A DNA stretch of 64,000 nt from Sphaerobacter thermophilus DSM 20745 (GTDB lineage Bacteria; Chloroflexota; Chloroflexia; Thermomicrobiales; Thermomicrobiaceae), in contig NC_013523.1 in the NCBI RefSeq assembly GCF_000024985.1, positions 2,418,001 to 2,482,000 on the forward strand, in the 5' to 3' direction. Each line of letters starts with the position of its first letter. Position 1 is the stretch's first letter. The position numbers were made by a program, and so were the translations under genes. Under the pieces are notes generated by a model that was given only the letters and a program-made list of their open reading frames with translations, was not told where the DNA came from and searched no databases. Positions 1 to 64,000 of the stretch are shown here, one piece after another.

Positions 1-898
1 GTGCGTACTGGTCGAGTGAGATCCCGCTGTACACCTGCTCGGCCACGGCCCGGTCCACCAGCCCCTCCGAGACCATGACCTGAGCCATCGCCAGCGCGAC
101 GAGCCCTTCCGTACCCGGGGTGATCGGCAGCCAGCGGTCCGCATTGGCCGCCGAGCCATCCATGCGCGAACTCACATGCCAGTAGGTCCCGCGGACATCC
201 TCACGACCCTGGCGGAACTCGCCGTACTGGCGGGAGAACTGCACGGGAGAGATCCACGTGTGCAGGAAGTCCGCGCTGAAGCTGACCAGGAAGTTGGTGT
301 TCGCCAGATCGAGCGTCGGCAGGGTGTCGGTGCCGAAGACGCGCCGCACCGCCTCGCGCAAGACGATGCGATCCTCCGGCTCGTACGTGACGTGCTCGGC
401 ATCCACCGCCTGGACGAACTCGTTGACGACCTGCCCCATCGGGCCGGACAGCGGCGGAGTGATCACCAGCGTCGCTCCGCGAGCGCCGTTGACGTCGTTG
501 CCCAGCTCGGTGAGCACGTCCTCCCAGCTCGCGTTCTGGTACTCACCGGAGCCACGCGCCCCGCTGAGCCGCAGCGGCTGGGCGATGCGGTCCGGGTGGT
601 ACACCTCCTGCACCAGAGCCTGCGCGCGGGCATCGGACGCGCCGAGGTTGGTCGGGAAGTCGGGATTTCCTTCCACCTTCTTGGCGCGGCCCTCGAAGAC
701 CCTGACGATCAGCCCGCACTCGCCCGCAGCCGTGGCGTACCAGTTGTCGCGCCCGAAGACGAGGTCCACCGGGTTGAGAACCGGACTCTCGATCTTGAAC
801 TCGCGCTCCGGGTCCCCATCGCCGATGCCGCACCCGGTGAACAGGACCGCGCCGGTCGTCGAGGTCGCGACTAACTTAAGGAAATCTCGCCTTCGCAT
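1..898 (-). CDS. actB: Alternative Complex III subunit B-like molybdopterin oxidoreductase lipoprotein (C-terminal part outside window)
   Basis: The start at 898 gives an N-terminus reading MRRRDFLKLVAT, a clear twin-arginine signal, followed by a lipobox-like FTGC near residue 22, so a periplasm-facing lipoprotein is likely. A GGAAGGG Shine-Dalgarno lies 5 bases before this ATG. An upstream in-frame ATG at 913 overlaps the stop of the pentaheme gene as TGATG and would couple translation, but has no good ribosome site. The body matches the molybdopterin oxidoreductase N-domain (CGLIVRVFEGRAKKVEGNP, then YHPDR). The usual cluster-binding cysteine set is reduced to AAGEC, as expected for ActB, whose first domain has lost the cofactor. 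The gene is cut by the left edge. The pentaheme ActA-like gene directly upstream supports the assignment. A cofactor-bearing oxidoreductase of another type remains possible. Confidence 0.75.
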   Translation of the reverse strand, partial: MRRRDFLKLVATSTTGAVLFTGCGIGDGDPEREFKIESPVLNPVDLVFGRDNWYATAAGECGLIVRVFEGRAKKVEGNPDFPTNLGASDARAQALVQEVYHPDRIAQPLRLSGARGSGEYQNASWEDVLTELGNDVNGARGATLVITPPLSGPMGQVVNEFVQAVDAEHVTYEPEDRIVLREAVRRVFGTDTLPTLDLANTNFLVSFSADFLHTWISPVQFSRQYGEFRQGREDVRGTYWHVSSRMDGSAANADRWLPITPGTEGLVALAMAQVMVSEGLVDRAVAEQVYSGISLDQYA

Positions 899-912
899 CG
901 CACCCTTCCGCA

Positions 913-1443
913 TCAGTAGTGACACACCGCGCAGTCAGTCCGGGCGTTGTTCTGCCGGTGGCAGTCGATGCAGTCCCCCATCCGCAAATCACGGAACTGG
1001 CTGACAGTCGCCATGTCCTCCACCGGACCGTGGCAGGTCGCGCAGTCAAATCCCGCGTTGATGTGCATGGAGTGGACGAACTTGACGTGGTCGGGCATCT
1101 GATGCACCCGGTTCCACTGGATTGGCGTGTTGGATTCAAAGGCTTGGACGAGGCGCTCCAGGTTGGGCTTGTTGGTGGTCGGGACGACCCGGTGGCAGAA
1201 CATACACTGCTCCAGCGCCGGGACCCCGGCTGAAGCCTGCGTGGTGGCGGTGCGGTGGCAGAACGTGCAGTCGAGGCCGAGGGTGTTCACGTGGAACGGG
1301 TGGGTAAAGGCGATCGGCTGAGCTTTCGCCGGCTGGGCCGTCGGACTCAGGAAGTAGCTCCGGGCCAGGATTGCTACCACCGGGATGGCCAGTAGCACCA
1401 GCACGACCAGCCCGAACACCACAGGCCGCAGATATCGTCGCAT
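913..1443 (-). CDS. actA: Membrane-anchored pentaheme cytochrome c, ActA-like
   Basis: A protein of 176 residues with one N-terminal membrane anchor (about 8-30) and five CXXCH heme c motifs, at residues 59-63, 80-84, 134-138, 158-162 and 171-175; the last lies at the extreme C-terminus. The size, single anchor and five hemes match ActA, the pentaheme subunit of the quinol-oxidising Alternative Complex III, which would sit on the outer face of the membrane and pass electrons toward a terminal oxidase. It is followed at once by the ActB-like gene (TGATG junction), the canonical actA-actB order. A purine-rich stretch before the ATG serves as ribosome site. A nitrate/TMAO-type multiheme cytochrome is the alternative, but context argues against it. 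Confidence 0.82.
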   Translation of the reverse strand: MRRYLRPVVFGLVVLVLLAIPVVAILARSYFLSPTAQPAKAQPIAFTHPFHVNTLGLDCTFCHRTATTQASAGVPALEQCMFCHRVVPTTNKPNLERLVQAFESNTPIQWNRVHQMPDHVKFVHSMHINAGFDCATCHGPVEDMATVSQFRDLRMGDCIDCHRQNNARTDCAVCHY

Positions 1444-1517
1444 CCCTCTTGCTCCGCTCCGCTCCGCGCTCCGGATCCGCGCACCTCATGCCGGCCACGC
1501 GACCGGTTCGGGATATC

Positions 1518-1808
1518 CTAGATCCACACCTTCTCGTACAGATCAAACAGGACCGACAAGCTACCCACGATGTTCGCCAGCGAGAAGATAGCCCCGACGA
1601 GGAAGATCAGGGAAATGACATACAAGACGGGGCGGACGCGCATTACTCGCTGCGGCAGTTGGCGGGTCGAAACCAGCGAGGGGATCATCGCGTGGGCGAG
1701 GAGCAGGTTGGCAGCGAAGACGACAATGCAAGCGGCGAAGGCCCAGAACCAGATGAGCCCCGAGTTGATCTGCACCCACTGATCAGCTGTCGTCACTTCA
1801 GCGTGCAT
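1518..1808 (-). CDS. Small two-helix membrane protein, first gene of the ActAB operon
   Basis: A 96-residue protein starting MHAEVTTADQ. The start at 1808 is chosen because GGGAGGT lies about 6 bases upstream; longer in-frame extensions lack a ribosome site. Two hydrophobic helices (about residues 16-38 and 60-85) flank a short basic loop (STRQLPQRVMRVRP). It precedes actA by 74 bases on the same strand and shares the promoter near 2000. I do not recognise the family. Its position suggests an accessory or assembly subunit of the respiratory complex, but that is inferred from context only. Confidence 0.65.
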   Translation of the reverse strand: MHAEVTTADQWVQINSGLIWFWAFAACIVVFAANLLLAHAMIPSLVSTRQLPQRVMRVRPVLYVISLIFLVGAIFSLANIVGSLSVLFDLYEKVWI

Positions 1809-1948
1809 CCAGGACCTCCCTGGGGCTGACCACTCGGCCCTTGGTGTGTTGTTGGTGGCAGACACACAGGACGCAACCGCTCCTCGCTGCCACCACATGG
1901 AGGAACGCGGTTGCCGTGGGTAGGATGAAGGGTCGCGCCGATTGTGTC

Positions 1949-1983
1949 AAGGCGATCATCCGCTTCGGACGCGTGATCGCTTT
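1949..1983. promoter_or_regulatory. Inverted repeat in the leader of the ActAB operon
   Basis: Arms of 10 bases (AAGGCGATCA and TGATCGCTTT, one mismatch) are separated by 15 bases. It sits between the promoter at about 2000 and the first gene at 1808, so it could be an operator or a leader hairpin. A second TTGACA on the minus strand lies at 1945-1950. Confidence 0.35.
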
Positions 1984-1996
1984 CACAACCACGGGA

Positions 1997-2024
1997 AGGA
2001 TACCCAGCGTCGCCCCGTTGTCAA
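1997..2024 (-). promoter_or_regulatory. Predicted sigma-70 promoter of the ActAB operon
   Basis: On the minus strand TTGACA (2024-2019) is followed after 16 bases by TATCCT (2002-1997). The same TTGACA/TATCCT pair recurs with 17-base spacing before the dipeptide permease genes, which supports it as a local housekeeping promoter form. It implies a leader of nearly 190 bases before the ATG at 1808. The rest of the gap 1809-2135 shows nothing else recognisable. Confidence 0.55.
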
Positions 2025-2135
2025 GGGGTCAGCGTAGCCGCGGCCTGCCCCGAGCGGGCAGAATACAGCCGACGACCGCCGGCCATGCACCGCGGTGCCC
2101 CGGCGCAGCAGCGATAGTCGGAAAGTAGGAGCACG

Positions 2136-2579
2136 ATGGAGTCGAGGCCGATCGCGTTCGACGAGGCCGGCATCACCCCCGGCCGCGCCCGGCGACAGGC
2201 ACGGATTAAGGGCGTCCCGGTGCCCTATATCCGCGTGTGCAAGGGCCCGGGCCGCCGGCTCCTGTCGACCCTCACGCCCGAGCCGGGCGAGTGGATCCTC
2301 CGCGCCGACGGCGAACTGGAGCTGGCGGGCGACCCGCCGCGGGCACTGGAAGAGGGCGAGGTGCTGGTGCCGAGCTTGGCACGCCTGATCGCCCTCCTGC
2401 GTGAGGACGCCGACAGCGTCGTCATCTCCTGCTACCCGGACGACTACGCCTGCATGGCCTTCGACGAGGACGGCGTCTCACTGGCGAACGTCGTCTCCTT
2501 CAGCCCCGAGGAAGCCGCCCTGCGCGCCCTCCTCTTCATCCGCGCCGAGCGCGCCGCCCACGAGCAGAGCGGCGGCTGA
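2136..2579 (+). CDS. Hypothetical acidic protein
   Basis: A 147-residue acidic, soluble protein with no signal peptide or membrane segment. A GTAGGAGC ribosome site precedes the ATG. The N-terminal 40 residues are basic (GRARRQARIKG) and the rest is rich in Glu and Asp, with one CYPDDYAC stretch. Codon use looks native. It is monocistronic, divergent from the respiratory operon, and followed by an intergenic repeat. I do not recognise the family. Confidence 0.6.
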   Translation: MESRPIAFDEAGITPGRARRQARIKGVPVPYIRVCKGPGRRLLSTLTPEPGEWILRADGELELAGDPPRALEEGEVLVPSLARLIALLREDADSVVISCYPDDYACMAFDEDGVSLANVVSFSPEEAALRALLFIRAERAAHEQSGG

Positions 2580-2636
2580 TGGGGATTGAACAGGAAAACT
2601 GGTACACCCGCTCGTACCCCGCTGCCGAGCTCATAT

Positions 2637-2812
2637 CACCCTGAGCGGAGCCGGGGGCGGCAGAGCCGTCTCTGTCGCCCGTTCGCCGTCATCCTGAGCG
2701 AAGCGAAGGATCTCGCGCGGGAGCGGCCATCCCCCAGAGATCCTTCGACTCGAACGGAGCCGCCGGGGACGGCTACCCGCCGTCCCCGGCTCCGCTCAGG
2801 ATGACAGGTATG
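2637..2812. repeat. Intergenic palindromic repeat, CCTGAGCG/AAGGATCT family
   Basis: The element contains TCATCCTGAGCGAAGCGAAGG and its inverted partner AGATCCTTCG, ending in GCTCAGGATGACA. The same inverted pair recurs at 9574-9693 and 30737-30836. It fills the gap between converging genes and resembles a REP- or MITE-like element. No coding capacity is evident. Confidence 0.7.
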
Positions 2813-2867
2813 GTGGGGTGGATCGGCTTCGGTCATCAGCCACCGCAGCACGAACCCCGACGTGGCA

Positions 2868-4055
2868 CTACTCCTCAGAACCGGCGTACGACAGCGGCGC
2901 GCCGCTCGTGAACCGTGCGGGGCGGTACGGTGCCAGCTCGGGCGGATCGGTCTGGAGGAAGTCCTCGACGACGAGGTTCCCCATCGTCGCAGACAGCGTG
3001 ACACCACTATGCATCACGAGGTGGTACAGCCCGTTGACCGCAGGGTCGAAGCCGACGATCGGGTGCCCATCCTTCGGCATGGGGCGCACGCCCATGCGCG
3101 CACTCTCGGCGCGGATGCCCCGCAGCCCCGGCACGATCGTCGCCAGGTGATCGACGGACTCCTGGCAGACCGGATGTGAGACATCCAGCGGCTGCTCCGA
3201 CTCGACGAGCTGGTCGAAGTTCGTACGCTGGATCAACATCCGCCAGCCACCATCCGCGCGCAGGTTCCCCTCCGGCGCGTGGATCACCCGCTTGAGCGAG
3301 ACGGGCGCCGGTTCGGTCGTGACCAGCAACCCCGGCTGGCGCGAGACGGGGAGATCGACACCAGCCATGGCGGCGATGCGTCCGGCATCAGGACCGGCGG
3401 CGTTGATCACGGCGTCCGCGCCCAGACGCTCTCCTCCCGCCAGCACGACCGTGTCGATCGCACCAGCCGGCCCGCTCAGGTCGACCACCGTATCCTGCAC
3501 GAGGCGCGCGCCGTAGCGGCGCACGGCCGCACTGAGGGCACCATGGCACAGCCCGACGCCGTTGAGCCAGCCCTCGCCCGGCGTGTAGAACACCTCCTCG
3601 ACGCGATCCGGGTCGATGACGAGGTCGGGCTCCAGCTCCCGCATCACCTGCTCCGGCGTGACGGTCTCGATGCGGTAGCCCCATTCGTGGAGACGCCGGG
3701 TCACGGTCCTCAGCCGCTGCACCTGCTCTGCGTCGTCGGCATAGCACCAGTGCAAGCCGCCGTCGATGTGCACCCAGTCCCCATCCAGCTCCCGTGCGAG
3801 ATCCGCGTGGTCGCGGATGGAGCGCGCGTTGAGCCGATGATAGTGCCGCGGGGTCTTGTTGAACGAATTCAACCAGGCGAAGGAGTTGCCTGTCGTCCCG
3901 GCACCCGGGAAGCGCGGTTCGACCACCGTGACCGCCGCTCCCGCTTGCGCCAACCGATACGCGGCCACGGACCCGACTGCGCCCGCCCCGATGACCACGA
4001 TCCGCGCTCCGCGGAGATACGCCGAACCTACCGCCATGACTCCCTGACCTTCCAT
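2868..4055 (-). CDS. FAD-dependent amino-acid/amine oxidoreductase (DadA/glycine oxidase superfamily)
   Basis: A 395-residue cytosolic flavoprotein of the D-amino acid oxidase family, predicted to oxidise a C-N bond of an amino acid or N-methyl amine. The Rossmann FAD motif VVIGAGAVGS occurs at about residues 20-29 and the acidic end of the second strand (VVEP) follows. The C-terminal FAD segment reads RPMPKDGHPIVGF and then a glycine-rich HSGVTLS. Length is normal. The ATG at 4055 has GGAG nine bases upstream; a second ATG at 4037 is also possible. A related enzyme is encoded at 59202-60320. The substrate cannot be told from sequence. Confidence 0.8.
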   Translation of the reverse strand: MEGQGVMAVGSAYLRGARIVVIGAGAVGSVAAYRLAQAGAAVTVVEPRFPGAGTTGNSFAWLNSFNKTPRHYHRLNARSIRDHADLARELDGDWVHIDGGLHWCYADDAEQVQRLRTVTRRLHEWGYRIETVTPEQVMRELEPDLVIDPDRVEEVFYTPGEGWLNGVGLCHGALSAAVRRYGARLVQDTVVDLSGPAGAIDTVVLAGGERLGADAVINAAGPDAGRIAAMAGVDLPVSRQPGLLVTTEPAPVSLKRVIHAPEGNLRADGGWRMLIQRTNFDQLVESEQPLDVSHPVCQESVDHLATIVPGLRGIRAESARMGVRPMPKDGHPIVGFDPAVNGLYHLVMHSGVTLSATMGNLVVEDFLQTDPPELAPYRPARFTSGAPLSYAGSEE

Positions 4056-4131
4056 GACAGATGCTCCGCGCCGCGTTCGCGCGGCGCCGCATCACCCGTA
4101 CCCCGGCAAATGGGGCCGTGAGCCGAGGTCG

Positions 4132-6207
4132 TTACCCGTCGCGGCCACCGGGCCACTGGGGGGTGCGGCCCAGCTCGCGAAGGATCTCCTCGACCCGCTC
4201 GGTCGCCGCCTCGTCGCCGGCCGGGAGCGGCACGAGCAGCCGCTCCCCGGTCAGGCGCTCCACCCGCAACCCGCCCGCCCGCAGCGCTGCCTCGATCTCA
4301 TCCAGGCTCCCCTGGTCATCCGGTTGGAGCAGCAGCGCCCGCCGCACCCGGACCCGCCGGTACTCGCGCACCCACTCCGCCATCGCGTAGGCCACTGCCT
4401 GGGGCAGCGGCTCGCCGCTCTCCTGCTCCAGGTAGCGGACCATACGCTCCAGCGTCAGGCCACTCGCCAGGCCGTCCTCCACGCTCTCGCGGGTGAGCCG
4501 GTAGATCGTGACCCGGTCGAGCCGTTCCAGCGCGGTGAAAGCCGACAGGGCCCAGACGTGCCGCGGCGCCGGACGCAGCAGCAGCACCTCGAAGTTCGGC
4601 TGCACCACCAGCGTCTGCCCGCCAAGCGCCGGCTCCTCGGGCGGGTCGAGCGACTCGTCCACCAGCCAGCCGAGATCCGGGCGCACGCGCAGCACCGTGC
4701 CGCGCCGCTGTGCCCGTGCGACCTCGATCAACCCCAGCCAGGCTCCGGCGGTGGTGAGCGTGACCGCCGCCGCCAGCCGCACGACGGCGCGGCGTCGCGC
4801 CTCGGGCGACTCCTCCCCCGCCTCATAGCTGGCAGCGGCGGTGAAATGCGCCCCGAGAGCATTGGGGAACTCGGCAGCGAAGCGCGTGGTGACAGAGTCC
4901 AGCGTGTACCAGGTCTCCGGGTCGAGCGCGCCGAGCGCCTGGAGCAGGTGCTGGCGAAAACCGGGCCAGTCGCCGCCCCACACCTGGAGCGCGTCCCGCT
5001 CGTCGCCCTCGGGCCACTCGGCGGCCTGTCGCCAGTGGGCGACGAGACGCCGCATCTGGGCCGGGAAGTCGAGCCGGGTCCAGGCGCGCAGCCGGTCGGC
5101 CACGACCCCGCCCCCGGCCGGGGCCAGCAGGCCCTCCGCCTCGGCGAGTCGCACGAGAAACGAGACGTAGCCGGTCGGCGGCAGATCACCCGCGCGCAGC
5201 CAGAGCCGCGGGGCCAGGTGCCGCAGCCCCGTGCCACCGCGCTCGCCCCGTCGCCAGCGCGCGCGACCAGCGACGACATCGCGCAGCAGCGTGAGGAGAT
5301 CCCATGCCGCGGCGGCGACGGGTACCCACTCCGGCACCTCGACCAGTGCCGGGTCGACCGCCACCAGCGGGGGCGGCGGTGCGGCCGGGGCGCGCGTCGG
5401 CCGGCGCACGATGTCGGGCACCACGGCGCGGAGCGCGCCGTCGGCGTCGTAGCCGCGCCACACCAGCCCGCGCCGCTCCAGTGCGTGGAGGGCGTGCCGG
5501 AGCGCCTGCATCGAGAGGCCAAGCTCCTGCCGCGCAGCGATCGGATCGGCGATGCCGTCGCGCTCGGTGATCCATGACCAGAGCCGTGCGGCGGTCGGGT
5601 CCAGCGCCCGGACCGAGTCTCGGATCACGTCGGCGTTGCCGATGCGAGGTGCGACGTAGGCCACCAGCTCCGGCCGCATCGCCACGGCGGGGATGACCCG
5701 ATAGCCGAGCTGCTGCGCGATGGCCGCCAGCTCCGCGTCGTCGAACCACTCCAGCAGCGCGGCGGCATCCTGCTCCCGCGGCAGGCCGCGCTTGCGCTCC
5801 GCTTGCAGCCGTTGCGTCAGGTGCGCCAGCTCGCGCGGCAGGAAGAAGCGCTCCGGGGTCGGCGTCAGGCCCGGCTCCTCGCGGGGCTGCTCCTGGTAGA
5901 GCAGACCTGCGCGGTAGAGCCGGCGCAGCGCCGGCAGCACCTCGTCCGGCGGCGCGTCCACCCGCGATGCGATCTCCTCAACGCTGGCGGCCGCGTCGTC
6001 GCTAGCCAGCGAGGCGACGATTGCGCGCTCCAGCGGCGGCAGGGACTCCCAGGCAAGCGCAAAGGACCAGGGATCGGTCAGCACCCGGTAGAGCCGCCCG
6101 ATGTCCTCGTGCGCCTCCCGCCCGAGCAGCTCCACGTCCCAGAACTGGGCGATCGTGGTCAGGCTTCGCGGCGGTCGGTCGAGGAGGCGGCCGAGCAAGT
6201 TGCGCAT
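4132..6207 (-). CDS. XPB/Ssl2-like helicase-associated domain protein (Helicase_C_3 type)
   Basis: A 691-residue protein without any ATPase motifs. The N-terminal half contains repeated winged-helix-like segments (for example about residues 60-105 and 190-250). The C-terminal region, starting near VVQPNFEVLLLRP and running through FTALERLDRVTIYRLT and an LEQESGEPLP segment, matches the domain found at the N-terminus of XPB/Ssl2 helicases and in actinobacterial and Chloroflexi stand-alone proteins. It may bind DNA and serve a partner helicase; none is adjacent (a large SF2 helicase lies at 43.1 kb). A perfect TATAAT box on the minus strand at 6248-6243 gives a short leader, but its -35 is weak. 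Confidence 0.7.
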   Translation of the reverse strand: MRNLLGRLLDRPPRSLTTIAQFWDVELLGREAHEDIGRLYRVLTDPWSFALAWESLPPLERAIVASLASDDAAASVEEIASRVDAPPDEVLPALRRLYRAGLLYQEQPREEPGLTPTPERFFLPRELAHLTQRLQAERKRGLPREQDAAALLEWFDDAELAAIAQQLGYRVIPAVAMRPELVAYVAPRIGNADVIRDSVRALDPTAARLWSWITERDGIADPIAARQELGLSMQALRHALHALERRGLVWRGYDADGALRAVVPDIVRRPTRAPAAPPPPLVAVDPALVEVPEWVPVAAAAWDLLTLLRDVVAGRARWRRGERGGTGLRHLAPRLWLRAGDLPPTGYVSFLVRLAEAEGLLAPAGGGVVADRLRAWTRLDFPAQMRRLVAHWRQAAEWPEGDERDALQVWGGDWPGFRQHLLQALGALDPETWYTLDSVTTRFAAEFPNALGAHFTAAASYEAGEESPEARRRAVVRLAAAVTLTTAGAWLGLIEVARAQRRGTVLRVRPDLGWLVDESLDPPEEPALGGQTLVVQPNFEVLLLRPAPRHVWALSAFTALERLDRVTIYRLTRESVEDGLASGLTLERMVRYLEQESGEPLPQAVAYAMAEWVREYRRVRVRRALLLQPDDQGSLDEIEAALRAGGLRVERLTGERLLVPLPAGDEAATERVEEILRELGRTPQWPGGRDG

Positions 6208-6288
6208 CGCGGCTCCGGTGTCGATCGGCTGGCGACACCGTCATTATAGCGACTTTACCTGGAGGTCAGCGCGCGGGTGTGCCCACGG

Positions 6289-6750
6289 TCATGCCGGTCG
6301 GGCCGACCGCGCGAGGAACAGTGCCACCCAGAAGATCAGCAGCGCGTTCACGGGATGGAGCGCCGCGATCACCGGCATGTTCCAATCGCGTGCCATCCCG
6401 ATGAAGGCGTACTGCAAGCCGATCAGGGCAAAGGCACCGAACGACAGCCAACGTACCCGGTGCGGCATCCGGCCGGTGAACGCCAGCACCAAGAGGATGA
6501 GCGGCAGGTATTCGAAGAAGTGCACGAAGTTCTCGTGCCAGCTCCAGCGGAGCGGGGTGTCGAAGATCGCCAGCCCGGCGATCAGCACCTGAACCAGGAC
6601 GCACCCCACGAAGAGCCAGGCCAGGATACGGAAGGCAACCCTCGAACGGTGCCCCCGCGCGGAGTCTGCACGGGCGTGCCGCTCCTGCGTCTCGCTGGGC
6701 GACGGCATCGTGGCGGTCCCCGATGTGTCGCTTCGTCGCTCTGCAACCAC
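6289..6750 (-). CDS. DUF6220-type membrane protein
   Basis: A protein of about 153 residues with four predicted helices. It shows the features of the DUF6220 family: FRILAWLFVGCVLVQ, then AGLAIF, the HENFVHFFEYLPL stretch and a final helix with HPVNALLIFWVALFLA. The GTG at 6750 is chosen as start because AAGGGAG lies 7 bases upstream; ATG at 6708 has a weaker site. It is the third gene of the ArsR-led operon, 47 bases after the coiled-coil protein. Function unknown; integral membrane location is clear. Confidence 0.7.
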   Translation of the reverse strand: MVAERRSDTSGTATMPSPSETQERHARADSARGHRSRVAFRILAWLFVGCVLVQVLIAGLAIFDTPLRWSWHENFVHFFEYLPLILLVLAFTGRMPHRVRWLSFGAFALIGLQYAFIGMARDWNMPVIAALHPVNALLIFWVALFLARSARPA

Positions 6751-6797
6751 GTGGTCGCTCCCTTCTCGATCGCACGATGCGGCCGCCCGCACACGCG

Positions 6798-7079
6798 TTA
6801 CTCCACCTCCTTGAGCACACGCTCCATCCCCGCGACCCGCGCGCGGAGATCCTCCAACTCAGTCGCGACGCGGCTGAAACCCTGTGCCGCCTGCTCCTGG
6901 GCCACAGTGGCGCGTTCCGCTAGCTTGCGATACTCGTCCTCACGGGTCAATACCGCGCGTGCCCGCTGAGTAGCGAAGATCTGCCAGATGAGCACAATTA
7001 GGAGCGCCACACCGAGCGCAGACATCACCATCACGAAGATTGTGCCGGACCAGGCAGCCTGATTTGGATCCATCATCAA
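6798..7079 (-). CDS. Small membrane protein with C-terminal coiled coil
   Basis: A 93-residue protein with one transmembrane helix (about residues 10-33) and a heptad-rich cytoplasmic tail (LTREDEYRKLAERATVAQ through LEDLRARVAGMERVLKEVE). Its start overlaps the stop of the ArsR gene as ATGA (7076-7079), so the two are translationally coupled. I do not recognise a named family. The coupling suggests that it works with, or is controlled by, the adjacent regulator. Confidence 0.65.
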   Translation of the reverse strand: MMMDPNQAAWSGTIFVMVMSALGVALLIVLIWQIFATQRARAVLTREDEYRKLAERATVAQEQAAQGFSRVATELEDLRARVAGMERVLKEVE

Positions 7080-7450
7080 CCCGTACCTCTCGTGCCCCGA
7101 GCCACGCCGGGCTCCTCACTCTCGCCGTCCGTGAGCGTGCGCACCGCCTCAGCGATCACCTCGGGCGTCAGATGCACGACGAACGGCGCAACCTCGTAGT
7201 ACTTCATGGCCTTCCCGTCTTCGGACAGTTCGAGGCTCCCGGTTACCAGCCCTGCCGCTTCGAGTCGCTGCAGGTGCATGTAGAGCAGCGGGCGACTCAT
7301 GCCGACCTCGCGCGCGAGCTGGCTGACGTACTGCCGCCCCCGCACGAGGGTCGCCACGATACGCAGCCGGTGTGGATTGCCCAGGGCCGCCAGCACCCGC
7401 AGGAGTTCGTCTCCGGTGAGGGTTGGCGGCGTCTTCTCCCTGTCCGTCAT
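7076..7450 (-). CDS. ArsR-family winged-helix transcriptional regulator
   Basis: A 124-residue regulator. The winged helix spans about residues 15-85: LLRVLAALGNPHRLRIVATL, then YVSQLAREVGMSRPLLYMHL as recognition helix and RLEAAGLVTG leading into the wing. No cysteine metal site is present, so it probably is not a classical arsenic or zinc sensor. It heads an operon with the coiled-coil membrane protein and the DUF6220 protein. An inverted repeat overlapping its promoter (see 7470-7509) makes autorepression likely. Confidence 0.8.
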   Translation of the reverse strand: MTDREKTPPTLTGDELLRVLAALGNPHRLRIVATLVRGRQYVSQLAREVGMSRPLLYMHLQRLEAAGLVTGSLELSEDGKAMKYYEVAPFVVHLTPEVIAEAVRTLTDGESEEPGVARGTRGTG

Positions 7451-7469
7451 CTGTCCATTCCACCCATCA

Positions 7470-7509
7470 CCTGTCAGGTATTTCTAACACCTGATAGATC
7501 GCCTGTCAA
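7470..7509 (-). promoter_or_regulatory. Promoter and operator of the ArsR operon
   Basis: On the minus strand TTGACA (7509-7504) and TAGAAA (7486-7481) are separated by exactly 17 bases. The inverted repeat TCAGGT-N9-ACCTGA (7494-7474) covers the -10 box, and a second palindrome ACCTGACAGGT follows at the expected start of transcription. The layout suits repression by the ArsR protein encoded 20 bases downstream. Confidence 0.65.
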
Positions 7510-8208
7510 CCCCCAGGGCTCGGCGGATGATTGGGGTGCAAGCGGTCGGCATGGGCCGGGGGATGGATTTGATGAGTAGCATGGGGCCACCGCGGTGGCA
7601 TGTGCCCGGGAACAGGCGGTGTGAGGGTTCCAATGCGTGGCGCGTGCCCCGGGGCAGGTGTGTGAGGATCCCGGTACCAGGCACGTGCCCGGGGGTAAAC
7701 CCCCGGGCTCACAAGGAAAGCCCGCTGAAGCGGGCTGGGGGCAGCAGGCTCACATCTCGGCGTTGGGTTCGCGCCATTCGGTTAGGGCCCGGGGCTAAAG
7801 CCGCCGGGCTGATAATTATGGAAAGCCCACTGAAGGGGCTTCGATCGCCACGCACAGGCGGATCCGATCCGGCATTCCGCTGGGAATAGCGTCCTTAGCC
7901 CCTTCAGTGGGCTTCGCCTTGTCAGCCCGGGGGTTTACCCCCGGGCACGCGCCACGACGTGGGGATTCTCGCGCCACCCATGCCGTGTGCCGACGCCGGC
8001 GTGGAACCAACCCCGGCGCGCGGCTGGTGCCGCTCGATACCAATGCGGCGGCTCAGGCCGCCGCACTCAAAATAGCCGGCTTCAGCCGGCTTTCGTTGTC
8101 AGCCCGGGGGTAACCCCCCGGGCACGTGCCGCCGCGTGGGCCCCTTCGCGCCACCCGCCTCGGGGCACACGCCACCGGTCGGGGATCCTCACACTACCCG
8201 CCCTCGTG
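7510..8208. repeat. Cluster of hairpin repeats, GGGGGTAAACCCCC / GCGGGCT family
   Basis: This 700-base gap has no credible gene. It holds at least four related units: a CCCGGGGGTAAACCCCCGGGC-type palindrome near 7690 and 7927, a hairpin of the GAAAGCCCGCTGAAGCGGGC type near 7718, the form GGGGCTAAAGCCGCCGGGCT near 7792, and a CGGCGGCTCAGGCCGCCG hairpin near 8048 followed by AGCCGGCTTCAGCCGGCT and GGGGGTAACCCCCC. The same units recur near 16.7, 46.2, 54.0 and 55.3 kb. Confidence 0.7.
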
Positions 8209-8934
8209 CTAGACCGTCGGGAGGGTGACCCCCTCGATCGCGAGCAGGTGCCACTTGATGGCCAGTCCGCCGGTGTAGCCGCCGATCGTCCCGTCGCTGC
8301 GCACCACGCGGTGGCACGGCACGACGATCGGCACCGGGTTGCTGCCGAGCGCATTGCCGACGGCACGGGTGGCCCCCGGCTGGCCGATGATGCGCGCGAT
8401 GTCCCGGTAGGTCACCAACCGGCCGAAGGGGACCTGCGCCGTGGCCTCCAGCACGCGGCGGGTGAAGGGCGACACGGCGGCCAGATCGACCTGCAGGTCG
8501 AAGTGCTGCCGCGCTCCGGCGAAATACTCCTGGAGCTGGGTGGCGTAGGGGCGCACCGCATCCGGATCGTGCCGGGACACCAGCCTCTGCGACTCGGCCC
8601 ACGCCACGATCTCCGCCTCGGTCCCGCCATAGTCCACGCGGCACAGCCCGCGCGGAGACACGGCCACGAGGAGCGGGCCGACCGGGGAGTCGATCCGGTC
8701 ATAGGCCACGATCGGCAGGGTGTCGAGCAGGCTTCCGCCCGGCGGCGCGACGGCGCTCCGCTCGGCCATCTGGTCGAGCAGGCCGGCCAGCGCGCGGCCT
8801 TGCGCCACCTCCCGCGCGCACGCCGCGCAGGTGGCAGTGTGCCGGTCGATCGCCGCGACGGCCTCCGCTCCGAGGTCCCCGGCGACCAGGGCCGGGATGC
8901 GATCGACGACGTCCTTGCAGCTCAGTTCCTGCAT
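8209..8934 (-). CDS. Anti-sigma zinc-finger domain fused to O6-methylguanine-DNA methyltransferase
   Basis: A 241-residue two-domain protein. Residues 1-60 form a ZAS-type anti-sigma domain with Cys6, His32, Cys36 and Cys39 in the classic H-X3-C-X2-C finger. Residues about 75-240 form an Ogt/MGMT alkyltransferase with the DNA-binding helix around TYRDIARIIGQPGATRAVGN and the active-site motif VPCHRV (acceptor Cys207), ending in GGYTGGLAIKWHLLAIEG. There is no membrane segment. The ATG overlaps the end of the preceding ECF sigma gene by 13 bases and has GAGGTGG upstream, so both products are translationally coupled. The alkyltransferase should repair O6-methylguanine by irreversible self-methylation. 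The fusion suggests alkylation-controlled sigma release, analogous to Ada, but this is inference. Confidence 0.88.
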   Translation of the reverse strand: MQELSCKDVVDRIPALVAGDLGAEAVAAIDRHTATCAACAREVAQGRALAGLLDQMAERSAVAPPGGSLLDTLPIVAYDRIDSPVGPLLVAVSPRGLCRVDYGGTEAEIVAWAESQRLVSRHDPDAVRPYATQLQEYFAGARQHFDLQVDLAAVSPFTRRVLEATAQVPFGRLVTYRDIARIIGQPGATRAVGNALGSNPVPIVVPCHRVVRSDGTIGGYTGGLAIKWHLLAIEGVTLPTV

Positions 8935-9470
8935 AGCCCCACCTCTTCGAGTTCCGCCGCGAACTGTGCGCGCAGCTTCCGCACCGCCTGGTAGACGTTC
9001 GCCCTGGCAGCGTCCTCGCTCATCCCGAGGGATTCGGCGATCTCAGCGTAGCCGAGGCCCTGGAAGCGCCGCTGGGTCAGAGCAAGCCGCTGCTTCACCG
9101 GCAGCGCCGCGATCGCCGCCTCGATCCGGTCGAGGAGATCGCGCCGGTCCAGATCCCCCGCCGGGTCGCCGTCGACCGCGACCGGCTGCGCTCGGGTCAA
9201 CGTTGCCGCGGCTCGTTCGCCGGTACGCCGCCGGCGCAGGGCGTTCAGCGTCGTGTTGGTCGCGATCCGGTAGAGCCAGGCGCGGTAGTTCGGCGTGCCC
9301 TGGAGACCGCTGAATGCTCGGAACGCGCGCAGGAAGGTCTCCTGACACAGATCCTGCGCCTCACCGTCATGCCGAACCATCCGGTAGATGTAGGCGTAGA
9401 TCTCCGCCTGATGGCGCGTCACCAGATCCTCGAAGACCGTGCCCCGCGTGCTCCCCGCGCTGTCGGTCAC
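8922..9470 (-). CDS. ECF-type RNA polymerase sigma factor
   Basis: A 182-residue sigma-70 family protein. Region 2 runs over about residues 15-80 (HQAEIYAYIYRMVRHDGEAQ, DLCQETFLRAFRAF, NYRAWLYRIATNTTLNALRRRR). Region 4 covers about 115-168 (ALPVKQRLALTQRRFQGLGY, AEIAESLGMSEDAARANVYQ). The start is GTG at 9470, with GGAAGGGG just upstream. The next gene, overlapping by 13 bases, encodes the cognate zinc-finger anti-sigma domain fused to an alkyltransferase, so this sigma factor probably directs a DNA-alkylation or related stress response. The upstream 100 bases show no convincing sigma-70 promoter. Confidence 0.9.
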   Translation of the reverse strand: MTDSAGSTRGTVFEDLVTRHQAEIYAYIYRMVRHDGEAQDLCQETFLRAFRAFSGLQGTPNYRAWLYRIATNTTLNALRRRRTGERAAATLTRAQPVAVDGDPAGDLDRRDLLDRIEAAIAALPVKQRLALTQRRFQGLGYAEIAESLGMSEDAARANVYQAVRKLRAQFAAELEEVGLCRN

Positions 9471-9573
9471 TCCGTTCGCCCCTTCCGACGGGATCGGCTG
9501 CTCCCTACAGAGTACGACACGCGAGGGGACGGTTTGTGAGATCGCACCCGCCGGCAGCCCGCTTCGCCATTGC

Positions 9574-9693
9574 TGTCATCCTGAACGGAGCCGGGGCGGC
9601 GAGAGCCGCCCCCGGCGACTCCGTCCGAGCCGAAGGATCTCTCGGGTGCGTGGTCGGTCCAACGCGAGATCCTTCGCTTCGCTCAGGATGACA
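9574..9693. repeat. Intergenic palindromic repeat, CCTGAGCG/AAGGATCT family
   Basis: The arms TGTCATCCTGAACGGAGCCG and ATCCTTCGCTTCGCTCAGGA face each other across about 80 bases. It belongs to the same family as 2637-2812 and 30737-30836. The remainder of the gap 9471-9810 shows nothing else. Confidence 0.65.
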
Positions 9694-9810
9694 GACCGCG
9701 GCCGGTTCCGGTGTACCCCGGTAGTTCGTCGAATCCCATCAATCCCGCCCCGGCGTCGTTTCGCTAAGATTGGCTCGAGGGCAGCAGGCGAGGAGGGAGC
9801 TGTCAGGACC

Positions 9811-10317
9811 ATGGCGAGTACGACGCGGCTGACGCGGCGCGAGTTCTTCCACGACGTCGTGGCCCACACCCGCGCGGCGCTGCCCGGAGACCTGGCCTCC
9901 TTCCAGACCTATGCCACGATGAACCTCGTCAAGCTCCACTACGGCCAGCCGCGCCTGCACTACGAGGTCTGGACCAACGCCCGCGACAACCACATCGAGA
10001 TCGGGCTGCACTTCGAAGACGGCCCGGAGAGCACTGAGGCCCTGATCGGCTTCTTCGACCGCCACATCGTCGAGATCAAGCACGAGCTTGGGCCGGACGT
10101 CGAGCTCGAGCGCTGGACGCCCTCCTGGGGTCACCTCTTCACGCTCCTCCCCTACCAGCCGCTCACGGAGGATCTGGCACGGGAGGTCGGCGAGCGACTG
10201 GCGCGGATGATCGCTGTGCTCCAGCCGCTGCTGGACGAGGCCAGCGCCCAGGTGCGGCTGAGCCGCGGCACAGGGGAGGGAAACCGCCGTCAGCGACGCT
10301 ACCGGCGAGGGCGCTGA
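9811..10317 (+). CDS. Conserved hypothetical protein
   Basis: A 168-residue soluble protein starting MASTTRLTRREFF; the ATG at 9811 is preceded by AGGAGGGAGC and CAGGA. The first residues look like a short basic lead, not a signal peptide. The core alternates strands and helices (LHYEVWTNARDNHIEIGLHF, then IEIGLHFEDGPES, ELERWTPSWGHLF, LQPLLDEA), an arrangement reminiscent of nuclease-like DUF4268-type folds, but I see no certain catalytic motif. It is monocistronic. Function not assigned. Confidence 0.6.
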   Translation: MASTTRLTRREFFHDVVAHTRAALPGDLASFQTYATMNLVKLHYGQPRLHYEVWTNARDNHIEIGLHFEDGPESTEALIGFFDRHIVEIKHELGPDVELERWTPSWGHLFTLLPYQPLTEDLAREVGERLARMIAVLQPLLDEASAQVRLSRGTGEGNRRQRRYRRGR

Positions 10318-10420
10318 GGGCACGGCAGGGTGCAGCAGATGCGCGAAGGATCGCGTAGACTTTGACCGGGACGGGGAGGGACGGATCAACCGCGCCGAGG
10401 AGAGAGGAAGGACCGGGCCA

Positions 10421-10846
10421 ATGGAGACCTGGCTGCCCCTGCTGAACACGACGCTGATCGTCATCAGCGGTATCTCCCTGTTGTTCGGCTACTACTTCAT
10501 TCGCCGGGGGAACATCGACAGACACCGGCGGGCGATGCTGACCGCGACGGTCTTCGCCGGGCTTTTCCTGGTTGTCTACGTCGCGCGCTTCTTCCTGATC
10601 GAGACCAAGATCTTCACCGGTGAAGGCTGGGTACGCGTCGTCTACTTCATCATCCTGATCAGCCACACGATCCTGGCGACGGTGATCGCACCGATGGTGC
10701 TCATCACGCTCTACCGGGCGCTCACCCGCCAGTATCCCAAACACCGGCGCATCGCCCGGGTCACACTGCCGCTGTGGCTCTACGTCGTCGTGACCGGCTG
10801 GCTCGTCTACCTGATGCTCTACCAACTGAGCTTCACCCAGACGTAG
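10421..10846 (+). CDS. DUF420-family membrane protein
   Basis: A 141-residue integral membrane protein with four helices. The pattern matches DUF420 (the family of the cytochrome oxidase maturation protein CtaM): NTTLIVISGISLLFGYYFIR, then GNIDRHRRAMLTA with conserved His, ISHTILA with His in helix 3, and HRRIARVTLPLWLYV before helix 4. The conserved histidines suggest heme or copper-related work in oxidase assembly. GAGAGAGGAAGG lies upstream of the ATG at 10421. No oxidase subunits lie nearby. Confidence 0.75.
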   Translation: METWLPLLNTTLIVISGISLLFGYYFIRRGNIDRHRRAMLTATVFAGLFLVVYVARFFLIETKIFTGEGWVRVVYFIILISHTILATVIAPMVLITLYRALTRQYPKHRRIARVTLPLWLYVVVTGWLVYLMLYQLSFTQT

Positions 10847-10997
10847 CCACGCGCCGTATCGGGCGCTCCGCGCCGACACGCCGTATCGCGGGCAAGCCGG
10901 TGACCAGCGCCCTCGCCCGCGGGGCAACCTGACGCGGCTGCATCCGCCACGCGGAAGCCACCAGCGCCGTATTCCCGCCGACCGAGAGGGGGGACCG

Positions 10998-11529
10998 ATG
11001 CCCGTGGATACGACGTCGCGCGATACCGCGGTTGTCACCTTCCGGCCGCGACCGTCCCGGGGCATGGCTCGTCGCCGTTGCGGTCGGCATTGTCGTCCTG
11101 ATGGTAGCGCCGCTGCTCCCCGTCGCCGGGGAGATCCCGCTCCCGATACTGCTGGTCAATGTGGGCATCGGCCTGCTCTTCGCGATCCCGTTGCTGGTGC
11201 TCGCTGCCTGGATTCCGACGATGCGGTACGAGTTGGACGACGAGGCGCTGACCCTGCGGTACGGTCCGATCCTCCGCTACCGGATCCCACTCGATGAGAT
11301 CCAGGAGATGCGCCGCAAGAACCTCAAGATCTCGCTCTGGTCGAGTATGCGGTTCCCTGGCCTGGCTCTGTTCACGGTCCCCTACGCCGATGAGGGCCGT
11401 GTCAAGATGTGCGCAACCGCCGCCGCCGACCGCATCCTGTAGATCGACACACGCCGCGGCACCTACGGCGTCACCCCGGCGGATGAGGAGGCGTTCGTCG
11501 CGGCCGTCCGGGCGCGGATCGGAGCGTAA
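10998..11529 (+). pseudogene. Disrupted bacterial PH-domain membrane protein
   Basis: The ATG at 10998 with an excellent GAGAGGGG site reads 22 codons (MPVDTTSRDTAVVTF) and then leaves the frame that carries the two membrane helices (AWLVAVAVGIVVL and GIGLLFAIPLLVLAAW) and the PH core (MRYELDDEALTLRYG, YRIPLDEIQEMRR). This implies a frameshift near 11060. The core then meets an in-frame TAG at 11440 exactly before IDTRRGTYGVTPADEEAF, the normal C-terminal end of such domains, which continues to TAA at 11527. Two lesions indicate a decayed gene; sequencing error is the alternative. An internal TTG at 11032 could still start a truncated 136-residue product. Confidence 0.7.
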
Positions 11530-11532
11530 CCC

Positions 11533-12309
11533 GTGCCCGGCATCTACATCATGGCGGTCATCACGGTGAGCATCTCCGCCGCCGCCTACACCGGGCTGCT
11601 GCGCATCGTCACCCCACACTGGAGGCGTTACCTGTGGTTGGCGCTGCCCGCCCTCCCGCTATCGGCCATCGTCAACCGGCTGATCAAGCAGCCGATCGGC
11701 GAGGGCGTCGCGGCCTGGGCCGGAGTGAGCACCGACCAACTGGGCACGGCACCGCTCTGGTTCCTGCTCTTCCTCCTGCTCCTCTCTCCGCTCACCGAAG
11801 AGGCCATCAAGATCACACCGCTGCTGCTGCCGCGAGCGCGGGCGTGGCTCGGGAGCCGCGACGGCGCGCTTTGGACCGGCTTTGCCCTCGGCGTCGGCTT
11901 CGGCATCGGTGAGGCCGCCTTCATCGCCTACGGGATCGCCCAGAGTCCCGACTATGCCGGGATGCCGTGGTACCTTTTCACCGGCTTTCTTAACGAGCGC
12001 TTCATCGTCTGCTTCGGCCACGGGGTCATGACCGCCGTGCTGGTCACCGGCCTCACGCAGGGCCGTCCGCTGCGTGGCTATGTGGGGGCCGTGCTCCTGC
12101 ACACGGCGGCGAACGCCGGCGCCCTGGCCTATCAGGCGGGATGGGTGCCGGTCGAGATCGCGACGCTGTCGCTCACCGTGGTCGTGCTCCTCCTGGCCGT
12201 GATCTTCGAGCGGCTCCGGCGGCAGGCCTTGCGGGAAACCTCGCCCGCGGCACACGACGCCGAGGAGGTCATCCTCTTCCGCCGCAACCGGACCGACGGC
12301 GGACCCTAG
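11533..12309 (+). CDS. PrsW/CAAX-protease-like polytopic membrane protease
   Basis: A 258-residue protein with about seven helices. The likely catalytic elements are PLTEEAIKI (EEXXK), GIGEAAFIAYG in a second helix, FGHGVMTAV and the final LLHTAANA, the Glu-Glu/Glu/His arrangement of the PrsW-type intramembrane metalloprotease clan. The start is GTG at 11533, three bases after the end of the PH-domain remnant, with GGAGC upstream; the two were probably one operon. The C-terminal tail is charged and cytosolic. The family is implicated in site-1 cleavage of anti-sigma factors; the target here is unknown. Confidence 0.65.
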   Translation: MPGIYIMAVITVSISAAAYTGLLRIVTPHWRRYLWLALPALPLSAIVNRLIKQPIGEGVAAWAGVSTDQLGTAPLWFLLFLLLLSPLTEEAIKITPLLLPRARAWLGSRDGALWTGFALGVGFGIGEAAFIAYGIAQSPDYAGMPWYLFTGFLNERFIVCFGHGVMTAVLVTGLTQGRPLRGYVGAVLLHTAANAGALAYQAGWVPVEIATLSLTVVVLLLAVIFERLRRQALRETSPAAHDAEEVILFRRNRTDGGP

Positions 12310-12417
12310 CTCGCCCCTGGCTACATCCTGGTTCGTGCCACGTCGTATGCTTAGGGGCGGCGCGTGGCGCGTGGGACACCGGAGTCACCACGACGCGAGG
12401 TGAGCGGTGGAGAGCGG

Positions 12418-13344
12418 ATGACCAGCACAGCCGACCACGCAATCGTGGTCCAGCATCTCGTGAAGAGCTACGGCGGGAAGCGCGCCGTCGACGACCTGAG
12501 CTTCTCCGTCCGCCGCGGCGAGATCTTCGCGCTGCTCGGCCCCAACGGTGCCGGCAAGACCACCACCGTGGAGATCCTGGAGGGTTACCGCGCTCCCGAC
12601 TCCGGGACGGTGCACGTCCTCGGCCTCGACCCGCAGCGCGACGCCGCCCAGCTCAAGCAGCGGATCGGCGTGATGCTTCAGCAGGGCGGCATCTACCCCA
12701 CCGTCACCGCATCCGAGTTGCTGCACCTCTTCCGCCACTTCTACCGCGACCCGGAGGACCCGGAGGCACTGATCGATCTGGTCGGGCTGCGTGAGTCGGC
12801 CCACGTCCGTTACCGGCAACTCTCCGGCGGGCAGCAGCGGCGACTGGCCCTGGCCGCGGCGCTGATCGGCAAGCCGGAACTTCTTTTCCTCGACGAGCCG
12901 ACGACCGCGATGGACCCCCAGGCGCGCCACCTCACCTGGGGCATCATCCGGGAACTGCGCGAGCGCGGCCTCACCGTCCTGCTGACGACGCACTTCATGG
13001 AGGAGGCCGAGCGCCTCGCGGACCGCGTCGCGATCATCGACCACGGCCGGCTGATCGCGCTGGAGGAGCCGAAGGTGCTCACCCAGGCCAATGCCGAGGA
13101 GGTGCAGTTCACCGCTCCGCCGGGACTCGACCTGGCGACGCTGGCGGCGCTCCCGGCTGCGAACAGCGCGCGCGAGCCGCGCCCCGGCTTCTATGTCATC
13201 GCCACGACGCGCCCGGCCGACCTCCTGGCCGAGGTGACCGCCTGGGCGCGCGACGCCGGGATCCTGCTGAACGACCTGCGTGTCGGCCACGAGTCGCTGG
13301 AAGACGTCTTCCTCCGGCTCACCGGCCACGAGCTACGCGAGTGA
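12418..13344 (+). CDS. ABC transporter ATP-binding protein (CcmA/DrrA type)
   Basis: A 308-residue ATPase. Walker A is GPNGAGKT (residues 41-48), the signature is LSGGQQRR, and Walker B is LFLDEPTTAMD, followed by the switch histidine in LLTTHFMEEAERL. The C-terminal 80 residues form the extra domain seen in exporters that pair with ABC-2 permeases. The ATG at 12418 follows GGTGGAG; an upstream frame extension to 12364 lacks a ribosome site. The permease gene follows after 13 bases. Together they form an ABC-2 exporter for a drug, lipid or polysaccharide; the substrate is not evident. Confidence 0.88.
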   Translation: MTSTADHAIVVQHLVKSYGGKRAVDDLSFSVRRGEIFALLGPNGAGKTTTVEILEGYRAPDSGTVHVLGLDPQRDAAQLKQRIGVMLQQGGIYPTVTASELLHLFRHFYRDPEDPEALIDLVGLRESAHVRYRQLSGGQQRRLALAAALIGKPELLFLDEPTTAMDPQARHLTWGIIRELRERGLTVLLTTHFMEEAERLADRVAIIDHGRLIALEEPKVLTQANAEEVQFTAPPGLDLATLAALPAANSAREPRPGFYVIATTRPADLLAEVTAWARDAGILLNDLRVGHESLEDVFLRLTGHELRE

Positions 13345-13357
13345 TCCGGAGCAGACG

Positions 13358-14083
13358 ATGAGCGCGCTGCTGGCGCAGACCCGAATGGAACTCCTCCTCT
13401 CGCTGCGGCGGGCCGAGGGCGTGCTGATCACCATGATCGTCCCGGTGATCCTCCTCATCTTCTTCGCCTCGATCGGCCTGAAGCCGGACGGCTACGAGGA
13501 TCCGATCGACTTCCTGCTGCCCGGCATGCTGGCGCTGGCGGTCATGTCCGCAGGGCTGGTCAGCCTGAGCATCCGCACTGCCTACGAGCGGAACTACGGC
13601 GTGCTCAAGCGGCTCGGCAGCACCCCGCTCTCGCGCCCGACCCTGATCGGCGCCAAGATCCTCTCGACTGTGGCGATCCAGGTGATCCAGATCGCCATCC
13701 TGGTGGGAATCGCGGTCGTCGGTTACGGCTGGCGTCCCAGCGGCGCGTTCTTCGGGGCGCTGCTGGCCCTCCTCCTCGGCACGGTGGTCTTCGCCGGGCT
13801 GGGGCTGCTGATGGCCGGCGCGCTGCGCGCCGAGACGACGCTGGCTCTGGCGAACGCCCTCTACATCGGGTTCCTCCTGCTGGGCGGGATCGTCTGGCCG
13901 GTGGAGGAGATGCCGGGGCTGCTGTCGATTCCGGCGCGGCTGCTTCCCTCCAGCGCCTTCGCCGACGCCCTGCGGGAGACCCTCAGCGCACAGCCCACCC
14001 TGCCCTGGGTGAACTTCCTGATCCTTGCCGCCTGGAGCATCCTCGCCATCGTCGTCGCCAGCCGCACGTTCCGGTGGGAGTGA
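13358..14083 (+). CDS. ABC-2 type transporter permease
   Basis: A 241-residue permease with six helices: TMIVPVILLIFFASIG, LPGMLALAVMSAGLVSL, IQVIQIAILVGIAVVGYG, ALLALLLGTVVFAGLGLL, LYIGFLLLGGIVWPVEEMPG and a C-terminal LILAAWSILAIVV. The short amphipathic stretch with ERNYGVLKRLGSTPLSR after helix 2 is the ABC-2 coupling region. The start at 13358 gives MSALLAQTRMEL. It is co-transcribed with the ATPase ending at 13344. Confidence 0.85.
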   Translation: MSALLAQTRMELLLSLRRAEGVLITMIVPVILLIFFASIGLKPDGYEDPIDFLLPGMLALAVMSAGLVSLSIRTAYERNYGVLKRLGSTPLSRPTLIGAKILSTVAIQVIQIAILVGIAVVGYGWRPSGAFFGALLALLLGTVVFAGLGLLMAGALRAETTLALANALYIGFLLLGGIVWPVEEMPGLLSIPARLLPSSAFADALRETLSAQPTLPWVNFLILAAWSILAIVVASRTFRWE

Positions 14084-14085
14084 TG

Positions 14086-14223
14086 CGTGAGGCGTCATGC
14101 GTCATGCGTCATACGTCCCCCTCACCCCGGACCCCTCTCCCCTGGTGGGAGAGGGGGGAATAACGGAATGCGCACTACGCACTACGGGTGACGTATGACG
14201 CATGACGGGTGACGCATGGCGCC
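14086..14223. repeat. Composite repeat: heptamer arms around a CCCTCTCCC palindrome
   Basis: The left arm carries tandem GCGTCAT heptamers (GCGTCATGCGTCATGCGTC), the centre is CCTCACCCCGGACCCCTCTC with its inverse GGGAGAGGGGGG, and the right arm carries the inverted heptamers (GACGTATGACGCATGACG) plus a CACTACGCACTACG pair. It separates converging genes. Confidence 0.7.
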
Positions 14224-15741
14224 TCACGCCTCACCGACCCGCACGCTCACCGTGTGGTAACCGGTGGCGCCGTCGGGGAGGGGTGGGCGCTCTTCGGCAT
14301 CCTGGACCTGTCCCTGGCCGTCGTAGGCCCGCGCCATCTGGCGGTAACGGCCGGGATGGATCGGTGTCCACTCATACCGCCAGAGGACCCAGGTCAGCGG
14401 CGAGAGTGGCTCGTCGAGCGTCGCGGGAACCCAGGTCTCGCCGTCGTCGGTCGAGACCTCGACTCGGGAGATGCCGCGATCCCCGGCGAATGCAATCCCG
14501 GCGATGAGCGTCGGCTGCCCGGCGACCAGCGTGCGGTTGGACGCCGGGACGTCGATCCGCGACATCGTCTGCACCGTCGCAATGTCGCTCCAGCCCCGCT
14601 CTTGCCAGTAGCCCTGGAAGTCGTAGTCGACCGCCTCGATGCGGGTGATCCACTTCACGTTCTTCATGCCGAAGATGCCCGGCACGATCAGGCGCAACGG
14701 GTAGCCATGGGACTCCGGCAACGGGGCACCGTTGAGGTCGTAGGCCAGCAGCGTGTCCGGGTGCAGCGCGGCGACGAGCGGGATCGAGTCGGCGTAGTCG
14801 TCGGCGGCGTGGAGCACGATGTCGAGCACTCCCGGCCGGAGCCCGGCCTCGGTCAGCAGATCGCGCAAGGGGAGCCCGGTCCACTCCCCAGTGCTGATGT
14901 AGTTGCCGCCGACCGGGTTGCTGATGCACTCGAGCGTGGTAATCCGCTGCATCGTCGGGCGGGCGCGCAGCTCTTCATAGGTATAGGCGCGCGGCCGCTC
15001 GACCTGCCCGTCAATCGTCAGCCGCCAGTCCGGCACCGACACACTGGGGTCGAAGAAATTCTTGGAGACGATGTAGAAGTCCTCGGTCGGCGTCAGCGGC
15101 GTGGGGAGCTGCCCTGAGGCCGCGCCCGGCGCCGCCTCGCCACGTTCGGCCATCTGTAAGCCGAAGCGGCCGAGGAAGAGCACGGCCAGACCGGCCGGCA
15201 CCCCGAACCCGGCCAGGCGCAGGATGCGCCGCCGCGCAGGGTCGATCTCGCGGCCACTGCCACCGGCCCCCTCCAGGCCGAGCACCAGCGCCCCGGCGAA
15301 GACCAGCGCGATGACCAGGAAGCCGAGCGCGGTGCGCCACAGCCCGGCCGAGCCGTCGCGCCCGACCAGGCCGATCGCTCCCAGCGGCGCCACCACGAAG
15401 GCGAGCACCGCCCAGGTCGCCGCGGTCAGGCCGAGGAAGAGCACTCCCGGGGACACGCCGCGCCGCGCCAGCCGCGCCACCAGCACCGCCACGGCCCCGC
15501 CCAGGAGCACCTGCGCGATGATCACTCCCGCCAGGGCCAGCGGCTTGGCCTGGGACTCCAGGCTCCCCAGCAGGGTGCCGAACAGGTCTAGGGGGATCAG
15601 GATCGTCAGCCGGTCGGCGATGAGTTGCAAGGGGACAGGCACGCCCGCCAGTGCGCCGAGCGCGAGCATGACGACCGCCGCCAGGAGCGCAGCGACCGCC
15701 CCAGCGGCGAAGCCGGATCGGCTGGGAGCGGGATTGGCCAT
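14224..15741 (-). CDS. Membrane-anchored sulfite-oxidase-family molybdopterin enzyme
   Basis: A 505-residue protein. The first 190 residues hold about five membrane helices (GAVAALLAAVVMLALGALAG, ALAGVIIAQVLLGGAVAVLV and so on). Residues about 215-400 form the oxidoreductase molybdopterin-binding domain, with the molybdenum-ligand cysteine in TLECISNPVGG and the cofactor-binding HGYPLRLIVPG. Residues 400-505 are the Mo-cofactor oxidoreductase dimerisation domain (GISRVEVSTDDGETWVPA). The catalytic domain should face outside, tethered by the N-terminal membrane bundle. Sulfite is a possible substrate, but YedY-like reductase activity cannot be excluded. A small unknown gene lies 44 bases upstream. 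Confidence 0.85.
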   Translation of the reverse strand: MANPAPSRSGFAAGAVAALLAAVVMLALGALAGVPVPLQLIADRLTILIPLDLFGTLLGSLESQAKPLALAGVIIAQVLLGGAVAVLVARLARRGVSPGVLFLGLTAATWAVLAFVVAPLGAIGLVGRDGSAGLWRTALGFLVIALVFAGALVLGLEGAGGSGREIDPARRRILRLAGFGVPAGLAVLFLGRFGLQMAERGEAAPGAASGQLPTPLTPTEDFYIVSKNFFDPSVSVPDWRLTIDGQVERPRAYTYEELRARPTMQRITTLECISNPVGGNYISTGEWTGLPLRDLLTEAGLRPGVLDIVLHAADDYADSIPLVAALHPDTLLAYDLNGAPLPESHGYPLRLIVPGIFGMKNVKWITRIEAVDYDFQGYWQERGWSDIATVQTMSRIDVPASNRTLVAGQPTLIAGIAFAGDRGISRVEVSTDDGETWVPATLDEPLSPLTWVLWRYEWTPIHPGRYRQMARAYDGQGQVQDAEERPPLPDGATGYHTVSVRVGEA

Positions 15742-15785
15742 GATGGACTCCTCTGTGAAGCGCCGCCCGGGACGTTCTGTCTATT

Positions 15786-16043
15786 CTACGCCCCCTCGGG
15801 CCCGCCGGTTGTCTCCCCGCGCCACCCGGCGCGTGCCAGGGCTGTCTCCAGGTCGAAGCGCGCGATCGGCGCGCGGTAGACCTCACGACCATCCCGCTCG
15901 AAGGTGACGATGGTAGTGCCGATCCGCACCTCCAGGCCCGGCAAATCCGGGTGGGTGAGCAGGTAGATGGCGGTGGTTTCGTAGTAGGTCTGGAAGCCGA
16001 GTGCGCGCAGTCGCTGTACGATCGCAGCGGTTGAACCGGCCAC
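15786..16043 (-). CDS. Hypothetical small protein
   Basis: The frame is open from ATG 16118, but GTG at 16043 has GAGGAGGGC three bases upstream and the conserved-looking part begins there (VAGSTAAIVQRLRALGF). A GATAAT box overlaps the 16118 ATG, which favours the shorter 85-residue form. The rest reads as a compact alpha/beta fold (TTAIYLLTHPDLPGLEVRIG, TIVTFERDGREVYRAPIARF). It precedes the sulfite-oxidase-type gene by 44 bases on the same strand. No family recognised. Confidence 0.5.
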   Translation of the reverse strand: MAGSTAAIVQRLRALGFQTYYETTAIYLLTHPDLPGLEVRIGTTIVTFERDGREVYRAPIARFDLETALARAGWRGETTGGPEGA

Positions 16044-16150
16044 GACGCCCTCCTCTCGGCTGGCAGTCACCCGGCGAGAACGTGACAGCCGCGGATCGTG
16101 TGCGGCTGCCTGCTCCATTATCGCGCAGCGGCCGGCGGCCGCGCCGGGGC

Positions 16151-16184
16151 CGGGAAAAGATGAGGGGCCGTCAGTGACGGCCCC
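16151..16184 (-). terminator. Rho-independent terminator
   Basis: On the minus strand GGGGCCGTCA and TGACGGCCCC form a hairpin (16184-16163) followed by TCATCTTTT. It ends the short transcription unit that starts at the promoter near 16510. Confidence 0.7.
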
Positions 16185-16220
16185 GGGTACAGGGAGGGAG
16201 GGAAGAAATGGTCGAGGTGT

Positions 16221-16460
16221 TCAACTGCTCCATCGCGGCGGTCTCAACCGCACGAGCCGCCGGGAGTGCGCGAGGAGCCAGTCCCGATGGAGTGGACACG
16301 CGACGGCGTAGTCGGAACGCACGCCCGGCGACGTTGTCACTGCCAGCGGGCGGGTGTAGCGGTTGAGCCGAGATCCGCGTGCCTGCCGGAGATCGAAGCC
16401 GTGACAGCGGCTGATCCGCGCTCGGTACCACCGCGTCCGTTGCTGTGGTGACCTTCGCAT
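16221..16460 (-). CDS. Possible small basic protein, or spurious frame in a short RNA unit
   Basis: An ATG at 16460 with GGAGGGG five bases upstream opens a 79-residue Arg-rich frame (MRRSPQQRTRWYRARIS to the end LRPPRWSS). It has a strong promoter 50 bases upstream and a hairpin terminator 40 bases downstream, so the unit is probably transcribed. Third positions look less GC-biased than in neighbouring genes, so the frame may not be translated and the product may be an RNA. Another frame (ATG near 16431) is also open. I recognise no family. Confidence 0.35.
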   Translation of the reverse strand: MRRSPQQRTRWYRARISRCHGFDLRQARGSRLNRYTRPLAVTTSPGVRSDYAVACPLHRDWLLAHSRRLVRLRPPRWSS

Positions 16461-16482
16461 CCTGCCCCTCCGGCCCCGGTCT

Positions 16483-16535
16483 TGTACGTACACCCGTGTA
16501 TGACCCTATTGTACGTACGTGTGTCGGTTTGTCAA
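16483..16535 (-). promoter_or_regulatory. Sigma-70 promoter with TGTACGTACA operators
   Basis: On the minus strand TTGACA (16535-16530) and TACAAT (16513-16508) are 16 bases apart. CGTACGTACA (16519-16510) overlaps the -10 box, and the perfect palindrome TGTACGTACA (16483-16492) lies just downstream. The same palindrome occurs at 62857-62866 before a small excisionase-like regulator. Confidence 0.65.
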
Positions 16536-16619
16536 GACCCTGGTTTGGGAATTCTTGGGGGGTGAGTCGAAGCTAATTTGCGAGCTCGCGGGGAAGCCCA
16601 AGCGGTAGCGCTCACCGCA

Positions 16620-16765
16620 CACGGGTCATCCGTCTCCTCATTCCTGGCCCCTCTCCCCTCATGGGCTCCGCCCGAGAGGGGCTGTGGATGAGGAGGAAAG
16701 GCGGGTGGTGTGAGGATCCCCGCCACGTGGCCAGTGCCCGGGGGTAAACCCCCGGGCATGCGCCG
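16620..16765. repeat. Intergenic repeats (CCCTCTCCC palindrome and GGGGGTAAACCCCC unit)
   Basis: GGCCCCTCTCCCCTCATGGG is mirrored by CCGAGAGGGG, and a CCCGGGGGTAAACCCCCGGG palindrome follows near 16739. Nothing else is seen between 16536 and 16793. Confidence 0.6.
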
Positions 16766-16793
16766 AGCGGTGGACACCGTATCAACCGGTACC

Positions 16794-17192
16794 TCACTGC
16801 CGCACGACGACCTGCGGCACAAGGGTCCAGTCGAACGCGTCCACCTGCTCCGGTCCCAGATCGCGCAGGAGGTCGAGGCAGCGCTGGGACTGGTCCACGA
16901 GGGCGGCGGTGTCGACGCCCATGCACGTTGGGCGGAAGCGGCTGACCTTTTCGATCCCGGCCGTGAGCAGATTGTGCGCCCCGCGCCAGTTACCGCGGCT
17001 CAGGTGATGGAAGGCCACGCCGATCTGCAGGATGCCCTGGTAGAGCGACCGCACCGGGTGGGGCTCGGCCCGCCAGATGTCCTCCAGCTCCTCGTGACAG
17101 TCATAGAACCTACCCGCGTTGAACAGCGCAATGCCCGCCAGCAGGCCCGGCGGCGGGGCGTCCCGGCAGCGGCAGGTCAGCATGTCGCCCAC
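16794..17192 (-). CDS. DUF309-family protein
   Basis: A 132-residue helical protein with the DUF309 hallmarks: GIALFNAGRFYDCHEELEDI, RSLYQGILQIGVAFHHL and RGNWRGAHNLLTAGIEK. The conserved His and Glu residues of the CHEELE motif suggest a buried polar or metal site. The start is GTG at 17192 with GAGGAG seven bases upstream. The N-terminal CRCRD stretch is unusual for the family. Biochemical function is unknown. Confidence 0.8.
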   Translation of the reverse strand: MGDMLTCRCRDAPPPGLLAGIALFNAGRFYDCHEELEDIWRAEPHPVRSLYQGILQIGVAFHHLSRGNWRGAHNLLTAGIEKVSRFRPTCMGVDTAALVDQSQRCLDLLRDLGPEQVDAFDWTLVPQVVVRQ

Positions 17193-17250
17193 GGCACATC
17201 TCCTCGCCGCCCATTCTACCCGCGGGATCGGCAGGCCCTAAGACGGGACA

Positions 17251-17287
17251 CAAAAAAAGCCGGGGTAGGGACAAGCCCCACCCCGGC
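17251..17287 (-). terminator. Rho-independent terminator of the peptide-binding lipoprotein gene
   Basis: On the minus strand the hairpin GCCGGGGTGGGG / CCCTACCCCGGC (17287-17259) is followed directly by TTTTTTT (17258-17252). It lies 24 bases after the stop codon at 17311. Confidence 0.9.
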
Positions 17288-17310
17288 GAGCGATGAGCCG
17301 ACGTTGCCGC

Positions 17311-19200
17311 CTAGGACGACGCCCGGCGCCAGTTCTTGACGTCCCAGAGGTCGGACGCCCACTGGGTCAGGTTCTGCCCGACGATCTCCTTGCTGCGGAC
17401 CGCGACGTTGTTGCGCGCCACGATCCCGATCTCGGCCACGTCGGTGGCGACCAGGCGCTGCATCTCCAGGAAGATCTCCCGGGCCCGATCCGGATCCATC
17501 TCCTGCTTCACCTGATCCCACAGATCGTTGAACTCGGGATTCTGGTACCGCATGTCGTTGTCGGCGGCCCACTGGTTCGACTTCTGGCAGATGTCGGTCT
17601 CCGGGTTCCGCGAGTAGTAGCGCCGATACCACAGCACCGGGAACGGAGACTCGGCGCTGTTGTTGTACATCTCCAGGTCGGCGTAGAAGTGCCCGGTCGT
17701 GTCCGGGTTGCCCGGGTCGCCGGAGAAGTACACGTCGGCGCTGATCGACTTGAGCTGGATGTCGATCCCCAGCTCCGCGCACGCCTGCTTGACGATCTCC
17801 TGGTTCTGCTGGCGCACCGGGTTGACCGACGTCTGGTAGACCCAGCGCATCGGCACGCCGTTGAGCACGCGGATGCCGTCCGGCCCCCGCTCGGCGCCGG
17901 CCTCGTCGAGGAGCTGGTTGGCCTTCTCCAGGTTGAACTCCCAGGTCACGTCGTCCGGCATGAGCGGCGGGACTTCGTTCATGGTCAACGCCGTGGCCGA
18001 ACCGCCTGCGCCGTAGAGGGTATCGGCGATAACGTCACGCTGGATGGCCAGCGCCAGCGCCTGCCGCACCCGGAGATCCTGGAAGTGCGGATGCGGGATC
18101 TCCCAGTAGGAGCGCTCGCCGTTGACCTCGGTGTTCGGGTCCGAGTGGTTGATCAGCAGCTTCTCGGTCCCACCACCGGGCCAGGCCACCACTTCGCCCA
18201 AGCCGGCCGCCTCCATCGGCTCGAGCACGCTGGGTGCGACCTGAATGTTCCAGGCGTAGTCAGCCTCGCCCGTCTGCAGCACCGCCCGCGCGGCGCTCGT
18301 TGCGTCACCGCCACCCTTCAGGGTGATCCTGTCGAAGTGCGGCTTGCCCGGGTCCCAGTAGTCCGGGTTGCGCTCGTAGACAACGACGTCACCCGGCCGG
18401 AATTCGACCACCTTGAACGGCCCGGTGCCGATCGGCATCAGGTTGAACTCGGCATCGCGCGCCCGCGCGCCGACGTAGTCGCGCAGGATGTGCTCGGGGA
18501 GGATCATCCCCTCGGGGCCGACGAACGGGTTGAACCACGCCGGGTCCGGGGTCTTGAAGTTAACCTTGACCGTGTAGTCGTCGATCACCTCGACGGACTC
18601 GACGTTGGTGTACTTCCCGTAGGTCGTGGCGTTGGTCTCGGGGTGGGTGAGGTACTCAAAGGTGAACGCGACGTCCTCGGCGGTGAACTCCTCACCGTCG
18701 TGCCACTTCACACCCTGCCGGAGCTTCCAGGTCACGCTGGAGCCGTCCTCGGCCACACCGTTGCCCAGCGTGGGGATCTCGGCCGCAAGCACCGGCACCA
18801 GGTTGGACTCGCTGTCGAATTCGGCGAGGGGCTCGAGGTGGACGCGCGAGGCGTCAAAGTCCTTCGTACCCTGCGACAGGTGTGCGTTGAGGATTGTCGG
18901 CGCCTGCCACCAGAGGAGCCGCAGCTCACCGTGGCCGCCAGCCTCGCCGCCTTCCTCCCCGGCCGGGGTCGCCTCGCCCCCACCGGTCGTTGGGCTCGCG
19001 GCGCCACCAGCAGGCTGGGTCGCCTCACCGGCAGACGGGGTCTCCTCGGACCCGCCATCGCCGCCGCAGGCAGCCAGCAGCGCGGCGATGGCCGGCGCGG
19101 TCAGCCCCAGGGCCGCCGCACGCTTGAGCACCTCTCGACGAGTAAGTCGCCCCTCAGTGGCTTCTTTGAGAAGATCAGCGAACTGCCTGTCGCTGCTCAT
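17311..19200 (-). CDS. ABC transporter substrate-binding lipoprotein, family 5 (dipeptide/oligopeptide type)
   Basis: A 629-residue extracytoplasmic binding protein. The start at 19200 is set by AGGAGGAGGT nine bases upstream. The leader GRLTRREVLKRAAALG resembles a twin-arginine signal and ends in a lipobox LLAAC, followed by a low-complexity Gly/Ser/Glu/Pro linker (residues about 46-85). The mature part is a family 5 solute-binding fold (LRQGVKWHDGEEFTAEDVAF, FKTPDPAWFNPFVG, RQALALAIQRDVIADTLYG). It has its own terminator, and no permease genes adjoin, so it is an orphan binding protein; a permease pair lies at 39-41 kb. Confidence 0.9.
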   Translation of the reverse strand: MSSDRQFADLLKEATEGRLTRREVLKRAAALGLTAPAIAALLAACGGDGGSEETPSAGEATQPAGGAASPTTGGGEATPAGEEGGEAGGHGELRLLWWQAPTILNAHLSQGTKDFDASRVHLEPLAEFDSESNLVPVLAAEIPTLGNGVAEDGSSVTWKLRQGVKWHDGEEFTAEDVAFTFEYLTHPETNATTYGKYTNVESVEVIDDYTVKVNFKTPDPAWFNPFVGPEGMILPEHILRDYVGARARDAEFNLMPIGTGPFKVVEFRPGDVVVYERNPDYWDPGKPHFDRITLKGGGDATSAARAVLQTGEADYAWNIQVAPSVLEPMEAAGLGEVVAWPGGGTEKLLINHSDPNTEVNGERSYWEIPHPHFQDLRVRQALALAIQRDVIADTLYGAGGSATALTMNEVPPLMPDDVTWEFNLEKANQLLDEAGAERGPDGIRVLNGVPMRWVYQTSVNPVRQQNQEIVKQACAELGIDIQLKSISADVYFSGDPGNPDTTGHFYADLEMYNNSAESPFPVLWYRRYYSRNPETDICQKSNQWAADNDMRYQNPEFNDLWDQVKQEMDPDRAREIFLEMQRLVATDVAEIGIVARNNVAVRSKEIVGQNLTQWASDLWDVKNWRRASS

Positions 19201-19670
19201 CCAAGACCTCCTCCTCGTGTCCGATGAATCCGGCACTCGCCGGAGTTATCGAAGGGCCTCGGCCACTGTGGCCATCACAGATTCGTCCGATCCCAGAGCG
19301 CCGGGGTCATCCGGCAAGGCGCTCCGGACTCGCCAAACAACCTCCCCTCCGATCATCATCGCCTCAGCGGGGCGCAACCTTTTCTGCCCGCGCCATCGCA
19401 TCCCACAACGACGTTAGTGCTGGTAGCGCAATCACCACTGCAACAAAAATGACGCGCGCACACCAGTCCACTTCCACAGGGTGTCGGCGCAAGTGTACAT
19501 CAAGTCAGTGGCGATGAGAAGAGGGGCACGAGGGAATGAGCAACATCCACGGCACACATGTTGTCGCATGCATCCCTCCGGGCGGATTCGCCGCCAGTCG
19601 CCCTTCACGGTAGAATCCCTGTACAGCATGTCCACCTCAAACGCGGGCCAGGGAGTGGAGGATCGTCGTC
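19201..19670. other. Non-coding gap between divergent genes
   Basis: These 470 bases are lower in GC than the neighbouring genes, with A-rich patches near 19440. They should hold the promoters of the lipoprotein gene (minus) and of the hydrolase remnant (plus, with a TAGAAT box near 19611). I find no repeat of the families seen elsewhere and no credible gene. Confidence 0.4.
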
Positions 19671-20147
19671 GTGGGCCACTACACCCAGTTCTTCACGACC
19701 CCCGACAGCGTCCGCATCGCCTATGCGACACTCGGCCAGGGACTGCCGCTCATCTACGTCCCTCCCTTTCTCAGCCACCTCACGCTGAAGTGGGAGTCTC
19801 CCTGGTTCCGGTCGTTCAATGAAGCGCTCGCCGCGCACTTCACGCTCATCCGCTACGACCGCTATGGCTGTGGGCTCTCCGACCGCAACCGCACCGACTT
19901 CTCGTACGACGTGGACGTGCGCATCCTCGCCGCGCTGGTCGATCATCTCCGCCTGCGGCGCTTCGCGCTCCTCGGCATCTCCGACGGCGGTCCGGTCGCG
20001 GTCCACTACGCCGTCCAACACCCGCGACGCGTCTCGCACCTGCTGCTGTACTCCTTCAACTGCAAGGCCTGGGATCCCACACCGACGGTTGAGCTGCTGC
20101 TCCAATTGATGCGTGCCGACTGGCGCGTCGGGGTCAACGGGCGCTGA
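19671..20147 (+). pseudogene. Alpha/beta hydrolase, N-terminal fragment
   Basis: A 158-residue frame with the first two thirds of an alpha/beta hydrolase: LPLIYVPPFLSHLTLKWES, FTLIRYDRYGCGLSDRN and the nucleophile elbow LGISDGGPVAVHYAVQHP. Homology ends abruptly after LLLQLMRADWRVG, where relatives continue with the acid and histidine of the triad; here a TGA follows at 20145. The sequence immediately after is the tail of an unrelated O-methyltransferase. The protein therefore lacks half of its active site and is best read as the product of a deletion. Confidence 0.75.
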
Positions 20148-20392
20148 CGATCCTAAAGAACTGCCGTCGCGTGATGACACGGGAGTCAGACCGCCTCCTC
20201 GTGATCGAGGAGCGGATCACGGACGACTCACCACTGAGCTTCGATCTGGAAATGATGGTGCAGCTCGGGGGCTGCAACCGGACCGACGAGGAGTACCGGA
20301 GCCTGTTCGCCGCGGCCGGCTTTGCCCTGACCCGCATCATCCCGCTCGGCAGCGGCTCGGCGATGGGCATCTTCGAGGGCGTGCCGGTCTAG
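20135..20392 (+). pseudogene. O-methyltransferase, C-terminal fragment
   Basis: In a frame overlapping the end of the hydrolase remnant one reads ALTILKNCRRVM, then RLLVIEERI, LSFDLEMMVQLGGCNRTDEE and FAAAGFALTRIIPLGSG. This is the C-terminal third of an S-adenosylmethionine-dependent O-methyltransferase (plant OMT-like family); the cofactor-binding region is missing. A GTG at 20171 could still start a 73-residue product. The junction lies between about 20125 and 20140. Confidence 0.75.
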
Positions 20393-20427
20393 CCTCACCA
20401 GGAGCTCCGGCATCGTGCCGGCGTGGG

Positions 20428-20480
20428 TGTGTGACTTCCCTCTCCAAAAATTGGGAGAGAGGTCGGGGTGAGGGCCGCGT
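20428..20480. repeat. CCCTCTCC/GGAGAGG intergenic palindrome
   Basis: CCCTCTCCAAAAATTGGGAG continues into AGAGGTCGGGGTGAGGGCCG. It is one of about eleven copies of this family in the window, and lies just beyond the methyltransferase remnant. Confidence 0.6.
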
Positions 20481-20531
20481 TCACGCCGCCGGGCGCGGAC
20501 ACCCGTGCTCCTTGCGAACCGCCCCTCGCCC

Positions 20532-21926
20532 TCAGTCGCAGCGCAGGCAGCCGCCGCGCGGAATAAAGGCGCTGGTCGGCGGCTCGCCGCGGAGCACCGC
20601 CAACCCGGCGGCGAGCTGCTCGTCTTGCTCGAACGTGTCGCTGACCGGTGCACCGGTGATCGGCACGAAGATGGGGGCGTCTTCCGACTGCTCCACCTGG
20701 TAGTCCGGCGTGATCCCCGCGTCGCGGATCTGGTCGCCGTTGGGGGTCAGCCAGAGTTCGGTGCCGAGCAGGAGCGCCGAGCCGTCGCTCAGGCTGTACT
20801 GGTTCAGCACGGTGCCGGTACCGAAGGTCGACGTGCCCACCACCTGGGCCCGGTGGTTCTGCTGCAGCGCGCCGGAGACGATCTCGGCGGCTGAGGCGGT
20901 ACCCTCGTTCACCAGCACCACCACCGGCAGGTCGGTCCGCGGCACCGTGGCCACCGTCAGGTGGGCCGTCTCCGTGCCGTCGCGCATCTGGCTCTTGAAG
21001 ACCGTCGTCTCGGGCGGCAAGAACGCCGATGCGACGCGGATGGCTTCGTCGACCAGCCCACCGGGGTTGTTACGCAGGTCGAGCACGATGGCGGTCGCTC
21101 CGGCCGCCTCGGCGGCATCGATCGCCTGCGTGAGTTGGTCGCTGGTGCCGCGGACGAACTGGCTGATCCGGATGTCGGCCACGCCGTTCGGCAGAAGCAC
21201 CCAGTCGACTGCCTTCAGCTCCAGCTTGGTCCGGCGCAGACGGACCTCCACCAGCGCCTGCTGCCCGGGACGCTCGAAGGCGAGATCGACCGTCGTTCCT
21301 TCTTCGCCGCGCACCCGCGCCACCACCTCCTCGATCGATAGGCCGGCGATGCTCTGCCCATCGACCCGCACCAGCACGTCGCCCGCCTGCACCCCGGCCT
21401 CCTTGGCCGGCGAGCCGTCCAGCGGCGCGACCACCACGACCCGTTCGTCGCGCAGCTCAATCTGGATCCCAACCCCGACGTAGCTGCCGGAGAGCGTTTC
21501 ATCGTGAGCCGATACCTGGTCTGGGGGCAGATAGCGCGTGTGGCCTTCGTCGCCGAGCGTTTCGAGCATTCCGTCGATTGCGCCATTCGTCATCTGTCGG
21601 TCGTCGATTTTGCTCGGCTCCACATAGTGGTCGTGGACCAGCGCCCACACCTCGTCGAGCACGCGGGGCGCCCCGCTCGTCTCATTCGTGGCCGGCGGGG
21701 TCGCGAGCGCCCGGTCGAGGATGAGGCCGGCACCGACGCCGGTTGCGAAGACGGCGAGTATGGCCACGACCGCCAGCACGACAAAGCCGAGGCTCCGGCC
21801 CTGGCGTCGACGCGGCTGCGCCTCCGTCGACGGGTGCAGCAGTTCATCGCCAGCAACCCACCGCTGCCCGTCACGCTCGGGAGGTTCGGCATGATGCGCG
21901 TCGTGATGCGCGTAGGGACGATCCAT
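20532..21926 (-). CDS. ctpA: S41-family C-terminal processing protease-like protein (CtpA)
   Basis: A 464-residue protein with one N-terminal anchor (about 45-70), a PDZ domain (about 145-230: GSYVGVGIQIELRDERV through AGVQAGDVLVRVDGQSI) and an S41 domain (FVRGTSDQLTQAIDAAEA, LDLRNNPGGLVDEA, and the nucleophile region NEGTASAAEIVSGAL). The position of the catalytic Lys in the usual TFGKG motif reads TFGTG, so the Ser-Lys dyad is incomplete. Relatives cleave C-terminal tails of periplasmic proteins. The ATG follows GGAGGG. It is divergent from htrA, sharing a 222-base regulatory gap. The C-terminal GGCLRCD cysteines are odd. Confidence 0.82.
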   Translation of the reverse strand: MDRPYAHHDAHHAEPPERDGQRWVAGDELLHPSTEAQPRRRQGRSLGFVVLAVVAILAVFATGVGAGLILDRALATPPATNETSGAPRVLDEVWALVHDHYVEPSKIDDRQMTNGAIDGMLETLGDEGHTRYLPPDQVSAHDETLSGSYVGVGIQIELRDERVVVVAPLDGSPAKEAGVQAGDVLVRVDGQSIAGLSIEEVVARVRGEEGTTVDLAFERPGQQALVEVRLRRTKLELKAVDWVLLPNGVADIRISQFVRGTSDQLTQAIDAAEAAGATAIVLDLRNNPGGLVDEAIRVASAFLPPETTVFKSQMRDGTETAHLTVATVPRTDLPVVVLVNEGTASAAEIVSGALQQNHRAQVVGTSTFGTGTVLNQYSLSDGSALLLGTELWLTPNGDQIRDAGITPDYQVEQSEDAPIFVPITGAPVSDTFEQDEQLAAGLAVLRGEPPTSAFIPRGGCLRCD

Positions 21927-22020
21927 TCTTGCCCTCCGCCCCGGCTGAGGGGATCAACGATCTCCACGATCCAAGCATACCAACTCGACGCGGAACCACC
22001 TTGCCAGCATCGTGCCAACA

Positions 22021-22064
22021 GCTTCAGCCACGATTCAGCATCGCTTCAGAAAACGCTCAGCTAC
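22021..22064. promoter_or_regulatory. Four 11-bp direct repeats (TTCAG) between ctpA and htrA
   Basis: TTCAG occurs at 22023, 22034 and 22045, and CTCAG at 22056, exactly 11 bases apart. Such helically phased repeats are typical of binding sites for OmpR/PhoB-type response regulators. The array lies about 95 bases upstream of both start codons. Confidence 0.6.
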
Positions 22065-22082
22065 CCACGCCATCCTTCCGAA

Positions 22083-22115
22083 CAGGTGGCCGTCCGGCCG
22101 AGCTACGGCCACCTG
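22083..22115. promoter_or_regulatory. Inverted repeat in the htrA leader
   Basis: CAGGTGGCCGT (22083-22093) and ACGGCCACCTG (22105-22115) are perfect 11-base inverted arms with an 11-base loop, 33 bases before the htrA start. It could be an operator or a leader hairpin. Confidence 0.5.
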
Positions 22116-22148
22116 CATGCACCGGGTCATGACGGAGGTACGAGCACC

Positions 22149-23294
22149 ATGCAACGGCAGATATCCATCCTCCCCGCGATAGCCCTGATGGCCATTGCGC
22201 TCCTGATCGGCTTGATCGGCGGCGGCCTGCTCGGCGGGCTCGCAGGCTACCACTACGGCTCGCAATCCAACAGCGAAGCCACGGTCGCCGAGGCCACCGC
22301 GAGCAGCCCCCCGAGCAGCCCGGACACCGGCTCCACGTCGTCGAACGCGTCGACCCAGACGACCGGCGACATCGTCGCCGCGGTGAACCCGGCGGTGGTC
22401 ACCATCGTCAGCGAACAGCGCAGCGACTTCGGCCCGTCGCGGTCCACCGGGACCGGGACCGGGATGATCATCGACACGGAGGGCCACATCGTGACGAACC
22501 ACCACGTGGTGGACGGGGCCGACTCGCTGGAGGTGATCTTCAGCGACGGTGAGCGGGCGTCCGCAACGCTCATCGGGAGCGACCCCTATCAGGATGTCGC
22601 GGTCATCAAGGTCGACGCGCAGGTCCCGGCAACCATCACCTTCGGCGACTCCGACAAGGTGAAGCCGGGCGACTCGGTCATCGCCATCGGCAGCGCTCTC
22701 GGCGAGTTCCGCAACACGGTGACCGACGGCATCGTCAGCGCCACCGGCCGCAGCCTCGACACCGGCCAGGGCTACCGCCTCGAGAACCTGATCCAGCACG
22801 ACGCGCCGATCAACCCCGGCAACTCCGGCGGGCCGCTGATCAACATGTCGGGTGAGGTAATCGGGATGAACACCGCGGTCGTGCGCGGCGGCTTCGGCCA
22901 GCCCGGAGCCGAGGGGCTGGGCTTCGCCATCGAGAGCAACACCGTCAAGCGCTTCGCCGAGCAGATCATCGCCGAGGGGCGGGTCGAGCGGCCGTACCTC
23001 GGGATCAGCTTCCGGCCAGTCACCCGCGCCGGGCGCTCGATCGGCGATTCGGAGCAGCCGGTGCTGGTGATGGAGGTCGCGTCCGGCAGCCCGGCGGATG
23101 AGGCCGGCCTGCGGCCCGGAGACGTGATCACCGCGATCGACGGCACCACCCTCGACGACGAGCATCCGTTCCTCAACGTGCTCTACTCCTACGAGCCGGG
23201 TGACACGGTCACCCTCACCGTCCAGAGCGGCCGCGGGTCCGGTCAGAGTCGCGACGTCGACGTGACCCTCGGCAGCCAGTCGGATCGGAACTGA
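22149..23294 (+). CDS. htrA: HtrA/DegP-family serine protease with PDZ domain
   Basis: A 381-residue membrane-anchored protease. The ATG at 22149 follows GGAGGT. One N-terminal helix (about 8-30) is followed by a Ser/Thr linker, the trypsin-like domain and a single PDZ domain (PYLGISFRPV to the end). The triad is visible: His in VTNHHVVDGA, Asp in DPYQDVAVIKV and Ser in INPGNSGGPLI. It should degrade or refold damaged extracytoplasmic proteins. The divergent ctpA and the following ECF sigma/anti-sigma pair suggest an envelope-stress cluster. The array of 11-bp repeats upstream predicts two-component control. Confidence 0.92.
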   Translation: MQRQISILPAIALMAIALLIGLIGGGLLGGLAGYHYGSQSNSEATVAEATASSPPSSPDTGSTSSNASTQTTGDIVAAVNPAVVTIVSEQRSDFGPSRSTGTGTGMIIDTEGHIVTNHHVVDGADSLEVIFSDGERASATLIGSDPYQDVAVIKVDAQVPATITFGDSDKVKPGDSVIAIGSALGEFRNTVTDGIVSATGRSLDTGQGYRLENLIQHDAPINPGNSGGPLINMSGEVIGMNTAVVRGGFGQPGAEGLGFAIESNTVKRFAEQIIAEGRVERPYLGISFRPVTRAGRSIGDSEQPVLVMEVASGSPADEAGLRPGDVITAIDGTTLDDEHPFLNVLYSYEPGDTVTLTVQSGRGSGQSRDVDVTLGSQSDRN

Positions 23295-23299
23295 TCCTC

Positions 23300-23345
23300 C
23301 TCACCCCATCCCCCTCTCCCACAAGGGGAGAGGGGGCCCGTCTTT
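23300..23345. repeat. CCCTCTCCC palindrome, possible terminator
   Basis: CCCCCTCTCCC and GGGAGAGGGGG pair across four bases, followed by CCCGTCTTTCTC. The unit directly follows htrA and may terminate it, while belonging to the dispersed repeat family. Confidence 0.6.
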
Positions 23346-23469
23346 CTCAAGAGCGCGGGCCAGGCTCTTGCTGATGGCTGTCACAAATCCGACCACGGCG
23401 GTGTTTATTGAATAGAGCGGGGACGCGCCGCCCGGGTAGCGCGGCTCCGGCGCCGTGAGGAACGCAGAC

Positions 23470-24054
23470 GTGACTGTATCGCACGCCTCAGCGGCTTCGG
23501 ACGGGGCGCTGGTTCAGGCACTCCACGACGGCGATGAGGAGGCCTTCGCCGAGGTCTTCCGTCGCTACTATCCGACCGTGTACGGCGTGCTGCTGCGTAT
23601 CACCGGCGTGCCCGACGAGGCCGAGGACCTGACGCAGGAGGTCTTCCTCCGGCTCTACCAGCGGCCGGTGCCACTCGGCACCGATGTCAACCTGGCCGGG
23701 TGGCTCTACCGCGTGGCCAGCAACCTCGGCTTCAACGCGGTGCGCTCACGACGGCGGCTGCGGGACCGGGTGCTTCGCTGGGCGCGGTTGGAGCGGCCAC
23801 TGGTAACGGGAGCGCCCAACCCGGCGGCGGAGGCCGAGCGGAGCGACGCGGCGGCTCGGGTGCGGCAGGCGCTTGCAGAACTGCCGGAGCGCGACCGCAC
23901 GGTGCTCATCCTCCGCCACTCGGGGGTGTCCTACGCCGAGATTGCAGCGGCGGTGGGCATCCGCACCAGTTCAGTCGGCACGGTGCTGGCGCGTGCCGAG
24001 CGCGCCCTGCGCGCACGCTATCTGGCACGAAACCCGGGCGCCGGTGAGGAGTAG
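23470..24054 (+). CDS. ECF-type RNA polymerase sigma factor
   Basis: A sigma-70 family protein of 194 residues from GTG 23470, preferred because GAGGAA lies nine bases upstream; GTG at 23455 is an alternative. Region 2: EAFAEVFRRYYPTVYGVLLR, DEAEDLTQEVFLRLYQR, LAGWLYRVASNLGFNAVRSR. Region 4: ALAELPERDRTVLILRHSGV, SYAEIAAAVGIRTSSVGTVL. The next gene, four bases on, encodes a membrane zinc-finger protein that is the likely anti-sigma factor, and htrA lies just upstream, so an envelope-related regulon is plausible. Confidence 0.9.
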   Translation: MTVSHASAASDGALVQALHDGDEEAFAEVFRRYYPTVYGVLLRITGVPDEAEDLTQEVFLRLYQRPVPLGTDVNLAGWLYRVASNLGFNAVRSRRRLRDRVLRWARLERPLVTGAPNPAAEAERSDAAARVRQALAELPERDRTVLILRHSGVSYAEIAAAVGIRTSSVGTVLARAERALRARYLARNPGAGEE

Positions 24055-24058
24055 GTCG

Positions 24059-25249
24059 GTGAACACGAGAGATCAATGCCTCAGCGACGGCGATCTGCGC
24101 GCGCTCCTCGACGCGCCGGAGGTGGAGCGCCACGCGGGCGCCCATGCATCTCACCTGGCGAGCTGCCCGGCCTGCCGGGAGCGCCTGGCACGGCTCCAGG
24201 CCGACGCCGAGGCGGCCGGAGCGCTGCTCGCCCGGCTCGGCTCGGTCGAGTCCATCCCGAACCCGGCTCTCGCCTACCAGCGGCTGGCGGTCGCGCGCAA
24301 CCGCCGACCGCGTGCTTCGACGGAAGGAGTCCCCTTCATGCATCGACTCTTCGGTGCGCCACGGCGTGCCGCCCTCGCGAGCGTGGCCATCGTCGCCCTG
24401 ATGGTGGCGGTGATCGCCATCGCGCCGGTCGGCACCCTGGCGCAGGATATCTTGAACAGCTTCCGGGTCCGGCAGTTCGCCGCGATCACGATCCCGATGG
24501 ACCTGATGCAGCAGGTCGCCCCTGAGCTGGAAGCGCAGGCGAAGCAGTTGACGCCGGAAGAGAAGCAGCAGATCGCGGCCGGCCTGAAGGGCATGGACAA
24601 CTTCAGCACCACGCTGAACGCCGACAGCGTGCGCCCCGCCGGCTCGATCGACGAGGCTCGCGCGCACCTTGGCGGCACGATGCTCGTGCCGAGCGAACTG
24701 CCGCAGGCGTTCGCAGGTAGCCAGCCGCAGATCTACATCGGCGACGCCGGGCACGCGGAGTACACGCTCGACGTGGCCACGGCACAGCAGATCCTGAACA
24801 CGATCAGCCTGAAGCCCGGCGGCCTGCCCGATCCGGCGCAGACCCCGGAGGTGACTATCTCGCTCGAGCTTAGCCCGTCGGCGGTTCTCGCCTACGAGGC
24901 CAACGGCCAGCACCTGATCGTCGGCCAGACGGCCAGCCCGGTGCTGAACATCCCGTCCTCGGTCGACGTGGAGGCGCTGCGCGAGGCGGTGCTGAGCATC
25001 CCGGGCCTCCCGCCGGAGCTGGTGGCGCAGATCCGCGCCGTCCAGGACTGGCAGCACACGCTCATCATCCCGGTCCCGGCCGGGGCGAAGACCAGCCAGG
25101 AGAAGGTCGACGGCGCACCGGCCCTGCTGATCGAGGCCGAGGAGGGCGCGGCGGTCCTGTGGCAGAAGGACGGCATCCTCTACGGCGTGGCTGGCGAGGG
25201 GCTCAGCGGCAGCGACGTGATGCGCGTCGCCGGGTCGCTGGGGTCCTAA
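24059..25249 (+). CDS. Putative membrane anti-sigma factor with zinc finger and DUF4367-like C-terminal domain
   Basis: A 396-residue protein from GTG 24059, preceded by GAGGAG and only four bases after the sigma gene. The N-terminal cytoplasmic part holds a zinc-finger motif HLASCPACRERL (H-X3-C-X2-C). One transmembrane helix follows (about residues 103-125, VAIVALMVAVIAIAPVG). The extracytoplasmic part is about 270 residues and ends with a DUF4367-like segment (GAAVLWQKDGILYGVAG). The topology fits an anti-sigma factor that senses something outside and releases the ECF sigma factor. Low identity of the sensor part prevents naming the signal. Confidence 0.78.
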   Translation: MNTRDQCLSDGDLRALLDAPEVERHAGAHASHLASCPACRERLARLQADAEAAGALLARLGSVESIPNPALAYQRLAVARNRRPRASTEGVPFMHRLFGAPRRAALASVAIVALMVAVIAIAPVGTLAQDILNSFRVRQFAAITIPMDLMQQVAPELEAQAKQLTPEEKQQIAAGLKGMDNFSTTLNADSVRPAGSIDEARAHLGGTMLVPSELPQAFAGSQPQIYIGDAGHAEYTLDVATAQQILNTISLKPGGLPDPAQTPEVTISLELSPSAVLAYEANGQHLIVGQTASPVLNIPSSVDVEALREAVLSIPGLPPELVAQIRAVQDWQHTLIIPVPAGAKTSQEKVDGAPALLIEAEEGAAVLWQKDGILYGVAGEGLSGSDVMRVAGSLGS

Positions 25250-25278
25250 CCCACCCCACCCACAGCAACCACACCACC

Positions 25279-25303
25279 GGGGCGGCGTGACATACGCCGC
25301 CCC
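25279..25303 (+). terminator. Hairpin after the sigma/anti-sigma operon
   Basis: GGGGCGGCGT and ACGCCGCCCC form a perfect 10-base stem with a 5-base loop, followed by GACTTCGTT. The T-run is poor, so termination may be weak. Confidence 0.55.
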
Positions 25304-25361
25304 GACTTCGTTAAGACAAGAAGCGCGAGGCGGTTCGCCCGTCCCACCCGCGTTCCTCCCC

Positions 25362-25410
25362 TCTCCCAAGGTTGGGACAGAGGTCGGGGGTGAGGGCCGC
25401 GCTCCTGAGA
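25362..25410. repeat. CCCTCTCCC/GGGGTGAGGGC intergenic palindrome
   Basis: CTCCCCTCTCCCAAGGTTGG is followed by GACAGAGGTCGGGGGTGAGG. It is a degenerate copy of the family at 33360 and 42925. Confidence 0.6.
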
Positions 25411-25481
25411 CCCGCCCACTCTCAACGTGAGACGAAGTGTTTGGCCCTGATGGCCGTTCCCTATATGGCATACTCACGCCC

Positions 25482-26456
25482 ATGACAGAGACTGCCACTC
25501 ACGCCGAAACCGAGCGTCCGGCCGCTACGGCCCCTGCTGTGGAGACCTTCGGGCTGCGCAAGGTCTACGGGGAGCGGGTCGCGGTCGAGGACCTGACCCT
25601 GCGCGTCGAAGAGGGGGAGGTCTTCGGCTTCCTCGGCCCTAACGGCGCCGGCAAGACCACGTCGGTCAAGATGCTGATGGGTCTCGTCCGCCCGACGTCG
25701 GGGACCGCCCGCCTGCTCGGCCGCCCGCTGGGCGACCGCGCGGCCCGCGCCAAGATCGGCTTCCTCCCCGAGATGTTCCGCTTCCACGACTGGCTGACCG
25801 GCGAGGAACTGCTGGATATCCACGGCCAGCTCTACGGGATGTCGCGCGCGCAGCGTCAGCGGCGCATCCCCGAGGTGCTGGAACTGGTCGGCCTGAGCCA
25901 CGCAGCACGGCAGCGGGTCCGCACCTATTCCAAGGGCATGCAGCAGCGGATCGGGCTTGCGCAGGCACTGCTCAACGAGCCGCGCCTGGTCTTCCTGGAC
26001 GAGCCGACCTCGGCCCTCGACCCCATCGGCCGCCGCGACGTGCGCGACATCATCCTCCGCCTGCGCGCGGCCGGGATGACCGTGTTCCTCAACTCCCACC
26101 TGCTGAGTGAGGTCGAGTCGGTGTCGGACCGTGTGGCGATCATCAACCACGGCCGGGTCGCCGCGATCGGCCCGATGGCCGACTTGCTGCGCCGCGACCT
26201 GACGGTCGAGCTGCGCCTCAGCGCGGTCGACCCGGAGCTGCTGGACGACCTCGGCCGACTCGTGCACATCGAGCACGTCGACGGACGCGAGCGGCCCACC
26301 GTCGTCGCCCGCGTGCCGGACGAGGAGACGATCGCCCGCGCGGTGGACCTCCTGGTCGGGCGCGGGGTGCGGGTCTACGGCGTCACGCCCGAGCGGCGCA
26401 CACTGGAACAGGTCTTCCTCGATGTCGTCGAGAAAGAGGGAGGCGAGGTACGGTGA
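25482..26456 (+). CDS. ABC transporter ATP-binding protein
   Basis: A 324-residue ATPase. Walker A GPNGAGKT lies at residues 52-59, the signature reads YSKGMQQRIGLAQAL and Walker B LVFLDEPTSALDPIGRRD. A C-terminal extension of about 90 residues follows. The ATG at 25482 has no Shine-Dalgarno; TATATGGCATACT lies just upstream, so the transcript may be leaderless. The permease gene begins inside the stop codon (GTGA), giving tight coupling. Substrate unknown; the type (NatA/CcmA-like) is used for export. Confidence 0.87.
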   Translation: MTETATHAETERPAATAPAVETFGLRKVYGERVAVEDLTLRVEEGEVFGFLGPNGAGKTTSVKMLMGLVRPTSGTARLLGRPLGDRAARAKIGFLPEMFRFHDWLTGEELLDIHGQLYGMSRAQRQRRIPEVLELVGLSHAARQRVRTYSKGMQQRIGLAQALLNEPRLVFLDEPTSALDPIGRRDVRDIILRLRAAGMTVFLNSHLLSEVESVSDRVAIINHGRVAAIGPMADLLRRDLTVELRLSAVDPELLDDLGRLVHIEHVDGRERPTVVARVPDEETIARAVDLLVGRGVRVYGVTPERRTLEQVFLDVVEKEGGEVR

Positions 26457-27310
26457 AGGCGCTCGTCATCGCTCGCCTGACCTTCCGCGAGGCGCTCCAG
26501 CGCAAGCTGATCTGGGGCGTGCTGGCGCTCAGCCTGGTCTTCGTCGCCCTCTACGCCTTCGGCTTCCATATGCTCGTGCGTGAGTGGAACGAGATGCAGG
26601 CGCGACGCCCCGATGACGCCGGCGGACCGATGATGACCTACGAGATCTTCGCCAGCTCGATGGTCATGCTCGGCCTCTACACCGTCAACTTCCTCGCCGG
26701 CATCATGACCATCTTCGCCGCGGTGGGCGCCATCGCCAGCGAGATCGACAGCGGCACACTGCACGCGATCATCCCCAAGCCGCTCGCCCGCTGGGAGTTG
26801 GTGCTGGGCAAGTACCTCGGCTACGCCGGCATGCTGGTGATCTACATCGCGGTCATGGTCGGCTCGGTCGTGGTGACCGCCCGCCTGATCGGCAGCTACA
26901 CCCCGCCGAATATCGTCCAGGGGATGCTCCTGATCGTCCTCGTCGCGATGATCCTGCTCTCACTGACCATGCTCGGCAGCACCCTCTTCTCGACCATCGC
27001 CAACGGCGTCATCGTCTTCATGCTCTACGGCATGGCAATGACCGGCGGGCTGGTCGAGCAGATCGGCACGGTGCTCAGCAACCAGACGCTGATCAATATC
27101 GGCGTCGCCACCAGCATCCTGCTGCCAAGCGACAGCATGTGGCGGCTCGCCAGCTACGTGGTCCAGCCGCAGATCGCGATCAGCTTCACCGGCCCCAACC
27201 CGCTCGGCACGACCGTGCCCCCCAGCGCGACCGCGGTGCAGTACTCCATCGCCTACTGCCTCGTCCTTCTCCTCGCCGCCATGCTGGTGTTCCGGCGTCG
27301 GGATTTGTGA
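26453..27310 (+). CDS. ABC-2 type permease (ABC-2 subfamily with large loop)
   Basis: A 285-residue permease starting at GTG 26453, overlapping the ATPase stop by four bases. Six helices are visible, beginning with LIWGVLALSLVFVALYAFGF and ending with IAYCLVLLLAAMLVF. The conserved ABC-2 segment AIASEIDSGTLHAIIPKPLA, RWELVLGKYLGY follows helix 2. It forms an exporter with the preceding ATPase. The substrate is unknown. Confidence 0.85.
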   Translation: MKALVIARLTFREALQRKLIWGVLALSLVFVALYAFGFHMLVREWNEMQARRPDDAGGPMMTYEIFASSMVMLGLYTVNFLAGIMTIFAAVGAIASEIDSGTLHAIIPKPLARWELVLGKYLGYAGMLVIYIAVMVGSVVVTARLIGSYTPPNIVQGMLLIVLVAMILLSLTMLGSTLFSTIANGVIVFMLYGMAMTGGLVEQIGTVLSNQTLINIGVATSILLPSDSMWRLASYVVQPQIAISFTGPNPLGTTVPPSATAVQYSIAYCLVLLLAAMLVFRRRDL

Positions 27311-27357
27311 GGGCCGTCCCCCGCAACCGCGCTATACTCCTCCCCAACGCTCCCACG

Positions 27358-27425
27358 CAAGCATCACGGAGCACGGAACACGGAGCACGCACCACGCAAT
27401 AGGCAGTACGCAATACGCACTACCC
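27358..27425. repeat. Heptamer-repeat arm (CACTACG/CACGGAA type)
   Basis: The stretch repeats the seven-base pattern in forms such as ACGGAGC ACGGAAC ACGGAGC, then GCAGTACGCAATACGCACTA. It is a single arm of the composite repeats, without the central palindrome. It overlaps no gene. Confidence 0.6.
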
Positions 27426-27444
27426 ACAACGGAGGCTCACCCCG

Positions 27445-28077
27445 ATGTTCATCAAGGCATTCCCGGCCGGGCCGATCGAGACGAACGCATTCCTGGTGGG
27501 GGACGAGGAGTCCGGGCAGGCCATCGCCATCGACGCACCGGGCGACGTCACCGCCGATCTGGTCGACGCGGCCCGCGCCGCCGGGCTGACGATCGGACTG
27601 ATCGTGCTCACCCACCACCACTGGGACCACGTGCTCGATGCCCTGGAGTTGAAGGCCGCCACCGGCGCGCCGCTCGCCGCGCACCCGGAGTCGGTCCCGT
27701 TGTTGGAAAAACCCACCCGTCCGGCCATGCCGATCCCGGTCCAGGTCCCGGCGATCACGCCGGACCAGCTCCTGAACGACGGCGACACCGTGCCGGTGGG
27801 GCGCTACACCTTCCGCGTGCTTCACACGCCGGGCCACGCGCCAGGGCAGATCTCACTCTACGAACCAGACGCTGCCGTCCTCTTCGGCGGCGACACGCTC
27901 TTCAGCGGCGGCTTCGGCCGAGTCGACCTACCGGGCTCCAGCGTCCAGCAGACGGTAGCTACCATGCAGCGCCTGCTCCAGTTGCCGGACAACGTCACCG
28001 TCTACCCCGGTCACGGCCAGGAGACCACCATCGGCGCCGAGCGCGCCTGGATCACCCAGCTCATCTCACGCCGATGA
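27445..28077 (+). CDS. MBL-fold metallo-hydrolase (glyoxalase II-like)
   Basis: A 210-residue cytosolic protein with the complete binuclear zinc site: THHHWDH (about 55-61), a His in HTPGHAPG, an Asp in GGDTLFSGGFGRVD and a final His in YPGHGQET. Length is typical of YcbL/GloB-type hydrolases. The substrate may be a glutathione-, bacillithiol- or CoA-like thioester, or a lactone; sequence does not decide. It stands alone between repeat elements, with GGAGG upstream of the ATG. Confidence 0.87.
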   Translation: MFIKAFPAGPIETNAFLVGDEESGQAIAIDAPGDVTADLVDAARAAGLTIGLIVLTHHHWDHVLDALELKAATGAPLAAHPESVPLLEKPTRPAMPIPVQVPAITPDQLLNDGDTVPVGRYTFRVLHTPGHAPGQISLYEPDAAVLFGGDTLFSGGFGRVDLPGSSVQQTVATMQRLLQLPDNVTVYPGHGQETTIGAERAWITQLISRR

Positions 28078-28079
28078 GT

Positions 28080-28205
28080 AATGCGTAGTGCGTGTTCCGT
28101 AGTGCGTGTTGCGTGATCCGTGGGAGGACCCTCACCCCCGACCCCTCTCCCAACTTTGAGAGAGGGGAAGAGACGAAACACGGAACACGCAACACGCACT
28201 ACGCA
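28080..28205. repeat. Composite repeat: heptamer arms around a CCCTCTCCC palindrome
   Basis: The left arm is six heptamers (GCGTAGT GCGTGTT, then CCGTAGT GCGTGTT, then GCGTGAT CCGTGGG), the centre is CCCCCGACCCCTCTCCC with its inverse AGAGAGGGGAA, and the right arm is the reverse complement (ACGGAACACGCAACACGCAC). The arms can pair over 20 bases. It lies between converging genes. Confidence 0.75.
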
Positions 28206-28212
28206 ATCGGTG

Positions 28213-29136
28213 TCATCTCTGCTGCATGGCAGCCTTCGCCTGGTCCGCCTCTTTCTTCTCCTCGGAGGACACCCGCCCGCGCAGCAGCAGCCACCCCCCA
28301 CCAGCCACGGCCAGCGCGGCCGCCATCTTCGCCGCGGTCGGGAGTGGTCGCCCCCGGTCCACCAGCGGCGCCAGCGCCGGGCGGAGGAACCGCCCGAGCC
28401 AGAGCAGAAGTGCAAGCGGCGGTATCGCGCGCCAGAGATCGCGGGTCGCCGGTTCGCCCGCCCGCTGGATCGCCGACCAGCCATACGCCATCGGGCCGAG
28501 CAGATGCATCGTCCGCTCCATCCCGCCCGCCACCGGCGCGGCGCGACCCTCGTGCTCCAGCAGCGCATCGAGCGCGACGCGCAGCGTCGCGGCCGACGCC
28601 CACTGGTCCTTGAAGGCGATCAGGCCGTCGGCGTCGATCAGATAAGCGGCGTTCGGTAGTCCCCCGTAGGCCCGGTGCACGGTGCCGTCCAGGTCGTCCA
28701 CCAACACCGGCCAGGGGATCTCCTCGAGCGCCTTGAACGCCCGGGCGTGCTCCATCTTCTCCGACTCCGTCTTGGGAGCCGGGAAGCTCGCCCCTGGGTG
28801 CGCCTCCCGGACGTAGACGTGAAACCAGCGTGCGATCCCACCGCCGCCGTCCGCGTAGAGCTGCTTGAGCGACGGCAGGCCGCCGCGCGCCATCGGATCG
28901 GTGACGCTACCGAAAATGAGCAGCACCGGTTGACCGCGCAGCGCGCTCAGGCGCACCCGCTGACCCTCGGTCGTGGGGAGCTCGAAGTCCGGCGCACGTT
29001 CCCCCGGCTGCGGCCCACCACGGACAGTGCGGCGCAGGTCATCGAGGAAGACACTGCCGGTGAACTGGGGGTAGTTGTATCCGGGTGGCGCGGGACCGGC
29101 GAGGTCCGCCGCCATCGGCTGGTCCAGCGACTCCAT
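28213..29136 (-). CDS. Deiodinase-like redoxin-domain membrane protein, Asp in the redox position
   Basis: A 307-residue protein from ATG 29136 (CGGAG six bases upstream). Residues about 40-200 form a thioredoxin fold of the iodothyronine-deiodinase-like type (GERAPDFELPTTEG, VLLIFGSVTDPMARGG, WFHVYVREAHPG, AYGGLPNAAYLIDADGLIAF). The residue that is Cys or selenocysteine in active relatives is Asp80 in SVTDP. No other cysteine is nearby, so redox catalysis is unlikely. The C-terminal 90 residues contain two hydrophobic stretches (LWRAIPPLALLLWLGRFL and AAALAVAGGGWLLLRG) and a charged tail, suggesting membrane attachment. Confidence 0.6.
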   Translation of the reverse strand: MESLDQPMAADLAGPAPPGYNYPQFTGSVFLDDLRRTVRGGPQPGERAPDFELPTTEGQRVRLSALRGQPVLLIFGSVTDPMARGGLPSLKQLYADGGGGIARWFHVYVREAHPGASFPAPKTESEKMEHARAFKALEEIPWPVLVDDLDGTVHRAYGGLPNAAYLIDADGLIAFKDQWASAATLRVALDALLEHEGRAAPVAGGMERTMHLLGPMAYGWSAIQRAGEPATRDLWRAIPPLALLLWLGRFLRPALAPLVDRGRPLPTAAKMAAALAVAGGGWLLLRGRVSSEEKKEADQAKAAMQQR

Positions 29137-29260
29137 AGCTGCTCCGATCTGCTGGGCCGGCACACGTCTCATTGTCTCCGCCCACAGCGGCTCGCCAGCC
29201 CAGCCGCAGACCCGGTGCCAACGGCACGGCAGGGCACAACCATCTTGCCGACTCTCCTGG

Positions 29261-29289
29261 TTGCCGCGGGGCGAGCGCGCGAGTAGGAT
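29261..29289 (+). promoter_or_regulatory. Predicted promoter of the nadC-Nudix operon
   Basis: TTGCCG (29261-29266) and TAGGAT (29284-29289) are separated by exactly 17 bases, 33 bases before the nadC start codon. Confidence 0.5.
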
Positions 29290-29321
29290 GCCGCGGGAGT
29301 ACGGAAGCGGCGGGAGGGACC

Positions 29322-30185
29322 ATGCAGGGCGACTACGTGCGGCGCATCGTCCAACTGGCATTGGCGGAGGACCTCGGCACCGGGGATGTGACGACGCTGG
29401 CGACGGTGCCGGAGGGACTGCAGGCGAGCGGGTACCTGCTGGCCAAGAGTCCCGGCGTGCTCTCCGGGCTGGAGGTCGCTGCCCTCGTGTTCCATGAAGT
29501 TGACCCGGCCATCACGTTCGAGCCCCTGGCTGCCGACGGCGATCGGATCGCGCCGGGGCAGCACCTGGCGCGGGTCTCCGGCCCGGCGCGCGGCATTCTG
29601 TCGGCCGAGCGGGTCGCGCTCAACTTCCTGCAGCGGCTCTCCGGCGTGGCGACGCTGACCGCGCGCTACGTCGAGGCCGTCGAGGGAACCGGCGCCCGCA
29701 TCATCGACACCCGCAAGACCACCCCCGGCATGCGCCTGCTGGAGAAGGCCGCTGTGCGCCACGGTGGCGGGCACAACCACCGGGTCGGCCTCAGCGATGG
29801 CGTGCTGATCAAGGACAACCACCTCGCCGCCATCGGCGGGAGCGATCGGATCGCCCGCGCTGTCGCGGCGGCCCGTGCGTTCGCCCCGCACACGCTGCGG
29901 ATCGAGGTCGAGGTCACCTCGCTCGAAGAGTTGGACCAGGCGCTCGCCGCCGGGGCCGACGTCATCCTGCTCGACAACATGCCGATCCCGATGATGGCCG
30001 AGGCTGTGCGACGGACCGCCGGGCGGGCGATCCTGGAGGCCTCGGGCGGGATCACGCTGGAGACGGTGCGGCAGGTGGCGGAGACGGGCGTGGACCTGAT
30101 CTCCTCCGGCGCGCTGACCCACTCGGCCCCGGCGCTCGATATCAGCCTGGAGATCGAACTGCAGCCGGAGAAGGATACGCCATGA
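29322..30185 (+). CDS. nadC: Nicotinate-nucleotide pyrophosphorylase (carboxylating)
   Basis: A 287-residue quinolinate phosphoribosyltransferase, which makes nicotinate mononucleotide from quinolinate and PRPP in de novo NAD synthesis. The fold signatures are present: LALAEDLGTGDVTTLA, LNFLQRLSGVATLTARYVEA, IIDTRKTTPGMRLLEK, AVRHGGGHNHRVGLSDGVLI and the phosphate loop EASGGITLETV. GGGAGG precedes the ATG at 29322; a longer frame has no ribosome site. The Nudix gene overlaps its stop by four bases. PRPP synthetase is encoded at 55.7 kb and aspartate dehydrogenase at 46.4 kb. Confidence 0.95.
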   Translation: MQGDYVRRIVQLALAEDLGTGDVTTLATVPEGLQASGYLLAKSPGVLSGLEVAALVFHEVDPAITFEPLAADGDRIAPGQHLARVSGPARGILSAERVALNFLQRLSGVATLTARYVEAVEGTGARIIDTRKTTPGMRLLEKAAVRHGGGHNHRVGLSDGVLIKDNHLAAIGGSDRIARAVAAARAFAPHTLRIEVEVTSLEELDQALAAGADVILLDNMPIPMMAEAVRRTAGRAILEASGGITLETVRQVAETGVDLISSGALTHSAPALDISLEIELQPEKDTP

Positions 30186-30670
30186 GCGACCGCGAGCCGC
30201 GCAACGTTACCAGCGTGGGCGGCCTCGTTGTCCGGGACAACGCGGTGCTGCTGGTGCGGATGAACTACGGCCCGAACCGCGGGCGCTACATGCTCCCCGG
30301 TGGGTTGATCGACCCCGGCGAGACGCTCGACGTCGCGATCGCCCGCGAGGTGCTGGAGGAGGCGGGCGTCGAGGCGCGGCCGGTCGGCATCATCGGGCTG
30401 CGCAGCCGCTACGACGGCCCCAATAACGACACCTACGTCCTCTGGCTGCTGGAGTACGTCGCGGGCGAGCCGCGCCCCGAGGGCCGCGAGAACGACGACG
30501 CGCGGTTCTTCACCCTCGCCGAGATCGAGGCGCGCGACGACATCGCCGACCTGGTCCGCTACCTCGCCCGCCGCGTCCTGCGCGGCGAGATCCACCCCCA
30601 CCGCCTCGTCGACGACTACCACTCCCGCCTGCCGGGGACGACACCCGACTCCTGGAAGCTCTTCATGTAG
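30182..30670 (+). CDS. Nudix hydrolase coupled to nadC
   Basis: A 162-residue Nudix protein. The Nudix box is complete (GGLIDPGETLDVAIAREVLE followed by EAGV). It overlaps nadC by ATGA (30182-30185), so the two are co-translated. Residues NYGPNRGRYMLPGG before the box and the C-terminal FTLAEIEARDDIADLVRYL are typical of ADP-ribose/NADH-type members. A house-cleaning or regulatory role in NAD metabolism is inferred from the coupling. Substrate not proven. Confidence 0.87.
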   Translation: MSDREPRNVTSVGGLVVRDNAVLLVRMNYGPNRGRYMLPGGLIDPGETLDVAIAREVLEEAGVEARPVGIIGLRSRYDGPNNDTYVLWLLEYVAGEPRPEGRENDDARFFTLAEIEARDDIADLVRYLARRVLRGEIHPHRLVDDYHSRLPGTTPDSWKLFM

Positions 30671-30736
30671 GGCGTCAGTCGTCCTGTATCTCCCGCACGT
30701 ATGCCGCATGTTCCCGAGTGCGGGTGATTGCTTTTT

Positions 30737-30836
30737 GTCATCCTGAGCGGTGCGAAGGATCTCGTGCTGGAGTGGCAGCACTCACGGGAGATCCTTCGCT
30801 TCGCTCAGGATGACCGGGGCCGCTCAGCATGACATG
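30737..30836. repeat. Intergenic palindromic repeat, CCTGAGCG/AAGGATCT family
   Basis: GTCATCCTGAGCGGTGCGAA is mirrored by ATCCTTCGCTTCGCTCAGGA around a short loop containing GTGCTGGAGTGGCAGCAC. It is the cleanest copy of the family at 2637 and 9574. The rest of the gap 30671-30968 shows no gene. Confidence 0.7.
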
Positions 30837-30968
30837 AAAGCGTCATGCGGGAGCGCCTACCCTGACCGATCATGCGTGAGACCTCTACGCCGAGGCCCGG
30901 CGCATACGTTGGTACACTCAGGGCGTGGTCAGACGACGATCGTCAACCGGCCTCCGGGGAAGCGCGAC

Positions 30969-31679
30969 ATGACGACGATCCTGCTGGTGGAAGACGCCCG
31001 CGACCTCGCCCAGGTGATCGAGCGCGAACTCACCGCGGCCGGATACCGTGTCGTGCTGGCCTACGACGGGCGGACGGCGCTCGACCTGCTTGCCCGCGAG
31101 CAACCCGACCTGGTCGTGCTCGACTGGATGCTCCCCCAGGTCGACGGGCTTGAGGTGCTGCGCCGGCTGCGACAGGAGTCCCCGACGCCGGTCCTGATGC
31201 TGACGGCGCGGAGTGAGGAGGTCGATCGGGTCGTCGGGCTGGAGCTGGGGGCCGACGACTACCTGACCAAGCCGTTCAGCATGCGCGAGTTGCTCGCGCG
31301 CGTCCGGGCCCTGCTGCGACGCACCGACCTCGTGCGGCAGATGCTGGAGGCCGACCGGAAGGCGAGCACGGAGGCGGTGCGCTACGGCCCGCTGGCGCTC
31401 GACCCCGTGCGGCACATCGCCACCCTGGACGGCCAGGAGCTGGATCTGACGCCGACCGAGTTCCGCCTGTTGCACCTGCTGATGCGTCATCCGGGCCGCG
31501 CCTTCGGGCGGAGCTACCTGCTCGACACCATCTGGGGCGATCAGTTCGTCGGCGAGCGCTCGGTTGACAACGCCGTGCTGCGGCTCCGGAAGAAGCTGGG
31601 GCCGCTCGGTGAAGCGATCGAGACCGTCTGGGGCGTCGGCTACCGGCTGCGCGCGACCGACGTGCGGGAGGGCCCATGA
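30969..31679 (+). CDS. OmpR/PhoB-family response regulator
   Basis: A 236-residue regulator. The receiver domain (1-118) has the acidic pair in LLVEDARD, the phosphoacceptor Asp in LVVLDWMLPQVDGLEV and the Lys in DYLTKPFSMREL. The winged-helix DNA-binding domain (about 138-230) reads LDLTPTEFRLLHLLMRHPG, YLLDTIWGDQFVGERSVDNA and ETVWGVGYRLR. Its stop overlaps the kinase start (ATGA). The downstream MMPL gene has 11-bp direct repeats in its promoter region, the usual type of site for this family, so it is a likely target. Confidence 0.93.
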   Translation: MTTILLVEDARDLAQVIERELTAAGYRVVLAYDGRTALDLLAREQPDLVVLDWMLPQVDGLEVLRRLRQESPTPVLMLTARSEEVDRVVGLELGADDYLTKPFSMRELLARVRALLRRTDLVRQMLEADRKASTEAVRYGPLALDPVRHIATLDGQELDLTPTEFRLLHLLMRHPGRAFGRSYLLDTIWGDQFVGERSVDNAVLRLRKKLGPLGEAIETVWGVGYRLRATDVREGP

Positions 31680-33292
31680 GCCCGCTGAACCGGCGCTCCT
31701 GGCTGATGAGCGCCGGGCTCCCGCGCGTGCTGGCCGAGACCGGCCTGCTCGTCATCGTGCTGACGTCGCTGCTGCTGGTCGCCGCGGGCGATACGGAGGA
31801 GGCGCAGTCGCGGGCTATCCTGCTAGGGCTGGGTGGGTTCGCGGTCGGGACGCTCGCGGCGCCACTCGGTGCGCTGCGCCTGCGGCGCGTGGACGGCGAC
31901 CGCCGTCAGCAAGTCAAGGGAGAGGTCGCCAGAGCGGCTGCCGTCGTAGTCGGCAACGCCGCGCTCTCCTGGGCCGTCATCATCACCGGATCGGCGTTGT
32001 TCCCGGGCTCTCCAGTCTTCGCGGGCATCGATCCCTTCACCTGCGGCGCGAGTTACGGCTTCTGGCGCGGGCTCCTGATCGGCTGGCCTGCCTGGGATCG
32101 GCTTCGTCGCTCCCGGCTGCTCTGGTCGCTGACCCACGCCCAGCTCGTCGCCAGCCTCGTGATCGCGGTCGTCGTCACCGTGTTTGTGATGGCGGGCGCG
32201 CTCCCACAGATCGAAAGCGAGCTCTCGTTCCCGGAGGAACTCCCCGGTCCCGCGGCGGCTGTCGCCTGGGTCATCATCAGCATCCTGGCGACGGTAAGCC
32301 TCCTGGTCGCGCTCTTCGTGCTCATCAGCCTCATCCTGATCCTCCTGGTGACCGTGCTCTCCCGGCCTGTCCTGAAGCGCACCACACGTCGGGTAGAGGA
32401 ACTGGCGAGCGCGGCCGGCGCGCTCCGCGCGGGGGATCTCGCGACGCGGGTGCCGGTTTCTGGTGAGGACGAGGTTGCGCGGCTGCAGGCCGACTTCAAT
32501 GCCATGGCCGCCGAGCTGGAGCGCGCGATGCGGGAGCTTGCAGCGGAGCGGGACACTGTGGCCCACCTCCTCCAGAGCCAGCGCGAACTGGTCGCCGCTG
32601 TCTCCCACGAGCTGCGGACCCCGGTGGCCACGCTACGCGGCTACCTCGAGTCGGCACTGGCGCACTGGAACGAGGAGCCGCCCCCGACCCTGCGCGCCGA
32701 CCTCGCCATCATGGCCCGCGAGACGGAGCAGCTCCAGCGGCTGATCGACGACCTCTTCACCCTGTCGCGGGTCGAGGCCGGCCAGCTCCCGCTCCGGTTG
32801 GAGGGGGTGGATGTCGGCACCGTGCTGCGGCGCTGTGCCGCCGCAGCGGCCGGGCTGGCCTGGGAGCGCAGTCGGGTCGAGGTTCTGGTCGAGGTAGCGC
32901 CTGACCTGCCACCGGCACATGCCGACGCCGCGCGTTTAGAGCAGATCGTTCGCAACCTGCTGACGAACGCAGTCCGCCACACACCGCCCGGCGGCCTCGT
33001 TCTGCTCGGTGCCGAGCGGGACGGTGACGCGATCGTGGTGCAGGTCAGCGACTCGGGCGAGGGCATCGTCCCGGAGGACCTGCCCCGCATCTGGGAGCGG
33101 TTCTATCGCGGCGCCAGCGCGCGGGACGACGCTCGCGGCGGCTCGGGACTCGGCCTGGCGCTCGTGAAGGAACTGACCGAAGCGATGGGCGGCAGCGTCG
33201 CCGTCGAGAGTACCCTCGGCCAGGGGAGCCGCTTCACCGTCCGCCTCCCACTCGCCCGCACCCCCGCACCGACGCCCCCGGCGACATCCTGA
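31676..33292 (+). CDS. Sensor histidine kinase with multi-helix membrane sensor
   Basis: A 538-residue kinase. The first 225 residues hold about six helices (LAETGLLVIVLTSLLLVAAG, GNAALSWAVIITGSALF, VIAVVVTVFVMAGALP, WVIISILATVSLLVALFVLI) without a large external domain. A HAMP segment follows (VEELASAAGALRAGDLATRV). HisKA has the phosphorylated His in VSHELRTPVATLRGYLE (near residue 311). The ATPase domain shows the N-box IVRNLLTNAVRHTP, DSGEGIVPEDL and GSGLGLALVKEL. It is coupled to the response regulator by a four-base overlap. The sensor type suggests a membrane-borne signal, possibly a drug or lipid. Confidence 0.92.
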   Translation: MSPLNRRSWLMSAGLPRVLAETGLLVIVLTSLLLVAAGDTEEAQSRAILLGLGGFAVGTLAAPLGALRLRRVDGDRRQQVKGEVARAAAVVVGNAALSWAVIITGSALFPGSPVFAGIDPFTCGASYGFWRGLLIGWPAWDRLRRSRLLWSLTHAQLVASLVIAVVVTVFVMAGALPQIESELSFPEELPGPAAAVAWVIISILATVSLLVALFVLISLILILLVTVLSRPVLKRTTRRVEELASAAGALRAGDLATRVPVSGEDEVARLQADFNAMAAELERAMRELAAERDTVAHLLQSQRELVAAVSHELRTPVATLRGYLESALAHWNEEPPPTLRADLAIMARETEQLQRLIDDLFTLSRVEAGQLPLRLEGVDVGTVLRRCAAAAAGLAWERSRVEVLVEVAPDLPPAHADAARLEQIVRNLLTNAVRHTPPGGLVLLGAERDGDAIVVQVSDSGEGIVPEDLPRIWERFYRGASARDDARGGSGLGLALVKELTEAMGGSVAVESTLGQGSRFTVRLPLARTPAPTPPATS

Positions 33293-33357
33293 GACGACGA
33301 GAACCTGCCACCACCGCATGACACGAGCGGCGCGGTCCGCGCCTTTCTACTCCAACG

Positions 33358-33410
33358 CGTACCTCCCCTCTCCCAACGTTGGGAGAGGGGCCGGGGGTGA
33401 GGGCCGTTCA
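33358..33410. repeat. CCCTCTCCCAACGTTGGGAGAGGG palindrome
   Basis: The core CCCTCTCCCAACG/TTGGGAGAGGG is followed by GCCGGGGGTGAGGGCCG. An identical core occurs at 42925-42975. It sits between the kinase gene and the repeat array at 33421. Confidence 0.7.
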
Positions 33411-33420
33411 CCGAGCCTGC

Positions 33421-33486
33421 GACCGTTTCGTGACACATTCACGACCGAGCCGCGACACCTTCGCGGCAGGGTTGGGACATCGACTC
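33421..33486 (+). promoter_or_regulatory. Six 11-bp direct repeats (GACMS) upstream of the MMPL transporter
   Basis: GACCG, GACAC, GACCG, GACAC, GGCAG and GACAT begin at 33421, 33432, 33443, 33454, 33465 and 33476, exactly 11 bases apart. TTC follows at the same offset in three units. The array ends 80 bases before the MMPL start and lies directly downstream of an OmpR-type two-component pair. Confidence 0.6.
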
Positions 33487-33565
33487 CCTACGCTCGAAAG
33501 AGCCGCCGGGGATGCCCCGGCAGGCGCGTCGATCCAGCACTGGAGCGTAGGGAGGAGCGACTCGG

Positions 33566-35749
33566 ATGTTTCAACGACTCGCACGGACCTGTTACCAGCG
33601 CCGCTGGCTCGTCCTCGTGGGCTGGGTGGTCCTGCTGGTCGCGCTCTTTGGACTGCAGGGCCCGCTCGGCGGCGAGTTCCGCACCGACTTCTCGCTGCCC
33701 GGCACCGAGAGCCAGCGGGCGCTCGACCTGCTGCGTGAGCACGGCTTCGAGACACGGACCGGCGAGGAAGCCCAGATCGTGTTCGAGGCCGATCAGGGCG
33801 TGACCGACCCGTCGGTGCGTGAGCCGATGGAGCAGTTCTTCGCCGCGATCGAGGCGGCGGGGCTCGGTGCGACCGTGACCTCTCCGTACGCGGAGGGCGG
33901 TCAGCAGCAGATCGCGCAGGGCGGGCGGATAGCCTATGCCACCGTGAGCTTCTCCGCCCGGCCACAGGAGGAGTACAGCGAGGCGGCCGACCGGATCAGA
34001 GCGCTGGGCGACCAGGTCACCGTCCCGGGGCTCCGCATCGAGTATGGCGGCGGGATGTTCGCCGAGGGAGCGCCGGTCTTCGCCGAAGCCATCGGCCTCG
34101 TCAGCGCCGTCGTCATCCTGCTGGTCGCCTTTGGGTCGGTCCTGGCGATGGGACTCCCGATCGCGACCGCGCTCTTCGGCATCGGCACCGGGGCCATGCT
34201 GGTCATGCTCGGCGCCCGGTTCATCACGATGCCCGACTTCACGCTGGGCGCCGCGATGATGATGGGCATCGGGGTCGGGGTGGACTACGCGCTGTTCATC
34301 GTCACCCGCTACCGGGAAACGCTCCGCGCGGGCCACGATCCGGAGTCCGCAACCGTTGTGGCGATCGACACCGCCGGCCGCGCCGTGCTCTTCGCGGGCA
34401 TGACGGTCGTGATCGCCGTACTCGGCCTGCTCGTCATGGACCTCGGGTCGGTGAACGGCGTCGCCATCGCCATCGCAGCGAGCGTCCTGATGACGATGCT
34501 CGCATCGCTGACGCTCCTGCCGGCGATGCTCGGGTTCATCCGCGGACGGATCGACCGGCTGGGCCTGCCGCACCGGCACGCAGCAGACACGATGGGGCGG
34601 CAGTCACTCTGGCACCGCTGGAGCCGGGTCATCCAGCGCCGCCCGTGGCCCGCGCTGGTCGCGGGCACGGCGATCCTGTTGATCCTGGCCGTGCCGGTGC
34701 TCGACATGCGGCTCGGCTTCGGCGACGCCGGCAACCGGCCGACCGACGACACCTCCCGCCGCGCATACGACCTCCTGGCCGAGGGATTCGGGCCCGGGTT
34801 CAATGGCCCGCTGCTCCTGGTCGCCGACCTCCCCAACCGCCAGGCCGACCTGCCCGCGCTCGAGCAGGTGACGGACCGGCTGCTGGCGACGGACGGGGTC
34901 GCGGCCGTCAGCCCGGCCATCCCGAGCCCGGATGGCCAGGTCGCGATCATCCCGGTCATCCCCACGAGCGCGCCGCAGGATGAGGCGACCACCGACCTCG
35001 TCCACCGCCTGCGCGATGAGGTGGTCCCGGAATCCGGCGCGCCCGGCCCGATCCTCGTCTCCGGCCTGACGGCCGCCGGGACCGACTTCACCGACTACAT
35101 CGCCAGCCGGATGCCGGTCTTCTTCGCGATCGTCTTGGGGCTGTCGTTCCTGCTGCTGATCGCCGTCTTCCGCAGCGTGCTGGTACCGGTCAAGGCCGTC
35201 GTCATGAACGTGCTCTCCATCGGCGCGGCCTTCGGCGTGCTCATCGCGGTCTTCCAGTGGGGCTGGGGTGGTGAGTTGATCGGGATCGGCAAGCCCGGCC
35301 CGATCGAAGCCTGGGCACCGATGATGATCTTCCCGATCGTCTTCGGCCTCTCAATGGACTACGAGGTCTTCCTCCTGTCCCGCATGCGCGAGGAGTACGA
35401 CCGCACCCGCGACAACGCCACGGCCGTGGCCGACGGTCTGGCCGGGACCGCCCGGGTCATCAGCGCCGCAGCCGCGATCATGGTCGTCGTCTTCGTCGCC
35501 TTCGCCATGACCCCCGACCGGTCGCTGAAGCTGCTCGGCCTCGGCCTGGCGGCGGCGATCCTGGTCGACGCCACGCTCGTCCGGCTGGTGCTGGTCCCGG
35601 CCACGATGGAGTTGCTGGGCGACCGGAACTGGTGGCTACCGCGTCGGCTCCAGCGCCTCGTGCCGGCCATCCACGTCGAGGGAGAGCGCGCCTCCATAGG
35701 GATCGACCGGGAACCGGTCGGCAGCGCGACCGGAGACCTCCATGACTGA
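33566..35749 (+). CDS. MMPL/RND-family transporter
   Basis: A 727-residue polytopic protein with 12 helices in two halves. Each half starts with one helix (WLVLVGWVVLLVALFGLQG; WPALVAGTAILLILAVPVLD), an external loop of about 130-150 residues, then a five-helix bundle. Typical RND/MMPL sequences include MMMGIGVGVDYALFIVTRYR in the first half and FPIVFGLSMDYEVFLLSRMR in the second, with the Asp-Tyr pairs implicated in proton relay. Relatives export lipids or drugs. It follows a two-component system and a phased repeat array, so induction by that system is likely. A cytochrome c gene follows 60 bases later. Confidence 0.9.
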   Translation: MFQRLARTCYQRRWLVLVGWVVLLVALFGLQGPLGGEFRTDFSLPGTESQRALDLLREHGFETRTGEEAQIVFEADQGVTDPSVREPMEQFFAAIEAAGLGATVTSPYAEGGQQQIAQGGRIAYATVSFSARPQEEYSEAADRIRALGDQVTVPGLRIEYGGGMFAEGAPVFAEAIGLVSAVVILLVAFGSVLAMGLPIATALFGIGTGAMLVMLGARFITMPDFTLGAAMMMGIGVGVDYALFIVTRYRETLRAGHDPESATVVAIDTAGRAVLFAGMTVVIAVLGLLVMDLGSVNGVAIAIAASVLMTMLASLTLLPAMLGFIRGRIDRLGLPHRHAADTMGRQSLWHRWSRVIQRRPWPALVAGTAILLILAVPVLDMRLGFGDAGNRPTDDTSRRAYDLLAEGFGPGFNGPLLLVADLPNRQADLPALEQVTDRLLATDGVAAVSPAIPSPDGQVAIIPVIPTSAPQDEATTDLVHRLRDEVVPESGAPGPILVSGLTAAGTDFTDYIASRMPVFFAIVLGLSFLLLIAVFRSVLVPVKAVVMNVLSIGAAFGVLIAVFQWGWGGELIGIGKPGPIEAWAPMMIFPIVFGLSMDYEVFLLSRMREEYDRTRDNATAVADGLAGTARVISAAAAIMVVVFVAFAMTPDRSLKLLGLGLAAAILVDATLVRLVLVPATMELLGDRNWWLPRRLQRLVPAIHVEGERASIGIDREPVGSATGDLHD

Positions 35750-35809
35750 TAGCGCGAGCGCGATCCCGGCATCGGCCGATGTACCGATCCACAGGGGAAA
35801 GGACACGAC

Positions 35810-36241
35810 ATGACACGACTGCTTGGTGGCGTACTCCTGGTGCTGCTCGTGTTCATCCTGGGCACCTGCGGCATGATCGTCGCGACCGACATCTACTTCC
35901 GCACCGGTGGGAGCATCCCCATCGCCGGGAGTGACGACAGCGCGATGACGAGCACGGACCCGGTAGAACGCGGCGCGGCGATCTACAGCCGACGCTGCGC
36001 CGGATGCCACTCGAACGACGGGTCGGACAAGATCGGGCCGACGTTCAAGGGGCTGTACGGCAGCGAGGTGCCGCTGGAGGACGGCTCGACGGTCATCGCC
36101 GACGAGGCGTACCTGCACGAGTCGATCGTCGATCCCTCCGCCCAGATCGTCCGGGGATATCCGAAGGCGATGCCATCCTTCCGCAACCTCAGCGACCGGG
36201 ACATCGACGACCTGATCGCCTACATCCGATCGCTCCAGTAA
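35810..36241 (+). CDS. Membrane-anchored monoheme cytochrome c
   Basis: A 143-residue protein with an N-terminal helix (about 5-27), a linker and one cytochrome c domain. The heme site is CAGCH at residues 63-67 and the axial Met is probably Met121 in KAMPSFRNLSDRDID. The domain resembles the cytochrome c extension of oxidase subunit II (IGPTFKGLYGSEVPLEDGS). GGGAAAGGA precedes the ATG. It could donate electrons to a terminal oxidase. It follows the MMPL gene on the same strand, without obvious functional link. Confidence 0.88.
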   Translation: MTRLLGGVLLVLLVFILGTCGMIVATDIYFRTGGSIPIAGSDDSAMTSTDPVERGAAIYSRRCAGCHSNDGSDKIGPTFKGLYGSEVPLEDGSTVIADEAYLHESIVDPSAQIVRGYPKAMPSFRNLSDRDIDDLIAYIRSLQ

Positions 36242-36243
36242 GC

Positions 36244-36281
36244 GTCGCGCCCCGGACTCCCGCGGGAGTCCGGGGCGCGAC
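36244..36281. terminator. 38-base perfect palindrome between converging genes
   Basis: GTCGCGCCCCGGACTCCCG is followed directly by its exact reverse complement. It lies between the stops of the cytochrome c and PIG-L genes and may act as a bidirectional terminator, although no T-run follows on either side. Confidence 0.6.
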
Positions 36282-36296
36282 CGTCATCTCCGGCGA

Positions 36297-37043
36297 TCAG
36301 TCCAGCGTGAAGTACTTGAACGCCTCGGCCAGCACCATGCGCTCAGAGCCGGGGAAGCGATGGAAGCGGGCCTGGGCTGCGGTGTCCTGCGCCCACTGGC
36401 GCAGAATCGTGGCGAAGTCCCAGTCGCCCATCTGGCTCTTGTGTGCCGACAGCGCCGCCACCTTGGCGTCGAACCAGTCGGTGATGTCGACCCAGAAGTC
36501 CGGCTCCGCCACACCGGCCAGGTAGACCTCACGCACCTTGTGCGGCTCCAGGCCCTCCTCCAGCAGCTCCGCGAAGGTCAGCCGGTCACGTGCCGCGGGG
36601 TAGACCGCCGCCAGCGTCGCCTCGCCCATCGCGATATGGTCCGGGTGCTGGATGTACCACTGTCCCTGCCAGCGCGCACTCGGGTCCTGGCAGATCACGG
36701 CGTCCGGCCGGTATTTGCGGATCATGCGGGTAATGGCGCGCCGCAGGTTCAGGTCGGGCAACAGCTCGGCATCACGGAAGCCCAGGAACTCGACCTCCTT
36801 CACGCCGAGTGCGCGGGCCGCCTCGCGCTGCTCCTGTTCCCGGATCTGCACGAGACGCTCCGGCGTCATCTCCGGGTCATCGCTCCCCTTGTCGCCGCTG
36901 GTGCCGAGCACGTAGACAATCTCACTCCCCTCCGCGACCCAGCGGGCGATCGTCCCGGCGCAGATGAAGTCGGGATCATCGGGGTGAGCCATGACCACCA
37001 GCACGCGCTGCGGCGCCTGCCGGGTCTCGGAATCACTCGTCAT
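36297..37043 (-). CDS. PIG-L/LmbE-family N-acetyl-sugar deacetylase
   Basis: A 248-residue zinc-dependent deacetylase of the family that includes MshB and BshB. The metal/catalytic motifs are AHPDDPDF (near the N-terminus) and IQHPDHIAMGE. Start at 37043 has GAGGAGG seven bases upstream; an ATG at 37064 is weaker. The C-terminal part (DITDWFDAKVAALSAHKSQM) matches that of the second paralogue at 58277-59020. It follows the dipeptide-permease operon but is separated from it by a hairpin. The substrate could be an amino-sugar conjugate or a GlcNAc-containing thiol precursor. Confidence 0.87.
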   Translation of the reverse strand: MTSDSETRQAPQRVLVVMAHPDDPDFICAGTIARWVAEGSEIVYVLGTSGDKGSDDPEMTPERLVQIREQEQREAARALGVKEVEFLGFRDAELLPDLNLRRAITRMIRKYRPDAVICQDPSARWQGQWYIQHPDHIAMGEATLAAVYPAARDRLTFAELLEEGLEPHKVREVYLAGVAEPDFWVDITDWFDAKVAALSAHKSQMGDWDFATILRQWAQDTAAQARFHRFPGSERMVLAEAFKYFTLD

Positions 37044-37156
37044 CAGGACCTCCTCATCAGCCATGCCACTCTACGGCCCGGCCGCACCGGCCTGGTGGGC
37101 GGGTACTCGTCACAATGCCCCGGACCCCGCGCGTATTCCGTGCCCGCGATCACGCA

Positions 37157-37189
37157 AGCGGCCGGCCCCCATTTTGGAAGCCGGCCGCT
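37157..37189 (-). terminator. Hairpin after the peptide-binding lipoprotein gene
   Basis: AGCGGCCGGC and GCCGGCCGCT form a perfect 10-base stem with a 13-base loop, 21 bases after the stop codon. The T-run is absent, so strength is uncertain. Confidence 0.55.
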
Positions 37190-37210
37190 GAGCGCACGCA
37201 CAACTTGCGC

Positions 37211-38974
37211 CTACGTAGCCTCACGCCACATGTTGTTGAAGTTGTACGAGTTGATGTAGATACCGTTGGGGATGAACCCGCGGATGTCGGCCCGCAGCAC
37301 GGTCGCCTTGCGGATCTGCGCGTAGAAGATGGCCGCGGGGTCGTCCCACATCATGATCTGCAGAACCTTCCGCGTCGCCTCGCGGATCTCATCCTCCGTG
37401 CTCGCGTCCCGCATCTGGTCCAGCAAGGCATCGACTTCCTTGTTGGCGTAGTAGCTGGAGTTCGAGCCCTTGCTGCCGATCGAGTCGGAATGGAAGTTCG
37501 GATAGAGCTGGCTCCACGGGTCGTTGTAGTCCGGCCACCAGATGTTGGCGACGAAGTGGGGCCGCTCCTCGGCCGGCGCATCTCCGTACTCCATCTCGAG
37601 GTACGCCGCGCGATCGACCTGCATCAGTTCCAGGTTGATCCCGATTTCGGCCAGGTTGGCCTGGAAGAGCTGGGCCATCGCCGCGCTGGTCGCATCGCCG
37701 GTGGCATACATGTAGGTGAAGGTGGTCCCCTCCTCGATGCCGGCGGCGGTCAGCAGTTCCTTTGCCTTCTGCAAGTCGGTGCTGTAGACCGGGATGCTCG
37801 GGTCATAGCCGATCACCGAGTCGGCCACCGGCCCCTGCACCTTCGCGTAGCCCCGCAGGACCTGCTCGATCACCTCGTTGTACGGCCAGGCATAGGCCAG
37901 TCCCTGGCGTGCCCGGGGGTCCGGGATGGTGACGTAGTTCATGCGGACCCAGTTGGTCTGGGTGGACTCGTACTCGACCACCTGGATATCGGGGTTCTCC
38001 TTCAAGGCATCCAGGTCTTCGGGCGGCAGGATGGCGGTGCCGTGTACCTCGCCCGCCTCCAGCAACTGGCGCCGGGTGGCGTCTTCGGGGATCACCCGGG
38101 CAATGATGCGATCGAAGAACGGGGGCGTGCCATGGTAGTCCTCGAAGCGATCGAGGACGAAGCGGTCCTGCGGCGAGGCCTCGGTGACCTTGTACGGCCC
38201 CGTCCCGACCATGTTCTGGCTGAACCACTCATGGGCGAAGGGGTCGCTATCGGTTTTGTGCTCCTCCATCGCCGCCGGAGAGACGACCAGGGGCCCGTAC
38301 TCGGACGCCATCGCCGGCAGGAAGAGCGGCTCGGGCTTGTTCATGATGAACTTCAGCGTGGTGGGGTTCACCACCTGCATCTGCCGCTCGGGATCGTCGA
38401 TGAAGCGGCTGATGACCCCCACCGGACCGCGGCCCATGAGCAGGAAGCGCGTAAACGAGGCCTTGACCGCCTCGGCGTCGCAGGTCGTGCCGTCGTGGAA
38501 CTTGATCCCCTCGTCGAACTCGAAGGTGAACTCGGTGTAGTCGTCGTTGTGCTCCCACGACTTCGCCAGCATCGGCTCAAACTCGAACGTGCTCTCGCCC
38601 TTGAAGCGAATGAGCATCTCGTAGGTGGCCAGGAACAGCGAGCTGGCGACGTTGTCGTAGGCCGACTGCGGGTCGAGGTCCGGCACACCGCCGTTCACCG
38701 CAAAGACGAACTCCCGGTTGCTCGACTCGTTGCGCCCGCCGCCGGAATCCCCGGAGCCGCCGCTCGGTGTGGAATCGGACCCGCCCGACGACGACGTCGG
38801 GGCGGCATTCTGGTCACCGCCGTCGCTACCGCCGCAGGCGGCGAGCAGGTTGAGAATCGCCGGCGTCGACAGCCCGAAGAACAACCCGCGCTTGAGCACC
38901 TCGCGGCGTGTCAGCCGGCCGGCGCGCGCACCGTCCAGGAGGGTGCGATAGATCGCGTTCTCGTGGTCCGCCAT
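37211..38974 (-). CDS. ABC transporter substrate-binding lipoprotein, family 5
   Basis: A 587-residue extracytoplasmic protein. The leader GRLTRREVLKRGLFFGL and lipobox LLAAC closely resemble those of the lipoprotein at 17311-19200, followed by a Gly/Ser/Asp linker. Mature motifs include FDEGIKFHDGTTCDAEAVKA, and the family 5 core around MNYVTIPDPRARQGLAYAWP. GGAGGAGG precedes the ATG. It is the third gene of an operon with two DppBC-type permeases. The binding pocket probably accepts peptides or another small organic ligand. Confidence 0.9.
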   Translation of the reverse strand: MADHENAIYRTLLDGARAGRLTRREVLKRGLFFGLSTPAILNLLAACGGSDGGDQNAAPTSSSGGSDSTPSGGSGDSGGGRNESSNREFVFAVNGGVPDLDPQSAYDNVASSLFLATYEMLIRFKGESTFEFEPMLAKSWEHNDDYTEFTFEFDEGIKFHDGTTCDAEAVKASFTRFLLMGRGPVGVISRFIDDPERQMQVVNPTTLKFIMNKPEPLFLPAMASEYGPLVVSPAAMEEHKTDSDPFAHEWFSQNMVGTGPYKVTEASPQDRFVLDRFEDYHGTPPFFDRIIARVIPEDATRRQLLEAGEVHGTAILPPEDLDALKENPDIQVVEYESTQTNWVRMNYVTIPDPRARQGLAYAWPYNEVIEQVLRGYAKVQGPVADSVIGYDPSIPVYSTDLQKAKELLTAAGIEEGTTFTYMYATGDATSAAMAQLFQANLAEIGINLELMQVDRAAYLEMEYGDAPAEERPHFVANIWWPDYNDPWSQLYPNFHSDSIGSKGSNSSYYANKEVDALLDQMRDASTEDEIREATRKVLQIMMWDDPAAIFYAQIRKATVLRADIRGFIPNGIYINSYNFNNMWREAT

Positions 38975-39108
38975 CGTGTGTGTCCTCCTCCATACACCCA
39001 GTCACGACAGAGGTGCCGCCCCGGTTCGGGTGGAGCGGCGTGAGGTGCGGTCGCCTTCTGGCGCGCGGTCACGCCGGTGCGCGCTCGCGGCCACGCACAC
39101 TCCCGCGA

Positions 39109-40029
39109 TCAACTGCTCCGCGTGCGCGGATCGAAGTAGTCCCGGAGGCCGTCGCCCAGCAGGTTGAAGCCGATCACGGTCAGCGTCAACGCCAGCCCCG
39201 GGAAAGTGATGTACCACCACGCCTCACGGAAGTAGGTTCGGGCCCCCGCGATCATGGTGCCCCATTCGGGCATCGGCGGCTGGGCCCCCAGACCGATGAA
39301 CGACAGGCCCGCGGTCGCCATCACCGCGTACCCGACATCGATGGTCATCTGGATGATGACCGGCGCGACGGTGTTCGGCAGGATGTGGCGCACCAGCACC
39401 CGGCGGTGGCTCGCCCCCACCGCACGGGCCGCCTCGACAAAGTCCCGTTGCCGCAGGGCGATCACCTGTCCCCGCACCAGGCGCGCGTACCAGGGCCAGT
39501 AGACGACGGTGAGCGCGATCACGGTGTTCTGCAGATCCCGCCCGAGCGAGGCAGCGATGCCCATGGCCAGGATCAGCGCGGGGAAGGCGAGGAAGATGTC
39601 GGTCAGCCGCATCAGCAGCTCGTCGACATACCCGCCGAAGTAACCGGCGATCGCCCCGACGAACACGCCGACCACCACGGCGATCCCGACGATCAGCGTG
39701 GCGATCCCGAGGGAGATCTTCGCTCCGCTCATGACGCGGCTCAGGATATCCCGGCCCAGCTCGTCCGTGCCGAACCAGTGCGTCGACGACGGTGGCTGGA
39801 ACTTGTTCACGACATCGGGCTTGACCGGGTCAAAAGGCGCCAGCACATCGCCGAACACGCACAGGAACAGGAAGAGGACGATGATGACCAGCGCGACGAT
39901 GTTGAGCGGGTTGCTACCCGCGAACTGGCGGAAGAAGTAACGCAGTCCGCTGCGCTGCGCCGGTTTGGCATGACGCGCGGCCAGGCTGTCTGCCCCGACG
40001 CTGGAGGTGGCCGACTCCGGTACCGTCAT
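39109..40029 (-). CDS. dppC: ABC transporter permease, DppC type
   Basis: A 306-residue permease with an extended cytosolic N-terminus (about 45 residues), then six helices. The coupling (EAA) loop reads DFVEAARAVGASHRRVLVRH and the N-terminal OppC segment includes HWFGTDELGRDILSRVMSGA. It overlaps the end of the DppB-type gene by four bases (ATGA). With DppB it would form the membrane channel for peptides. No ATPase gene is present in the operon. Confidence 0.9.
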   Translation of the reverse strand: MTVPESATSSVGADSLAARHAKPAQRSGLRYFFRQFAGSNPLNIVALVIIVLFLFLCVFGDVLAPFDPVKPDVVNKFQPPSSTHWFGTDELGRDILSRVMSGAKISLGIATLIVGIAVVVGVFVGAIAGYFGGYVDELLMRLTDIFLAFPALILAMGIAASLGRDLQNTVIALTVVYWPWYARLVRGQVIALRQRDFVEAARAVGASHRRVLVRHILPNTVAPVIIQMTIDVGYAVMATAGLSFIGLGAQPPMPEWGTMIAGARTYFREAWWYITFPGLALTLTVIGFNLLGDGLRDYFDPRTRSS

Positions 40030-41036
40030 GTCACCGAGATCCTTGGATCGAGCAGGAAGTAAACGAGGTCAACCAGCGTGTTCACCGTCACGTAGGCTGC
40101 CCCGATGATCAGCGTGACCGTGATCACCGCGTTGTAGTCGAACGTCTGGATCGCCTGGAAGGCGTAGCGGCCGATGCCCGGCCAGGAGAAGATGATCTCC
40201 ACCAGCACCGCGCCACTCAGGAGCAGACCAATCTGCAACCCGATGACGGTGATAGCCGGCAGCAGCGCGTTCCTGAGCGCGTGACGGAGGATGACGACCT
40301 TCTGCCGAAGGCCCTTCGCCCGCGCCGTGCGGATGTAGTCCTGGCCCATCACTTCGAGCATCCCGGCCCGCGTCATCCGGGTGATGACTGCCATCGAGCT
40401 GAAACCGAGCACGAAGGCGGGCAGCAGGAGATGCTTCGCGGCGGTCAGGAACACGGAGATATTTCCGGTGAGCAGGGAATCGATGGTGTAGAGGGATGTG
40501 ATCGTCGGCGGTGGCTGGACCCCAATCGGCAGGCGTTGCCCATCCGGTAACAACCCCAACCGGGCAAAGAGGAGGAACTGGAGCACCAGCGCCAGCCAAA
40601 AGGATGGTATCGACAGCCCAAGCACCGAGATGACCCGGCCGACGGCGTCGATCACGCTGTTGCGGTAGATCGCAGAAACGATCCCGAGCGGTACCCCGAC
40701 CACCACCGCGAAGAGGATGGCGTAGAGGGTCAACTCAACCGTCGCCGGCAGGTACTCCTTGAGGTCCTGCTTCACCGGTCGACGGGAGCTCAGCGACTTG
40801 CCGAAGTCAAAATGGACGAGCCCCGACATGTACCGGATGTACTGCCGGTGCAGCGGCTGATCCAGGCCGTACTCCTCACGCACCTTCTGCACGGCCTCGG
40901 CGCTCGCGCGCGGCCCGGCGATGATCCGTGCCGGATCGCTGGGGACGATGTGGGAGAGCGTGAAGGTGACGGCGGACAGGATGATGAGGACGAAAACAAG
41001 AAAGACGAGCCGACGAACGATCAGCGAAACGAGCAT
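40026..41036 (-). CDS. dppB: ABC transporter permease, DppB type
   Basis: A 336-residue permease with six helices. The N-terminal helix (RRLVFLVFVLIILSAVTFTL) is followed by HIVPSDPARIIAGPRAS and the DppB signature YGLDQPLHRQYIRYMSGLVH. The EAA loop reads EVMGQDYIRTARAKGLRQKV and the C-terminal GAVLVEIIFSWPGIGRYAFQ is highly typical. First gene of the operon, with a clear promoter at 41158-41186 and a leader of about 115 bases. Confidence 0.92.
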   Translation of the reverse strand: MLVSLIVRRLVFLVFVLIILSAVTFTLSHIVPSDPARIIAGPRASAEAVQKVREEYGLDQPLHRQYIRYMSGLVHFDFGKSLSSRRPVKQDLKEYLPATVELTLYAILFAVVVGVPLGIVSAIYRNSVIDAVGRVISVLGLSIPSFWLALVLQFLLFARLGLLPDGQRLPIGVQPPPTITSLYTIDSLLTGNISVFLTAAKHLLLPAFVLGFSSMAVITRMTRAGMLEVMGQDYIRTARAKGLRQKVVILRHALRNALLPAITVIGLQIGLLLSGAVLVEIIFSWPGIGRYAFQAIQTFDYNAVITVTLIIGAAYVTVNTLVDLVYFLLDPRISVT

Positions 41037-41157
41037 CGTGTCCGTCCCAAGACCGCGGCCGGTGCCAGCTTCGCACGGACCCTTGTGTACGAACGGACAG
41101 TCCTAACGATGCTCGGGTCCGGAAAGCACTCAAAATTCCAAGACTTTACGCGCGATC

Positions 41158-41186
41158 AGGATAGCGGACCATACTTGGGGTGTCAA
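41158..41186 (-). promoter_or_regulatory. Predicted sigma-70 promoter of the dipeptide-permease operon
   Basis: On the minus strand TTGACA (41186-41181) and TATCCT (41163-41158) are exactly 17 bases apart. It has the same boxes as the promoter near 2000. Confidence 0.7.
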
Positions 41187-41349
41187 GCATCCCCCTCTCC
41201 GCCCAAGAGATGCCGGATTCCGCACGTCAACCGCTCGCAGGCAAGCCGGGGATACCGGCATCCCCGAGCCATGGCTCGCATCCTGCCGCGTCTCACCGGT
41301 CTGTCGTGGGTCAGGCGCGGCGTCGGGGGCGAGGGAGCAGTGCACACCA

Positions 41350-42855
41350 GTGGGTGACGACCACCTGCGCGCGGAGCAGGCAGAGACGCGGACCGAGACA
41401 CCAGCCGAGTCGACCGCCCCGAGCGCGCCGCCCAGCGACGGCCCGCCCGGCATCGTTCCCGGCCGGCACAAGTGGCTTGTGCTCTCGACCGTGTCGGTCG
41501 GCACCTTTATGGCCACGCTCGACAGCAGCATCGTCAATATCTCGCTGCCGACCATCCAGCAACACTTCGGCGTCAGCCTCTCAACGGTCGAGTGGGTCGT
41601 TGTCGCTTACCTCCTCACGCTCGGCACGCTGCTTCTCTCCGTCGGGCGCCTTGGCGACATGGTCGGCTACAAGCGGGTCTACCTCGGAGGCTTCGCGCTC
41701 TTCACCCTCGCCAGCGTCTTGTGCGGCGCATCCCAGAGCATCTGGATGCTGATCGGTTTCCGCGTACTGCAGGCGGTCGGCGGCACGATGCTGCAGGCCA
41801 TGGGCCCGGCGATCACGACCCGCACCTTCGGCTCCCAGGAGCGCGGCCGGGCACTCGGCTTGAACGCCATCAGCGTCTCGCTCGGGCTCACCATCGGCCC
41901 GACCCTGGGCGGGGTGCTGACCGAGTTCGCGTCCTGGCGCTGGATCTTCTATATCAACCTGCCGGTCGGGATCTTCGCCATCCTCTGGGCCTGGCGGGTG
42001 CTGGAGCCGGAAGGGCGCCGGGCCCGGCAGATGTTCGACATCCCCGGCGCGGCCCTCTCGTTCGGCGCTCTGCTGGCGCTGCTGCTGGCGCTCATCGAGG
42101 GGCAGCGCTGGGGCTGGGGTAGCGCGCAGGTCATCGGCCTGCTCCTCGCCGCCGCCGTCCTCGGCACCGCGTTCATCGTCGTCGAACTGCACCACCGGCA
42201 GCCAATGCTCGATGTCCGCCTCTTCCGCATCCGCTCCTTCTGGGCCGGCAATCTCAGCCTGCTCATCGTCTTCAGCGGGCTCTTCACCGCCACCTTCCTA
42301 ATGCCCTTCTTCCTCCAGCAGGGCCAGGGACTCTCGCCATTCGCCGCCGGGCTGCTGTTGACCCCGGTTCCCCTGACCACGCTGGTGGTGGCACCGATCA
42401 GCGGCGCGCTCTCCGACCGCATCGGGCCACGCCTCCCGGCGACGCTGGGCGCGGCGGTGATGACGCTCGGCCTCTACACCCTGACCCAGCTCCACGTCGG
42501 GTCCAGCGCGTCGGACCTCATCTGGCGGCTGGTCGTGCTCGGGGTCGGGCAGGGGTTGTTCTTCAGCCCGAACAGCAGCGCGATCCTCGGCGCGGTGCCG
42601 CGCCCGCGCCTCGGGACTGCCTCAGCCACCGTGGCCCAGATGCGGATCTTCGGCCAGGTGCTCGGCATCGCCGTTGCCGGTGCGGTCGTCGCCAGCCGGC
42701 TGCCGGTGCATCTGGCCGAGTTGACCGGCCAGGTGCCACCCGCGGCGCTCCAGCGGGACGCCCTGATACTGGCGATCCGCGACGCCTTCATCGTCGCCAT
42801 CGCCATCTCAGCGATCGCCGTCGTCACCAGCCTCCTCCGCGGCGACCCGGAGTAA
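41350..42855 (+). CDS. MFS drug transporter, DHA2 (EmrB/QacA) family
   Basis: A 501-residue transporter starting at GTG 41350, with 14 helices. Motif D1/C features are visible: VGTFMATLDSSIVNISLPTI in helix 1, LGTLLLSVGRLGDMVGYKRV for motif A, and NAISVSLGLTIGPTLGGVLT for the antiporter motif C. The N-terminal 35 residues are an acidic, Pro-rich cytosolic tail. It is predicted to export lipophilic or cationic compounds by proton antiport. It is monocistronic, divergent from the dpp operon; no regulator adjoins. Confidence 0.9.
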   Translation: MGDDHLRAEQAETRTETPAESTAPSAPPSDGPPGIVPGRHKWLVLSTVSVGTFMATLDSSIVNISLPTIQQHFGVSLSTVEWVVVAYLLTLGTLLLSVGRLGDMVGYKRVYLGGFALFTLASVLCGASQSIWMLIGFRVLQAVGGTMLQAMGPAITTRTFGSQERGRALGLNAISVSLGLTIGPTLGGVLTEFASWRWIFYINLPVGIFAILWAWRVLEPEGRRARQMFDIPGAALSFGALLALLLALIEGQRWGWGSAQVIGLLLAAAVLGTAFIVVELHHRQPMLDVRLFRIRSFWAGNLSLLIVFSGLFTATFLMPFFLQQGQGLSPFAAGLLLTPVPLTTLVVAPISGALSDRIGPRLPATLGAAVMTLGLYTLTQLHVGSSASDLIWRLVVLGVGQGLFFSPNSSAILGAVPRPRLGTASATVAQMRIFGQVLGIAVAGAVVASRLPVHLAELTGQVPPAALQRDALILAIRDAFIVAIAISAIAVVTSLLRGDPE

Positions 42856-42887
42856 CCCCAGACGCGGTTGCGCCCTCGTTCTCAGGT

Positions 42888-42975
42888 CATCCGTATTACG
42901 TATTGCGTGTTCCGTGATCCGTACTTCTCCCCTCTCCCAACGTTGGGAGAGGGGCCGGGGGTGAGGGCCGCGCTC
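42888..42975. repeat. Composite repeat: one heptamer arm plus CCCTCTCCC palindrome
   Basis: The arm GTATTACGTATTGCGTGTTC is followed by CCGTGATCCGTAC and the palindrome CCCTCTCCCAACGTTGGGAG, then GGGGGTGAGGGCCGCGCTC. A right-hand heptamer arm is missing. Core identical to that at 33358. Confidence 0.7.
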
Positions 42976-43102
42976 GACGATATCCTCGATTCCGCACAAC
43001 TCCTGGGTATGATGGATCAGCGCATGGCCGGCACAATCCGGCACGGCAACACACGTGCGGGGGAAGCTGGGCGGGCCGCGGCTCGCGCAGCCGGGAAGGG
43101 GA

Positions 43103-46087
43103 ATGATGACCGAGGGCGACCTCGCCGCGCGACTGGCGGCGACCTCGTTCCGGTACCCACTGCGGCGCTACCAGCAAGCGGCCGTCGACGCGTTCGAGCA
43201 GGCGCGCCGCGAGGGGCGTGCGCGCTTCTACGCCGTGCTGCCGCCTGGCGGCGGGAAGACGGCGGTTGGCCTGGAGGTGGCCCGTCGGCTCGGCCGTCAA
43301 ACGCTGGTGCTCTGCCCCAATACCGCAGTCCAGGCCCAGTGGCTGCGCCAGTGGCAGGACTTCACGCCGCACACCGTTCCCGCCGGGGCCGACCCCGACC
43401 TGACCGCGCCGATCACCGTGCTCACCTACCAGGCGATCTGTGTGCTCAACGGCGACGACGACACGCTGGATGAGGAAGCCCGTGACCTCTGGGTCGCCAC
43501 GCTCCAGGCCGAGAAGGGATATTCGGCGGAGCAGGCCCGGGCTGAGATCCAGGCCTTGGAAGCGTCGGGCAGCCCCCACTACCGAGCCGACCTGGCGCGC
43601 TTCCGTCGCCGGGCGCGGACGCTCGTCGCCCGGGGCGGGGATCGCAGCGACCTCCTCGCGCTGCTGCACCCCAACGGCCGGGCGATCATCGAGCGCATGG
43701 CGGCCAGCGGCCCCTGGACTCTCGTCCTGGACGAATGCCACCACCTGCTGGAGATGTGGGGGTACCTCGTCCGCGCCCTGGTCGAAGAGCTGGGCGACGT
43801 CTTCGTGGTCGGCCTGACCGCCACGCCGCCGTCTGACATGGACGCGCGCGAAGCGGCCCTCTACCGCGACATCTTCGCTCGCGCCAACATCGAGGTGCCG
43901 ATCCCGGCCCTGGTACGGGAAGGGGATCTCGCGCCCTACCAGGAGCTGGTCTACCTGACCACGCCACTGCCGCACGAGGCAGACTACATCGCCGCCCAGC
44001 ACGCCCGCTTCCAGGAGTTGCTCCTCCGGCTGATGGAACCCGACTTCGGCAGCGTCCCGTTCCCCATCTGGCTCCGGACGCGGGTCGAGGAGCGCCGCGG
44101 GCGCGACGGCGCCCAGGTGAGTTGGGAGCGGTTCGAGCGGGACGAGCCCCGGCTCGCGCAGGCCGCGCTGCGGCTCCTCCATTCCTGGGACGCACCGCCA
44201 CCCGACGGGGCACGCTTCAGCGAGCGCGACCGGCAACCGCTCACCGCCGACGACTGGGTCGCGTTGATCGAGGACTACTGCCTGCGCTGCCTGCGGCCGA
44301 GTGCCGACCCGCGGGACGTCGCCGCCTGGGAGGAGGTCCGCCGTGCCCTCCCGTCGCTCGGCTACGTCCTCACCCGCCGTGGCGTCCGCGCCCACGTCAG
44401 CCCGGTCGACCGCGTCCTCACCCTCTCCGCCAGCAAGGCGGCCGCGGCCATCTCGATCCTGGACGTCGAGTCAGCGGCTCTGGGGGATCAGCTCCGGGCG
44501 CTCGTGCTCTGCGACTACGAGCGGGCGGGCAGCGACCTGCTGGCCCGGTTGCGCGGCGTGCTCGACCCGCAGGCCGGCAGCGCCGCGCTGCTGCTCCACA
44601 TTCTCGCCTCCGACCCGACCACGGCGGCCCTGCACCCGGTTCTTCTCACCGGCCGCACCGTGGCCTGCTCCCGGGCTACCGCGGTCGACCTGACCCGGTG
44701 GATCGCGGAGCAGGTCCCCGAGCTACGTGACCAGATGGCGACCGAACAGCTCTTCCTGCCAAGCGACGACGAGTCCGACACGCGCTGGGAGGACGTCGTC
44801 GTCATTCGCCCGGCGAGCACCTGGTGGCAACCGCGCCGCTACGTCCCCCTCCTGACCCGCTACTTCGAAGAGGGGCGCAGCCGCTGCCTGGTGGGGACGC
44901 GCTCCCTCCTTGGGGAGGGCTGGGATGCCCGGCGGGTCAACGTATTGGTGGACCTCACCGCCGCCGCAACGCCGACCGCGGTCCACCAGATGCGCGGCCG
45001 CTCGCTCCGGCTCGATCCGGACCTGCCGGACAAGGTGGCGGACAACTGGGACGTGGTCTGCGTCGCGCCCGGGCACCCCAAGGGCACGGCCGACTACGAC
45101 CGCTTCGTCCGCAAGCACCACCACTACTTCGCCGCGACAGTCGAGGGGGAGATCGAGTCGGGCGTCTCCCACGTCCATCCAGAACTCTCCCCCTACGGTC
45201 CACCCGACCCCACGCACTTCGCCGCCATCAACACGGCGATGCTCCGCCGCGCCGAGGAGCGCGCGGCCGCCTACGCCCGGTGGAACATCGGGGAGCCGTA
45301 CGAGGGGCGGGAGACACACACGGTGCGGGTGCGCTTCGGCCGGGCACCGGGCCTCTCCCGCAGCCGCCTGCTCACCCCTGGGGCGCGGCTCGGTGCCGGG
45401 GCGGTCGGGCGCTTCCGCCGCCGCTTCGGCCAGGTTCTGGCGGGCAGCGCAGCAGCCGGCATCATCGTGGCTGCAGCCGGGCCGGACCTGGCGGGGCTTG
45501 CCGCGGGCGTCGTCGCCACGGCGGGCGGGGGAGCCTGGCTCGTCCGGGACCTGCACGAGGTTGTCCGACAGCTCGGGCCGTCCGACGCGCTGGAGGACAT
45601 CGCCGCAGCCGTCGCCGAGGGGCTGCGGGACACCGGCGGCATCGCCCCGGAGCTGGGAGCAGAGTCCGTGCGCGTCGTGGCCCAGGCCGACGGCTACTAC
45701 CGCTGCTATCTGGCCGGTGCCTCCGAAGAGGACAGCCGCCGCTTCACCGAGGCGCTGGACGAAGTGCTGGCCCCGCTGGCCTCTCCGCGCTACATCATTC
45801 CGCGCTACATCGCCGACCCGCCCGGCTCGGTGCTCGACACCGCGCTCCTGGCGCTACGCCTCCGGCGGACCGGCCGCCGCGGCCGCGCAGTCGTCTACCA
45901 CGCCGTCCCCTCTTACCTGGCAGCCAACCGGCAGCGCGCCGATCGCTTCGCCCGCGCCTGGAACCGCTACGTGAGCGCGGGTGAGCCGATCTATTGGAAG
46001 GACCCGGAGGCGAGCGCCATCATCGCCACCCAGCGCGGCGCCGACCCCTTCGACGTCACCACCCAGATGCGCGTCCTCTGGCGGTGA
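43103..46087 (+). CDS. Large SF2 DEAD/DEAH-type helicase with hydrophobic C-terminal insert
   Basis: A protein of 994 residues. The helicase core has an adenine-binding RRYQQAAVDAFEQA, Walker A LPPGGGKTAVG (about 46-56), Walker B VLDECHH (about 208), motif III GLTATPP (about 238), motif V VGTRSLLGEGWDARRVNVLV (about 598) and motif VI VHQMRGRSLRLDP (about 628). A long insert of about 300 residues separates the two RecA-like domains. After the core, a Gly/Ala-rich hydrophobic segment (GSAAAGIIVAAAGPDLAGLA, near 785-815) could be one membrane hairpin, and a 170-residue domain of unknown type ends the protein. GGAAGGGG precedes the tandem ATGs. It stands alone; no nuclease or methylase partners adjoin. 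Confidence 0.8.
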   Translation: MMTEGDLAARLAATSFRYPLRRYQQAAVDAFEQARREGRARFYAVLPPGGGKTAVGLEVARRLGRQTLVLCPNTAVQAQWLRQWQDFTPHTVPAGADPDLTAPITVLTYQAICVLNGDDDTLDEEARDLWVATLQAEKGYSAEQARAEIQALEASGSPHYRADLARFRRRARTLVARGGDRSDLLALLHPNGRAIIERMAASGPWTLVLDECHHLLEMWGYLVRALVEELGDVFVVGLTATPPSDMDAREAALYRDIFARANIEVPIPALVREGDLAPYQELVYLTTPLPHEADYIAAQHARFQELLLRLMEPDFGSVPFPIWLRTRVEERRGRDGAQVSWERFERDEPRLAQAALRLLHSWDAPPPDGARFSERDRQPLTADDWVALIEDYCLRCLRPSADPRDVAAWEEVRRALPSLGYVLTRRGVRAHVSPVDRVLTLSASKAAAAISILDVESAALGDQLRALVLCDYERAGSDLLARLRGVLDPQAGSAALLLHILASDPTTAALHPVLLTGRTVACSRATAVDLTRWIAEQVPELRDQMATEQLFLPSDDESDTRWEDVVVIRPASTWWQPRRYVPLLTRYFEEGRSRCLVGTRSLLGEGWDARRVNVLVDLTAAATPTAVHQMRGRSLRLDPDLPDKVADNWDVVCVAPGHPKGTADYDRFVRKHHHYFAATVEGEIESGVSHVHPELSPYGPPDPTHFAAINTAMLRRAEERAAAYARWNIGEPYEGRETHTVRVRFGRAPGLSRSRLLTPGARLGAGAVGRFRRRFGQVLAGSAAAGIIVAAAGPDLAGLAAGVVATAGGGAWLVRDLHEVVRQLGPSDALEDIAAAVAEGLRDTGGIAPELGAESVRVVAQADGYYRCYLAGASEEDSRRFTEALDEVLAPLASPRYIIPRYIADPPGSVLDTALLALRLRRTGRRGRAVVYHAVPSYLAANRQRADRFARAWNRYVSAGEPIYWKDPEASAIIATQRGADPFDVTTQMRVLWR

Positions 46088-46164
46088 GGGAGGGGGCCGC
46101 AGGATCGCGGGCGTCGCACTGCCCATCCGCACGCACCGCAGCCCTTCGACGACACGAGGAGCCG

Positions 46165-46318
46165 CGAGCGCCCGGGGCTGAAGCCGCTGGGCTGACAAGG
46201 AAAAGCCCGCTAAAGCGGGCTGGGGGACGAGGGTTCACATTCTGGTGTTGGGTGCACACCGTTCGGTTCGTGCCCAGAGGTAAACCCCCGGGCACGGACC
46301 ACTGGCCCACGGACCCTC
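46165..46318. repeat. Hairpin repeat unit, GGGGCTGAAGCC / GGGGTAAACCCC family
   Basis: GCCCGGGGCTGAAGCCGCTG is followed by GGAAAAGCCCGCTAAAGCGG and, near 46275, AGAGGTAAACCCCCGGGCAC. Same order of units as near 7690-7740. It occupies most of the gap 46088-46398; nothing else was seen. Confidence 0.65.
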
Positions 46319-46398
46319 ACACCACGTGCCGAGCCCCGTCGCACGGAGCCGGCGCGGAAAGCGCAGACGTTCGCGAGGCACTCGCGCTCGCTCCCACA

Positions 46399-47190
46399 TC
46401 ACCCGATGGCGAGCGGCGCGCACCGCCGCAGGAGGGTGCGCACGATGCTCATGGCGACGATCCGCCCGGTCTTCGGGTTCGCCGTCGTGGGAACGTTCTC
46501 GATCTCGAACCGCAGGCTGCCGAAGTCCCCCTCAACCACTACCTCGTGCCGGTTGCGCGTGATCGCCGGGTCGGCCACGACGACCAACTCGGTGCGATCC
46601 AGCCCGACGCCGGCGAGGCTGACGGCCGCCGCGACGTTGACGCTCTCGGGGAATTCCAACACCCCCTCGCGGGCGGTGCCGCGGAACAGTTCGCGCGGTT
46701 CCGTGAGTGCCGCGCCCTCGGCACCGAGGAGCGTCGTGGCGGGCTTGCGGGTCGTGTGGGTGACCCGAGTGATGCCCCCAACCGCCGCCGCGCTGATCGC
46801 ATCCAGCCCGCCGATGGCGCCCGACGCGACGGTGATCTGCGCGCCGCCCTCGCAGGCGGCTGCTACCAACGAGTCGTACACCTCGGGCCGCGCCAATGCC
46901 CCGACGCTGACGGCGATCAGATCCCGGCCACTCCGCAGCACAGCCGGGCCGAGCTGCGCAAGCGCCTCGTGCCCGGCGACCTCGACCACCACCTCCGGCT
47001 CCAGGGCAAGCAGGGCCTCGACCGTCCCGACCACCGGCGGCGTGCCCGCCAGTCGCGGGCGCGACGGGTCGCGGACGAGCACGCCGACGATGTCTACGGC
47101 CGCATCCGGCATCGCCGCCAATTGCGTCAGCACCCCCTGCCCGATCGCTCCCAGGCCGATCATCCCCACCCGCATCGGCGCGCTCGTCAT
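46399..47190 (-). CDS. nadX: L-aspartate dehydrogenase
   Basis: A 263-residue NAD(P)-dependent enzyme that oxidises aspartate to iminoaspartate, the substrate of quinolinate synthase in NAD synthesis. The Rossmann motif is MRVGMIGLGAIGQG. Further matches are VEVAGHEALAQLGP, TVASGAIGGLDAI, HTTRKPATTLLG, the catalytic-region LEFPESVNVAAAVSLAG and the C-terminal ENVPTTANPKTGRIVAMS. GGGAGGCG precedes ATG 47190. nadC is elsewhere in the window (29.3 kb); nadA was not seen. Confidence 0.92.
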   Translation of the reverse strand: MTSAPMRVGMIGLGAIGQGVLTQLAAMPDAAVDIVGVLVRDPSRPRLAGTPPVVGTVEALLALEPEVVVEVAGHEALAQLGPAVLRSGRDLIAVSVGALARPEVYDSLVAAACEGGAQITVASGAIGGLDAISAAAVGGITRVTHTTRKPATTLLGAEGAALTEPRELFRGTAREGVLEFPESVNVAAAVSLAGVGLDRTELVVVADPAITRNRHEVVVEGDFGSLRFEIENVPTTANPKTGRIVAMSIVRTLLRRCAPLAIG

Positions 47191-47261
47191 CGTTCGCCTC
47201 CCGCCTTCATCGCGCTTGTGTCCCCGAACCGATTGGCCGCCCCGGCCGCACCGGCGCGCCC

Positions 47262-47744
47262 CTAGACCCAACGGCGGACGCGGGCCTGGTAGGCACGGTA
47301 GGACTCGCCGAAGCGGGAGAGCAGGTAGCGCTCTTCCCGCTCGATCACCCCGCGCCGGATCACCGCCAGCACGGCGGGGAGCAGCAGCAGCGGCCAGAGG
47401 GTGTTCCGCAGCAGGGTAATGCCGAGGTAGACCGCAGTCAACGAGAGGTAGATCGGGTTACGGCTGTACCGGAAGGGCCCATCGACCACCAGCGCGGTCG
47501 CGGGGTGGCGCGGGTTAGGACCGGTCCCGGCCCGGGCCATGGTCCACACGGCCCAGCCACCGAGGCCGCTCCCGGCCGCGATGAGCGCGGTGCCCGCCGC
47601 CCGGCGCGGGCCACGTGCCCTAGGGGGCAGCAGCGCGGCAGGCCGCATCCGGCCGAGGAGGAGGCCGAGTATCAGCCCCGCGGCGTAGATCAGGGGCGGC
47701 GGAGCGATCACGCCCGCGACTTCGTGCGCCGTATAGTCGTCCAT
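47262..47744 (-). CDS. Isoprenylcysteine carboxyl methyltransferase-like membrane methyltransferase
   Basis: A 160-residue membrane protein of the ICMT/PEMT-like family. Helices flank the conserved cofactor-binding region NPRHPATALVVDGPFRYSRN, PIYLSLTAVYLG and the C-terminal IEREERYLLSRFGESYRAYQ, YQARVRRWV signature. Start at 47744 follows GAGGAGG. It probably methylates a lipid or thiol/carboxyl group at the membrane. It ends 72 bases before nadX begins on the same strand; the link is probably accidental. Confidence 0.87.
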   Translation of the reverse strand: MDDYTAHEVAGVIAPPPLIYAAGLILGLLLGRMRPAALLPPRARGPRRAAGTALIAAGSGLGGWAVWTMARAGTGPNPRHPATALVVDGPFRYSRNPIYLSLTAVYLGITLLRNTLWPLLLLPAVLAVIRRGVIEREERYLLSRFGESYRAYQARVRRWV

Positions 47745-48027
47745 GCCGGCCTCCTCGTGGCGCGAGCGCCACCCGCGGGCGGCGCCTCCGGTGTCCGCTG
47801 TAGGGTCCGTGATACCGCGCGAGCCGCCGGGCGGCAAGGGGGCAGTGCCCTACCGGCCGGATCCAGTCAGATCACCGAGCGGCGGTTCGCCCCGCGCCGC
47901 GCAGCGGACCGCGGCTATTGAGATTGCCCAGCAAGACGCCGCGATCTCCTCGAGATCGATGACGGGCAAGCGGTGCATCAGCGAGAAGAACCGGGTGCGG
48001 GCGACAAGTCGTGGGAGGGAATCGCTC

Positions 48028-49200
48028 ATGGCGCTGACAATCGAGGGGGCACGGCTGGTCGATGTCGCGGGGGAGCAGCCGGCCGCGCGCCTCGTGGTCG
48101 AGGACGGTCGCATTGTTGACGTCGGGCCGGACACGGCGCCCCACGGCCGGCGAGTCGACGCGCACGGCATGATCATCACGCCGGGTTTCATCGACCTGCA
48201 CACGCACGGTGGCGGCGGGTTCCCGTTGCACACAACCGACCCGGTGGCGATCCACGGGTACGCACGGTGGGCCCCTTCGACCGGCACCACCGCCTTCCTG
48301 ATCGGGGTGGTCGGCGTCCCCGGCGGCCTGCCGCTGGCTCAGCTCCGGACGGCTACCCAGGCTATGGCGGCACCGGGGCAGGGTGCTGAGATACTGGGCA
48401 TCCACCTCGAAGGCCCATACCTCAACCCGGCGCGGCGGGGGGCACACGACCCCGCCTGGCTTCGGCAACCGGATCACGGCGAGGTCGCCGCACTGCTCGA
48501 GGCCGCAGAAGGCCGGCTGCGGCTGGTGACGCTCGCACCGGAGCTGCCGGGAGCCGACACGCTGATCCAGACGCTGGTCGCAGCGGGCGTCACGGCCAGC
48601 ATGGGGCACACCGACGCGACCTACGAGCAGGCACAGGCGGCGATCCGGCTCGGGGTCAGCCAGGCGACCCATTGTTTCAACGCCATGCGCCCGCTGCACC
48701 ACCGCGATCCCGGGCCGCTGGCGGCCGTCGTCGAGGCGGAGATGGTGCGCGGGGAGCTGATCGCCGACGGCGTGCACGTCCACCCGGCCGCGGCGCGCCT
48801 GCTGATCCGATTGCTTGGACCGGAGCGCGTCATCGTGGTGACCGATGCCCAGGCGGTGACCGGGAAGCCGGACGCAGTCCTCGACTTCGGAGGCCTGCCG
48901 GCGCGGGTCGTCGACGGCGCGGTGCGGCTCGCCGACGGGATACTGGCCGGCAGCGCGCTGACGACAGCGGCTGCGCTGAAGAACCTCGTCACCTGGGGCG
49001 ACGTGTCACTCCCTGAAGCTGTCGGTATGCTGAGCTGGAATCCGGCGCGAGCGATCGGCGTCGAGCGGCGCAAAGGACGGCTCCAGCCCGGCTACGACGC
49101 CGACCTCCTGATCTTCGACGCCGCCCTCACCCTCCAGGCCACGCTCTGCCGGGGCGTGGTGGCCTACGCCACCCCCACGTGGCACGAGCGGCTCGCTTGA
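48028..49200 (+). CDS. nagA: N-acetylglucosamine-6-phosphate deacetylase
   Basis: A 390-residue amidohydrolase that deacetylates GlcNAc-6-phosphate in amino-sugar recycling. Visible active-site elements: DLHTHGGGG, HLEGPYLNPARRGAHDP (metal Glu), MGHTDATYEQA, ATHCFNAMRPLHHRDPG and the catalytic Asp in VVTDAQAVTG. The C-terminal GRLQPGYDADLLIFD is typical. Start ATG 48028 has GGGAGG upstream; a longer open frame lacks a ribosome site. NagB or a PTS were not seen. Cell-wall recycling is a likely role, given PBP2 and RodA nearby. Confidence 0.9.
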   Translation: MALTIEGARLVDVAGEQPAARLVVEDGRIVDVGPDTAPHGRRVDAHGMIITPGFIDLHTHGGGGFPLHTTDPVAIHGYARWAPSTGTTAFLIGVVGVPGGLPLAQLRTATQAMAAPGQGAEILGIHLEGPYLNPARRGAHDPAWLRQPDHGEVAALLEAAEGRLRLVTLAPELPGADTLIQTLVAAGVTASMGHTDATYEQAQAAIRLGVSQATHCFNAMRPLHHRDPGPLAAVVEAEMVRGELIADGVHVHPAAARLLIRLLGPERVIVVTDAQAVTGKPDAVLDFGGLPARVVDGAVRLADGILAGSALTTAAALKNLVTWGDVSLPEAVGMLSWNPARAIGVERRKGRLQPGYDADLLIFDAALTLQATLCRGVVAYATPTWHERLA

Positions 49201-49344
49201 CCAAAGAGCATCGGTGCCGAGAAGATGAGGGCCGGCCACGACACCAGAGCAACGGGACGAAGGGGATTGCAGGACAGCCGTGCGACTGGCCAACAAGACG
49301 GCCCTGGTGCCAGCGCTGGCTGGGGTTACAGGAGGCACCGACGC

Positions 49345-50502
49345 ATGAGTGCGGTGGATGTCGTCGAGCTGTTGGCGCAGCTCGTCGCGATTGAGAGCGT
49401 CAACCCGGCCTACCCCGGGCCGGCCAGCGGTGAGGCCGCGATCGCCGGCTTCGTGGCCGACTTCTGCCGCGCAGCCGGTGCTGAGGTGCGCACCCGGGAG
49501 ATCCTGCCGGGCCGTCCGAACGTCGTCGCGACGCTGCGCTCCGGCCGCCCCGGCCCGGCGCTGGTCTTCGAGGCGCACCTGGACACGGTCGGGATCCTGG
49601 ACATGGGTGAGGCGGCGCTGCGCCCCCGCATCGAGGGCGACCGCCTCTACGGCCGCGGCGCCTGCGACGTCAAGGGCGGCCTGGCAGCGATGCTGGCCGC
49701 GCTCGCGAAGCTCGCGCCCCGGCGGGACGAGCTGCCGCAGGACCTCGTGCTGGCCGCCGTCATGGACGAGGAGGCCACCTTCCAGGGCGTCCGCGGGTTC
49801 CTGGACGAGGGACTCCCGATTGCAGCCGCCGTCGTGGCCGAGCCGACCGAGCTGCGCGTCGTCATCGCTCACAAGGGGTGCGTCCGCTGGCGCATCCGCA
49901 CGGTCGGCCGCGCCGCGCATAGTGCGCGCCCGGACGAGGGGCTGAACGCGATCGACCAGATGGCGGAGGTGGTCCGTGCCCTGCGCAGAGAACTGCAACC
50001 CCGCCTGGCAATGCGCAGCCACCCGCTGCTCGGCCGACCGACGCTCAGCGTCGGAACCATCGCGGGCGGTACGGGCGTCAACGTGGTTCCGGCCGAGTGC
50101 GTGATCGAGGTGGACCGGCGACTGATCCCAGGGGAAACCGGAGCGAGCGCCCTGGCCGAGGTCGACGCGGTGCTGGCCGACCTCCGGCGCGCAGAGCCGT
50201 GGATCACCGTCGAGCGCGAGGAGCCCTGGATCGTCGACGGATGCCTCGACACCTCGCCGGACGCGCCCATCGTGCGCGCGGCGCTCGCGGCTTGCCGACA
50301 GGCAGGCTACCCCGGGGAGCCGACCGGCGTGCCCTACGGCACCGACGCGAGCAAGTTCGCCGCGCGGGGGATCCCGAGCATCGTGCTCGGCCCCGGGAGT
50401 ATCGCCCATGCCCATTCGGCGCACGAGTTCATCCCGCTCCCCGAACTGCGCCACGCCGTGGAGATCTACGCACAGATCGCCCTGAGCCCGCTGGGGTCGT
50501 GA
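49345..50502 (+). CDS. M20-family metallopeptidase (ArgE/DapE/CPG2-like)
   Basis: A 385-residue zinc aminoacylase/peptidase. The metal site is shown by LVFEAHLDTVG, GRGACDVKGGLAAMLAAL and the catalytic Glu pair in AVMDEEATFQG; the dimerisation domain begins near VVIAHKGCVRWRIRTVGRAA with its His. The last metal His lies in AHAHSAHEFIPL. GGAGG precedes ATG 49345. Substrates may be N-acyl amino acids or dipeptides. It follows nagA by 144 bases and could share in amino-sugar/peptide scavenging. Confidence 0.9.
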   Translation: MSAVDVVELLAQLVAIESVNPAYPGPASGEAAIAGFVADFCRAAGAEVRTREILPGRPNVVATLRSGRPGPALVFEAHLDTVGILDMGEAALRPRIEGDRLYGRGACDVKGGLAAMLAALAKLAPRRDELPQDLVLAAVMDEEATFQGVRGFLDEGLPIAAAVVAEPTELRVVIAHKGCVRWRIRTVGRAAHSARPDEGLNAIDQMAEVVRALRRELQPRLAMRSHPLLGRPTLSVGTIAGGTGVNVVPAECVIEVDRRLIPGETGASALAEVDAVLADLRRAEPWITVEREEPWIVDGCLDTSPDAPIVRAALAACRQAGYPGEPTGVPYGTDASKFAARGIPSIVLGPGSIAHAHSAHEFIPLPELRHAVEIYAQIALSPLGS

Positions 50503-50613
50503 GACCGGGACCGCACGGTCTCGGTCGGTGTCGCTGGGGCGAGCCACCCGGTGGGGATCGCACCACGCTCCCGGCACGTGGCGATGTCAGCTTCCCAATC
50601 TCACGGGGAAGAC

Positions 50614-51465
50614 CTAGACCGTCTCGTTCGCGGCGGGGGACTGGATGTGCTCGATATAGCGCTCGGCCGAGCGGCGTACCGCCGCCTTGGCGTCGGCCAG
50701 CACGTGGCGTCCGAAGGCGCCGTAGAGCCGCACGAAGGGGTACGGCTCAACCGCAGCCACGATCCGCCGCACCGTCTCCGGGTCGAGCGGGATCTGGTTC
50801 GGGTAGCTGTACATGAAGGTTACCCACCGGTTGTCCGGTACCACCTGGATCGTGTCGCCGCTGAAGAGCAGTCCCTGCCCCTCGGCGCCGTCCGCCCAGT
50901 GGAGCACGCTCGCCCCGGGGAAGTGCCCCCCGCAGCGGATGACGGTCACGCCGGGCACCAGCTCCACCGTGTCCTCGGAGAAGAAGCGCACCGCCGGGTC
51001 CGGTCGCATCACCCAGCGGCGGTTAGTCTCGTGCAGGTAGATCGGCACGCCGCCGAGCATCCGGGACCACTCGACCATCGTCGCATAGTAGTGCGCATGG
51101 GAGATGGCGATGGCCTCAACCCCGCCGCGGCGCTGGATTTCGGCCACCGTCGTCTCGTCGACGTAGGTCAGCGTCTCCCAGAGGACGTTGCCGCCGGGGG
51201 TTTCGATCAGGAAGGCCTGCTGGCCGATGGCGAACTTCGGCTCGGTGATGATCCCGGTGACGCCGGGCTCGATCGGGTCGAAGCGGTTGTGGTAGTGCCC
51301 GCGCATGGCGGCCAGCGTCGTCCACTGCTGGCCCTGGGGGCCGATGTACTGCCGGTCGTCCTCGCAGATGGGGCAGGCGGCCGGCGGCTGGGCACTCGCC
51401 GGGTACTGCGTACCGCAGGTGACGCAGATGTACTCCTGGGAACCGGGTGCGTCAGTGGTCGTCAT
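50614..51465 (-). CDS. Zinc-ribbon MBL-fold hydrolase with altered metal motif
   Basis: A 283-residue protein with an N-terminal rubredoxin-like ribbon (CVTCGTQYP and CPICEDD, about residues 14-36) and a metallo-beta-lactamase fold. The usual HXHXDH is reduced to SHAHYYATM, although later ligands remain (GGHFPGASVLHW, LLFSGDTIQVV and a final FGRHVL). Metal binding may therefore differ from that of classical enzymes. The start at 51465 lies next to GGAGGGACCACC. Substrate unknown. Confidence 0.8.
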   Translation of the reverse strand: MTTTDAPGSQEYICVTCGTQYPASAQPPAACPICEDDRQYIGPQGQQWTTLAAMRGHYHNRFDPIEPGVTGIITEPKFAIGQQAFLIETPGGNVLWETLTYVDETTVAEIQRRGGVEAIAISHAHYYATMVEWSRMLGGVPIYLHETNRRWVMRPDPAVRFFSEDTVELVPGVTVIRCGGHFPGASVLHWADGAEGQGLLFSGDTIQVVPDNRWVTFMYSYPNQIPLDPETVRRIVAAVEPYPFVRLYGAFGRHVLADAKAAVRRSAERYIEHIQSPAANETV

Positions 51466-51477
51466 GGTGGTCCCTCC

Positions 51478-51585
51478 GCGGTGTGTTGCGTGTTACGTGT
51501 TGCGTATTGCGTGGGCTACCCCTCACCCCCGACCCCTCTCCCACAACGGGAGAGGGGAGACGGACGGAGTACGCAACACGCTACG
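51478..51585. repeat. Composite repeat: heptamer arms around a CCCTCTCCC palindrome
   Basis: Left arm GTGTTGCGTGTTACGTGTTG, centre CCCTCACCCCCGACCCCTCT with GGGAGAGGGG inverse, right arm GTACGCAACACGCTACG. The right arm reaches into the stop codon of the PBP gene at 51581. Confidence 0.7.
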
Positions 51586-53764
51586 GGTTCGCCTCGTAGA
51601 ACGCGTTGATCACCTCGCGGGTCACGGGGGCGGAGACGATCGCGCCTTCGCCGCCATACTCGATCATGGTGACGGCGGCCAGCCGGGCGCCGTCGACCGG
51701 GCTGAAGGCTGCGAACCAGGCGTGCGTGGCACGCCCCTCCTGGCCGTGCTCGGCGGTACCGGTCTTTGCCGCCACCGGGTGCGTCTCGCCCTGGAAGGCG
51801 CTGTAGGCCGTACCGGCGGGCGTGGTGACCACGTCCACGAGCGCGGCGCGGATCCCGGCGATCTGCTCCTGGGAGATGGGCAGCTTGCCGATCTCTTTCG
51901 GCTCGTGGGTATAGACCTTCGTGCCGTCGAGCGCCACGACCTCCTGCACCAGGTAGGGCTGCCAGAGCGTGCCGCCATTAGCCAGCGCGGCGTAGGCGTT
52001 GGCCACCTGGAGCGGGGTGGCCAGGAAGTAACCCTGGCCAATGGCGAAGTTCACCGCGTCGCCACGCGCCCAGCCGTCCCGGACCGCTGCCAGCTTCCAG
52101 GCCGGGTCGGGCACGATCCCGGCGACCTCCGGCAACTCTTCCAGCCCGGTCGGGTTGCCGAAGCCGAATGCCCGCGCGGTCTCAGCCAGGAGGTTGGGAT
52201 CCTTTTCATCGAGCTGGACCCCGACCTGGTAGAAGAAGGTGTTGCACGAGCGCACCAGCGCGCGGTGGAGCGTCATCGGACCCTGATCGACCCCGGTCCA
52301 GTCGCGCCAGACATTGGACGAGCCCGGAAGAGAGAACGCCGCCGGACAGTCGAGCGTGCTCTGCATGTTCATGCCGAGGTGGATCATACCCGCCGCGGCG
52401 GTGACCACCTTGAAGGTCGAGCCAGACGGGTAGGCAAACGTGGTCGCCCGGTTCTGCAGCGGTCGCGCCTCCTCGTCGTTGAACCGCGCCCAGTCTTCGT
52501 CCGAGAGACCCAGGATGAACTTGTTGGGATCGAAGCTCGGATTGCTGACCATCGCCAGGATGGCGCCGGTGTTCGGGTCGATGACGACGACGCTCCCGGT
52601 GTTGTCTCCCAGCGCGCGCTCGGCGGCGAGCTGTACGTCGAGGTCGATCGTCGTGACGATGTCGGCGGCAGGCTCGCTCTGCACCTCGGCGATCACCCGC
52701 CGCTCGCCGCCGTCCGGCCCGACGATGACGAGCCGCCCGCCGCGTTTGCCGGCCAGGTACTGCTCGCCCCAGGCTTCGATCCCGGCGCGACCGATGACGT
52801 CCCCAGCCGAGTAGCCCCGGGCGCTCAACTCCGGCAACTCATCGGCGGTGATCTCCGTCAGGTAGCCGACGACGTGCGCGGCCGCCTCTCCGGCGGGGTA
52901 GACGCGCTCGGGCCACTTCTGCACCACGACGCCCGGGATGCCGGCCAACTGCTCCAGCAGGCCCGGGTCCATCGGGTCGGGATAGCTCTTGATCGGCATG
53001 AACCAATCGGGCTGACCGTGCTCGTACCGGCTCTTGATCTCGTCCTCAGGCATGCCGAGCGCCTGGCTCAGTGCCTGGAGCAGCGCGGCCTCGTCCTGAA
53101 TCTGCCCCGGGACCACGCCGACCTTGTTGATCTGACCGAGGTGCGCCAGCGGCCGACCCTTGCGGTCGAGGATGCGGCCGCGCTGCGGGATGTCGGGCTG
53201 CCAGCGCACGAATCCGTCGCCGAGCTCGGCAAAGATGACCGACGGAGTCCAGTCGACCCGGAAGCCATCCTCCTCCTCGACGATGGGGATGACGTTGTCT
53301 TCTTCCAGCGTCCCGACCTTGGCCGATTCCCGCTTGACGTGCATAGGCTGTTCGAGGGCATCGCGGTCGGCGTCCAGGAGCGTCGCCTCGATCGCCGTCT
53401 GGCCGATCTCCTGAGCGATTCCCTCGTAGCGGGCGATGAAGTCCTCCCGGCTGATGGTGTGCTTGGCGGGTGCAGAGAGCAACTCGTACATCCCGGCGTA
53501 GTCACCCGCGTTCCAAAGGCGGGTGAAGGCCGCGGCGACGTCACGCGGGGTCCGCAGCGCCTCGACGCTCCCGGGGCTGGGCGAGGCGACGGGCGAAGCG
53601 TCAGGAAGCGAGGTATTGCCCAGCAGGCGCCCACCCAGACGGTCGGCCAGCAGGAACAGGCCGAGCACGATGACGACCAGCCCCAGGACACTCATCACCA
53701 GCTTCGGCACGACGCTCCCGCGACGGGGTGCCGGGCGGGAGTAGGGAGACCGGTATCTGGGCAC
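51581..53764 (-). CDS. Class B penicillin-binding protein with MecA-type N-terminal domain
   Basis: A 727-residue D,D-transpeptidase that cross-links peptidoglycan. One N-terminal anchor (about 22-42) is followed by an NTF2-like MecA N-domain (about 70-170), a dimerisation domain (RGRILDRKGRPLA onward) and the transpeptidase domain. Active-site motifs: SXXK in YPSGSTFKVV (near 448), SXN in VRSCNTFF (near 505) and KTG in VAAKTGTAEH (near 664). The start is GTG 53764. The low-affinity, resistance-linked PBP2a of staphylococci shares this architecture, but here it is probably the ordinary elongation or division enzyme; rodA lies at 61.3 kb. Confidence 0.92.
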   Translation of the reverse strand: MPRYRSPYSRPAPRRGSVVPKLVMSVLGLVVIVLGLFLLADRLGGRLLGNTSLPDASPVASPSPGSVEALRTPRDVAAAFTRLWNAGDYAGMYELLSAPAKHTISREDFIARYEGIAQEIGQTAIEATLLDADRDALEQPMHVKRESAKVGTLEEDNVIPIVEEEDGFRVDWTPSVIFAELGDGFVRWQPDIPQRGRILDRKGRPLAHLGQINKVGVVPGQIQDEAALLQALSQALGMPEDEIKSRYEHGQPDWFMPIKSYPDPMDPGLLEQLAGIPGVVVQKWPERVYPAGEAAAHVVGYLTEITADELPELSARGYSAGDVIGRAGIEAWGEQYLAGKRGGRLVIVGPDGGERRVIAEVQSEPAADIVTTIDLDVQLAAERALGDNTGSVVVIDPNTGAILAMVSNPSFDPNKFILGLSDEDWARFNDEEARPLQNRATTFAYPSGSTFKVVTAAAGMIHLGMNMQSTLDCPAAFSLPGSSNVWRDWTGVDQGPMTLHRALVRSCNTFFYQVGVQLDEKDPNLLAETARAFGFGNPTGLEELPEVAGIVPDPAWKLAAVRDGWARGDAVNFAIGQGYFLATPLQVANAYAALANGGTLWQPYLVQEVVALDGTKVYTHEPKEIGKLPISQEQIAGIRAALVDVVTTPAGTAYSAFQGETHPVAAKTGTAEHGQEGRATHAWFAAFSPVDGARLAAVTMIEYGGEGAIVSAPVTREVINAFYEANP

Positions 53765-54202
53765 AGACTGGACCTTCCCTGCTCAAGCGGTGTGACATGC
53801 GCTGCGCGCCAGGTGAGCGGTGCGGCGGCCGGCTCCGTCCCCAGGAGGATCGACCGGATCGGCGCACCAGCGGTGCCCGGAACTCTGCCACTGGCGATGA
53901 CTCACCGTCAAGGTTAAGGCGGGGAAACGGTGCGTACGTTCTTGGGATTGGTCGACGTGGACGGGTGTTCGTGGTCGGCACGTGTCCGGGGCGGGTGGTG
54001 CAAGGATCCCCGCGCCGTGGCATGTGCCCGGGGCTGAAGCCGCCGGGCTCACAATGAAAGCCGGCTGAAGCCGGCTGGGACGGGGCATGGCTCACGGTCC
54101 GGCATTGTGCCTCACCGCGCGGCGCGTGCCCGGGGTACCCGAGGGTAATGGAGTCTGACGAAGAAAATGGATGTCCGCGCTCGGCACGTGCCCGGGGCTA
54201 AA
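53765..54202. repeat. Gap with hairpin repeats, target of IS insertion
   Basis: No gene. Repeat units appear from about 54025: CCCGGGGCTGAAGCCGCCGG and AAGCCGGCTGAAGCCGGCTG, then GTGCCCGGGGTACC near 54127 and the half-unit CACGTGCCCGGGGCTAAA that ends at 54202 where the insertion sequence begins. Confidence 0.65.
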
Positions 54203-55262
54203 ACGCTTGGTGTGAGTTAGGGCGCCGTGGCTACCAGGTGATCAGGTTCGCCACGGCCAGCAGCGGCCGCCCCTGCTGCCGATTCAGCCAGCAACAGAGG
54301 TTGTGCAGCGCCACCTTGGCCGCCAGTCGCGCCTGGAAGCCCGCCAGGGTGTGCGGGCGCTCCCGCTCGAGGCCGAAGGTGTGCAGCAGTCGTCCAACGA
54401 CCGTCTCCACGATCTGGCGATGGCGGGCCACCCAGCGGCGGACCGCCTTGGGCCAGCGCCGCCGACTGCCCCGCTGCGGGGTGGCCACCAGCGTCACGCC
54501 ATAGGTGGCCGCCAGGTGCGCCTTGTAGTCCTCGCCGGCAAAGCCACTGTCGGCCAGATAGGTCGCCACCGGCGTGCCGACACTGGGCAGGCGGGGATCG
54601 GGGTGGGCCCGACAGGCAATCAGGGTCTCGGCGAGGGACCGCTCATTGGTGCTGGCCGGGGCCACGCCCCAGCCGGTGATCGCCCCCTCCAGGCTGACGG
54701 CGGTCAGCACGCGGAAGCCGGCAAACCAGCCCAGGCGCAAGCTGAAGCCGATGTTGGCCTCGCCGGCCAGCCAGCCCCGCCCGCGGCGCTTGGCGTTGCG
54801 CACCGGAGCCGGCGCCACATCGAGCACATCCACCGCCACTGGCCCCCGGCCAAGTTGGTCTGCCAGGTAGAGGGCGAACTGGGCCAGGGCGACCTGATGC
54901 CGCCGCAGCAGCCGGTTGTATTGGCTGCGGTGGGGCAGGGTCGGGAAGTAGGGGCGCAGGTGGCGCTCGGCGTAGCGGTAGAAGTCCTGCTCACTGGAGA
55001 ACCTCATCCACTGCCCGAAGATGGCCAGGGTCAAGACCTCGCTGCGGCTCAGGGCCGGCGCGGGGCCGGGGCGGTGGGGCTCCGGGGGCAGGTGGGTCTG
55101 GCAGAAGGTGTCGACCAGGACATAGACTGTAATCAGGAAGGTGTCCACATCCATCGGGTGCTCCTTTCGTGGGAGACGGATACGAGCTATCTCCCGTATG
55201 GAAGTGGGCACCTTCCTGTGTCAAGAGGGCACAGCATGCCCCGGCTAACTCACACCAAGCGT
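54203..55262 (-). mobile_element. IS982-family insertion sequence, complete
   Basis: The 1,060-base element has perfect 18-base inverted ends, ACGCTTGGTGTGAGTTAG at 54203-54220 and its complement at 55245-55262. TAAA stands on both outer sides (54199-54202, 55263-55266) and is the probable target duplication. Joining the flanks restores CCCGGGGCTAAAGCCGCCGG, the intact hairpin repeat seen near 7792. The element carries one intact transposase. Confidence 0.92.
54231..55154 (-). CDS. IS982-family DDE transposase
   Basis: A 307-residue transposase, intact. The N-terminal domain reads MDVDTFLITVYVLVDTFCQT and SEVLTLAIFGQWMRFSSEQD, both typical for IS982. The DDE catalytic residues are probably Asp in VAVDVLDVAP, Asp in YLADSGFAG and Glu in HRQIVETVVGR. 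Start at 55154 follows AAAGGAG, seven bases away. A longer frame reading to 55211 lacks support. The gene lies within perfect terminal inverted repeats and is likely active or recently so. Confidence 0.92.
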   Translation of the reverse strand: MDVDTFLITVYVLVDTFCQTHLPPEPHRPGPAPALSRSEVLTLAIFGQWMRFSSEQDFYRYAERHLRPYFPTLPHRSQYNRLLRRHQVALAQFALYLADQLGRGPVAVDVLDVAPAPVRNAKRRGRGWLAGEANIGFSLRLGWFAGFRVLTAVSLEGAITGWGVAPASTNERSLAETLIACRAHPDPRLPSVGTPVATYLADSGFAGEDYKAHLAATYGVTLVATPQRGSRRRWPKAVRRWVARHRQIVETVVGRLLHTFGLERERPHTLAGFQARLAAKVALHNLCCWLNRQQGRPLLAVANLITW

Positions 55263-55690
55263 TAAAGCCGCCGGGCTGAATTCGGGTAAGCCCACCGAAG
55301 GGGCTGCGATGGCCACACCCCGGCGGAGCCGATCCGGCACCCCGCCGGGCGCTGCGTCCCCAGCCCCTTCAGTGGGCTTCACTTCCTAGCCCGGCGGCTT
55401 TAGCCCCGGGCACATGCCGGGCGGCGGGATCCAAATACGGGGATGTGAGTGCTGCCTCACCGCAGCCGACTACAGCGGGCTTTTCCTTGTCAGCCCGGCT
55501 GACGTTAACACCGGGCCCATGCCACCGCCCGGGGATCCGCACGCCGCCGATCGCCGGGGGCCCATCCCACCGCGCGGCACGCATCGCGTTACCACCCGAC
55601 GTCCCGACGACGGTACGACACCGTCCCTGGTGCGGCATCATGCCGCGCCATACCAAAGCGGCGGCTCGGGCCGCCGCACTCCAAAGCCGT
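55263..55690. repeat. Right half of the interrupted repeat and further hairpin units
   Basis: TAAAGCCGCCGGGCTGAATT resumes the unit cut by the IS. Further units: AGCCCGGCGGCTTTAGCCCC near 55388, CAGCCCGGCTGACGTTAACA near 55491 and GCGGCGGCTCGGGCCGCCGC near 55660. No credible gene is present. Confidence 0.65.
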
Positions 55691-55705
55691 CGTTCGACTG
55701 ATGCG

Positions 55706-56680
55706 CTAGCGGATCGGCCTGCTGCCAACGCCGCGGTAGACCGGGCTGACGCTGGCGCCGGTGTGAATGCGCTGGATCGTCTCACCCAGCAGCGGGGCGA
55801 CCGAGAGCACCGTGATCTTGTCGAGCCGCTTCTCCGGGGGGATCGGGATGGTGTTGCTCACCACCACCTCCCGGATCGGGCTGAGCGCCAGCCGCTCGAT
55901 GGCCGGGCCACTCAGGACCGGATGGGTGCAGGCGGCGTAGACCTCGACCGCACCGTTCTCGATGCAGACCTGAGCGGCCTGGGTGATCGAGCCGGCCGTG
56001 TCGATCTCGTCGTCGACCAGCACCGCCTGGCACCCTTCGACCGAGCCGATCAGGTTCAGCACCTCGGTCTTGTCGACGTTCCCGACCCGGCGCTTCTCGA
56101 TAATGGCCAGACTCGCGTCCAGTTCCTCGGCGAAGTTGCGCGCCCGCTTGGTGTTCCCCAGGTCCGGCGAGACGACGACCGGCCGCTCCAGGCGCTTCTC
56201 CTGGAAATAGCGGGCGATGATCGGCATAGCGGTCATCTCGTCGACGGGGATGTTGAAGAAGCCCTGGATCTGCCCGGCGTGCAGGTCGACGGTCAGGACG
56301 CGGTCGGCCCCGGCGACGGTGATCAGGTCGGCGATGAGGCGCGCCGTGATCGGCACACGCGGCTGGTCCTTCTTGTCGGTGCGGCCGTAGCCGAAGTAGG
56401 GGATAACCGCGGTGATACGCCCGGCCGAGGCCCGCTTGAGCGTGTCGATGATGATCAGCAGCTCCATGATGCTGTCGTTGACCGGGCTGCTGAAGGACTG
56501 GACGACGAAGACGTCGTTCTCACGCACGCTCTCGCAGATGCGGACGAAGATGTTCTCGTTGCTGAACCGGAACACCTCGATCCGGCCGGGCGGGATATCG
56601 ATGTAGTTGCAGATCTCCCGGGTGAGTTCCGGGTTGGAGTTGCCGCCGAAGATGGTCAACTGATCATAGCGGCCGGTCAT
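55706..56680 (-). CDS. prs: Ribose-phosphate pyrophosphokinase (PRPP synthetase)
   Basis: A 324-residue enzyme making PRPP from ribose 5-phosphate and ATP. Family landmarks: FGGNSNPELTREICNYIDIP, the ATP site with FSSPVNDSIMELLIIIDTLK, YFGYGRTDKKDQPR, VLTVDLHAGQIQGFF (metal-binding Asp/His), VVVSPDLGNTKRAR and the PRPP loop LVDDEIDTAGSI. Length is normal. Its start lies 17 bases inside the end of the ribonuclease III gene, so expression is coupled. PRPP is used by NadC elsewhere in the window. Confidence 0.95.
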   Translation of the reverse strand: MTGRYDQLTIFGGNSNPELTREICNYIDIPPGRIEVFRFSNENIFVRICESVRENDVFVVQSFSSPVNDSIMELLIIIDTLKRASAGRITAVIPYFGYGRTDKKDQPRVPITARLIADLITVAGADRVLTVDLHAGQIQGFFNIPVDEMTAMPIIARYFQEKRLERPVVVSPDLGNTKRARNFAEELDASLAIIEKRRVGNVDKTEVLNLIGSVEGCQAVLVDDEIDTAGSITQAAQVCIENGAVEVYAACTHPVLSGPAIERLALSPIREVVVSNTIPIPPEKRLDKITVLSVAPLLGETIQRIHTGASVSPVYRGVGSRPIR

Positions 56681-57443
56681 GGTCCTCGGTTATCCCTTCC
56701 GCGGCCAGCCGCGCCAGCGCGCTCTGTGCCGCCTCTTGCTGGGCAGCGCGCTTGCTGCTCCCGGTCCCCACGCCAAGGCACTCACCACCGACGACCACCT
56801 CGACGGTGAAGACCCGGTCGTGCGCGGGGCCAGACACCGCCACCGTGCGATACATCGGGGTTACCCGCATGTGCTCCTGCACGAGCTCCTGGAGCCGTCC
56901 CTTGTAGTTGGTCTCCTGCCCCTCGGTGATGATCTGCTCCGCGTCCTCGATCAGGAGCTGGCGCAAGAAGCGCCGGGTAGCGCGGATACCCCGGTCCAGA
57001 TAAATCGCGGCAATCACCGCTTCGAATGCCCCGGCCAGGATCCGGTCGCGGATCTCCCCATCGGCGGTTATCTCCCCGCGGCCGAGATAGAGCAACTCGT
57101 CCAACCCGAAACGTCGTGCCCAGCGCGCCAGCGTCTCGGTGCGGACCAAGGCGGTGCGGTAGGCTGTGAGCATCCCCTCCGGGAGCCGTGGGAAGCGCCG
57201 GTAGAGGAACTCCGCAGTGATCATGCCGAGAACCGAGTCGCCCAGGAACTCCAGGCGCTCGTTAGAGTCGCGCACCGCTTCGATCTGGGAGATGCCGAGT
57301 TCGTTGAGGTAGGAGCGATGAGTTAACGCCAGCCGAAGCAGGTCGAGATCGCGGAACTCGATGCCCAGCCGCTGCGCCGCGCGCTCCGGGCGGTCGTCCG
57401 GCTTCGGATCGCGCTGGCTCTCCATCGTCGGTGCCGACGCCAT
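56664..57443 (-). CDS. rnc: Ribonuclease III
   Basis: A 259-residue double-strand-specific endoribonuclease. The nuclease domain carries the signature ERLEFLGDSVLGMITAEFLY with the catalytic Glu/Asp, and the second acidic pair in GAFEAVIAAIYLDRG. The double-stranded RNA-binding domain follows (NYKGRLQELVQEHM, VEVVVGGECLGVGTGSSKRA). Start at 57443 (GGGCGGGGGC upstream) leaves two bases after the upstream gene; the end overlaps prs by 17 bases. The enzyme matures rRNA and processes structured transcripts. Confidence 0.95.
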   Translation of the reverse strand: MASAPTMESQRDPKPDDRPERAAQRLGIEFRDLDLLRLALTHRSYLNELGISQIEAVRDSNERLEFLGDSVLGMITAEFLYRRFPRLPEGMLTAYRTALVRTETLARWARRFGLDELLYLGRGEITADGEIRDRILAGAFEAVIAAIYLDRGIRATRRFLRQLLIEDAEQIITEGQETNYKGRLQELVQEHMRVTPMYRTVAVSGPAHDRVFTVEVVVGGECLGVGTGSSKRAAQQEAAQSALARLAAEGITEDHDRPL

Positions 57444-57445
57444 GC

Positions 57446-57880
57446 TCACGCCCCCGCCCGGTTGATGACGGCGTCCAGGTCCACATTCGCCCGGCGGGCG
57501 ACGGCGGCCACCTGATCCCAATCGATGGCAATGGTGTAGATGTAATGCATCGGCTCCGTCTCGCGAGTGGACGAAGTCGCCATGCCCGGACCGACGAGGA
57601 AGTGGACCAGCGCATCGGCGATCAGGTTGTCCTGCGGGTCGCGGTCGTCGAGGGAGATGGCATCGCCGCCGGCACGTCGCGCGGCGTCAGCGCGCCGCAA
57701 CCCCTCCCGGAAGGGCGCCGCCAGCATCTCCGCACGATGCTCCTCTTCGCGTAGCGCACGCCGCCGACCCGCGACGATATCGTCGACCGCCGAGGCCTCC
57801 CGCTCGACCTCTTTGATCTCCTCGCGCGCCGTGTAGTTATGCACGATGTACTTGAGTAGTCGGTCGATATCGCCCGGCAC
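57446..57880 (-). CDS. Conserved hypothetical protein, first gene of the rnc-prs operon
   Basis: A 144-residue soluble protein. The N-terminal half is helical and charged (DIDRLLKYIVHNYTAREEIK, EVEREASAVDDIVAGRRRAL, REEEHRAEM), while the second half (EPMHYIYTIAIDWDQVAAVA, RRANVDLDAVINRAGA) looks like a small alpha/beta region. It is preceded by a promoter with a perfect TATAAT box and followed two bases later by rnc. I do not recognise a family. Linkage to rnc suggests a role in RNA metabolism, but that is a guess. Confidence 0.65.
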   Translation of the reverse strand: MPGDIDRLLKYIVHNYTAREEIKEVEREASAVDDIVAGRRRALREEEHRAEMLAAPFREGLRRADAARRAGGDAISLDDRDPQDNLIADALVHFLVGPGMATSSTRETEPMHYIYTIAIDWDQVAAVARRANVDLDAVINRAGA

Positions 57881-57918
57881 GCCGGCTCCTCCGCGGCACC
57901 CCGCTGCCGCCTGACGTC

Positions 57919-57947
57919 ATTATAGGAAACGCGCCCCACCGCGCCAA
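57919..57947 (-). promoter_or_regulatory. Sigma-70 promoter of the operon leading into rnc-prs
   Basis: On the minus strand TTGGCG (57947-57942) and a perfect TATAAT (57924-57919) are 17 bases apart, about 38 bases before the ATG at 57880. Confidence 0.7.
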
Positions 57948-58075
57948 CGCGACTGATGCGCCGGGGGTGGCGGATCACCCGGGTGCGGGCTCGTCCTCCC
58001 GGAAGAACAGAACGGCATCCGCCTGCTGCACCCCCGCGTCGCCCCTGCCGCACGCGGTTTGCCACGGAAAATCAT

Positions 58076-58200
58076 CATGCGTCACACGTCATGCGTCATA
58101 CGTCGCGGGTGGTGCGGAGTAGGTGGTGTCTGGGACTTTGGAGTGCGGCGGCTTGAGCCCCAGGCACGTACTACGGCGCGGGAACCGTCGCACCACCCGG
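58076..58200. repeat. Heptamer arm and degenerate hairpin repeat
   Basis: ATGCGTCACACGTCATGCGT (about 58077) is a lone heptamer arm. GGAGTGCGGCGGCTTGAGCC near 58140 resembles the hairpin repeat family. The gap 57948-58276 shows no gene. Confidence 0.5.
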
Positions 58201-58241
58201 CACCGGGCAGGGTCGTGGTCAGGCGAGGGGGTGAATGCGAG

Positions 58242-58265
58242 ACGGGGGTGGCGAGCCACCCCCGT
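58242..58265 (-). terminator. Hairpin after the second PIG-L gene
   Basis: ACGGGGGTGGC and GCCACCCCCGT form a perfect 11-base stem with a two-base loop, 12 bases beyond the stop codon. Confidence 0.6.
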
Positions 58266-58276
58266 GTGGTGCCGCG

Positions 58277-59020
58277 TCACCAGTTGATGATGCGGTGGAA
58301 CTCCTCGGCGTAGGCCATGCCGTGCCGCGCACCGCGGTCGGCCGCCCAGGTGCGAACCATGCGCTCGATCTGGTCAAAGTGGTCGCCCAACTGGCTCTGG
58401 TGCGCCCGGAGCGCCGCGATCTTCAGGTCGATCGTCTCGGTGATGTCGACGGCGTAGTTGAGCACCGGCGCGCCGATGACGTAGATCTCGGAGACCTTGT
58501 GCGGCTGCAACCCCTCGGCCAGCAACTCCGGGAAGTCCCAGGGGTTCTGCGGTGCGGGGTAGACGGCGGCCATGACCGCCTGGCCGGCGGCCAGATGGTC
58601 CGGATGGTGCCGGCGGACGTTGTACACCGGCTCCCAGACCCGGTCGGGCGAGGGGCTGATAACGCGCTCCGGCCGGTACTTGCGGATGAGCCGGACGATG
58701 TCCCGGCGCAGCTCCAGGGTCGGCTCCAACTGGCCGTCGGGGTAATCGAGGAAGATGACATCGGCGAGGCCCAGGATCTCGCCGGCCGCCCGCTGCTCCG
58801 CCTTGCGCGTCTCCGAGATGCGGCGCCGTGCCTCCGGGCTGACATCGGTCGCGTCGTCCGGCCCTCCGGCGCCGCCATCGGTGATGATGACGTAGTAGAC
58901 ATCCCAGCCCTCGCGTACCCAGCGGGCGACCGTTCCGGCCGTGCCGAACTCGGCGTCGTCCGGGTGCGCCACGAAGACCATCGCGACCTTGCGCTCCACC
59001 TGCTCCTGTGCCTGCTCCAT
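58277..59020 (-). CDS. PIG-L/LmbE-family N-acetyl-sugar deacetylase (second copy)
   Basis: A 247-residue zinc deacetylase paralogous to 36297-37043. Motifs: VFVAHPDDAEFGTAGT, TDGGAGGPDDATDVSPEAR and RRHHPDHLAAGQAVMAAVYP. The C-terminal DITETIDLKIAALRAHQSQL again matches the other copy. Start at ATG 59020 has GGAGCAGG just upstream; the longer frame to 59407 crosses the divergent oxidase gene and is rejected. Substrate candidates are GlcNAc-malate or GlcNAc-inositol type thiol precursors, or N-acetyl lipids; no glycosyltransferase partner adjoins. Confidence 0.88.
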   Translation of the reverse strand: MEQAQEQVERKVAMVFVAHPDDAEFGTAGTVARWVREGWDVYYVIITDGGAGGPDDATDVSPEARRRISETRKAEQRAAGEILGLADVIFLDYPDGQLEPTLELRRDIVRLIRKYRPERVISPSPDRVWEPVYNVRRHHPDHLAAGQAVMAAVYPAPQNPWDFPELLAEGLQPHKVSEIYVIGAPVLNYAVDITETIDLKIAALRAHQSQLGDHFDQIERMVRTWAADRGARHGMAYAEEFHRIINW

Positions 59021-59201
59021 CCCTGCTCCGTCTATGCTAGAACCGTCGACGCTACCTGCCGCGCTCTCGCGAGCCGCCTGACAGGATACCCCCCAACACG
59101 CCGGCAGGTCGAGACGGGGCGCTGCCCGCTTGCGGGCCGCCGGGAATCGCCGTACGCTGCCGACACGGTTCGGCGCGCGGTCACGGGATGGGAGGGGCCA
59201 G

Positions 59202-60320
59202 ATGAGCCAGTTGCCAGCGGTGGAGGTGGTGGTCGTCGGGGGCGGCGTGATCGGCTGTGCCTCGGCGTACGAACTCCGCAAGGCCGGGCTGTCGGTCGCG
59301 ATTGTCGAGGCCCGCGAGGTCGCCTCGGCTGCGTCCGGGGCAAGCGCAGGCGGCGTGCGCCAGCAGGGGCGCGACCCGCGAGAACTGGCCATCGCCATGC
59401 GCGCCATCGCCCGCTGGCCGAGCCTGGAGGAGGAACTGGGCGCCGACCTCCACTACCGCCAGGACGGTCACCTGACGCTCGTCTGGCGGGAGGAGGATTT
59501 GCCAGCCCTGGAAGCGCGCGTGCGCGACGAGCAGGCGCGCGGCCTGGGCATCCGGATCGTTGGGCGGGATGAGCTGGACGACCTCGCCCCCGGGCTGGGG
59601 CCGGACATCATCGCCGGTGCCTGGTGCCCCACCGACGGCCACGCGATGCCGATCCTGGTCACCAAGGCGTTCTGCGCCGCCGCGCAGCGGCTCGGTGCCA
59701 CGCTCTACGAGTGGACCGCCGTGACCGGGTTCCGGCTGGAGGGCGCCCGCGTGGTGGGCGTCCACACCACCCGCGGTGACATCCCCTGCCGGTTTGTCCT
59801 GATCGCGGCCGGGGCCTGGAGCCGAGACCTGGCACGGATGGTCGGCGTGGAACTGCCGATCGAGCCGCACGCCCTGCAGATGATGGTAACGAACCCGATG
59901 CCGCCGCGGCTCAAGCCGGTGGTGACCTGCGTCGGGCGGCGGCTGAGCCTGAAGCAGCTCCGCAGCGGCGCCTACCTCCTCGGCGGCGGCTGGCCCGGCA
60001 GCGTCGACTGGGAGGGGCGCTTCGGCCGAAACCGGGTCGCGAGCATGGCCGGCAGCGCCGTCGATGCCAGCGCTGTCTACCCCCTGCTGCGCCGGACGCG
60101 GGTCGTCCGCGCCTGGACGGGACTGGAGGCGATCGCTGCCGACGAGGTGCCGATCCTCGGCCCGGTGCCCGGGATCGAGGGTATGGTGCTTGCCTGCGGC
60201 TTCTCCGGGCACGGATTCGCCCTGTCACCCTGCATCGGCGAGTTGATGGCCGAGCTGATCGCAACCGGCCGGACCTCACTGCCCCTCGATGCCTTGAGCC
60301 TGGACCGCTTCGCGGCGTGA
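59202..60320 (+). CDS. FAD-dependent amine/sarcosine oxidase-like oxidoreductase
   Basis: A 372-residue flavoprotein of the DAO superfamily (SoxB/GlyOx-like). The FAD motif VVVVGGGVIGCASAYELRKA lies at residues 8-27, followed by a Gly/Ala/Ser-rich covalent-flavin region (ASGASAGGVRQQGRDPRE). The C-terminal FAD-binding part reads GPVPGIEGMVLACGFSGHGF. GGGAGGGG precedes ATG 59202. It probably oxidises an N-methyl or secondary amino acid and makes hydrogen peroxide or feeds another acceptor. Related to the enzyme at 2868-4055. Confidence 0.85.
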   Translation: MSQLPAVEVVVVGGGVIGCASAYELRKAGLSVAIVEAREVASAASGASAGGVRQQGRDPRELAIAMRAIARWPSLEEELGADLHYRQDGHLTLVWREEDLPALEARVRDEQARGLGIRIVGRDELDDLAPGLGPDIIAGAWCPTDGHAMPILVTKAFCAAAQRLGATLYEWTAVTGFRLEGARVVGVHTTRGDIPCRFVLIAAGAWSRDLARMVGVELPIEPHALQMMVTNPMPPRLKPVVTCVGRRLSLKQLRSGAYLLGGGWPGSVDWEGRFGRNRVASMAGSAVDASAVYPLLRRTRVVRAWTGLEAIAADEVPILGPVPGIEGMVLACGFSGHGFALSPCIGELMAELIATGRTSLPLDALSLDRFAA

Positions 60321-60332
60321 CCGAGGCTGTTG

Positions 60333-60465
60333 CGTAGTGCGTACTGCGTGTTCCGTGTTGCGAACGCCGCAGAGAGCTCGGCGCCAGGAATACCCATCCG
60401 TATCCAAGTTGCAGCTAAGGGGACAGCGGGAGAACACGCAATACGCAGTACGCACTACGCCGCCC
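60333..60465. repeat. Inverted heptamer arms around a unique core
   Basis: Left arm GCGTAGTGCGTACTGCGTGT, right arm ACACGCAATACGCAGTACGC. The centre differs from other copies (CGCCAGGAATACCCATCC and further) and lacks the CCCTCTCCC palindrome. Confidence 0.65.
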
Positions 60466-60525
60466 CGCCTCCCCTCGACCGCCTGCCTATAATTGGGACG
60501 GGTCGCAGTGATTGAGGAGCATTTC

Positions 60526-61299
60526 ATGGTTAAGAACCCACGCGCACCCGTCGCTCAGATCGTGGAGGGGATGGAGGATACACGCCCGCAGCAGCCGGAG
60601 GCCGCGGCTCAGCCCAGCGATAAGACGCTGCCGGTCAAGGTCGATGAGCTGGCGCGCGATCCGGAGGTGCAGGCGTACATCGAGGCGGCCAACGCCAACC
60701 TTGGCGTCATCGGCTTCACCGAGCACGGCACCCGGCACGCGAATCTCGTCTCGCGGATCGCCCGCAATGTGCTGCGGCGGCTCGACTACGACCCGCACCT
60801 GCAAGAACTGGCGGCGATCGCCGGCTATCTCCACGACATGGGCAACGCGATCAGCCGCTACGACCACGCCCTGACGGGCGCGCTGCTGGCCCGCGAGATC
60901 CTGCTGCGCTACGAGGTCGCGCCCGCCGACATCGCCCTGGTCATGGGCGCCATCGGCAGCCATGGCGACGACTCCCAGCGGCTTGGCGAGGCGGTCCACC
61001 CGGTGTCGGCGGCGCTGATCCTGGCGGATAAGTCGGACGTGCACCGGAGCCGCGTCCGCGCCAGCGACCCGAGCCAGTTCGACGCGCACGACCGGGTCAA
61101 CTGGGCGGTCGAGTCGTCCTTCCTGCGGGTCGATCCTGAGGAAAAGGCGATCACGCTGGAGCTGACGATCGACACCAGCATCAGCCAGGTGATGGACTAC
61201 TTCGAGATCTTCCTGCCACGCATGATCATGTGCCGGCGGGCCGCCGAACTGCTCGGCTGCCAGTTCCACATCCAGATCAACGGCGTGGAGTTGCTCTGA
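60526..61299 (+). CDS. HD-domain phosphohydrolase
   Basis: A 257-residue metal-dependent phosphohydrolase. The HD motif is in GYLHDMGNAISRYDHALTGA, with the upstream His in HGTRHANLVSRIARNV and further His and Asp in GAIGSHGDDSQR and LADKSDVHRSR. GAGGAG precedes ATG 60526, and a TATAAT box stands at 60488-60493. rodA starts one base after its stop, so the two form an operon. A nucleotide or cyclic-nucleotide substrate is possible; regulation of wall growth is an inference from context. Confidence 0.85.
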   Translation: MVKNPRAPVAQIVEGMEDTRPQQPEAAAQPSDKTLPVKVDELARDPEVQAYIEAANANLGVIGFTEHGTRHANLVSRIARNVLRRLDYDPHLQELAAIAGYLHDMGNAISRYDHALTGALLAREILLRYEVAPADIALVMGAIGSHGDDSQRLGEAVHPVSAALILADKSDVHRSRVRASDPSQFDAHDRVNWAVESSFLRVDPEEKAITLELTIDTSISQVMDYFEIFLPRMIMCRRAAELLGCQFHIQINGVELL

Positions 61300-61300
61300 G

Positions 61301-62443
61301 ATGGGGACGCTGATCACCAGTCTCCACGCGCGTGGGCGGACGACCAACTGGGGCGCGTTCGACATCTATCTGGTCGTCACCACGCTCGTCCTGATCGGCT
61401 TCGGCCTGGTCACGATCTGGAGCGCCGACGGAGCGCAGCCCCTGACCCTGGGGAACCCGGCGGTCCGGCAGTTCATCTACGCGGTGATCGGCCTCGCGAT
61501 GATGATGGGGGCCGCCGCACTCGACTATCGGTACGTCAAGACGTTCTCCTGGGTGCTCTATCTGGGCACGCTGGTCATCCTGGCCGCGGTCCTGGTGGTC
61601 GGCACGACCAGCGGCGGCGCGACCCGCTGGTTCCAGTTCGGCCCGGTTACCGTGCAGCCCTCGGAGATCGCCAAGCTGACGGTCATCATCAGCCTGGCAT
61701 CGTTCGTCGCCGACCGGGGCGACGAGATGCGCCGGCTGCACAACTTCATCCTCTCGGGCATCCTGGTCGGCATCCCGGCCGGGCTGGTCTACCTGCAGCC
61801 GGACCTCGGCACGACGGGGGTCTTTGCCTTCGCCTGGCTGGTGATGATGTTGGTGAGCCGCACGCGCCTGCTCTACCTGTTCGGGGTGCTGCTGGCTGCC
61901 ATCCCGGGGGCCTGGGTCACCTGGAACTACATCATGCACGACTATATGCGCGAGCGGCTGCTGATCTCCTACCACCCGGAGCGCGATCCCCTCGGGGACG
62001 GCTACAACATCCTCCAGGCACGGGTGGCGATCGGCAGCAGTGGCGCGATCGGCCACGGGCTGCAGGGCAGCATGCAGAGCCAGCTCGACCTGCTGCGCGT
62101 GCGCCTGACCGACTTCATCTTCGCCCACGCCATGGGGATGTTCGGCTTCATCGGAGCGCTGGCCCTCTTACTGACCTTCGCCATCCTGCTCTGGCGCATG
62201 ATGCAGATCGGCATCAACGCGCGCGACAGCTTCAGTCAGCTGACGGCCTTCGGCATCACCGGGATCGTCTTCTTCCAGATGTTCGTGAATATCGGGATGA
62301 ACGTGGGGTTGATGCCGGTCACCGGAATCCCGCTCCCCTTCGTCAGCGTGGGAGGCAGTTCTCTCTGGACGCTCCTGGCCGCGGTCGGCCTTCTCCAGAG
62401 CATCCTCATCCACCAGCAACGACTGGGGTTCCAGCGGGAGTGA
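61301..62443 (+). CDS. rodA: RodA/FtsW/SpoVE-family peptidoglycan glycosyltransferase
   Basis: A 380-residue polytopic SEDS protein with about ten helices. Diagnostic stretches: VTVQPSEIAKLTVIISLASF, LVYLQPDLGTTGVFAFAWLV (putative catalytic Asp in QPDLG), LLISYHPERDPLGDGYNILQ, QARVAIGSSGAIGHGL, FIFAHAMGMFGFIGALALLL and the C-terminal TGIPLPFVSVGGSSLW. It polymerises lipid II during cell-wall elongation together with a class B PBP, for which the MecA-type PBP2 at 51.6 kb is a candidate. Second gene of the HD-rodA operon. Confidence 0.93.
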   Translation: MGTLITSLHARGRTTNWGAFDIYLVVTTLVLIGFGLVTIWSADGAQPLTLGNPAVRQFIYAVIGLAMMMGAAALDYRYVKTFSWVLYLGTLVILAAVLVVGTTSGGATRWFQFGPVTVQPSEIAKLTVIISLASFVADRGDEMRRLHNFILSGILVGIPAGLVYLQPDLGTTGVFAFAWLVMMLVSRTRLLYLFGVLLAAIPGAWVTWNYIMHDYMRERLLISYHPERDPLGDGYNILQARVAIGSSGAIGHGLQGSMQSQLDLLRVRLTDFIFAHAMGMFGFIGALALLLTFAILLWRMMQIGINARDSFSQLTAFGITGIVFFQMFVNIGMNVGLMPVTGIPLPFVSVGGSSLWTLLAAVGLLQSILIHQQRLGFQRE

Positions 62444-62451
62444 CGGGGAAA

Positions 62452-62582
62452 CCCATGCGTCATGCGTGATGCGTCATGCGTCACTCGTGTCGCGTAGTGC
62501 GTACTGCATCCTGCTCCCCTCTCACCTGGTGGGCTCCGTCCGAGAGGGGCCGGGGATGAGGGGGACGCATGACGCATGACGT
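62452..62582. repeat. Composite repeat: heptamer arms around a CCCTCTC palindrome
   Basis: Left arm ATGCGTCATGCGTGATGCGT with a further GTAGTGCGTACTGC, centre CCCCTCTCACCTGGTGGGCT mirrored by CCGAGAGGGGCCGGGG, right arm ACGCATGACGCATGACGTC. It lies between the converging rodA and regulator genes. Confidence 0.7.
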
Positions 62583-62825
62583 CTAGTACATCGCCATTTC
62601 CGCGTCGACGCCGGGCAGCCCCGTCGGCAGCGTCTCGCCGTTCTGCCGCAGGAAGGCAACGAGGGCCTCGGGCCGAATACGCCACTCACCCGGCTTCGTA
62701 TCGGGCTCGCCGATCAGCTCCCCCACCCGGAGCCAGTAGCGGATCGCGTCCGGGTGGAACTGCAGGACGTCGGCCACCTCACCGACCGTGTAGACCCGCT
62801 CGCCGTGCTGTCCGACCCGTGCCAT
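62583..62825 (-). CDS. Small MerR/excisionase-like DNA-binding protein
   Basis: An 80-residue protein from ATG 62825 (GGAGGCGGAG upstream). A single winged helix-turn-helix of the excisionase/MerR type fills most of it: RVYTVGEVADVLQFHPDAIR, YWLRVGELIGEPDTKPGEWR, IRPEALVAFLRQNGETLP. No effector domain follows, and no integrase or phage gene is nearby. A perfect TGTACGTACA palindrome lies beside its -10 box, suggesting autoregulation. The same palindrome occurs at 16.5 kb. Confidence 0.75.
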   Translation of the reverse strand: MARVGQHGERVYTVGEVADVLQFHPDAIRYWLRVGELIGEPDTKPGEWRIRPEALVAFLRQNGETLPTGLPGVDAEMAMY

Positions 62826-62856
62826 GTATCTCCGCCTCCGCCTTGTCCCTACACTC

Positions 62857-62875
62857 TGTACGTACACCAATAATA
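62857..62875 (-). promoter_or_regulatory. TATTAT -10 box with TGTACGTACA operator
   Basis: On the minus strand TATTAT (62875-62870) is followed four bases later by the palindrome TGTACGTACA (62866-62857), at the likely transcription start. No good -35 box is visible. Confidence 0.5.
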
Positions 62876-62934
62876 GCAGAGGACGGGCGGACAGGATAGG
62901 GGGATCATGGTCCTAACCCAGGACGCGGTTGGGG

Positions 62935-62992
62935 ATCACCCCTCACCCCCAAGCCCCCTCTCGGACGGAGCCCACAAGGGGAGAGGGGTATT
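62935..62992. repeat. CCCTCACCCCC/GGGGAGAGGGG intergenic palindrome
   Basis: CCCCTCACCCCCAAGCCCCC is followed by TCTCGGACGGAGCCC and AAGGGGAGAGGGG. Nothing else stands out in the gap 62876-63162. Confidence 0.6.
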
Positions 62993-63162
62993 CGGTCCTG
63001 AGCGCGCCGATAGAGGCGACGAGTACCTCCCGGCTACGCAATTGCGAGCAGTGTCCGCGCACTAGAGCGTAAGGAGACGATCGTCAGCCCAGAGACTGAC
63101 ATTACTGCCGAACGACGCAGCCTGACTGGCCCGGGCGCTGCGCTGGAAGGAGTCTCGGCCGC

Positions 63163-63663
63163 ATGGACGAGACCCTGCTGCAGACCAAGTTTTCGATCCC
63201 GCTCACGCGCTCCGACCCCGCGTCGGGATTGGTTCCGCGCCCGCTCCTGATCGCGCGCCTGAACGAGGGGCTGGCCGGCCCACTGACCCTCGTCTCGGCC
63301 CCGGCCGGATTCGGCAAGACCACCCTGGTGAGCTCCTGGCTGCGGCAGGTGGACCTCCCGGCCGCGTGGCTGTCGCTCGATGAACACGACCGTGATGTCG
63401 CCCGTTTCCTGAGCTACGTGGTCGCCGCGCTGCAGACGATCCGGCCGGACGTGGGAACCGGCGTGCTGGCCCTCCTGCACGCAACGCCTCAGCCGCGCAC
63501 GGACACACTCCTCACGCTGCTGATCAACGACCTGGCGGCCATCCCAGAGGGCCTCATTCTGGTCCTCGACGACTGCCACACGGTCGCAGCACCGGACATC
63601 GATCAGGCCCTGTCCTTTTTCCGTCTACGCGATGGATCGGCGAGGGCGTGGGCAGAGCGGTGA
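63163..63663 (+). pseudogene. MalT/LuxR-type ATPase regulator, N-terminal fragment
   Basis: A 166-residue frame with the start of a large STAND-type regulator: TKFSIPLTRSDPASGLVPRP, Walker A SAPAGFGKTTLVSSWL (about 45-60), LPAAWLSLDEHDRDVARFLS, and Walker B GLILVLDDCH. Intact members have about 900 residues with TPR repeats and a LuxR helix-turn-helix; here homology stops after DIDQALSFF and TGA follows at 63661. The following sequence is an alpha/beta hydrolase in another frame. AAGGAG precedes ATG 63163. Confidence 0.78.
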
Positions 63664-64000
63664 CACCTTGCCCTACGTGGCAGAGCATGAGTTTGAGGAT
63701 GTCGCCGCTCTGGTCGACTCGATCCCCGGGACCGTGCGTGTGCTCAGGCACTCATACGGCGCGCTATGCTCCCTGGAAGCCACCCTCCTGACACCGCGGA
63801 TCCACAAACTGATCCTGAACGAGCCGCCGATGTACACCACGACCGACATCTCCTACCCGGAAGACTCGCTCGACCGGTACGACGCCCTCCTCCGCGCGGG
63901 CGATGCCGAGCGCGCACTGCTCATGCTCTACGAGGTCGGCCAGACGCCGGCCGACGAAGTGCACATGCTGCAGTCTCAGCCCAACTGGCAGGCGCGGGTC
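63632..64000 (+). pseudogene. Alpha/beta hydrolase fragment fused downstream of the MalT remnant (runs off window)
   Basis: From about 63626 a second frame reads YAMDRRGRGQSGDT, then EHEFEDVAALVDSIPG, VLRHSYGALCSLEATLLTPR and LILNEPPMYTT, open to the right edge. This is an alpha/beta hydrolase lacking its first strands. The nucleophile elbow is RHSYG instead of GXSXG. The frame overlaps the tail of the MalT fragment, as expected for a deletion join. An ATG at 63632 could start a product, but no ribosome site precedes it. Confidence 0.7.

Follow-up and report, generated by a model that had tools for sequence, protein, structure and literature searches.

The window, a stretch of 64,000 nucleotides of Sphaerobacter thermophilus DSM 20745 (contig NC_013523.1), carries an ECF sigma factor gene followed by a gene whose product joins a predicted zinc anti-sigma domain (ZAS) to an O6-alkylguanine-DNA alkyltransferase (Ogt; Table 1). 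The sigma ORF matches the Pfam models Sigma70_r2 (E 4.7e-17) and Sigma70_r4_2 (E 2.3e-14), both above the curated cut-offs, as is its match to TIGR02937. The protein is short and has regions 2 and 4 only, as is typical of ECF (group IV) factors, and its nearest solved structures are SigH, SigE and SigW. A first-pass annotation of this DNA had reported an overlap of 13 bases between the two genes, with which our ORF coordinates agree, and in relatives the sigma and fusion genes are likewise overlapping or closely spaced. The host assembly consists of two contigs (3.99 Mb) and contains two further places with an Ogt acceptor domain besides the fusion. An inverted-repeat element resembling MITE or REP sequences occupies positions 9573-9694 (CTGTCATCCTGAACGGAGC ... 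GCTTCGCTCAGGATGACAG, another pair of arms lying inside these) and stops about 30 bp upstream of the predicted sigma promoter, and the region directly downstream of the fusion gene (7680-8156) holds four copies of the 22-nt palindrome GCCCGGGGGTAAACCCCCGGGC together with longer inverted copies.

Table 1. Features of the sigma-Ogt locus, in window coordinates.
Feature	Position	Strand	Details and basis
ZAS-Ogt fusion gene	8209..8934	-	ATG start, 241 aa; Pfam; 24 orthologues spread over 17 genera
Ogt C-terminal alkyl-acceptor/DNA-binding domain, residues 156-236	8227..8469	-	Pfam PF01035
Codon of acceptor Cys207, within PCHRV	8314..8316	-	Sequence
Ogt N-terminal ribonuclease-like domain, residues 78-151	8482..8703	-	Pfam PF02870
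Low-confidence linker between ZAS and Ogt, residues 61-74	8713..8754	-	pLDDT 58 for residues 61-70
Predicted zinc anti-sigma domain (class I ASD/ZAS), residues 1-60	8755..8934	-	zf-HC2
Overlap of sigma and fusion genes, 13 nt	8922..8934	-	ORF coordinates
ECF (group IV) sigma factor gene	8922..9470	-	GTG start, 182 aa; Pfam
Sigma region 4, residues 114-166	8973..9131	-	Pfam PF08281
Sigma region 2, residues 16-82	9225..9425	-	Pfam PF04542
Predicted autoregulatory ECF promoter, GATCTCACA-N15-TGTCGTA	9512..9543	-	Lies some 40 nt before the start codon of the sigma gene

Several lines of evidence support the assignment of the zinc part of the fusion protein to the class I anti-sigma family. Residues 6-40 match zf-HC2 above the cut-off (E 1.8e-8), the ligands C6, H32, C36 and C39 follow the C-x(n)-H-x3-C-x2-C motif of the family, and the chain is modelled as three helices (residues 6-17, 23-35 and 37-60). 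The RsrA model TIGR03988 matches residues 5-55 with an E-value of 5.9e-6, which is under its curated cut-off. In profile searches the first matches were solved anti-sigma factors, namely RsiW (E 3.3e-5) followed by DdvA and RslA (E 1.6e-4). AlphaFold modelled the ZAS domain alone with a pLDDT of 90, and the 11 best matches of this model in a fold search were all anti-sigma chains (RslA, RsiW, RskA, DdvA, ChrR), with Foldseek E-values above 1 for so short a domain. The whole fusion was modelled with a pLDDT of 92.9 and a pTM of 0.69, and a fold search with it recovered the Ogt half only. The linker between the halves differs in length among homologues. The zinc domain might have been mistaken for the N-domain of Ada, but PF02805 is absent from the protein and from the whole genome.

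The Ogt half looks complete. Methyltransf_1N matches residues 78-151 (E 5e-11) and DNA_binding_1 residues 156-236 (E 3.1e-32), the acceptor motif PCHR and the catalytic Tyr, Arg, Asn, His, Lys and Glu are all present, and the closest solved structure is M. tuberculosis OGT (4bhb, TM 0.83). It is presumably an active enzyme. Domain searches found no AraC-type helix-turn-helix output domain in the fusion protein.

A search of the order found the ZAS-Ogt fusion in 24 of 61 genomes, belonging to 17 of 33 genera and to two families; a search of plasmids added no further fusion. The first-pass annotation had proposed looking for this domain pair beside ECF genes, and an ECF sigma ORF indeed lies directly upstream, on the same strand, of all 24 fusions. 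It had also described a complete finger (C6, H32, C36, C39) and a full Ogt domain with acceptor C207; the residues are as claimed, and all five are unchanged in every one of the 24 proteins. So are the residues corresponding to Y114, R128, N137, H146, Y158, K165 and E172 of human MGMT. A protein 90% identical to the fusion is encoded on a contig titled Sphaerobacter sp. Confinement of the fusion to one assembly or to Sphaerobacter, or its splitting in close relatives, is thus rejected, since the pair is kept throughout these genomes, and so is an origin by chance or by assembly error, given the single open frame, the two-contig assembly and the independent assemblies showing the same fusion. 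Pairwise divergence of the sigma factor follows that of the ZAS domain (rho 0.76) more closely than that of the Ogt domain (rho 0.49) among 23 modules, these being raw identities uncorrected for phylogeny. This co-divergence is suggestive, though only that, of sigma binding by the fusion.

The association of ECF sigma factors with alkyltransferases extends beyond the order. Among the best 27 Ogts from other Chloroflexota with loci examined, 25 directly follow an ECF gene. These 25 carry a short N-terminal extension instead of the zinc finger, which in genome G209 retains a CxxC remnant, and we found neither a zinc-finger ORF near these modules nor a recognisable anti-sigma domain in them. None of the 24 alignable finger-less sigma-linked Ogts has lost the acceptor Cys or a catalytic residue, save for one Glu-to-Asp change. 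In the tree, the finger-less sigma-linked Ogts and the 24 fusions form one clade (support 99/96), separate from stand-alone Ogts without a sigma neighbour; a single origin of the ZAS-Ogt fusion has weak support in this tree. A third form, in which the ECF sigma gene is followed by an Ogt that bears an Ada zinc domain at its C-terminus, occurs on plasmid 2 of Rubrobacter radiotolerans, in Nonomuraea gerenzanensis and in genomes G419 and G427. The zinc finger cannot therefore be the constant part of the family, since relatives across the phylum keep sigma factor and Ogt without it. In the wider family the constant part is the sigma factor with the Ogt, which comes in at least three variants, that with the finger being one. 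Neighbours of the finger-less modules include HhH-GPD (AlkA-like) genes directly after the Ogt in G031 and G065 and PF09859 damaged-DNA oxygenase (AlkB-like) genes in the same position in G117 and G233. Two further observations concern gene content. G427 and G419 each hold two sigma-linked modules (loci L248 and L249), one with ZAS-Ogt and one with an Ogt bearing the C-terminal Ada zinc domain, and YCII/DGPF-type genes follow the finger-less modules at loci L056, L044, L040 and L054, the first of which also has a second, ECF42-like sigma gene after the module.

ECF factors that regulate themselves can usually be recognised by a conserved motif before their own gene. Fusion-type sigma genes are preceded by TCTCAC[AG]-N15-[CG]GT[TC], which a position matrix found at 22 of 23 testable ZAS-type loci (score at least 16); before the sigma gene of G006 it did not find the motif. 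Over 242 kb of reversed sequence, both strands included, the background maximum of the matrix was 12.1, and the fusion-type matrix recovered two held-out sigma promoters, those of G419 (25.2) and G439 (17.9). The window promoter scored 26.1 with the full matrix, and the reversed window at most 7.3. A matrix built from the sites of another family only, without any Sphaerobacter site, still gave it 21.4, the next best site in the 64 kb scoring 10.9. Upstream of finger-less modules, CTCAC[AG]-N16-CGTT was found before the sigma gene in 20 of 25 loci, and the controls gave no instance with the spacer set to any other length in the range 12-19, none in reversed sequence and at most one in each of 1000 shuffles. 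Because the motif precedes nearly all these sigma genes, that of the window included, the window sigma factor is likely to be autoregulated through the promoter of Table 1. The motif occurs a second time in G008, which is related to Sphaerobacter, between the end of the fusion gene and a gene for an amino-acid permease (L105, position 10265).

The same motif served to look for target genes. In 26 genomes of one family (f2), RTCTCACA-N15-CGTT occurred at 37 sites against one in the reversed control, and a CGTC form at 11 against one (22 genomes). A stricter form was restricted to this family, the 29 genomes from the rest of the order having none. Away from the sigma genes, some sites precede genes of alkylation repair type: a stand-alone Ada zinc domain (G429), an Ada-like zinc domain (G438), an Ogt followed by an Ada-like zinc domain (G422) and an EamA gene followed by ada (G425). 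The 18 Ada-type loci of the family that we scanned (59 kb) hold five sites scoring at least 15, against about 0.03 expected at the genome-wide rate; four face the Ada-type gene or operon and one a divergent DinB_2 gene. Other sites precede exporters, i.e. EmrB-type MFS genes in G269 and G441, DrrAB in G269 and MMPL in G441, or putative detoxification genes, with a SnoaL-like and YfiT/DinB_2 pair in G432 and in G434, where an EmrB-type MFS gene comes next, and a DinB_2/DUF1706 gene in G420. The fusion operon itself has an EamA transporter as third gene in about 9 of 20 loci of the family. Other sites in relatives lie before glutamine synthetase, PAP2, ABC permease or Na/H exchanger genes, or before no clear gene, and because several precede unrelated or no clear genes, some sites must be false or the regulon mixed. 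Within the Sphaerobacter genome, two patterns yielded only the sigma promoter and one weaker site before a DHA2/EmrB MFS gene, of background-level significance (C2:95312), which is conserved in G007 and was not seen in G008. We do not claim a larger regulon in this genome, a relaxed pattern giving 3 sites against 11 for the reversed control.

These results qualify the claim that the module induces repair genes. In relatives the motif before Ada-domain and ogt genes speaks for it, yet the window genome offers almost no target but the module itself. The idea of a repair regulon stands in so far as repair genes are among the predicted targets, but exporters and detoxification genes are equally prominent. 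As Ada-domain, ogt, EamA, multidrug-exporter and DinB/thiol-transferase genes carry the motif in relatives and AlkA- and AlkB-like genes follow the Ogt elsewhere, DNA alkylation is most likely what the module answers. One might have thought that the fusion replaces Ada, but within the family Ada occurs in 7 of 12 members without the fusion and in 6 of 20 with it (Fisher p = 0.15), and we do not retain this idea.

We consider it moderately probable that the locus is an ECF sigma/anti-sigma module whose anti-sigma factor doubles as a suicide DNA alkyltransferase and is triggered by alkylation. The fusion presumably binds the sigma factor. In an undamaged cell the zinc domain would hold the sigma factor. 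Irreversible transfer of an alkyl group onto Cys207 would destabilise the protein and part the two Ogt domains, and this separation would loosen or remove the anti-sigma domain and free the sigma factor. The free sigma factor would then transcribe from TCTCACA-N15-CGTT promoters, that of its own operon first. The newly made alkyltransferase would repair DNA and, while unalkylated, recapture the sigma factor, so that the response would persist only while damage consumes the fusion protein. In relatives, the common promoter would drive Ada-type, Ogt, exporter and thiol-transferase genes. We favour alkylation of C207 as the signal because an anti-sigma domain, a suicide enzyme and alkylation-related neighbours are here combined; that it frees the sigma factor is an inference. 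Other alkylguanine-DNA alkyltransferases (AGTs) are reported in a review to be destabilised by alkylation, which disrupts contacts between their two domains, the Tm of the Sulfolobus enzyme falling by 20-35 C (PMC10779285). Such destabilisation would provide the physical basis for the release step. One may extend the scheme to a class found across phyla, in which, whether or not a zinc anti-sigma finger is present, the Ogt suicide enzyme itself regulates an ECF sigma factor, as a sigma counterpart of Ada controlling repair and the export of toxins that alkylate DNA. This is a plausible but more tentative proposal.

The chief rival to C207 alkylation as signal places the sensor in the zinc thiolates. 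It is above all for redox sensing that ZAS proteins are known, and oxidation or electrophile attack on C6, C36 or C39 might release the sigma factor as in RsrA, the Ogt being a passenger that provides co-induced repair. The invariance of all ligands in the 24 fusions fits this scheme, as do the YfiT-type thiol-transferase and exporter genes among the predicted targets, which suit electrophile stress, and cytoplasmic zinc anti-sigma domains are often tied to redox sensing (PMC7406223). Yet relatives across the phylum drop the finger and keep the sigma factor and the Ogt, which is the chief argument against it, and the Ada-domain and ogt genes among the predicted targets indicate alkylation. We regard this explanation as unlikely. 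Somewhat less likely still, the Ogt might be a mere effector, the first gene of the ECF regulon, fused or overlapping by happenstance, with the sigma factor controlled transcriptionally or by an unlinked factor. Autoregulated ECF operons often include targets, and the 25 finger-less modules, with no recognisable anti-sigma domain in them and no zinc-finger ORF nearby, would be accounted for. But the 24 fusions join the Ogt to a domain matching known anti-sigma factors, which makes the fusion protein the regulator at least in those genomes. That the zinc domain tethers the alkyltransferase to the sigma factor or RNA polymerase so that genes being transcribed are repaired nearby, with no regulation of sigma, is very improbable: a repair enzyme could be recruited through a domain that binds sigma, the domain pairing being the sole support, but the operon has one dedicated ECF gene with a conserved promoter before it, and the domain matches inhibitory anti-sigma domains.

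The alkylation-triggered module proposed here resembles the Ada system of E. coli in that irreversible self-alkylation of an alkyltransferase would be the signal inducing repair genes. The two systems also meet in gene content, as Ada-domain and ogt genes of relatives carry the sigma promoter and the actinobacterial ECF-Ogt modules bear the Ada zinc domain. Yet the output in the window would be an ECF sigma factor and not an AraC-type DNA-binding domain; the protein has neither an Ada zinc domain nor a helix-turn-helix, and the Sphaerobacter genome, where no PF02805 match was found anywhere, has no Ada. The layout recalls ChrR-type two-domain ZAS proteins, which also join an N-terminal zinc anti-sigma domain to a separate C-terminal domain and share an operon with an ECF sigma gene. 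The C-terminal domain of ChrR is a cupin, whereas that of the window protein is an Ogt alkyltransferase. With RslA, RsiW and RsrA the window domain shares the C-H-C-C ligands and three helices, and the first two are among its best structure and profile matches. However, unlike the protein of the window, RslA and RsiW sit in the membrane, and RsrA, a redox sensor, has a single domain. As an enzyme the Ogt half resembles M. tuberculosis OGT in having both domains, the PCHRV acceptor motif and all catalytic residues, but its attachment to an anti-sigma domain and its place in an ECF operon set it apart from known Ogt/AGT enzymes. The only fusion partners of AGTs named in a 2023 review are EndoV and a histone-like domain (PMC10779285). 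The open-access literature that we searched contains no description of an alkyltransferase acting as anti-sigma factor, though a group-level mention in ECF classifications is possible. An anti-sigma domain with an extra C-terminal domain is thus an already known layout, but the use of a suicide repair enzyme as sigma regulator would be new.

If the alkylation-triggered scheme is true, a single-turnover repair enzyme would also be the signal receiver of a sigma factor, lesions would be counted one protein at a time and the system would be reset by new synthesis. It would represent a second, independent solution to the problem solved by Ada, show a way in which Chloroflexota that lack Ada might detect alkylation, and link alkylation damage to multidrug export. 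It would also offer an orthogonal pair of sigma factor and promoter with a chemical trigger, since O6-benzylguanine substrates, as used with the SNAP-tag, might serve. The promoter motif lets the regulon be tested directly. While inspecting relatives we also noticed a small family of proteins, each about 100 aa long, that consist of an Ada-like zinc domain standing alone (L256, 1690-1989; L255, 726-1043; L252, L253, L254 and L257), with a conserved GTLGGHRR.RIYGRLDCP motif, some members of which lie under the ECF promoter.
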